Assembly (NCBI RefSeq): GCF_030867145.1 | Contig: NC_134440.1 | Location: 9,796,001-9,860,000, forward strand | Direction of reading: 5' to 3' | Origin: Opisthocomus hoazin | Lineage: Eukaryota; Chordata; Aves; Opisthocomiformes; Opisthocomidae | DNA length: 64,000 bases | Shown: positions 1 through 64,000 of the stretch, one piece after another | Position numbering within the stretch: position 1 is the stretch's first letter | How the letters are laid out: each line of letters opens with the position of its first letter | The notes under the pieces: generated by a model | Told to the model about the DNA's origin: nothing | The model's input: only the letters and a program-made list of their open reading frames with translations | Database searches by the model: none | Made by a program: the position numbers and the translations under genes

Positions 1-68
1 GCACACCAAGGTAGTGGGCTGATCGCGGCACCGCCGGCGCTGGGCTCCCGGCTCACCACACGCGGGCT

Positions 69-3000
69 TTATCGTATCCTGGTGAAGAGGTTGAGGACGG
101 ATACAGACTCCTGCCAGGAAAAGGCAAAGCAGGGGCTGAGCACTCCATAGCTGCGCTGCGGCGTCACGCCACCTGCTTCGGGGTTTGGTTTTTTAATAAA
201 CCAGCTGCCGATCCGGTGAGGTACCTCCAGCTCTGGGCACGACCCGAGCTCACCGTTCAAAGCCCAACACCATCAGTATTCCCACGGGCTTTTTCCAGGC
301 GGTAACAAGGAGCACGGCAGGCAAGTGTGCCGTTCCCCCGGCCTCGTGGGGAGCTGTACCCCAGAGCTGCCAGAGACCGGGGACGCCGGCAGCGAGCAGC
401 ACCCGCTCCCCACAGCTCACTCCAGGATCTCCCTGCCACCTCCGCCAGACACCCAGCCCAGCTCTCGGCGCAGCTGGCACCACCCGCTCTCGGTGACGGC
501 GAGCTGTCAGCAGCAGCACCCACGATCCCACTCCCACCCAAGCCCCCATCTGAGGCCGTTTCACAGGGAGCCAGGGGACAACGCTCTCGGAGCGGGTCAG
601 CTCCCAGCAGCACCCTTGCAGGGAGGAGGGTGGGCGCAGGATGGGCTCCCCGAAACGCTGCTACGCTCAGCAGCCCTCGAGCAGCCAGGAGAAGGCCGTT
701 CCGTCGCACTGCCTTGAGCACACAGGGGCAGGCTTTTCTTTCACCTGATGACTACAGATCTCTTCATGTCTCAGCAAAGTACAACCCTGCACCGCATCCA
801 GCCCTCGACCCGCAGCGTGTGGTGAAGGGACCAGAGCCAAGGCAGCAGAGCAGCGCAGACTTGGCCCGAACTCGCCCCCGGGCCGAGCCTGCTGCAGGAC
901 ACAGCCGCAGCCACCCCCGCACGCACCCTTACCTTCGTCGAGCGAGTTTTACTGAAGACGTTCCAGAAGCGCAAGGTCTCATCTCCAGCTCCTGTAACGA
1001 TGGCCTCCCCATCAGGGGACATTGCCTACGGCCAAGAGAGAGCAACCTTTAGCAGCTGTTACATTTTTGAGGTTGAAAACAAACCTTCACTGGAATACGA
1101 GAGAGATTTAACTCTCCTTCCTACCTGGCTAGCGGTGAGAAACCACAGAACTACCTCTGCTTTCCTCTGCCTCGCTCAGTCTCCGTAGGTGCCAATTTGA
1201 GCACTCGCATCTTACTTAGGCAGCCATGGAACACAGGGGTGAAATTCTCATAAAAAGGATTCTGGTGTTCAGAATCCAAGGCAGCTGTAATTAAGGCTGT
1301 TCCTCCCCGGATGATAAAGAGGTGTGAGGGCAGGAAGTGTGACACGACTGCATGCGCCAGCTCTGGCAGTCACCTGCACCGGAATCCAGCCCACAAAACC
1401 GAAGCTGCACATTTATCACCTCTGTCACGACTCCGCCGAAAGCCCCACGTACCAGCGACAAAGCAGGCACAGGGTCAGCGTGGATTAACTGCACCAAGTA
1501 CTGTAATGATGAACGAGGAGGACTGAAAGCCTCAAACCCTTCGCCTGCTGGCAGTCCCCAGCGAAAACGTGTACAAGTCTCCAGGGAAGGAGGAGAGACG
1601 CCTGTGCTTCCTCAGCAGAGTTTTGGCAGGCTTTGCTCTTCGCTAAGAAAGCCTCACGTTTCCATAGCAGCAAACCAAAGCATCCCTTGCAGGCAAGGAA
1701 ACCAGATACAGGCGTTTTCCTTCGCTTGCAGGGCAGCATTCGTAGCTCCAGCCCGGCTGCCGGCAGCTCCGGCGCCACCGGCACTGCGGCTTCGGCCTCA
1801 CCCCGCACGCGCGCAGCCGACACGCAGCTACAGAAGCCTGCAGAGACACGGCCGTCGCTTACCAGATACAAGACTCGGTACGAGTGCCCCGTTAGCTTTG
1901 CCACTTGAGTTAGCGAGGGGTATTTCCAGACGAGGATCTGGTTCTGCGAGTATCCGTGGGTACTCACCTGGAAGGGGAGAGGAAAATTCGCGTCACGCTT
2001 CCTGACAGCCGACGGCGCAGCGGCCGCACCGCACCGCGAGGAACTCACGAGCTCGTTGGCGTGTTTCGACCAGGCCAGGTTGCACACTTGCGACCCGGTG
2101 TCGATGCACTGCAGAGGCTGCCCGGTGAGCGTGTTCCAGAAGCGTATGCAGCGGTCGGCTGTCCCACCGCCGGAGGCGAGCAGTCCGTGCTGGTGCGGAG
2201 ACCAGGCGATAGCTTTTACTGCTGCAAGATGCTCTGTGTACTGTTGGACAGGACTCAGGCTGCAGTGATTCCAGACAAGGAGCTGGCAGAGAGGAGAGAC
2301 GTGATGGAACCTGCACTGCTGTCGCGTGTCTGCAACACCCACAAGCCACGACGCTGCGCTGGGACGGAGGAGGGCAGGTGGGCACCAAAGTGATTTCCCA
2401 CAGCTCTGCCCCAGCACACGCATCCCCACCCTGCAGCCAGGCCCACCCTGACGCCGCCCCCCACGCCCTGCCCAGAGCCGTTCGGCTGCGGGGCCACAAG
2501 GCAGCGAACGGTCCTCAGGCTGACGGAGCCAAAGACAGAGCGTCACTGAACATGAACTCAAACCCTTCTCTTGCCCCGACAGCTGCATTACTCCAGAGCA
2601 CGTTTAGAAACGGGCTCGAGTTCCTCAGAAGTTATTCTGAGCAGGAGGAACTCCGCACAGCCACACTGTCACACGGACACCGGGCACATTCACCACCTTG
2701 CAGCCTGCTCCCAGGGGCTCCCAGCACTGCTTCTCCACAACAGCTGCTGCTTCCGTACGGCGCTCAGCCAACTCCACGCCTGCGTTCCAGGTGTCAGAAC
2801 CTCTATAGCTCTAAACTCCGTTTCCTTCTGCATACATAAACACCACTGCAACAAACCTGACCACAGGCTACCTAAACAAAATCAGGAAGCACAGCTTAGC
2901 AGCAGCTTTGTTGAACTCAAACCCCTGAGTCAAGCTATAGATTTAATTAGCCAAGTGCAGGAGCAAAATTAAATTTGCCTTTTTAATTTTATTAGGGAGA

Positions 3001-6000
3001 GGAGACCGAGTAGAAGCTTCGCATGATTTATGTTTGGACGCAGTCCAACGACCGAAACAAAAGCCCCTTTCGGAGGGCCAAATATCCCTAAAGAGAGGGG
3101 GTCTGACAATTCTTGGTGAAGACCTAGCGACACTGAGCCCCGTGGACTCCTTGGCAGGACCATACCTTATTATCATTTCCTCCAGAGGCCAGGAGCTGGT
3201 GGTCCGTAGACCACTTGAGCCCGCAGACCTCCTGCCTGTGGCCCTGGAGCCGCCGCTCGGACTGCAGGGGGGGGGTGCGGATGTCCCGCTGCAGGATCAT
3301 CCTGTCCCGGCTCCCAGAAGACAGCTGGTCCGCGTTCCACGCCAAGGCACCTGCAACGCGGGCAGAGCGTCAGGGTGTGCTGCGGGAGGCCTGGGAGCGG
3401 GCAGGCAGCACCCAGCCACCACAGCTGCCAAGGATTTAAAAAAATAATTCAAAAAACATCTGTGCTTATGGACCTGCCTTCTATCCACTGTCTGAAGTCC
3501 TAGCACAGCGTGCAAAGACAGATTAGCCTGCACAAGCTTACTGAAGGTATCACTAATCCCATTTCACAGTGCAGTACAGCACAGAAGGAAAACTCGGAGG
3601 GTGCCCTGACTTCCCAAATCTCACTCCAGCGTTCAGATCGCTGCGGAGCAACAAAACCAGTCCCGGCAGAAGAAGGGAACTGGAAATCTCAGTGTCAAGC
3701 AGCCTGCCGGCAGGGCTGAAACCGGAAGCCAGTGGCAGTGACACAAGATGTTGCAACCAAACCTAAAATGCCTCAGACATGGAGGAAACACCTGCTGCAA
3801 CACTCAACCACCACCACACCCGAGATCAGAGCTCCACAATTACTCGACGATAACGCTTTGAAGACGGCTCGAGACATAGCAGGGGATAAATCTCAATCCT
3901 GGCACCTTCCGAGTTCTGCTATTTCACACAGATCCCTTGCTTCAAGGAAAAAGTTCAGTCATGAAGAAAGGAAACCTGCGAAACCTCGGCCTCCCGCCTC
4001 CTTACCGACTCGGGCTGTGTGCCCCTCGAGCATTGAGAGCTTTTTCCCAGCAGCCGCATCCCAGATCTGTACAAAGCCCTTGTGCGTGCCCACGGCTACC
4101 AAGTTCCCCTGGACAAACAGCAAACCATGGTCAGTAAAGCCAGTAAGTACAGACAGACGTAAACCAAAAGCTAGGAGCTGAGGAGAAGACTTGAGATAAA
4201 TCCCACACGATGGAAAGCATCCAGAGTTCTTCCATCTTTTCCCTACCGAGAGGGCCAAGGAGCCTGGCTGGAATATATTTACTGTAACTTTTTATTGTCA
4301 AGAGAAGTGAGCCGGCTCTTTCTCCCTCCCACGGCTCTCAGCAGATGCCTCGAGAACCTCGAGATACAGGAGGCTGCTCTCGGTCCCCTCTCATTTAGCA
4401 GAGGAAAACGGTGCAGACAGGAAGACGCATTTGATTTGCGACGCATACAGGGAGTTTGGGGAAATACAGGACAATACCCCAAGTTCAAAGCTGTGAGGAA
4501 GAGCTACACGGCTACGACGGCAGTGTCTACGCTACGAGGGTGTGAGCTGCCACCACTGCCAGCGTTATACTGACCCGTTCCGACCAGCCCACGGATGTCA
4601 CAGAATCTCCTTCCACGGAGAGATCACACAGTCTGGTTACCTTGAAAGCGGGACAGAAGGGAACAAGAAACACTTGTTATTGCCACACTACGCTCTCCGC
4701 TGTCTCACAGACCAGGACCTAGTTTGGGACAGAGCATTACAAGCGCTGAATCCCTCAGACAGCGCGTTCCATAGCTCTGAAAGATGCTATGGCTGGAAAA
4801 GAACTACGGCAAGGGCGACTCCACTCTCCAGACACTGACCTGGCTAGTACAAGCGCTCCACAGGTAAACACAAGTCCCAAGGCCAACACTGAGGACGTTA
4901 AGAGAGGACCAGTCCACCAGGTTCAGGTAGAAGTCGTCCTGCAGCTCTGGGGCATCCAGCACTTTGAAAGGAATCTTTGAGATCTTCCGAGTTGGTTTTC
5001 GAGGTGATCTTAGCAGCTTCTGACTGTTTACAAAAACAGATGCACAAACCGCTACAGGACCTTACCCCGCTGCCGATGGTGGGTGCAGATGTAGCCGCTC
5101 TTTAAAGCGCACTTGTGTTTCTGTAGGAATGCACAGACAGAGGCCGAAAAATTCCTTCCAGCTGGTACGACTGGAAGGAATTACGTTCTGCTCCTGTAAA
5201 GGAGCTGGGGAGCAAACAGGTAAACCGAGCGCTGACAGCTGACCGAGGCACGTTCAGTATCTGGGCAGGCTGGGCGCCGGCAGAAGTTCTTAGACCTTGA
5301 CGGTCCCTGCTCACCATCTCCCCACGTTTCCAACAGCAATTCAGACAGCAATTTTGGGTGCCTTAGCAAGAAGCCCCAGAGAGCCTCACTGAATCCTCTG
5401 CCCCAGCCCGTCCCTTCTCGCAGCCTGTGGAGAATCAGTGATACCTTTTGTTGCTGACAGGAGACAGGGAGTACGGCGAGACCTCGTTACCATCATCTGG
5501 ACTGGAGCGCTTTGTGCTCAGTGAATACTGCACGAAGAAAACACACCTGGTAAGAACGCCAGCACGCCCAGACTCCAGAGCATCCCTCCAACGCGCGCTG
5601 GTGCCCAGTGCCTAGCTAACTCCAACACCCACAGTCAGATTTTCCAGACTTTTCAATCGCTCCCTCTCCCAGGTGCTCTGGAACCACACAGCAAAATCCT
5701 GACCTCCACTCAAGTCCAAAAGCTCGATGTGGTCGCTTATCACTGTCCAGAAAAGCCTGGTTCCAGCTCGGCTTCCCCGCCAGTACAGAAACAGGAAGCA
5801 CGCAGCTTGCTGCAGAGACTTCTGCTCTCTTTACAGGCCACCAAATTTTGTTACCAGCAGCTTATCTTGGTCAAGCCACAACACTACCTCCCTTGCACCA
5901 GCAGCGTGGCAGAGCCGTGTGCTGTGTTCCTGCGACGCACACGTGCAGCCTCCACTGGTTTTAACGCAACGTAACCGACTCACAGTGAAGAGAGACTTCT

Positions 6001-8030
6001 TCTCCGGGTTGGACGGCTGCAGCCTCCTGTCTTCTGTCTGCGGGTCTTGCACCTTCTCGATCCCTGCTCCTAAGAGCTCGTTCTTCAGCAAGGCAGAGTA
6101 AGCAAGGCCATCTGTGAACCCAAACGAGCGCTTAGGCACAGGACTCGGAAGCAGCAGGCAGCTCTGCAGGGAGTGGCAGGACGACATCTGCCTGGCTCGC
6201 ACGTTCCCAGGGCCTCTTCATAAGCCTGGGGCCCCAGTTTGGAATCAACATGAGCAGCAAGCTTCCCCTCTTTCACCCCACCAGGAAAGTGCTTCTACGG
6301 TACAATAAATCAAGGGATACAAATAGCCTCTCGCTTCCCAGGCCTCGTCAGCAGCCCACTGAGGTGACCCGGTATTCACCCTCGTGATGGGGGCATTTCC
6401 TAACACACCAGCACGAGTTTTTGCATAAGCACGAAGGAAATAAAAGCTCCAGGCGCAGTGCAAGTGGTAGAAAGGAGGTCTCACCTTTGCCATTGTCCGA
6501 TGTCGCATCCTTTGCTTTTCTGTTTTGACTTGGTGATTTTTCATTTTCCTGAAAGGGAGACAGGCGCTATCACCACACAGAAACCTCAGGATATACGGTG
6601 AACTAACAAACAAAGAAGTCTCCTAGACCACAGGGGCAATGCGTTCAGAGGAACTCTTCTGGGGCAGCAGAAGACAAGCAGAGCAATTACGCAGGCAAAA
6701 TAATATGCACCATTTCCTTAGCTGCGAGACTGAGCTGCAGGAGCTAAACCTACATTTATTCTGTGGAAGTTGATGCTCCAGTTGGCCCCAGCTCTTGAGG
6801 GAATGAATCTGTCACCGTGCTTACTAGGAGAAGACATCGGAGAATTGGAAGGTGTCAGGGTTCTTCTCATCTCTGCTACCTGAATTAAAGAAGAGGAGAC
6901 ACACACAAGAATAAGTGTGGATTACAGCAGGGGTCTGAAAAACATCAGCGAGGCCTTGTCAAAGCTCAATATGCCCAAGTAGAAGAGCCAAGCATTAGTT
7001 TGTCCCCGTCACAGAACCAGTAAGCATGTTAGAGTCCCCCTGTCAGGGGAACTTCTGTCAGAAGCAGCAATTAAACATCCTCTTTCCCTCCGCTCCTTCT
7101 CCAGCTGACGTTGTCGAGGGAAACACGTGGCAGGCTGGAGCGGGGCAGACTGCTTGCAGGGTGAGCAGCAGATGCCGCAACTGCAGTCACATTCTTTTTC
7201 ATACAATAATTTATGTCAGAAGGGACGCCAGCTCTGAACAGGGCTAATTTCACAGCTACACTGAAGGCCACAGCGGCACCCAATTGAGTTTTCAGCGTCT
7301 CCGAGGACACCGACCCCACAAGCTCCCTGCTGCAGTGTTTGGACGCCCTCAGTGCGAACACCTTCTCCCAGTACCTAACTGGAATTCCCCCTGCTGCAGC
7401 TTGTGTCTGTTGCCTCTAATCCTTCCACTGTGTACCTCTGAGGAGAGTCAGACCCTATTTTGTCCATACCACCCACCACGCAGTTGAAAGCTACCACCTG
7501 ATCCCTCCTGAGCCTCAGCTTCTCCAGGCTGAGCAACACAGTCTCGGCATCGTCCTGCGCCAGCCCCCTGACCATCCTGGGGGCCTCCATTGGACTGGCT
7601 CTGTCTTGTCAAGCCCCACAGTTGGTCTGTTTGTTTGTTAGCCCCCAGTGTTTGATGTTCCCCATGTACTTACTGAGGTTATTCAGTAAAGAGGCATCAC
7701 TGAGCTACATAAAAATATCTTAACTCCTTTTTGCGACGTGAACTGAGTTTATACATTCAAACGCTTCGCTGAAGTCAAGTCGTTGGGTTATTCCTAGAAC
7801 AGCTCAGGGGCTCACACCTGCTCACAGCCCAACAAGAGACTACGCTTCGCGTCAGAGAGGTCACACATCTTTCAAAAGCTCAAGTGAAAACAGTCAGAGG
7901 CAAGACAGACAGCCACTGAATAGTCAGACTAAGCCCATTTAGCACAGCCCGTCGTACTTACACCAGGCATTGTGTTTTCATGCTGTATGTTGATTTGGCG
8001 CAGGAGACGTCTCTCGTAATCCTGGTCCAT
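69..8030 (-). CDS. FZR1: FZR1 (CDH1), APC/C activator, complete coding region in 13 exons
   Basis: FZR1 is the WD40 co-activator that recruits substrates to the anaphase-promoting complex in late mitosis and G1. Coding exons, read on the minus strand, are 8030-7962, 6879-6754, 6548-6485, 6111-5984, 5527-5445, 5023-4840, 4640-4575, 4108-4006, 3350-3166, 2282-2049, 1967-1863, 1025-933 and 110-69. Every junction is GT-AG, phases agree, and the total is 1482 nt, or 493 residues plus stop. The start reads [12 protein letters not shown]. The C-box DRFIPSR falls at residues 46-52, an S-P site at residue 40, seven WD repeats fill roughly residues 180-475, and the protein ends in the Ile-Arg tail that docks on the APC/C. 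The protein is almost identical to the human one as I know it. The last exon gives the form lacking the Val-Lys-Trp insertion. The 3' UTR runs off the left edge of the window. Confidence 0.97.
7355..7800 (-). mobile_element. Old CR1 LINE fragment in FZR1 intron 1
   Basis: Read on the plus strand this is the reverse complement of the CR1 3' half. Recognisable CR1 phrases include the CTTCTCCAGGCTGAGCAACA block near 7520 and, near 7770, GCTTCGCTGAAGTCAAGT. The copy is much diverged and internally shortened compared with the CR1 copies at 13.4 and 16.3 kb, so it is older. Edges are approximate. Confidence 0.6.
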
Positions 8031-8107
8031 GGCGGAAAGCAGAGGGGCTGGGGACTTCGGCAGGCTCAGGAATTTATGTTCACCAAGTCCAGCCAGTAAT
8101 CAGTCTG
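8031..8107 (-). other. FZR1: FZR1 5' UTR part of the first coding exon
   Basis: Immediately upstream of the FZR1 start codon, the minus strand shows a pyrimidine-rich tract followed by two adjacent CAG acceptors (AG ending at 8108 or 8105). The exon therefore begins near 8107 or 8104 and carries about 75 bases of leader before the ATG at 8030. Which acceptor is used cannot be told from sequence. Confidence 0.6.
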
Positions 8108-11100
8108 CTGCAACAGAGAGGGGAAGGAAAACACCAAAACGTCGCACCCCCTCGTACAGAAGCAGCCCTTCAGAATCGTGTCAGCCTGTCACCACTTTTC
8201 CTACCCAGAGCACTGGTGCCAAACTTGCGTGACACAGCCCAGCGCAGGGCTGCTGATCAAAGTGGTTTTCTGTATTATTTCCCTTGGCTGCTGAGTCACG
8301 TGAGCAGGCGACCGGCGACTCGTGTCTGGCGGGACCTCAGCCGGAGCCGAGACTGCGGCACTGGAAACCCGCCGGCTGTCACGCACGGCAGCAGCACAGC
8401 CTGGCAAGCTGTCCGCACTCCGGCATGGACAAACCAGACAGCACCAGCCCGCCCCACCGCAGCCAGAGCCACGCGGACAGCAGCGCGCACCGCTGCGCTG
8501 GGGCTGGCTGGGACACCCTTCGCCGTGCTGGAGGTACTGCAGACGTCCAGGCCACGCGCTGCAGGAACGCGGGCAGCTACGGACCAGGCAGGCCCCGGGC
8601 CAGCAGCCAGCGCCCGATGCCCACGCTGCCCCAGGTATTCCTCCTGGCCAGCACAACGCTAGCTCACTGACGGCTACACAGGCTGCAAGCAATGTCCAGC
8701 ATCTTGCAAGCATACGCTCTAGGACAGGGCTGCTTCAGAGCCCAGATGTGGCTGGCTGAATGACAGCGTGCATCGATTAAAAGAAAAAAAAATCAGCTAA
8801 CACTCCTGCGAGGATAGGTAGTCCCAGCCCTTCTCTGGGCTCTGGAGGGCGCAGACCAGCAGCGTTAGGGCCCAGCCCATCTCCAGCTCACACCCCCCCG
8901 CCTCGGGCTTTGCCCTCAGCTCACACGGACACGACGACGCCGACGCCAGAAGAGACGTGCCAAGGTGCTCCTTCACCCACGACAAACATCTCCAGAGGGA
9001 AAGGTGCGCTCTGACACACACCCGCCACAGCCAAAGATCCCCACAGCACACAGGCCTCTGGACGCTGTGCAGAGCACAGAGGGATTTTCATCTGCTGTTA
9101 TTGTACAAACCTTTACGGCCCCTGGCCGGAGTCCCAGCTACACAAACCCGGGAGCTGCCCCGAGACACAAACTCGCGGCAGCATCGGGAGGCAGCTGCAC
9201 GGGAGCGGCTGTGCGGGGCGAAGGCTGTCCAGGGACACGCTGCACCGCCACGCGATGGCCCTGCCCCGGAGCGCCGGCAGCGTCCTCCGCCGCCGGTGAG
9301 GTTCCCTGGGAAGAGGTTCACCAAGAACACCCAGGGTTTATCATCAAACACGGGAGGCAAGGCACCAGGCGCAGAGGGGCACAGCAGCACACGCTGTCAT
9401 CCAGCCGGATGAGATGAAGTATTACAGTATTCTGCAGAAAGCACACCAGCTCTGGGCTACCGTGACGCACCAGCCAGCAGAGCCACTCTCCTTTCATCCA
9501 AGCCGTTTGTTAGTACTGAGCCTTGGACTTCTGACAAACGCCGAAACGCAGAGGCCTGCTCGTCCTCGCCATTAAGCATGGCAGCACTTCCGCAGGAGCT
9601 CCCCTGAAACAGCGAGTGCCAAGCTGTCTCCGAGTATACCTGCTCACCTCCGCCACCTCCTCCCCCAAGCCTTTTGCTTTTTTCATTTCATACATTTCTC
9701 CAATATGTTCTTTCGGAGGCAACACTGGAGAACGCTACCAAACTGAAGAGTAATCAGCTTCCACCAAATGAAGTGAAGACTCAGAGCTGGCCTTACTGCG
9801 AGTGAAAAGTCAGGCAAGCCTGTAAGGTTATTATCGAAGGAGGTTAAAATAAAATAGTAAGTGCATCCCGTGTCAAACGCTCTCCCTCATTTTGTCGGTT
9901 ACTCCACTACCCTCACCTACCCATGATCTTCCAAATCTGCCTTTGAGGTTAACAGGAGCTCTCAAAATGAGCACTTCAGTACAATGCCCCCCCTTCTTTT
10001 TTTCATTCCCCCGGTTGTTTCACCACCACGGATAAGGGAGATCAGCTTGCAGACCCCACGCGAGGAGCGTGCTCAGCTGGGAAACACCACGCGTTGGAAG
10101 CGTCCTCCCAGCACGGCTCAGCGCAGTATTCGTGAGCGATCCAGATCCAGTTACACCGCACCGTGACATTTTTAATTCTGGATATGAAACACATTCGCTT
10201 TTAAAGCTTTTCATTTGAGTTCCTGTCTGTACAAATTTCGACTACAACTTCTAATGAGAAATACAGCGCACACAGAGCGAATAGCAGCAGAGACTGCGTA
10301 GGCAGAACATGGCAGTAATACCAATCAGCCCCAAACAGCCTCTTCTCAGGCTTCAGATGCTTCAGAATAAAGCACCACCATGACATGAATTGTATTTGAA
10401 TTGCCAAGTCATCCTCTGCCCCTTTGGCCCTGTCTAAATTTGCAAATATATTCCTTTGTTACCTTTAAGAGTTCTCCTGCCTTTGGTATTCTCCGAGTCT
10501 CTCACTTTCAGCAGCACCTCTCACGTTCAACACTTACCCACCCAACCACCTTCCAGTGTTAAGGAGCACACAAACGATTTCTGGAAGCAAAACGGGCCAG
10601 GGATTGCCCGGCTGCTGCTCTGCTCAGGTTGGCCACGGCCGGAACTGACAGAGCCGACACGGCCTACATCTGCTGCCCCAACTTCAAAACTCGCCGAGAA
10701 ATCCAACCAGGCAGAGGCTGCCTCTCAAACCACGGGGACTCACCCAGGAGCAGAGGAGGCACAGGAGGAAGGCTGCTGTGTGCATTTTGTAACCTTGTAC
10801 AGAACCTTCAGGGATTTTGTTTTTTTTGCTTGGCTCTTGTGGGAATTCATATGCTCTGTCTGAGCACGACAGTTTTTCACAGAGCTACCAACTTTACTAA
10901 CATCTCGTTTCCCTTTACAGAATACAAAAATTCACGGAATACGGTTGTCTGATTACCTTACATCTCCAAACAGCTCAGAGCGCCAGCTCAGATAAAAGGT
11001 CTGCTTTCTCGGAAGCCTTATCTGAAGTCAGCGCACTAAAAGCCAAGATGAAAAATTCACCACCAGCCTCGTCCACGGAGCTTTACCGGAAAGGCCCGGC

Positions 11101-12098
11101 AACTCGAAAGCCTGCTTCACCGTAACACTGAAGCTACTGAAGGTGCAGCCGTACCTCTGGTCAACGCACAAAAGCAAGTCATGGAATTTAGAGAACGCAG
11201 CAGCTTCAGCCAACAGCCCCAGAAAATTCTGCTACTGTGTTAAAAATAATAATAATAAAATAAATATCGGTCTTTAACGCGAGATGGTGTTGCCGGCAGC
11301 GCGTGAAGAACCTTCGGCACAAACCAGCAGGCTAACTCGGTAAGGGTCAGCACTTCGCAGGAGAGCGAGCGCGGGGCCGCCGAGAGCGCCGCGAGTCAAG
11401 GACAAAAGCATCACCCACGCAAGGAGGGCTGCGACCCCGGGGGCAGAGGCTCCCGCGACCTGGCAGACCCCTCCACGGCCCCCCGGCAGAGCCAGCGCGG
11501 GATGCCCGGGGCGGGCTCCTGAGCCCCGCAGCCCCGCAAAGCCGCCGATCGCCGGTGCCGGGGGCCGTCGCGGTGCGTCACCCCCGACGGCGGGCCCGGC
11601 GGCTTGGAGCCCCTCGGGCCCCAGAGCCACGGGGGGGAACGGCGACCCCCAGCCCGGGGCCCGCACACCAGCGACCCCGGGAAGCTCCCCGCGCCGCCCG
11701 GAAGCCCTCCCCGCCGCTCCCCTGCCCGGTTCGGTCACCAGGCCAGGCACTGCTGCAGCCCCGGGGGCGGGGGCGGCACCGCCGGACGGGGCTCGCAGCC
11801 GCTACGGCCGGTCCCGGGGCCCAGGCGCAGGGCGGCGGCCGGCAGGGCCGGCCGGGGCGGGGGAGCGGCGGCACAGGCCCACCCGCGGCCCCCGCCCCGC
11901 CGGCCCCAGCGCGGACACCGCGCAGCGCCGCGACCCCAAGGCAGCCGGTAGCGACCGGGCCCCGCCCGGCCCGGCAGAGGCCTGGGCACCGGCCGCGCAG
12001 GCCCCGCCGCACCGGGGGCCCCGCAGCCCCGGGGGAAGGGGCCGCGGCCCACCGCAGCCCGCCCCGCAGCACCGGCGCGGCCCCGCCGCCCGCCCTAC
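8104..12098 (-). other. FZR1 intron 1, otherwise featureless
   Basis: This roughly 4 kb intron separates the non-coding exon from the coding start. I see no exon-like open frame with good splice sites in it. The part from about 11.3 kb onward is CpG-rich and belongs to the promoter island. An AT-rich stretch occurs near 11.24 kb. Short open frames on both strands here look like chance. Confidence 0.4.
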
Positions 12099-12180
12099 CT
12101 GCCCGCCCGGCGCGGCCCGGCCCCGCTCCGCCTCCGCCTGTCACTCTCCGCCGGCCCCACCGCTCCGCAATATGGCGGCC
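12099..12180 (-). other. FZR1: FZR1 non-coding exon 1 (predicted)
   Basis: In the CpG-rich region a good minus-strand donor (AG followed by GTAGGG) ends an exon at 12099. A YY1-type element at 12168-12179 lies near the likely transcription start, as is common in housekeeping promoters. This would splice over about 4 kb to the leader in front of the coding start at 8030. The exon is inferred from the donor and the promoter context; its 5' end is approximate. Confidence 0.5.
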
Positions 12181-12700
12181 GCCCCTGCCCGCTGGCCCCG
12201 CCCCCCGTTCGAATCAACACAGAAGCGGCGGCGCGCGGCGCCATGGCAACGGCCGCGGCCCGCCCCGGGTGGGTGGGGCGGAGCCTGACACCGCCCCTCA
12301 GCGCGCTGACGTCACGGCGCTGAGGGCCTTCCGGGGGAGGGGAGGGGGACACGGGACATGGCGGCCGCGCTCCCCGCAGCCCCTCCCGGCGCGCCCCGGC
12401 TGCAACGCGCCGGTCCCCGCGTAGCCCCCGCGCCCCCCCGCCCCGGGGCTCGAACGCGCGGGCGTCGGCCGGGAGCGGCGGGCCCGGCCCATCCCGTCCC
12501 GCCCCGGCCCCGCCCCCGGCGCCGTCGTGACCCCACCGCGCCCCCGCCGTGACCCCGCCGTGACCCTGCCGTGACCCCGCCGTGACCCCGCCGCTGCCGA
12601 TCGCTTCCGGGGCGGCCCCGGCTCCCGGTTTGAAAATGCGGGAGCGGCTGCTGGTGCTGCTGTGCGCGCTGGCGCGGCGGCGGGCGGGCGGGCGGCGGCC
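12160..12700. promoter_or_regulatory. Bidirectional CpG-island promoter between FZR1 and the Harbinger-derived gene
   Basis: About 500 bases of CpG-rich DNA lie between the predicted FZR1 first exon (minus strand) and the ATG at 12701 (plus strand). It contains a perfect CRE, TGACGTCA, at 12307-12314 and a perfect YY1-type element, CAATATGGCGGC, at 12168-12179, with no TATA box. Head-to-head genes at this distance usually share one divergent promoter. The sites are seen directly; shared control is inferred. Confidence 0.65.
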
Positions 12701-15700
12701 ATGGCTGGCACCGGCGGCGGTGGGGCCTGGGACGGGCCGCAGCGGCGAGCCTGGCTCCAGCACTACTACAGCCAGCGGCAGAAGCGGCTGATGACGGTGA
12801 CCGGGGGCGGGCGGGGGCGGGGAGGACGCAAAGCAGGCGGGACGTGGGGCACGAAGGACACGGGGGGGGGGGGGCGCACCCAAATGGGGAGGGGGTGGAG
12901 GGGGGGCACAGCTCGCAGGGACACATGGGGGGGCGGGGCAGACACGAACCGCAGGGGCGGGAAGGATGGGGGCACAAAGGACACGGGGGACACGAAGGAT
13001 ATGGGACACGAACGCAGATCCAAAGGACAGGGGATACAGAGGGTTGGGGGGTGACATCAAAGGGGGGGACACAAGGGGGGGGACACACGGGGGAGGGGAC
13101 ACAGAGGGCCTGGGGACACGCGGCAGCAAGGACAGGCTGTCAGGGGAGAGCGTGGGGAGGCCGTGTCCCTGGGCAGTGGCCGGGGGCGGCACAAAAAGCC
13201 TCTTTTCAGCTTAAAGATGGTATTTAGAATTTACTGACAAATGAACTGGAGGGGCCGGGGCGTCGTGCCCGCTCCCCCTGCCGATCACGCCCACCCCGCA
13301 GCTCACTCGTTAAAAAATCATCCCAAGTGGCCACCCCGGAAGGGGACTTTTTACGAAAGGCTCCTCAGCTGCAGCCCCGGGGCTCTGTTCTGGGCCACAC
13401 TCGCAGCATCGCACGATCGCTACGGTGGGAAAGGACCTCTGAGACCATCCAGTCCAGCCGTCACCCCAGCACCCCCAGGCCTGCTGAACCATGTCCCCAA
13501 GTGCCACGTCCACGCGGTGTTTGAACCCCTCCAGGGATGGGGACTCCCCCACTGCCCTGGGCAGCCTGGGCCAACGCCTGACCACTCTTGCAGGAAAGAA
13601 ATTGTTCCTGATATCCCATCTAAACCTCCCCTGCTGCACCTTGAGGCCATTGCCTCTCGTCCTGTCGCCGGTTACCTGGGAGAAGACCCCAGCCCCCCTC
13701 ACTCCCCCCTCCTGGCAGGGAGCTGCAGAGAGCGAGAAGGTCTCCCCTCAGCCTCCTCTTCTCCAGCCTGAGCAGCCCCAGCTCCCTCAGCTGCTCCCCA
13801 TCAGACTGGTTCTCCAGCCCCCTCCCCAGCCTCGCTGCCCTGCTCTGGACACGCTCCAGCCCCTCCATGTCCTGCTTGTGGTGAGGGGCCCAAAGCTGAG
13901 CACAGGACCCGAGGTGTGGCCTCACCAGTGCCCAGCACAGGGGCAGGATCGCTGCCCTGGTCCTGCTGGCCACACCATTCCTGATCCAAGCCAGGATGCC
14001 GCTGGCCTTCTTGGCCACCCGGGCACACTGCTGGCTCATGGGCAGCCGGCTCTCGACCAGCACCCCCAGGGCCTTTTCCGCCGGGCAGCTCTCCGGCCTC
14101 TCTGCCCCAAGGCTGGAGCGTTGCATGGGGTTGTGGTGACCCAGGTGCAGGACCCAGCACTCGGCCTTGTTGAACCTCACACAGTTGGCCTCGGCCCATC
14201 GATCCAGCCTGCGCAGATCCCTCTGCAGAGCCTTCCCACCCTCGAGCAGATCGACCCTGCTGCCCACCTTGGTGCCATCTGCAGACTGACCGAGGGAGCA
14301 CTCGATCCCCTCATCCAGTTCATTGATAAAGATGTTAAACACGACTGGCCCCAACACTGAGCCCTGGGGAACACCGCTCGTGACGGCCGCCAGCCGGATT
14401 TAGCTCCGTTCACCACCGCTCCCTGGGCTCGGCCATCCGGCCGGTTCTTTACCCAGCGAAGGGCACCCCAGTGCCCAGCCGTGGGCAGCCCGTTTCTCCG
14501 GGAGGGTGCTGCGGGGAGCGGTGTCCGAGTCCCTGACAAGCACACACAGCGGTCGCCTGGTGGGGTTGCAGCGGGGTTTCCCAGGACCAGGAATGTTTGA
14601 CCGGGCGGTAGTGCCCGTCGGGACGTCCTCCCTGCCCTGAGGCGGTCGCTGGAGCCAGAGGGTCTTCGGGGCAGGGGGTCCCCGCGAAGCGCGGGGCGGG
14701 GGCTGGGGGAGCGCTGTCTCATGCTGCTCTTGTCTCTCCGCCGTGCTGCAGCTCCTGGTCGCGCGCCGCAGGAGAACCAGCTGCTACTTCTACCCCCGCG
14801 CCTGGCCCAGCCTCAGGAGCGCGGACTGGTGGGAGCGCGTCGTGCTGAAGGAGTTCGGGCCCCGGGACTGGCTGGAGAAGTTCCGGATGTCCAAGGAGAC
14901 CTTCTTCTACGTCTGCAACCGGCTGCGGCCCGGGCTGGCTCCGCACAGCGCCCACTTCCACCCCACCCTGCCCCTGGAGAAGAGGGTGGCCGTGGCCCTG
15001 TGGCACTTGGCCACCAACGTGGAGTACCAGACTCTGAGCCCGCTCGTGGGCGTGGGGCCCTCCACGGTGCAGACGTGCGTCCGGGAGGTGAGCTACGCCA
15101 TCGTCTTGCTGCTGAAGCCCCTCTACCTCCGGGCGCCCAGCGAGAAGGAGCTGGAGAACATGGTGCGCATCTTCCGCACGCGCTGGGGCTTCCCGCACTG
15201 CATCGGCGCCCTGGACAGCCTGCACATCGCCATCCACCCGCCCCTGCGCCTCAGTGCCGACTACTGCAACGGCCAGGGCTGGCACTCCGTCCTGACGCAG
15301 GCCACCGTGGACGGCCTGGGCCAGTTCTGGGACGTCTGCACCGCCTTCCCCGGCAGCATGGAGAACAGCGCGGTCCTGGAGAGCTCCAGCCTGTGGGTGC
15401 TGGCCAAGGAGGGCCGGCTCTGCCCCAACCCTCCCAAGCACTTCATGGGGAAGGCGCAGAAGTACGTGCTGCTGGGCGATGCCACCTACCCCTTGCAAGA
15501 CTGGATCCTCAAGCCCTACCAGGAGGACCAGCAGCTCAGCCAGCGGCAGCTGCAGTTCAACTACCGCCTGAAGCGGGCGCACAGCGTGATCGAGAACGCG
15601 TTCCTGCGCCTGAAGGCGCGCTGGCAGATCCTCCTCAAGTGCGACGACTGCAGCCTGGAGCTGCTGCCCACCCTCGTCCTCGCCTGCTGCATCCTGCACA

Positions 15701-15870
15701 ACGTCTGCGAAGCCCACGACGACCCCTTCAACGAGGAGTGGCTGGAGGGCGCCGAGCCCACCGAGCTGCCCAAGCCCTGCCAGCCCGCGCCCGCCGCCAT
15801 GGAGGACGGCCGGGCCGAGCAGGTGCGCGAGCTGATGTGCCAGTACTTCGAGAGCTGCGGGGAGGGCTGA
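12701..15870 (+). CDS. PIF/Harbinger transposase-derived protein (HARBI1/ALP1-like), two exons
   Basis: Exon 1 (12701-12796) starts at an ATG in strong context (GCGGCCATGG) and encodes 32 residues ending in a basic segment, RQKRLMT. Exon 2 (14752-15870) encodes 372 residues, giving 404 in all. Both sides of the intron are phase 0 with GT-AG ends. Exon 2 holds a helix-turn-helix-like segment ([15 protein letters not shown]) and the Harbinger DDE nuclease fold. Asp187 lies in [12 protein letters not shown], Asp275 in LLGDATYPL and Glu313 in [16 protein letters not shown], with 37 residues between the last two, so all catalytic residues are kept. The distal CILHNVC motif is also typical. Related vertebrate HARBI1 is about 349 residues. 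No terminal inverted repeats or Harbinger-style TWA duplications were seen, and the frame has no break, which points to a domesticated host gene, as HARBI1 is. Function is unknown; lost or retained nuclease activity cannot be told. Confidence 0.85.
12840..13120. repeat. G-rich GGGGACACA-type simple repeat in the intron of the Harbinger-derived gene
   Basis: The stretch repeats short variants of GGGGACACGGGGG and GGACACGAAGGA with runs of G of 5 to 10. It is low-complexity and diverged, with no fixed period. Several G runs close together could form G-quadruplexes in the plus-strand transcript. Confidence 0.6.
13400..14545 (-). mobile_element. CR1 LINE, 3' half, inverted in the intron of the Harbinger-derived gene
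   Basis: On the minus strand this is a 5'-truncated CR1 with the C-terminal end of the reverse transcriptase and the 3' tail. An open frame at 14357-13620 reads through the segments [31 protein letters not shown] and [13 protein letters not shown], which are CR1 hallmarks. The catalytic-motif relative of FADDTK reads SADGTK here. The 3' end lies near 13400, where the plus strand shows the GGACCTCTGAGACCATCCAG block. It is 5'-truncated, as most CR1 copies are. Intronic position and opposite orientation mean it does not disturb the host reading frame. Confidence 0.9.
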
Positions 15871-16340
15871 CGGGGCCGGTGTGGAGACGCAGCGCTGCAC
15901 GCCCTTGGCTCGAGGACGGCCCGCGGACTCCGGCAAGCGTTGGGTCAGCGGCGCCGGGCCGTTGGGCGAAGGACTGGACCCCTGCGATGGCGGCTCCCGG
16001 GGCGGGGAGGGGGCGGCCGCGTCGCGCTGGTTTGGCGGCGGTGGTTGGAGGCAGCGCAATGTATTCTGTGCCCGTGCTCTCTGCCCGGCTCTGAGCGGTC
16101 TGGTGGTGTGGGGTGAGCGACGCGGGGGTCAGCGCTGGCCGAGGGGGCCGGGGGTCCCTTTCTGGGGAGTGCGCCCCTGCCCGAGGCCCCTCCGCCGGGC
16201 CAGAACTGGGGGGGGGGGGGGGCTGGAAGAGAGGTGGCGAAGCCCCTTGGCGGGTGCAGAACCAGTGACGTGACCGGGCTGGGGAGGGAGGGGGGAGGCC
16301 CAGCCGGGACCCGCGGGGACCCTGCGGCTGGGTAGCTGAG
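15871..16340 (+). other. Presumed 3' UTR and spacer after the Harbinger-derived gene
   Basis: This GC-rich stretch follows the stop codon at 15868-15870 and ends at the next CR1 copy. I found no canonical AATAAA in it. A G homopolymer of about 14 lies near 16210. The 3' end of the transcript may lie in or beyond the CR1 copy. Confidence 0.4.
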
Positions 16341-17505
16341 GGGAGAGCCATGGATGTTGTCTACCCCGACTTCAGCAAGGCTTTGGACACAGTCTGCCAT
16401 CACATCCTCCTAGGGAAGCTCAGGCAGCGTGGGCTGGATGAGTGGTCGGTGAGGTGGGTTGAGAACTGGCTGAAGGGCAGAGCCCAGAGGGTTGGCATCA
16501 GCGGCGCTGAGTCTGGTTGGAGGCCGGTAACCAGTGGTGTGCCCAGGGGTCAGTACTGGGCCCAGTCTTGTTCAGCTTCTTCATCAGTGACCAGGATGAA
16601 GAGTTAGAGTGCACCCTCAGCACGTTTGCTGATGACACCAAACTGGGAGGTGTGGTAGACACACGGGCAGGCTGTGCTGCCATCCAGCGTGACCTGGACA
16701 GGCTGGAGAGTTGGGCAGAGAGGAACCTGATGAGATTCAACCAGGGCAAGGGCAGGGTCCTGCACCTGGGGAGGAACAACCCCAGGCACCAGTACAGGCT
16801 TGGGGCTGAGCTGCTGGGAGCAGCTCTGCGGAGAGGGACTGGGAGTGCTGGGGGACGACAGGGTGACCGTGAGCCAGCAGCGTGCCCTGGGTGCCAAGAA
16901 GGCCAAGGGGATCCTGGGGTGCATGAGGAGGAGTGTGGGCAGCAGGGCGAGGGAGGGTCTCCTTCCCCTCTGCTCTGCCCTGGGGAGGCCCCATCTGCAG
17001 TGCTGTGTCCAGTGCTGGGCTCCCCAGTTCAAGAAAGATGAGGAGCTACTGGAGAGAGTCCAGCGCAGGGCTGCGAGGATGAGGAGGGGACTGGAGCATC
17101 TCTCCTGCGAGGAGAGGCTGAGGGAGCTGGGCTTGTTCAGCCTGGAGAAGAGAAGGCTGAGAGGGGACCTTAGAAATGCCTCTAAATATCTGCAGGGTGG
17201 GGGTCAGGAGGACGGGGCCAGACTCTGTTCAGTGGTGCCCAGCGACAGGACAAGGGGCAACGGGCACAAACTGGAGCAGAGGAAGCTCCAGCTGAACCCG
17301 AGGAAGAACTTCTTCCCTCTGAGGGTGCCGGAGCCCTGGCCCAGGCTGCCCAGGGAGGCTGTGGAGTCTCCTTCTCTGGGGATATTCCAGCCCCGCCTGG
17401 ACGCGGTGCTGTGCAGCTGCTCTGGGTGACCCTGCTTGGGCAGGGGGTGGCACTGGGGGACCCCAAAGGGCCCTGCCGACCCCGGCCATGCTGGGATTCT
17501 GTGAG
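16340..17505 (+). mobile_element. CR1 LINE, 3' half, plus strand
   Basis: This CR1 copy starts at the block encoding DVVYPDFSKALDTVCHHILL and continues through [13 protein letters not shown] (a reverse transcriptase catalytic segment), [18 protein letters not shown] and RRLRGDLRNASKYLQGG. It ends at 17505 with the single CR1 3' terminal motif GATTCTGTGAG. The coding part changes frame at least twice (pieces at 16350-16607, 16517-17041 and 16800-17429), so it is inactive, but it is well conserved and therefore relatively young. It lies between the Harbinger-derived gene and the DOHH promoter. Confidence 0.93.
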
Positions 17506-17689
17506 CGGGCCGAGCGCCCCACGGTCCGGTGACACCCCCCCTCCCCCTGGAGGGGTCCGCCGCGGGGGTCCGTCCTCCCCGGGTCCCTGCGGCCAGCTGA
17601 GCCGGGGGCCCAGCAGCCAGGTTCGCCCCGGGGCCGGGCAGGGACTCCCGGCGGCCCCGGCCCCGCCGCCCCGCGCTGCCCGGAGCCAC

Positions 17690-17898
17690 CCCGGGGCCGC
17701 AGGGGGGCGCCATCAGCAGGCGCTCCGCCGCCATCGCGCATGCGCCGCGCTGGCCCCGCCCCCGGCCGCTCCCACTCGGCGGGTGCAGGGGGGAAGGGCG
17801 GCACCCGCCACGTGAGCGGGCTCGGGGAGCCCCCACCCGGAAGCGCATGGGAGGAGCCGGCGGCGCGGTCACGTGAGCGAGCAGCATGGCGGCGGGCG
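17690..17898 (+). promoter_or_regulatory. DOHH: DOHH promoter and non-coding exon 1
   Basis: A CpG-rich TATA-less region holds a perfect NRF1 site, CGCGCATGCGCC, at 17735-17746, two CACGTG E-boxes at 17809-17814 and 17870-17875 (both followed by AGCG), and an ETS site CCGGAAG at 17838-17844. A non-coding exon ends at 17898 before a GTGAGT donor and joins the acceptor before 18168. The exon contains an ATG at 17886 that, after splicing, reads only six codons and stops before the main start, so it is a small upstream ORF. NRF1 and USF/MYC-type sites fit a housekeeping gene tied to growth and translation; that link is inferred. Confidence 0.65.
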
Positions 17899-18221
17899 GT
17901 GAGTGCAGGCCCCGGGCCGGGGCCTTCCCCGCTGCCCCCCGGCCCGGCCCTGCCCGGCGGCTTCGGCTGGCGCGGGGGCGCCGGGTGGGCCCCGGGGGTC
18001 CGGGTGGGTCCCGGGGCTCCGCTCACGCCGGCTCCGGACGCTTCCCGTGGGCTGAAGCCCGGCCGCGGGGTGCGGCTGTGCTCGGCCCACGGCTCCGGGC
18101 GCCCCGTTCTCCCCCGCGGTGCGGCCCCCGACCCCCCTGACCCCCCCGCCCGCCTCCCCCTGCGCAGGAGCTTGACCGAGCGAGCCCCGCCGGAGCCTGC
18201 ATGGGACCGGGCCACGCCGCC

Positions 18222-20208
18222 ATGGTGACAGAGGAGGAGGTGGCCGCCGTCGGGCGGACGTTGGTGGACGCGGCCCAGCCCCTGCCCGCCCGCTTCCGGG
18301 CCCTCTTCACGCTGCGCAACCTCGGCGGCGACGCGGCCGTGGCCTGGATCGCTCGGGCCTTTGAGGACGGCTCCGCGCTGCTGAAGCACGAGCTGGCCTA
18401 CTGCCTGGGCCAGATGCGGGCCGCGGTCGCCGTCCCGCTGCTGACACGCGTGCTGCAGGATGCCGGCCAGGAGCCCATGGTCAGGCACGAGGCCGGTACG
18501 GCAGTGGTGGGGCCTGGCCCGGTGTGGCTGTCGCGGCTGGGAAACCCCTGGGGCGTGTGACCACCGCGTCCTGTCCCTGGGCCGCAGCGGCTGGCCGAGC
18601 CTTCGCACCCTGCCACGGTGCGTGGCGCGGCTGTCGCAGTCGGGGCGAGGCTTGGCCGGAGGGCGCGGCAGGGTCCTCCTCGCGTAGACAGCTCGATCGC
18701 ACCCTGCCGTGTCCTTCCCTCAGGTGAAGCGCTGGGTGCGATCGGGAGCCTTGAGGTGCTGGACGTCCTCAAGCGGCATTGCGAGGATCCCGTGGTGGAG
18801 GTGAGGCCCTGGGGGGGTCGGGTCCCCTGGGGCGCGGTGCTGCGGGTCCTGGGGGTGCGGTGGGGCTCTCCTGGGCAGCCCCGGCCGCGGACGGGGACAC
18901 GGTGAGGGGCGTCTCGCTGCGTGCGGGTGCCCAGCTGCTGTCGGGCAGCCTTGGGCGCCTGCCCAGTGCTGTAGGATGCCATCGCGCAGCCCGGGCTGTG
19001 TCCCCGTCCCCGCAGGTGGCAGAGACGTGCCAGCTGGCAGTGAGGAGGCTGGAGTGGCTGCAGGAGCACAGGGACGAGCCGGGCGCCAGCCCCTACCACT
19101 CCATCGACCCCGCCCCGCCGGCCGAGGAGACGGACGTTGCCAAGCTCCGCGAGACCCTCCTGGACGAGTCCCGCACGCTGTTCGACCGCTACAGGGCCAT
19201 GTTTGCCCTGCGAAACCTGGGGGGCCGCGACGCCGTGCTGGCGCTGGCGGACGGTAAGGGCCGGCGTGGGGCTGCCCGCCGTCTCCTCGCTGGGGGTCTG
19301 CGCTTGTCAAGCCCTCTGCAACGTTGGCTTGCAACCAGCCAGCCTGGCCTGGCGTCTGCTGGTATCTCCTGGCTCCCCTGTCCTGGAAAATCGGAGGCTG
19401 CCGACCTTGTCCCGTGGTTTGGGATAGCTCTGCAGAGGGGCGTGGGTGTCCTGAGTGGGGAAGGGGCAGAGCGTGGCCCGGGACCCATCTGGATGCGATC
19501 CCTGGCCCGAGGAAGCGGACGCGGCTCTCCAGCCATCCCGGCTGAGCCGAGGGCGTGCCGGCACCGGGAGACGAGGCGTGCGGGGGCCTGCGAGCCGTTC
19601 GGTCCCGCAGCACCGCGGGGCTGGAGGCGGTGGCTGTGCTGCCAGTCCGCCCCGAGCCCGTGGCAGCGCCAGCTCCCGGGGCAGGCGAGGGTGCCGGCAG
19701 CTCTGCCGGGAAGGCGGGTGCCGCTGCCGCAGCGCGCGGGCTCGGGGAGCAGGGTGGGACAGCCCTTCCCGCGGGTGGCTTGTCCCCTTCCCCGAAAGCC
19801 CCCGCCATGGGTCTGGAGCGGCTCTGACCCCCAGGCCAGCCTGCCCCTCGCTGCCCCCGGCGTTGGGCTCACTCTCGCCTCCTCCCCGCAGGGCTGCGCG
19901 CCGGCAGTGCGCTCCTCCGCCACGAGATCGGCTACGTGCTGGGCCAGATGCAGGATGAGGCCTGCGTGCCGCAGCTGACGGCCGCGCTGCGGAGCCGCAC
20001 CGAGAGCCCCATGGTGCGTCACGAGTGCGCCGAGGCCCTGGGCTCCATCGCCCACCCCTCCTGCCTGGAGACCCTGCGCGCCTTCGCCCGCGACGAGGAG
20101 CGGGTGGTGCGGGAGAGCTGCGAGGTGGCCCTGGACATGTATGAGTACGAGCGCGGCGCCCAGTTCCAGTACGCCGACGGGCTCTGCAAGCTGCAGGCCC
20201 CTGCCTGA
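18222..20208 (+). CDS. DOHH: DOHH, deoxyhypusine hydroxylase, complete
   Basis: DOHH performs the second step of hypusine formation on eIF5A, hydroxylating deoxyhypusine with a di-iron centre held by HEAT-like repeats in the cytosol. Coding exons are 18222-18495, 18724-18800, 19016-19253 and 19892-20208, total 906 nt, or 301 residues (human 302). The four metal-binding His-Glu pairs are all present, at H56/E57 ([12 protein letters not shown]), H89/E90 (MVRHEAG), H207/E208 ([12 protein letters not shown]) and H240/E241 ([11 protein letters not shown]). The start was placed at the second in-frame ATG (18222, context GCCGCCATGG) because it matches the family N-terminus MVTE; the ATG at 18201 would add seven residues. 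A non-coding exon precedes at about 17.85-17.9 kb. Splice phases agree throughout. Confidence 0.97.
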
Positions 20209-23374
<3,166 letters not shown>

Positions 23375-23504
23375 GGCCAGGGGACCCCCGTGCCACCGCG
23401 GGACCCCCCAGCCCTGCCCGGCCCTCGGGTCCCAGCACGGCCCCCGGCTCGGTGCTGGCACGCGGCCCCCCGCGCCTGCCTGGGCGCTGCCATCGCCGCC
23501 CCCC

Positions 23505-23510
23505 AATAAA
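23505..23510 (+). terminator. Polyadenylation signal of the small membrane protein gene
   Basis: Canonical AATAAA lies 131 bases after the stop codon at 23372-23374 and predicts cleavage near 23525. Confidence 0.8.
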
Positions 23511-23525
23511 GCAGCGTCCCCCAGC

Positions 23526-24831
23526 CCCGGGCGCTCGCCCCTCGGCCAGGCGCGGGCGCGGGGGGGTGGCAGCGTCCCTCGAGCTGTGTCAGGCGTGGGC
23601 GTGCGGGGAGGGACACGCGAGGGCACGTGTGTGGACACACGGGGGTGGGTAAAGGTTGGGGGTGCGAACCCTGGCGTGGGGGGGCTGCGGCACCCCGGGC
23701 GTGGGAACAGACGCACGTGGGCGCGGGGGGCACGGGGAAACATGGCCGCAGGCGCCTGCGGGGAGGCTGACGTCAGCGGGGCTGTGACGCGCGGGGACGG
23801 ACGGATGGACGGATGGACGGACGGACGGAGAGCTGCGCGCTGAGGCGGGGTTTCACCCGCCTCCCCCCCCCCATGCCCCGTCGCTGCCAGGCCGTGCCCC
23901 CTCCCACACCCACAGCTGCCCCCGAAGCCAGTCCTGGGGGACAGAGCTCTCGGGAGGGGGCACTGGGGATGGCGGCCGCATCAGGCAGACCCCCGCCCCC
24001 TGCCTTCCGCCCAGGCTGGGGGGGACACCCCCAGCCCCGTCCCCCTGTCCCCAGGCTCCGTCGCCCCTCGGGGAGTCACCGCCGGCAGGGTGGCCCTGCC
24101 GAAGCCCAGGGTGGATCCCCGTGGCGCCGCCACCATCCCGTGCCTCAGTTTCCCCAGTGCCCCGGCGGGTGGGGGCTGTGGGGCGTGCAGAACGCTGTTA
24201 ACGTTCAGCTCTTCGCGGCACCCGGGCACGCCCTGGGCACGTGGTGGGGTCCCGCTGGCACCGGCCGTCGGGTGGGGTGGGGGAGGGGCCTGGCACACTG
24301 CCCACCCCTCCCTGTGCTGCCGTGTCCGGGGCGCTGGGACCGCGGCCAGAATCTGCCCCGGCCCTGGGGCGGGGGGAGGCTGGGATGGGGCAGCAGGCGG
24401 GGTGGGCACTGCTCCGCACAGCTGCCCAGCCGTCTGTCCTTCCTCCCACCCGTCCGTCCGTCCGTCCATCCGTCCGTCCGTCCGTCCCTCTCTCCTCCCG
24501 CCCACCCTCCCGTCTGTCCCTCCAAGCACCCACGCACCCACCCACCCGTCCGTCTGTCCCTCCCAGCCCTCCCCACCCCCCCCGGGGGGGGTCACAGCAG
24601 CAGGGTCCCCCCGCCCCAGGCGATGCCCGCCGGGCGCTGGGGCAGAGGTGCCACCTCCCAGGGCTGCGGGAGCCGCGTTGCCCTGGCGCTTGGTGGCCCT
24701 TGTCCTCCGGAGCCCAACTGCAGCCGCCCGTCGGCCCCGGGGGCAGAGGACGCGCCCGCACGCAGCCCGGCAGCCGCGTGGCACAGGAGCCCAGCGCGGG
24801 GTGCCCAGCGCCCGCCAGCCTGCGCCCAGAC
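23526..24831. other. Intergenic spacer with two mirrored tetranucleotide arrays
   Basis: This spacer holds a GGAC/GGAT tetranucleotide array at about 23796-23830 and a complementary CCGT/CCAT array at about 24450-24500, which continues as CCACC-type repeats to 24560. The two arrays are roughly inverted copies and could pair. The SMIM24 promoter should lie in the last few hundred bases, but I see no clear core element. Confidence 0.5.
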
Positions 24832-26401
24832 ATGCCGAGGGTCCCGCAGCCCCTCTCGCTCCTGGTCCTGCTCGTCCTCGCCACCACGGCCCGGGGACAG
24901 GCCGGTAGGTGCCCCCGTGGCCCCCCGCACCTTCCCGGTAGGACCAGTCTGCCCCAGTGCCCCGGTAGCAACCAACTGGGGGCAGAGAGGAAAGATCTGG
25001 GGGCACTTGCCTGCTGTCCCCAGCGTCCCCCCCGTGCCAGGTGCCCCCACGCTCTCCTGGGGACGGGTTGGCTGTGCCTGGGGTGGCTTCCACAGCACCC
25101 GAGGGACGGTGGGGAGGGGGTGGCTGTGAAGGCCTGCTGATGTCCCCTGGTGTCCCCTGGTGCTGGGCTCGGCACAGTGGGGACCCTGTGCCACGGGGTG
25201 GGGCTCCCCTGAAGCCATCCCCACGCTTGTTCCCATCTCTGTCCCCATCCTTGTCCCCATCCCCACCCCGTCTCCATCCCTGCCCCCATCTTCATCCCAT
25301 CCCCATCCTGCCCTCATCCCATCCCTGCCCCATCCTCATCCCATCCCTGTCCCCATCCCTGTCCCTGTCCCTGTCCCCGTTTCCCTGCGGTGCAGGCACC
25401 AGCCCCAAGGTCCTGCAGCCCTGGCTCGTCGGCCTCACGGCCATCGTCGTCTTCCTCTTCATCGTCTTCGTGCTCCTGCTCGCCAACCGGCTCTGGCAGA
25501 TCAGGATGGGCAGGTGACCGGCGCGGAGGGGTCGCACCAGCACCCGCCTCGGCTTGCGGGTCCGGCTGTGCCCGAGGCCGGGCGCAAGGTGCTGCGGGGT
25601 GGGGACGGGGCCGTCCCCGGGCACCGCTCAGCGCTCCTCTCCCTCGCAGGAAGCAGGGCCGGCTCCAGGAGACCCCGGGCGCTGACAGGTACCACGGCCC
25701 GCGGCGCCCACCGCTCCCGCCTCGGTTCCCCTGGGGACGGCCCGCGGGCTGCCGGGGCCATGCATGGCTTGGTGATGCCGCGTGTGGTCCATCGTGCCAT
25801 CCATGGCTTGGAGGTGCCATGTGTGGTGTGACGGTGCTGCGCATGGTCCATCGTGCCACACACGGCTTGGTAACACCATGCATGGTCCATCGTGCCATCC
25901 GTGGCTTGGAGGTGCCATGTGCAGTGTGATGGTGCCATCTGTGGTCCATCATGCCATCCATGGCTCGGTGGTGCCGCATGGGGTGTGGCGTGCTGCACGT
26001 GGTCCATTGTGCCATGCATGGCTTGGTGGTGCCATGTTTGGTGTGGCGGTGCCGCACGTGCTCCATCATGTCATGCATGGCTTGGAGGTGCCACATGTGG
26101 TGTGGCAGTGCCATGCGTGGTCCGTCACGCCATCCACAGCTCAGCGGTGCCACCCATGACTCGGTGGTGCCGTCCACGGCTCGGCGGTGCCGCGTGGGGC
26201 CCAGCGCACCCTTGGCCCGGCCGAAGGCGGCGGTGACAGCCGTGGTGCGCGGGCCAGGGTGCGCGGCGCGGGGGGCCGTGCCCGGCTCACACCTCTCCCC
26301 CCGGCAGCCTGGAGCACGCCGGCCACGCCAACCCGGCGGCCGAGTGGGACAGCGACCGGGAGAGCGACAGCGAGGAGCAGGGCAAGACCACGGCGCTGTG
26401 A
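24832..26401 (+). CDS. SMIM24: SMIM24, small integral membrane protein 24
   Basis: Four coding exons, 24832-24904, 25396-25513, 25650-25688 and 26308-26401, give 324 nt or 107 residues (human about 130). Residues 1-22 form a signal peptide (LSLLVLLVLATTARG). A short ectodomain precedes the single transmembrane helix at about 33-55, whose flank PWLVGLTAIVVFLFIVFVLL and the following ANRLW are the family hallmark. The cytosolic tail is hydrophilic and acidic (WDSDRESDSEEQGKTTAL). It is a type I membrane microprotein of apical epithelia in mammals; its molecular role is not established. All splice sites are GT-AG and phases agree. The tail is shorter and less lysine-rich than I recall for the human protein. 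The gene converges with NFIC. Confidence 0.9.
25215..25385. repeat. CCCAT/CCCTGT simple repeat in SMIM24 intron 1
   Basis: The intron just before exon 2 is built of short variants of CCCCATCC and CCCTGTCC. It provides a long pyrimidine-rich tract ahead of the acceptor at 25395. Low complexity, no fixed copy unit. Confidence 0.7.
25764..26200. repeat. VNTR-like minisatellite in SMIM24 intron 3
   Basis: Diverged copies of a module reading ATGGCTTGGTGGTGCCATG and GTGGTCCATCGTGCCATCC alternate, with spacings of about 39 and 60 bases, for some 430 bases. Near-complete reading of the frames on both strands is a by-product of the repeat. It fills most of the intron between the third and fourth coding exons. 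Confidence 0.8.
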
Positions 26402-26539
26402 GGTGGTGGCTGTCCCCTGCCCGCCCGCTGCCAGCCCTGGGACCCCCGGGCGGGCACCGCGCCCTCAGCCCATCCGCGGGGCGCGATCTGTGATGGATTT
26501 TGCCCGCAGCGAGGGTCCCCTCCTGTACCCCAACACCCC

Positions 26540-26545
26540 AGTAAA
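26540..26545 (+). terminator. SMIM24: Likely SMIM24 polyadenylation signal (variant AGTAAA)
   Basis: AGTAAA, a common weak variant, lies 139 bases after the SMIM24 stop and is followed by GT-rich sequence near 26570. No canonical AATAAA was seen nearby. Confidence 0.5.
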
Positions 26546-27150
26546 TGTCCCAGCCTGCCCTAGTGTCATGCGTCTGGTGTCACCGTGCTGGGGACGGGGC
26601 TGTCCCGCGGCCCCCGGGTGCGGGGACACCCCTGGGTGCCACCAGGGCAGGGACAATGGCGGGGTCGCGGCGTGCGATGGGCCGCGGGGCCTCAGCGACC
26701 TGGGGGACGGCGTCCGGCCCTGCCGCTGCCCCCCGACCCCGGTGTCCTCCCCATGGCGGGGGTTCTGGGGGAGCAGGGTCAGTCCTGTCCCCCCCGGCCG
26801 GCCCGCGCAGCTCTGGGGATGGGGACACTGCGGGGGGCCAGCGATGTCACACGTGTGAGGGCGACGATGTCACCCAGGCGAGGCCACGACGTCACGTGCG
26901 TGCGGTGCCGATGTCACACGGCCGAGGCCTCGACGCAGCGGAGGCGGCCGACGCGTGCGTCCCCCGTGAGCCCGCGGCTGCCCCCCGGTGTGCCTCTCCC
27001 CACGGGTCCCCCGGTGCTGCCCCCCCACCCCGGGCCGGGGGCACCCACTGCCCGCAGCAGCTCTGCTCCAGTGCCCCCAGTGCCCCCCAGTCCCCCCCGG
27101 CCGTGCCTCAGTTTCCCCGGCAGCGAAGGACGGGCGGAGGCAGGCTGGAG
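26546..27150. other. Spacer between the convergent ends of SMIM24 and NFIC
   Basis: About 600 bases of GC-rich DNA with several ATGTCAC direct repeats (26845-26915) and one copy of the dispersed motif GTGCCTCAGTTTCCCC at 27103. No gene seen. Confidence 0.45.
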
Positions 27151-27945
27151 TTGAAGCATAGCTTGTTAATTTTTTATACATTTTTTTTTTTGTCTTTTTT
27201 TTCTTTTCTTTTTTAAATTTTTTTTAGTGTGTGTGTGTCAGTTTTTTGTTTTTTTTTTTTTTTTTTTTCTTCTTTTTTGTCTCTTTTTCTCTTTTTTGCA
27301 TAGGGGAGGGGGGGAACCACCAAAAAAAAAAACCCAACAGAAAAAAAAACCCAAAACAAAACAAAAGAACCGAAAAAAAAAAAAAGCCCCCCCCGCCCCC
27401 CCGGTCCGTAGCCCGGGCAGTGGCTGCAGGAGGCTGCGTACAGCGGGATAATCGCGATAGCGGGCGGACCAGGGGGCGAGCGGGGGGGGGGGGCACGGCC
27501 GGGGGTCGCCCCGGCTCGCGGCCCCGGTGCGTCACGGCTGTGGGAAGCGGGAGCACCCGGCGGGGGGGCTGGGGTGAGGGGGGGACACCGGAGGGGCTGC
27601 CCCCCCCGCGGCCCCTCTGGGGGGCTTTGGCCGCTCTTTGCCCGGAGGGGGGGGTGGGGTGTCCCGTGTCGCCCCCCACCCCCCCGCCCCCCCCGTCCAC
27701 CTCCGCTCCCGCAGACATCGCGCGGGGCACCCGCGGCGGGTGGGGGGGGGGGGTCACGGGTGCCATCGGGGGACACACACACACCCAGGGGTGCTGCTGC
27801 GGGGGCGGGGGGCCCCCAGGGGTGCCGTTGCGGGGGGGGGGGGGACACAGAAAGCAACAATTCCAAACTCAGTACAAAAAAACCCCACCCGAGCAGAAAG
27901 AACGGAGCCACCGAGCAACGAGACGTACACCCAGAGACAGGGCTC

Positions 27946-27972
27946 ATATATATATATTTTTATATATATATA
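27946..27972. repeat. (TA)n microsatellite in the NFIC 3' UTR
   Basis: Two runs of alternating TA separated by a short T tract. They stand out in the GC-rich surroundings. Confidence 0.85.
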
Positions 27973-29979
27973 TCCTTTGCGGTTTAAAGTACCTTAACTG
28001 CGCGCGGGCCCCCCCGCAGCCCCCCGCAGCCCGTGCCGTGCGGGGGATCCGGATCCGTGCGGGATTGGGACCCCCCCGGCCGCAGCCAGACCCCGGGGGG
28101 GGGCCGCAGGGCAGCGAACCCCGCGGGAGCCCCGGGCGCGGTGATTGTCCAGAGGCCCCCCCGAGCCCCCCCGGAGCATCCCCAGGGATGCCCCCCCCCC
28201 CCTTCCCCCCCCCCGCTTTGCGGCCACCGAGCCCGAAGCCGCGGGGGGGGGGGGTGTTCATAAAAAAGAAGGGAGAACGATTAAGAACCAAAAATAAAAA
28301 GAATAAACATTAGTGGTCGGCCCCCCGGCCCCGGAGCCCCCCCGCCCCGGTGCCCCCCCCCCGGGGCAGTTTGCATATTCCCTTTGGGCAGAGCGGGGGG
28401 CGCGGGGGTCGGGGGCGCAGTGCAAAGACCCCGGGGCGGGGGGGTGGGCGGTGGAGGGGCCCGGACCCCCAGGGGAAGCCCCCGACCCCCCCCCCGCTGT
28501 CCCCTCCGGGCGGGGGGGGCGTCGAGCTGAGTCTTTTTTGCCTTGTTTTTAACAATGGTTTAAGGTGCTTTTCTTGCCGAGGGCGGGTTCTGGGGGGGCT
28601 GCGGGCCCCGGGGGGGGGGGGGGAGGAGGCAGCAAAGGGAGGGGGGGGTGCACCCACCCAGCCCGGTCGGTGCCCCCGCGGGGCCGGGGCTGCCGGGGGA
28701 GGGGGCCCAGGCCCGAGGGGCGCCAGCGCCCCTCGCCCCCCCGCGCCCCCCCCGCCGCCGCTCACCGCCGAGAAACGCTGTTTGAAATCCGCTTTTCGTT
28801 CCCGTTTTGCCCGGAGCGGCTCCTCCTCCGGCCTCAAAGCCCTCTCAAACCCTTTTTCTTTTTTTCTCTTTTTTCCCCCAATTTTCTCTCCTTTTTTTTC
28901 CCCGCTCTCTTCGTGCAGCCGCCCCCCCGCCCCCCCCGCCTTGCATTGCCCTTGCAGAGATCAATCCTGCGCCTTGCATAAAGGGGAGTCTCCCCGGGAT
29001 GAGCCCCCCCCCGCCGCCCCGTGGGACCCCCCCAAACCGCGCCGGGGGGCGAGACACCCCCCCCCCCAATACTTTCGGACACCAAAAAAAATTTTTAAAA
29101 AATTAAAAAATCCCGTTGGACGACGACGTTTCCTCCTCGCGCAGCGCGGGCCCCCCCCCCCCCCCCCCCAATCGGTGTCACGACCGCGTCGGTGCTCAGC
29201 CGGGAGGGGCCGCGGGGGGGGGGCTCTCGGCCGGCAGGACCCTTGGGTTTTAAGGCAAAGTCTGGATTTTTGGGGGGTGTCGGGACCCCGGAGATGAAGC
29301 CGAGGGGGACGGCGGTGGGGAGGGGGCTGCGACCCCCCCCCCCCGACAGCGGCCCTGGGCGGGGGGCACAGCTACATTCACACGGTCCCACTCCTGTCAC
29401 GACAGCAGCTGGGCTCAGCCCCCCCCGGCCCTGCGCCCCCCCGAGAGCCAGTGAAACACGGGGGGGGTCCCCCAAGGGCTGGGGGGGGATGCTGTGGCCC
29501 CCCCCGTCAGGGGGTCAGCCATGGGGGTCTCCAGCCCCGTCCTTCCCGCGGGGACCCCGACCACATCCTCGTCCACCCTGCTGTGCCCGGACGCCTGGGT
29601 CCCCCCGAGCACTGGCGGGGGGCTCTGACCTGGGGGGTGGTCTCTGACCCGGGGAGGTGTCTCTGACCTGGGGGGGGTCTCTGACCCGGGGAGGGGGGGT
29701 CTCTGACCCGGAGGGGGAGTCTCTGACCCGGGGGGAGGGGGTCCCTGCCGCCTCCCCCCTCACTGCCTTTGGTTGCTGCAAGCAGAAAAACAAAAGAACC
29801 CCCCCAAAAGGGAAGGAAAATACCCCCCCCCCGCCCCGAGAGGCACAGCCAGGGGGTCGCCGCCCCCCCCGGCCCCCCCGGCCCCCCCGAGCGGCTATTG
29901 CATATTCCGGTGCGTTGGCGCAGAGGGTGCAGCGGTGACCAACTGGAAGACGTTTCCGAGGGAGAAAATCGGTTAAAAA

Positions 29980-30015
29980 ACAATAATAACAATAATAATA
30001 ATAATAATAATAATA
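29980..30015. repeat. (AAT)n microsatellite in the NFIC 3' UTR
   Basis: About eleven AAT-type units, slightly interrupted by one AAC, on the plus strand (ATT on the sense strand). Confidence 0.85.
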
Positions 30016-30407
30016 CGAGAGAGAAAAGGGACTTTTTTCCGGCCGCGCAGAAGCCATGCAGGGGGCGGGGGGGGGCGGCCGCCGCGGCCCCCCCGGCCCC
30101 CCGGGTGCGGGACCCCCGCGCTGCCCGGGGCCAAGGCACATCATGTGGTAGAAAACTTCGTGCAAATTAGGAAAACATGGCATATTTTTTTTTTCTTCTT
30201 GCGGTTTTTTTCCTTTTTACGGCTTTTTTTTTTTCCTTTTCTAGAGATTTTTTTGTTTGTTTTTTTTTGGTTTTTTTTCTCGTCTTTTTTTTTTTTATCT
30301 CTCTTGCTGAGGGGAAGGGAGAGCCGGTTACTACAGTCGGCCATGCACAGCGTCAGCAGCGCGGCTGGGCGAGCCAGGTCACCAGACCCTGTCGAAGCAC
30401 CATGCAC

Positions 30408-30413
30408 TTTATT
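30408..30413 (-). terminator. NFIC: Candidate NFIC polyadenylation signal
   Basis: AATAAA on the minus strand, next to non-repetitive sequence, about 2.6 kb after the stop. A second AATAAA at 30713-30708 lies inside a T-rich (plus strand) tandem repeat and is less specific. Which one is used cannot be told. Confidence 0.45.
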
Positions 30414-30539
30414 TGTCTTTAGTTTTTTTTTGTCTTTTTCTTTTTTTTTTCTTTATGTGTTTCTTTTCTCAGGTCTTAAAAAAAAAACAGGTTTCCCTCT
30501 CCGCCAAGCGCTTTTTTGTTGGGTTTTTTTATTCTTTTT

Positions 30540-30850
30540 TTTTTTTTTTTGTGGGTTTTTCTCCTTTTCTTGTCCTTTATATTTTTTTTTTTTCCGTGGG
30601 TTTTGCTCCTTTTCATGTCATTTTAGTTTTTTTTTTCCGTGTTTTTTTTTTCTCCTTTTCTTGTCCTTTATATTTTTTTCCATGGGTTTTGCTCCTTTTC
30701 TCATCCATTTATTTTTTTTTTCCGTGGGTTTTTCTCCTTTGATTTGCCTTTATATTTTTTTTTTCCGTGGGTTTTGCTCCTTTTCTCGGCCTTTTAATTT
30801 TTTTGTTTTCCGTGAGTTTTCCTCCTTTTCTTGGCCTTTTTGATTATTTT
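30540..30850. repeat. T-rich minisatellite, unit about 45 bases, NFIC 3' UTR
   Basis: Six or seven diverged copies of a module reading CCGTGGGTTTTGCTCCTTTT followed by a variable word (CTTGTCC, CATGTCA, CTCATCC) and a long T run. On the NFIC sense strand this is A-rich and contains AATAAA once and TATAAA several times, so it could offer repeated weak polyadenylation sites. Confidence 0.75.
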
Positions 30851-31799
30851 CTGTCCCTGGGCTCCCCTGCGTCAGCCCTTTCCCCGGCGGGCAGGATCGG
30901 GCCCCGCTGCCCCGTCCCGGGGGGGGGGGGGGGCGGGGGGGTCGGTGGGACGCGGGAGGCGGTGCCGGTGGTCCCGGGGGGCTCTGGGTGCCGGGGAGGG
31001 GGGGGGCGGCGGTGGTCCCCCGCTCCCGGACGTCCCGCAGCGGCTGCTCCCCGTCGTCACCCGTGGGGGGTCCCCTGGGGCGGGGGTCCCGGGGGGGGGG
31101 GCCACGCGTGGGACCAGTCTCCTCCGTGGCTGCCGGCGTCTCGCTGGGGCCGCCGGGTGCCTTCGTCCCCCCGCCCTCCTCCTCCTCCTCCTCCTCCCGG
31201 CCGCCGCTGGGCCCCCCCCTAAGGCACTGCCACGTCCCGCGGCCCCGGCCGCGCCGCGATCGCGGGGGACGGGGCTGCCCGGGGGGCTCCCCCCGCCGGG
31301 GGTCCTGGGGGGGGCCGGGCCCCCTCCCCGCCGCGGTTCAGGCACTTGTGCGGGGCCGGGGGGGCCGGGCCGCTCCGCGGGCGCCTTCTCTCCATCCTTT
31401 TGCATCCAAAAAAAAAAACCCCAAAAAACCCCAAACCAGCCGCCCCGGCAAGCCAGTGCCGGGGGCTCCTCTTCCTCTCCTCCTCCTCCTCCTCTTCCTC
31501 CTCCTTTTTTGTGATTTCTTTTTTTCTTTTCTTCTTTTTTTTTTTCTTTTTGACGATTCCCTCTTAAAAAGTGCATTTCCTACAAAATGTGCAACACGAG
31601 CGCACCCCCCTCTCGCCACCCACCCGGCCACAGGCACGCAGAGCCCCCCCGCGCCGCCCCCCCCGGCCCCGCGGGACCCCGGCGCGGGGACACGCGGGGG
31701 GACACACGGGGGGACACGGGGGCCGCGGCACAGTGGGGCGAGGACGGCATCGCAGTGGGACGGCGAGCGGCACCGTGGCCCGACGGCGGCAACCCGGGT

Positions 31800-32225
31800 G
31801 CCCACGCGGGAATCGGGGTGCCACCGGGGCGGCGGTGGCAGCGTCCCCACGCCGTGTCCCCACGAGAATTGGGGTGCCACCGGGGCGGCGGTGGCAGCGT
31901 CCCCACACCGTGTCCCCGCAGGAATCGGGGTGCCACCGGGGCAGCGGTGTCAGCGTCCCCGCGCCATGTCCCCGCAGGAATCGGGGTGCCACCGGGGCGG
32001 CAGTGGCAGCGTCCCCACACCGTGTCCCCGCAGGAATCGGGGTGCCACCGGGGCGGCAGTGGCAGCGTCCCCGCGCCGTGTTCCCGCAGGAATCGGGGTG
32101 CCACCGGGGCGGCAGTGGCAGCGTCCCCGCGCCGTGTTCCCGCAGGAATCGGGGTGCCACCGGGGCGGTGGTGGCAGCGTCCCCACACTGTGTCCCTGCG
32201 GGAATCAGGGTGACACCGCCGCTGC
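31800..32225. repeat. 56-base minisatellite, about 7.5 copies
   Basis: The word GGGGTGCCACCGGGGC recurs at exactly 56-base steps (starts near 31815, 31871, 31927, 31983, 32039, 32095, 32151, with a weaker copy at 32207). Copies differ by only a few bases. The period is not a multiple of three, so the long open frames over it change phase and are not genes. It lies in the presumptive NFIC 3' UTR. Confidence 0.92.
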
Positions 32226-32863
32226 GCCCGTCTCCAGCCGTGCCCAGGCGGGTGCCATGGCCCAGGCCCCCGCTCCTGTGACACCCGCTTGTGCCAAGCT
32301 GAGCCGGCCACCGCGTCACCGCGTCACCCACAGCTCGGCGTCGCCCATCCCCAAGGCGCAGTCGTGGCACGGCGCAGCGCGTCGCCCCGACGTTGGGGAC
32401 CGGCGGCAGGAGGAGGTGTCCCCCCTGTCCCCCCACCCCGCCGCGCCCCACCTGGGCCCCGGGGCCCCCCCAGAGTCTGCGTGGGGCCGGGGGGTGGCAG
32501 GGTGGGGGGGGGGGGTTTGATCTTTTCTACTCACGTAGAGGCAAGAACGGGAGAGTCCGGAGCTGTTTGCATATCCAAGCGCCGGCAGGGCCCTGGCGCC
32601 GCAGCCCCGCTGCCGCTCCGGGAGGCATCGCCAGCACGAGTTGTGTCAGGTCTCAGCGCGGCGCTGGCCGACAGGGCAAATAATAGTGTTTTTTTTTTTT
32701 CTTATTTTCCTGTTTCTTTGTTTTATGGCGGGTCGCCGGGGTGGGGGGAAAATCCTCTTGGGATGGGTTGTTTGGTGGTTTTTTTTTTTTTCATTTTTAA
32801 AAAAGTTTGACCCTTTTCTTTCTTCCTTTCCCTCGCGCTTTCCTTCAGGTGTGGGTTTTGCTT

Positions 32864-32890
32864 GTCGTCGTCGTCGTCGTCGTCGTCGTC
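32864..32890. repeat. (GTC)9 microsatellite close to the NFIC stop
   Basis: Nine pure GTC units on the plus strand (GAC on the sense strand), about 125 bases after the NFIC stop codon in the terminal exon. Confidence 0.9.
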
Positions 32891-33015
32891 AGCGTCGTGA
32901 GTCCGCGCTCTCCGTCGTCACCGCAAGGCTGGGCCTGGTGCTCGGGAACGGGGATTTTCCTCTGGGGGTGCCTAAAGCAGAGGAGAAGGGAGGCGAAGGG
33001 GCGGCACGGCGGCGG

Positions 33016-53912
<20,897 letters not shown>

Positions 53913-56900
53913 TCACCTCCAGCTGAGCCCCCCCAACCCCACCCCACGGCGGCGGGGGAGCCCGCGGGGACCTGCTGGGGCCATCGCCGCCGGGCTGGGC
54001 TGCATCACCCACCGGGGACTGGGTGCACACCCACCGGGGACGGGATGCACACCCACCGGCTATGGGGACCCCCCAGCAGCAGGTACCCCACCCCGGCAGC
54101 CCCCCACAGACCCCTCCGGTGGCCGCGCTCCCACGCCAACGCCCCAGCAGCGGTGCCGAGGCCGTACCGGAGCCGGCGGTGCCATGGAGCGGTCGGCACC
54201 CGCGTGAGCCACGCCGCCTCAGCAGCACCCGGACCCTCTCCCCGTCCCACCCAGGCGCGCCGGGATCTGCTCCCAGGAGGCGCAGAAATCCCGCCGGGCA
54301 TCGCGCCCGCCGCGGCCGCCATGCCGGTGACAGGCGCTTCCGGACCGCGGCCCCCAAGGGAGGGGTCCGTCCCCCCCCCCCCAGCATCCCGGGCGCTCCC
54401 ACACCGGCTGCGGGGGCCTCGGGCTTCTCCACTCCCTTCGGACCATCGGGAAATTCCCCCAGTTTGGCCCAGTTGCGGCCAGCCCGGCGGCTGGCGCCCG
54501 GCCCGGCGCACGAGGCGTGCTCTGACCGCCTTTTTCCATTTGGCAAGCGCTGCTGGACGCGTCCAGCCCCGAAAGAAAACAAGGAAAGCGCATCCCTCTC
54601 CCCGGCCCCTCCTTCCCGCAATCCCACTTTTTTTTCTTCCCCAGATTGGAAAATCAGTGCTTCCCGGTCGGGGGGGCCCAGAACCCCCCCGGAGCACGGA
54701 GAGGGGTCGGCAGCCCTCCCAGCAGCGACTGGCACCGCTCGGCAAACGGCAGCGAGAGGGCCAAGCATCGCCGCGCGTGGCCAGGGCGGCAGCAAGCCGG
54801 TGTCCCAGGGCAGGATTTGGCCCTCGGGGTCCCTCCTGATGATGATGATGAGGAGGAAGAGGCCCAGCTCGGTGCCCAAGTCCCACCGGAGGCTGGCGGG
54901 GCTGGTGGGGGGTGGCTGGCGGCGGCTGTCACCGTGCCGCAGGGTCGTGCCGTGGTTGCCCTCCCAGTGGGGACGGTGCCCAGGGCAGGCGCTGGCCGGG
55001 GAAGGGACTGGGGAGGCGGCCGTGGGTGGGAGCCGGGGAGGACGGAGCCCGGCAGCGGGACGGGGCGAGCGGCTGCGGGGACAGCGGTGCCCCGCGCGCC
55101 CCAGCGCAGCGTCGCCAGAGCAGCCCTGTCCCGGAGTGACCCCGCTTGGAGGCAGCAGCGTCCTCGGGGTGGGCTCCCGGCAGGGTCCCCGCTCGGCCCC
55201 GAGCCCAGCCCAGATCCCAAACCAGCCCCTGCACGGCCCCCTCGAGACCCCAGACCCGCTCCCCCGGCACGGACCCTGCTCGCAGCCAGCACAGGCACCC
55301 GGCGCGGCCCCTCGTGCCCCCTGCGCCGGCGTCCCCCGTGCAGACCCCGCTGTGACCCGGCACCCCACAGACCCCGCTGTCCCCTGAACCCGGCACGGGT
55401 GCCACAACCGCCAGCACCAACCTCCAGCACAGCCCCACTGACCCCCCCAAACCCCGCCAAGCACAGACCTCGCTCTTTGCCAGCGCAGACCCCACCACCC
55501 CGGCACAGACCCCGCCGTCCCCGGGAGCCGACAGCCACCGCTCTGCACCCGGCTTCACCAGCACCGCGATGCCACGGGCGTCCCCCCAACACCCCACGAG
55601 GGACGGGGGACCCACCCCACCCCTAGGGACCCACCCTCGCTGGGGAACCCACCCCACCCCTGGGGACCCAGCCCCGCACGGGGACCCATCCCGACCCCGG
55701 GGACCCACGCCTGCCCGGGGGTCTCCTCCTGCCAGGGGCACCCGTCGCTGCCCCGGGGACCCCCCCTCAGCGGGCGGCTGCAGCCCGGCGGCCGCAGGGG
55801 CCGGTTCCCCCCCCCCCAGCAGCAGCCACTAATTCGGCGCAGCTGGGCGAGGGCTGGGCATGTGTCTTAGATCAGGGAGCAAGGTCAAAGCGAAGTAAGA
55901 CAGGAGCTGAAAAAAGCAGCAGCGAGTTCCAAAACCAATCCCTGGCCGGGGCGGCGGGCGGCGGATCTTCCTTGGTGGCCGCTTACTCAGGCGAGCCCTA
56001 CAAACCGCCGCCATCCCCCGGCCCCTGCCGCCATCGCCCGGCCCCGCCACCCTCCCCGGGCGGCCGGCAGCAAGGCCGGGGGACGCTGCGCTGTCGTCCC
56101 CGGCCCCCACCCAGGGCACCGCTGCGGGGATGTCGGCCGACAGCCAGGTTATCCTCGTCGGGGGAGGCAGCACCCTTGGGTGCTGCTCGGTGCCCGGCCA
56201 CGGGGCGGCAAGCGCAAGCCCTGGTTTCTGGGGGGCTCTGCGCCGGCTTTGACCCCCCCGCCATGGTGCTGAGGATGTTCAGACCCCACAGGGACCAACC
56301 TCTGGGACCCCCCAGACACCCGCAGGATGCGGGAGCCCCCGTGGCCCTGGGTGCCCCTGCAGCCACCACGGCCACCCCACCCCCAGGATTACGGCGGGAC
56401 GGGAGCTGCGCCCAAAGCCGATCAGCCGCGCCGACAACTTTCCCTCCCGCCCGGCTTATCCCGCGCCGAGTTAAGCCGCTTTAGCCAGGGCCAGGCGAGG
56501 GTGGTCGGGGGGCACCAGGACAGCCATGGGACGGGTGGGACGGCTGCAGCGGGGTGTGAGGGGATGAGCTGGAGGACTTGGGGACCGTCCCCGCACCCTG
56601 CACCCCCGCCACACCGCCAGCAGCCAGCGAGCCCCGCGGCCAGGCACATCGCCGCGGCCGACACCGGCCGGCTTCGCGCCCAGCTCCGCGGCGGAACGCG
56701 AGGGCTGGGACGCGCCTGCCGGCTGCCCCCGTCCCGGCTCCCAGCAGCACGCCGCGCCGGCACAGGGCTGGTTAAGTGCTGCTCCGGCTGTTTCTCCTTC
56801 GCGGGGCTGGGAAGCGGAGACGTGCTGCAATACCCCAGACGGGGCTGCTCCCGGGGCATTTCCGGACGGGAATCTGGCAGCGGAGCCTGCGCTTGGGCCC

Positions 56901-58019
56901 CATCCAGCCCGGGCTTGCAAAGCCCCGCGACCCGGGGAGGAGCGCGCCTGCGTCGGGGCGCAGCCGCCCCCGCACAGGGGCCTGCTCGCACCCCCTTCCA
57001 GCGACCGCCGAGGCGCCGACTTTCCGCACCAGACGCTGCGAGGGGAAACTGAGGCACGGGTCCTGGTGTCAGTCCCGCCGCGGAGCGCGGAGGGGAAGGA
57101 GCGATGCTCCACGTGGAGCCGGGCACACCGTGCCAGGATGAACTCCTCCGGCAGCCTGGGTGTCGGCAGTGCCAGGGAGCTGTGGGGGCAGAGACCCCCG
57201 TGCCCCTGCCCATCCCCACCGGCGCGGCCAGCACTGGGGGTCTGCACCCCGGCTGCTCGGCCGCGGTGGGTGTCGGTGCCCCCCACCCCGGGGACAGCGG
57301 GGGATGCTCTGTGCCGCGCCGGGGCACAGCGCCAGGCACCGGCACCGCGCACCCCGCGCTCGAGCACCTCGCCCAAACGGGTCGGGCTCGGCGAAACAGC
57401 CTGGGTTTTCCAAGGAAAAAATGTTTCCTCGGGAAATTCCCGAGCGGTTTTCATGGGGGTGGAGGGGTGGGTGGTGAGTGGGGGGCAGAGGAAGAGGAGG
57501 GGGACGGGAGGGCTCTGTCACCCCGGCAGCAGGTTTGCTCCCCACCAGCACAGCCCTGGTCCCAGCACAGCGCGACGCAATCCCGATGCCACCCCGACGC
57601 CGTCCCCATGGCGGGCAGGGAGTGACGCGGGGTGACCTCGCCGCACCCCGACCCTGCAGGGACCACCCAGGGTTTGCTCAGCCCCCCCGCCAGCCGCCGC
57701 ACACCCCCAAACCGCCGCCAGCTCCCGCCAGGCCTCGCTCCCTGCGGCCGCACGAGCCCGGGCAGGGGCTGGCACGTTCGGCGCCGGGCACCGTGCCGCC
57801 ATGGGAAGCCGTGGCACGGCGGCGCGGGAGGACGCAGCTAGAGACATTCTGGCAGTCCCGAAAATCCGCAATCCCAGCACCCGACAGGGGCACGGCGGGA
57901 CCCTGCTGCTGGCCCCAGCCGCGGCTTCCCCTCGCCAGAGCCCACGGGCGCCCGCGGCACGGCCGCAACGCTCTCGCGAAGCCGCCGGCAGCCGCTTCCT
58001 AACTGCCCGCCGCAGCGGC

Positions 58020-58260
58020 TCTGGTAACCAGTTACCCGGTAATGAGTCCTGCTGCGGAGAGAGATGCAAATGACGGGGAAGCGCTCATTAGAGGGGTGGC
58101 GGGCGGCTCTCCGGCCCGGCGAGGCTCCCAGCCCTGCCCTGCCGCCCCACGCCGTGCTCGAGCCCATTTGACGATAATTGCTCCAGAGGAGGAAATCTAT
58201 TTGCATTCATCATAAAGTATTTATTCACGAGAGCTTATTCAGAATTTTTGCTGCTCGCCG
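58020..58260. promoter_or_regulatory. Candidate enhancer with two inverted octamer motifs
   Basis: ATGCAAAT at 58064-58071 and its inverse ATTTGCAT at 58199-58206 are perfect POU octamers, 135 bases apart. The island also has the near-palindrome GGTAACCAGTTACC at 58023-58036, a TAATTG core at 58174-58179 and AT-rich DNA to 58250, in a region otherwise above 70 percent GC. The motifs are seen directly; enhancer function is inferred. Confidence 0.4.
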
Positions 58261-59256
58261 GCCTGGCGCAGCCAGGCTTCCCAGCCTGCTCGGCAAACCC
58301 TCACGAGGCTTCCCCGGCCGTGCTGCGGGGGGAAACTGAGGCACGGCGGGCGCAGGGTGGCCGCCGGAGCTCCCCGGAACGCAGCCGGGAACGGCACGAG
58401 CTGCGGGGCAGAACAGCCTGGCACAGCCACGCTCCCCCAGCCCGCGGCACCGGCGGCCGAGGTGGGGACACCCCAGCCCCGCTCTGGCAAAGCCCCTCCG
58501 GCAGCCGCGCCGGGTGCAGAGCCGCGGTGCCCGGGGTAGCCCAAGGTGCAGGCAGGCCACGGCGCAGCCTCCCCGCAGCCCCCTCCCCAGACCCTGGGCT
58601 TCTCCCCCCCAGCCAACAGCACCCTCCAGCCACCGTCCCCACACGGCTCGCGGCTGCGCCGTCCCCATGGCGCGCTCCAGCCGCGGCCGCCACGTTGGCT
58701 GGGCCAGCCAGGACGGGTGCACGGGCAGCAAGCGGGTCCCACGCCGCACTCACTGCCCCCGCGCTCAGCCCCGCGCAGGGGCAGACCGGGGGCCTCGGAA
58801 AGCACCCGGCGCTCACCCCGCGCCCGGGCCCTCGGGGGTCCCGGACCCCTGGCCAAGCTGCTGGGCAGGGCCCAACATGGCGGTGCCCGGTGCCCACCGG
58901 CGGCTGCGGGAGCGGGAAGGGAGCAGCGCCCGGCAGCGCAGCGCGGGGCAGCCGACGCAGACCCCACGGCGGCAGCGGTTCGTGCGCCAGCCCTGGGCCC
59001 ATCACCCCGCCTCGGGTCCGCCCGCACGCACCCCAACTGGTGCTGCTGGTCCCCAGCGTTGCCAAGCACCCCCCAACCCGGCGAGCGGCGCGCCCGGGGC
59101 GCGGGCGGGGGTGAGGATGCCCCGGGGACGGCGCCCAGCAGCGCACGGCCAGCACCGGCAGGCAGACGAGCCCGGAGGGGGCCGGGAGCCAGCTGTGGCG
59201 GTGAGAGCGCCCGGAGCCGCTCGCCGCCTTCCCGCAGACGCGTTTGGGTCCCCCGG

Positions 59257-59308
59257 GTGCCTCAGCTTCCCCAGCTGCCTCAGTTTCCCCCCGTGCCTCA
59301 GTTTCCCC
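59257..59308. repeat. Triple copy of the dispersed GTGCCTCAGTTTCCCC motif
   Basis: Three copies at 59257, 59275 and 59293, spaced exactly 18 bases apart, of a 16-base word that occurs singly at many other sites in the right two-thirds of the window. Confidence 0.85.
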
Positions 59309-61902
59309 AGGAGCCGTCTCCGCCCGTCCCCCTCAGGCTGCCGGAGCCGACGGCTCAGCCGCTCCCCCGGGGTGACCCCACGCACCCCCAGGCTACGGCG
59401 CTGCCTTGCGCAGACGGGGAAACCGAGGCACGGCACCCGCCATGCCAGCCCGTGGGAGCCGGAGGATGCGATGGCGGCGATGGGTCCGGGAAGCGCCCTG
59501 CGAGCAGCACCGGGGGAGCGCGGAGAGGACCCGGGCCACGGCCAAGGAGACGGCCCCCCGCCCCGGGAAGCAGCCCGTGGCCGGCAGCGCGGGGGCCACG
59601 TCGCTTCCCAGCCGAACCCCCCCGGGGCTCCAAGGAAGGGAAATGTTTCATGGAACTGGAAAAAGAAAAAGCTCTGCCAAGCGGCCCCGGCGCTGCCAGC
59701 GCCTCCGCCCGGGCCCACGCCAGCCCCGCTCCCGGCACCCGGCGGCGACCGCGGCTCCGGGGACGGCGGGGCTGGCACAACGCCCGCGACCCAGCGCGTC
59801 GCCCACCGCGGACCCCGGGGTCACGGCCCGGGAGCTGCCGGGACGCGACGTGGTGACGGCGGCAGCTCGCACCCCAGGAGCGCGGAGGGAAACTGAGGCA
59901 GGGGACGCCGTAGGGCCGGCAGCATCATGTCCGCGCCGGGGAGGACAGGCAGCACGTAGCCCCTGCACCGAGGACGCCGGGACCCCCCCAGCCCCCCGGG
60001 GCTCTGACCCCGGCTTTCGCCCCTGACGCAGGAGGTTTTATTTCCCTCTCAACGTATTTTTAGCCCTGCCTGCTCCGTCCTGGCCTTTCCGAGGGGGATT
60101 AATTCCCCCCCCCCATTACACACCAGTAAAGGTGTGGGGGTGCAGAGAGGGGTCCCCAGCTCTGGGGGGTCTCCGCACCCCACGACGGGCTCGCGGTGCT
60201 CGCCCCGCTGCGGATCCAATCCCCGGCGCGCTGGAGGAAGCCGCCGGCTAAAAATAGCCCCGGCCTTTCGCCGAGGAGCCAGCGACCTTGCGGGAGGCTC
60301 GGCCGCCGCGGGGGCCCGGCGGTGACGGGGTCACGGCCCCCGCGCAGCCCCACGGACGTGCCGGGGGTTCGGCACCTCACAGGCTGCCCGCAGACTGGGG
60401 ACACCCCGCCACGACCATTCACCTCGGGACGGGGAAACTGAGGCAGGGGCAGAAGCAGGCTCCCCCGGGGAGCAAAGGGAGACGGGGAGGGGGTCCCCGA
60501 AGGGTCAGCGCTGCCCGGAGCGTGGCCGGGTCCCGTGCCCCGAGCGCTGCAGGACGGCTCTGCTCTCGGGGGGGGTCTCATCCGCTTTCAGCAGCGCGGC
60601 AGAGCCTTCCCGGGGAGACCCGAAGGCCGAGCCCGGCCGGGTCCTGTTTCGGGAGGGTTCTGGACGCCTCCCAAGCGGCAGAGCGGGGGCTGCCCGGACA
60701 AAGCGGCTTTGTTCGGGACGCGGGGCTCCGGCGGTGCCCGGCGCGGAGGCTGTGCCCGTGGCCGGTCCCCTTGCCCCCACTCGATGGGTCAGCGCTCGGG
60801 GCTGGGGTGGGGGGCGAGAGCCAGGGGCTGTTCCCCACCCGGAGGTAAACTGAGGGCCGGGGTGGGACTGCCCTCGCCTCCCGGCCGCCGCTGTAACCGC
60901 TCAGTGACACCGCCATAGCGTGGAGACGGCCGTGCCAACCCGCCTCGTGACGCCGAGTCCACCCGCCACCCGCCCCGGGCCACTTGCCCGGGCTGGCCCC
61001 GAGCCATCCCCTGGGGGGGTCCAAGGTCCCCTGCGGGAGCCGATAGCCCAGGCCCCGGCTCCGCGGCGCAGCGGAGGGAAACCCTGCCCACTCGACGCCG
61101 TTACGGGGTGCAGCGCTGCCAGCACCGCTGGCCCTGGGAGGGGGGGACCTCCTGCGTCACCTCAGCCCCCCCCTGCTGCCCGACACAGGGTGTGGGGGGG
61201 CCCTGGAATGCCCCAGGGTCTGGGGGCCGCGGTGCTGATCGCAGCCCGCACACGCTCGCACGCTGCCCGCCGCACGCAGAGCCACCAGCACCCACATGTG
61301 CACCCACGGGTGCCGGGCACAGAAACCCCGGGGACGGGGACTGGCTGAGCGGGCAGCGTCCTCACCACGGTGACACCGGGAGAGCTCTGGGCGGCCACCT
61401 CCTGTCCCCGTCCCCGCAGGGGACGCAGCGAGGCCGCGGCTCGCCCGGCGCTGCTGCCGGCGACTCCCCAGCGCCCGGCGAGCAGGCTGGGGAGCGCGTC
61501 CCGGTCCCTGCGGCGGCACCTCCGGATGCGATGCAGTCATCGCTAATGCATCTGCACTCACTTACGGGGAGGAGAAAACGTTTCCAGGTTTCCCACAAAG
61601 TCCCATTAAGATCCCAGTCCCGCTCTATTTTTAGCGCCCGCATCAACGCCGCCTTCCCCAGCCACCCCGGCGCTCCAGGGCCCCGTGGGGCTGGCACGGG
61701 CACCCCGGCCACGCGCCCGCCTTTGTGGGGAGCTGAGCTGCACCGGGACCAGGCGGGCGGAGCGGGCGAAACGCAGCCCTGCCCTCCCCAACTCAGCAGC
61801 TTTGCACCCATGGGTGCACCCGGGCGGGTGGGGTGCCCCAGCCCGGCTTTCGCTGGAGAGCAGCAGGGGAAGGAAACGTGGTGGGAAACACCAGTGCAAG
61901 CT

Positions 61903-62060
61903 GGGCGATGCGCCGTGGGGCTGGGCACGCTGGCGGTGGCACTGGGCGATGCGCCGTGGGGCTGGGCACGCTGCTGGGCGATGCGCCGTGGGGCTGGGCA
62001 CGCTGGCGGTGGCACTGGGCGATGCGCCGTGGGGCTGGGCACGCTGGCGGCAGCGCGTCC
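61903..62060. repeat. 42-base tandem repeat, four copies
   Basis: The unit GGGCGATGCGCCGTGGGGCT, continuing through GGGCACGCTGGCGGTGGCACT, occurs four times (starts near 61902, 61944, 61976 and 62018); one copy lacks about 10 bases. It lies in NFIC intron 1 or upstream. Confidence 0.88.
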
Positions 62061-64000
62061 CTGCAGGTGCAGGGTCGCACCCAGCAACACCCGTTTGTCA
62101 CCCAACGATGGCCGGTGGCTGCCCCCCGCCCCCCCTGCAGCCCCCGGGCCCCAGCAGCGCCTTCCCCGAGGCAGGCGGTGCCCACGGGACTGGCCCCGCG
62201 CCCTCCTGGGCTATCTATGGCCATGACCTCAGCGGGAGCCGGGGCAGGCGCCCGGCCGCGCACCCTCCCTTCTCGGCAGGGTGGCCGCCACAGCCCCCCC
62301 CGGCACAAAGCTACTGCCAAGCCAGGGCTTCTATCGCCTGCGTTCGCTAATCCGATGGGATTCGGTGTCGGGGGCTGCCCACGGGCGCAGGCTGCTTCCA
62401 GGGGGGCTCAGCCGCGCGGCGGGGAACGCCAGCCGGCGAGGGCAGGCAGCCGTGCCGCGTGTCACCGCGTCAGGCGGCAGGCCGCGGCGGCGGCACGGGA
62501 GGGGACGCGGGTGACCCGGCTGCGAGGAGGTCGAGCGGGGGCCGGGGTGACCTGAGGACACCCCGCAGCTGCAGCCCGCAGAGCTGGGGGGGGACGGGGA
62601 GGGACCCGCTCGCCCGCTGCTGCTGCCCGGGGGAGTGGGGAAGGGGTGGCCCAGAGGAGGGGAATTTCCCCGGCTTTTTTCTCCAACAAACTCCTCGGCT
62701 GGTGCAATTAGAGAAATTTGTTTAACAAACTCCCGGGGGAGCGGAGCGGGAAGGTGGGGTGGCGCGCGGCCAGGGGCGCTGCTCGCGCACGCCCGCTCCC
62801 TCCTCGCCCGGGCCTTTGATCCCCGGCGCGCTTCCCCGCAGCCCGCGCCGCCACAGCCCCCCGCAACCGGCACTTCGCAGCCCCCTCCGCCCACTCACCC
62901 CCATCCCATCGCCCCAGCACGGCCCCAGCACCCCGGCACCCCGCTGCAGCGTCGCGCGCGGCCCCCACGTGCGCGCCCGTGCACACGCCCTGGCGCGAAG
63001 ACACGCACGGCGCTGGCCGGCGGGCAGGCGCAGGCTCCGGGCGCGCGCTCGCGCACGTTCACGTTCGATCTCTTTGCTCACGCAGTGCCATTTCCATCAA
63101 AAACCCTTTGCTCGGCACTTTTCGCCAGCGCTGCCTCATTGGTATTCGCGCCGCGCCGCGCGCCCGTCCTGGCGCACAGGTTACTGAAGGAGATTTTGCG
63201 GCGCAGCGTGGCGGGGCTCACGTTACAGCCCGCGCCGGCTCGCGCTCCCGAATCGCCGGGCAGGAGCCAGGGAAGGGCGGGAGGGGGGTGCAGGATCCGG
63301 CACGCCACAGCTCCCGCCAAGCCGCCGCGGGACGCCGCGGCCTCGCCGCCCGTCGCAGCCTCGTCGCCCGTCACGCCGGGGCGAGGCGGGCCGGCAGCGG
63401 GGAGCTTTGCGGCAAACGGCGTGACGGTGGCTCCCCGGGGAGAGCCGGCAGGTCACCGCGCTCTCCATCCTCGCCGGCAGCCGACTGCGCCCGCCGCAGG
63501 GTGGGCGCAGCCCGAACAGGGGGGGCCCGAGCAGCGAGCGCGGCGCACGCCTGGCGTTGCCATCGCTCTGGCTGCCGGCGCCCGGCTGAGCCCCGGGTGC
63601 ACCCACCGTGTCCCTGGCGGGACCGTGCCCCGCGACGGCGTCCCGGGCGAGGAGCGACCGGCAGCGCCTCTCGTTTCGGGGCTGGTTGGGGGAAAGGGGA
63701 AACGTCTGGGTGGAAGATCAACATTTCTCTCTCTGGGTTTTTCTTTTTTCCTTTTTTTCCTTTGGAAGCAAAAATATTTCTTGGTTTTTCGTGATCAGAA
63801 ACACGTTGGGGGTTTTTTTTGGACAACAGCCGGTCAAATACTGTTTCCCCGCGAAGGGAATGCAGGGGCCCTTTGCAAGGAGAACAGAAGCTTTCTCAAA
63901 AAACAAGATAAAAAGCAAATTTTTTCAAAAAATCCACTGGCCACAGCCACCAGCAACTCCCAGCGGCGCGGGGTCAGCAGGCGGGCCCGATCCCGGCATT

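Follow-up and report, generated by a model that had tools for sequence, protein, structure and literature searches.

A putative domesticated PIF/Harbinger transposase gene adjacent to FZR1 in the genome of Opisthocomus hoazin

Gene organization of the FZR1 locus

The sequence analyzed here is a stretch of 64,000 nucleotides of the Opisthocomus hoazin genome (hereinafter, the window; C27:9796001-9860000), which was examined against the assembly of 1.48 Gb in 415 contigs. One end of the window is occupied by the gene for FZR1, an activator of APC/C, which we located by a tblastn search with a human FZR1 probe followed by exon joining and a splice check; the coding region (69..8030, minus strand, coding start at 8030) comprises 13 coding exons with a total of 1482 nt including the stop codon. 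Head to head with FZR1 lies a predicted two-exon gene for a protein of 404 residues, henceforth denoted the FZR1-side gene. Exon 1 (12701..12796, plus strand; 32 codons, start codon context GCGGCCATGG) and exon 2 (14752..15870, plus strand; 372 codons and the stop) flank a GT..AG intron in phase 0 (12797..14751) that was predicted from the sequence. The donor (ACG|GTGACC) and the acceptor (GCTGCAG|CTC) of this intron are identical in all three genomic copies of the gene, which are described below.

The 5' ends of the two genes are separated by a CpG-rich stretch (11500..13000) that, judging from its composition, is a candidate two-way promoter: the 500-base windows starting at 11500, 12000 and 12500 have a GC content of 0.84, 0.84 and 0.77, and a CpG observed/expected ratio of 0.85, 0.96 and 0.86, respectively. 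The 5' exon of the FZR1-side gene lies within this stretch, so that transcription of the gene probably starts from there; a candidate splice donor of a non-coding first exon of FZR1 was recognized by eye at about 12097-12099 on the minus strand. Downstream of the FZR1-side gene, the plus strand contains coding pieces (18222..20205) that we take to represent DOHH and that, with the open reading frames of the window itself as probes, had a single occurrence in the 190 kb read. On the plus strand of the intervening sequence (window 15871-18230), none of the 12 poly-A-signal-like hexamers tried is present.

The locus also includes repeats that we assign to CR1. One fragment resides inside the predicted intron (13430..14390, minus strand) and is present in all three copies; another follows the gene (16350..17520, plus strand), and the repeated unit described below ends inside it, at window position 17504. 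The intron fragment is 97.9% identical over 525 bases to a CR1 at C27:9875584-9876108 and hence is not old. The attempt to date the FZR1-side gene by this insertion was accordingly abandoned, given that a young CR1 yields no useful minimum age, and the intactness of the gene is no proof of great age.

The predicted protein

The original prediction held that the locus encodes an uninterrupted Harbinger-derived protein retaining Asp187, Asp275 and Glu313. Both exons are indeed intact, and the protein aligns over the entire length of the Pfam profile DDE_Tnp_4 (E 7.6e-27, 94.3 bits, cut-off 24.8), the domain being encoded by exon 2; the three residues are at the predicted positions and align with the D, D and E of the HARBI1 protein encoded in the same genome. 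A further match was obtained with Plant_tran (PF04827; E about 5.3e-13 to 6.4e-13). The open frame as such is weak evidence because exon 2 is stop-free in three of the six frames, and the argument thus depends on the profile match. The match to the helix-turn-helix profile HTH_Tnp_4 (E 0.025, 14.6 bits, cut-off 27) is too weak to count. A basic run, RRRR, is located at residue 37.

Single-sequence structure prediction for the protein gave a mean pLDDT of 38.7, and exon 2 produced no match among solved structures. Nothing close to a cut-off was found in NCBIfam, and no relatives were confirmed in viral contigs; in prokaryote genomes, two bacterial loci match the protein, with 29% identity over residues 113-177.

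A triplicated block of FZR1 and the adjacent gene

The original prediction proposed a test for one copy of the gene per genome at the FZR1-DOHH locus. In this assembly, FZR1 and the FZR1-side gene together form a unit of ~19 kb that occurs three times within ~106 kb, one copy being inverted and the other two in tandem. Unit A (C27:9703870-9723598, inverted) and unit B (C27:9775298-9794256) lie outside the window, and unit C (C27:9794584-9813504), in tandem with B, starts 1416 bases before the window and occupies positions 1..17504 of it. The units are 98.6-99.5% identical, piece by piece. Both exons and the splice sites of the FZR1-side gene are intact in each unit; by exon DNA, the gene maps to 9708656-9708561 and 9706617-9705499 on the minus strand of C27 in A, and to 9789428-9789523 and 9791504-9792622 on the plus strand in B. 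Each copy is accompanied by a complete FZR1 gene with intact splice sites, the three FZR1 proteins being identical, with five synonymous codon differences, and an FZR1 exon probe hits three places genome-wide.

Within the 190-200 kb read, MFSD12 (identified by probe) was found once, adjoining copy A, and DOHH once, adjoining copy C. The human genome has DOHH, FZR1 and MFSD12 next to each other in this order, which suggests that copy A retains one ancestral side and copy C the other. The CR1 downstream of copy B is continued by the same sequence as lies beyond the CR1 at the FZR1 end of copy A. The tandem junction (C27:9793101-9794300) is thus a CR1-CR1 join, which points to segmental duplication rather than transposition, and has the form that unequal recombination between flanking CR1 elements would leave. 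As to the place of the exchange within the CR1, support for the FZR1-side CR1 comes from the last two bins (about 170-200 bases), and the earlier bins show no clear separation.

An assembly artefact, that is, separate haplotypes of one locus or a misjoin at CR1, would explain the triplication, although not the existence of the FZR1-side gene, which this explanation does not concern. The noncoding sequences of the FZR1 copies differ pairwise by about 0.5% (0.47, 0.49 and 0.57%), which is in the range of heterozygosity, and the junctions between copies sit in CR1 repeats, as an artefact would have it. However, a diploid locus has two haplotypes, fewer than the three distinct sequences observed; no gap separates the copies in the 200 kb read, the sole run of N being located beyond them, at C27:9863522; and the MFSD12 side is kept by copy A and the DOHH side by copy C. 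We consider an artefact unlikely, if far from negligible. Because three sequences are more than two haplotypes can supply, at least one duplication is likely to be real in the animal.

Apart from the three units, a 17.8 kb piece adjoining copy A (C27:9686256-9704043) recurs in inverted orientation at 9755880-9773672, with 99.1% identity.

Transposon hallmarks

The additional copies belong to a segmental duplication: exon 2 DNA hits three places genome-wide, all in the C27 duplication, and neither DNA nor protein searches of the genome revealed dispersed near-copies of the gene. Nor did the flanks show transposon ends beyond the level of shuffled sequences, in line with the original prediction. 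When 14392-14751 or 12798-13430 was compared with 15871-16345 in search of terminal inverted repeats, the best inverted matches (12/15 and 18/25) equalled those in shuffled sequences (11-12 and 16-19, respectively; 6 to 8 shuffles each). Among the best 25 of 73 inverted pairs, the longest are two facing CR1 elements with 70-74% complementarity, and the others are short G+C-rich arms. Outside the three copies, the 3' flank has no match. Matches of the 5' flank (14392-14751) to other places, at 80-84% (37 of the 40 scored, of 524 candidates), are confined to its initial ~140 bases, which probably are the terminal part of the CR1. A mobile element was rejected on these two grounds, inverted repeats no better than shuffles and the lack of dispersed copies; the genome does not present the picture that would have spoken against domestication, namely numerous near-identical copies elsewhere, bounded by inverted repeats and TWA duplications.

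Sequence variation among the copies

The coding sequences of the three copies of the FZR1-side gene differ at three sites. In exon 1 (2 variable sites of 96), where copies A and B are alike, T6C is synonymous and A59G results in Q20R; in exon 2 (1 of 1119), copy B has an A-to-T amino acid change. By comparison, the predicted intron varies at 22 of 1933 sites and the 3' flank at 10 of 473; for FZR1, the counts are 76 of 10589 in noncoding sequence and 5 of 1511 in the coding part, whose intervals as compared here exceed the 1482 nt of actual coding sequence by about 29 nt. The noncoding sum is 133 variable sites of 15000, with the downstream CR1 (39 of 1157) excluded; one-sided Fisher p values are 7e-4 for exon 2, 0.007 for both exons and 0.010 for FZR1 coding sequence. 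Given that exon 2 lacks synonymous differences as well, gene conversion or a low local mutation rate may explain this sameness as readily as selection, and two nonsynonymous differences to one synonymous do not show a dN/dS below 1.

The codon positions of the FZR1-side gene differ sharply in base composition (GC1, GC2 and GC3 of 0.64, 0.45 and 0.97), with GC of 0.70 and 0.75 in the non-CR1 flanks and GC3 of 0.94 in a DOHH exon and 0.65 in FZR1. The low value for FZR1 indicates that the high GC3 of the FZR1-side gene is not simply a regional equilibrium. This contrast between codon positions shows a history of coding, but gives no date for it.

Origin of the FZR1-side gene

The explanation that we favour, with a probability of roughly 0.7, is the domestication of an ALP1-like PIF/Harbinger transposase in an event independent of the one behind HARBI1, the resulting FZR1-side gene being later copied with FZR1 as a block. 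Under this scenario, a PIF/Harbinger transposase would have become a host gene, separately from HARBI1, with its 5' exon in the CpG-rich stretch common with FZR1, from which it probably is transcribed; subsequent recombination involving CR1 elements would have copied FZR1 and its neighbour as a ~19 kb block, leaving the three intact gene pairs seen in the assembly. The support for domestication includes the full DDE_Tnp_4 match, the DDE triad, the absence of dispersed copies, the intactness of all three copies, the contrast between codon positions and the deficit of variation in exon 2. The criteria given for domesticated PIF/Harbinger genes include the lack of terminal inverted repeats and of related copies (PMC9710019). 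In these respects, the gene resembles ALP1 of plants and the insect PIF-like genes DPLG, APLG, LPLG and BPLG; unlike those, it belongs to a vertebrate, and there is no Myb_DNA-bind_5 place on its contig.

If the gene were instead a Harbinger transposon of recent arrival or immobilisation, which has not become a host gene and whose frame is open for lack of time to decay, its catalytic triad would likewise be intact, and with an intron CR1 and a triplication that are both young, the locus provides no long minimum age to contradict this view. In a simulation of neutral decay, which is only illustrative given the assumed indel and CpG rates, an intact frame still had a probability of 0.28 after 1% neutral divergence and of 0.09 after 2%, and the occurrence of Harbinger elements in crocodilians, turtles and fish is reported in PMC9179366. 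A recent arrival nevertheless appears improbable, considering the lack of dispersed copies, sister elements and inverted repeats beyond the shuffle level, the predicted spliced 5' exon in the CpG-rich stretch of FZR1, the GC3 of 0.97, and the state of the related fossils on C6 and C41, which are old and broken. We regard as equally improbable a functionless relic frame that is kept open by high G+C and was copied passively with FZR1. The three open frames of exon 2 and the absence of a synonymous bias in the coding differences among copies are compatible with such a relic, whereas full-length homology with the DDE residues kept, the preservation of both splice sites in all three copies, the lower number of variable sites in exon 2 and the strong codon-position contrast argue against it.

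The search of the genome with the DDE_Tnp_4 profile yielded nine places (18 candidates scored): three on C27 with identical scores, HARBI1 on C7 and a further gene on C311, each in two exons, as well as disrupted remnants on C6 and C41. The search with the FZR1-side protein itself yielded seven (16 candidates scored), namely the three C27 copies, C311, C7 twice, and C6. The distinctness from HARBI1 that was proposed originally holds: HARBI1 is a separate gene on C7, only 22.9% identical to the FZR1-side protein over 301 aa. The FZR1-side gene shows 23-25% identity to each of HARBI1 and the C311 gene and lacks the intron at LLG|D that is common to these two, which are 39% identical to each other. 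HARBI1 and the FZR1-side gene are alike in the DDE_Tnp_4 domain and in the DDE triad at alignable places, and both are intact, HARBI1 as a single host gene but the FZR1-side gene in three copies through segmental duplication; peculiar to the latter are the 5' coding exon in the CpG-rich stretch of FZR1, an additional segment ahead of the second D, and the RRRR run. A duplicate or retrocopy of HARBI1, which the common Pfam family and the missing HARBI1 coding intron might suggest, is very unlikely and was dismissed in view of the identity values, the introns and the profile scores: identity is only 22.9%, whereas the C311 paralogue reaches 39% and has the HARBI1 intron, the FZR1-side protein contains the additional segment between the first D and the second, and Plant_tran matches it better than it does HARBI1 (E 2e-6).

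The remnants, both with stops, differ in their affinities. That on C6 (C6:70715541-70715861, minus strand) resembles the FZR1-side protein (E 1e-10) more closely than HARBI1 (E 0.002); that on C41 (L025 around 4443-5025; near C41 2419644) is a HARBI1-like transposase (E 5e-14 to HARBI1, 6e-14 to the C311 gene and 0.35 to the FZR1-side protein). These affinities indicate traces of two Harbinger lineages, with the FZR1-side gene grouping with the C6 remnant.

The C311 gene (C311:114785-116512; L023:4786-5505 and 6115-6513) is a second HARBI1-like gene, which is open and has a GC3 of 0.96. Its first Asp is replaced by G and its Glu by R; from these replacements, it is probably a HARBI1 paralogue without nuclease activity. 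Although it belongs to the same Pfam family, of the two only the FZR1-side gene keeps the first Asp and the Glu.

Potential functions and partners

By analogy with its relatives, the FZR1-side protein is most likely a nuclear, DNA-associated factor that would act with a Myb/SANT partner. With the RNase-H-like DDE nuclease core kept, it could function as a metal-dependent nuclease or, like ALP1, as an accessory subunit in chromatin. According to PMC9710019, nuclear entry of HARBI1 needs NAIF1, and in plants, ALP1 and ALP2 act together in chromatin. The RRRR run is absent from HARBI1 and thus the FZR1-side protein might reach the nucleus unaided.

In three papers, HARBI1 figures as the Harbinger-derived gene of vertebrates, one of them using the wording 'at least one' (PMC3424704, PMC5753468, PMC9710019). 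Among the matches listed from the open-access literature, none describes the FZR1-side gene, which is new with respect to these matches. The gene may be already annotated, presumably under a label such as 'ALP1-like'. It would be a long shot to view it as a second Harbinger-derived nuclease in sauropsids that is catalytically competent and transcribed from the FZR1 promoter, and whose triple co-amplification with FZR1 is preserved by selection on cell-cycle dosage. An independent DDE-keeping gene at a fixed interval would amount to a second uptake and offer a clean test of nuclease retention, and the triplication of FZR1, if confirmed by reads, would be a natural dosage experiment.

The search of the genome for Myb_DNA-bind_5 detected nine places, none of them on C27, and a Myb-like partner of the FZR1-side protein is possibly encoded at one of these; they include a gene on C19 that we take to be NAIF1.
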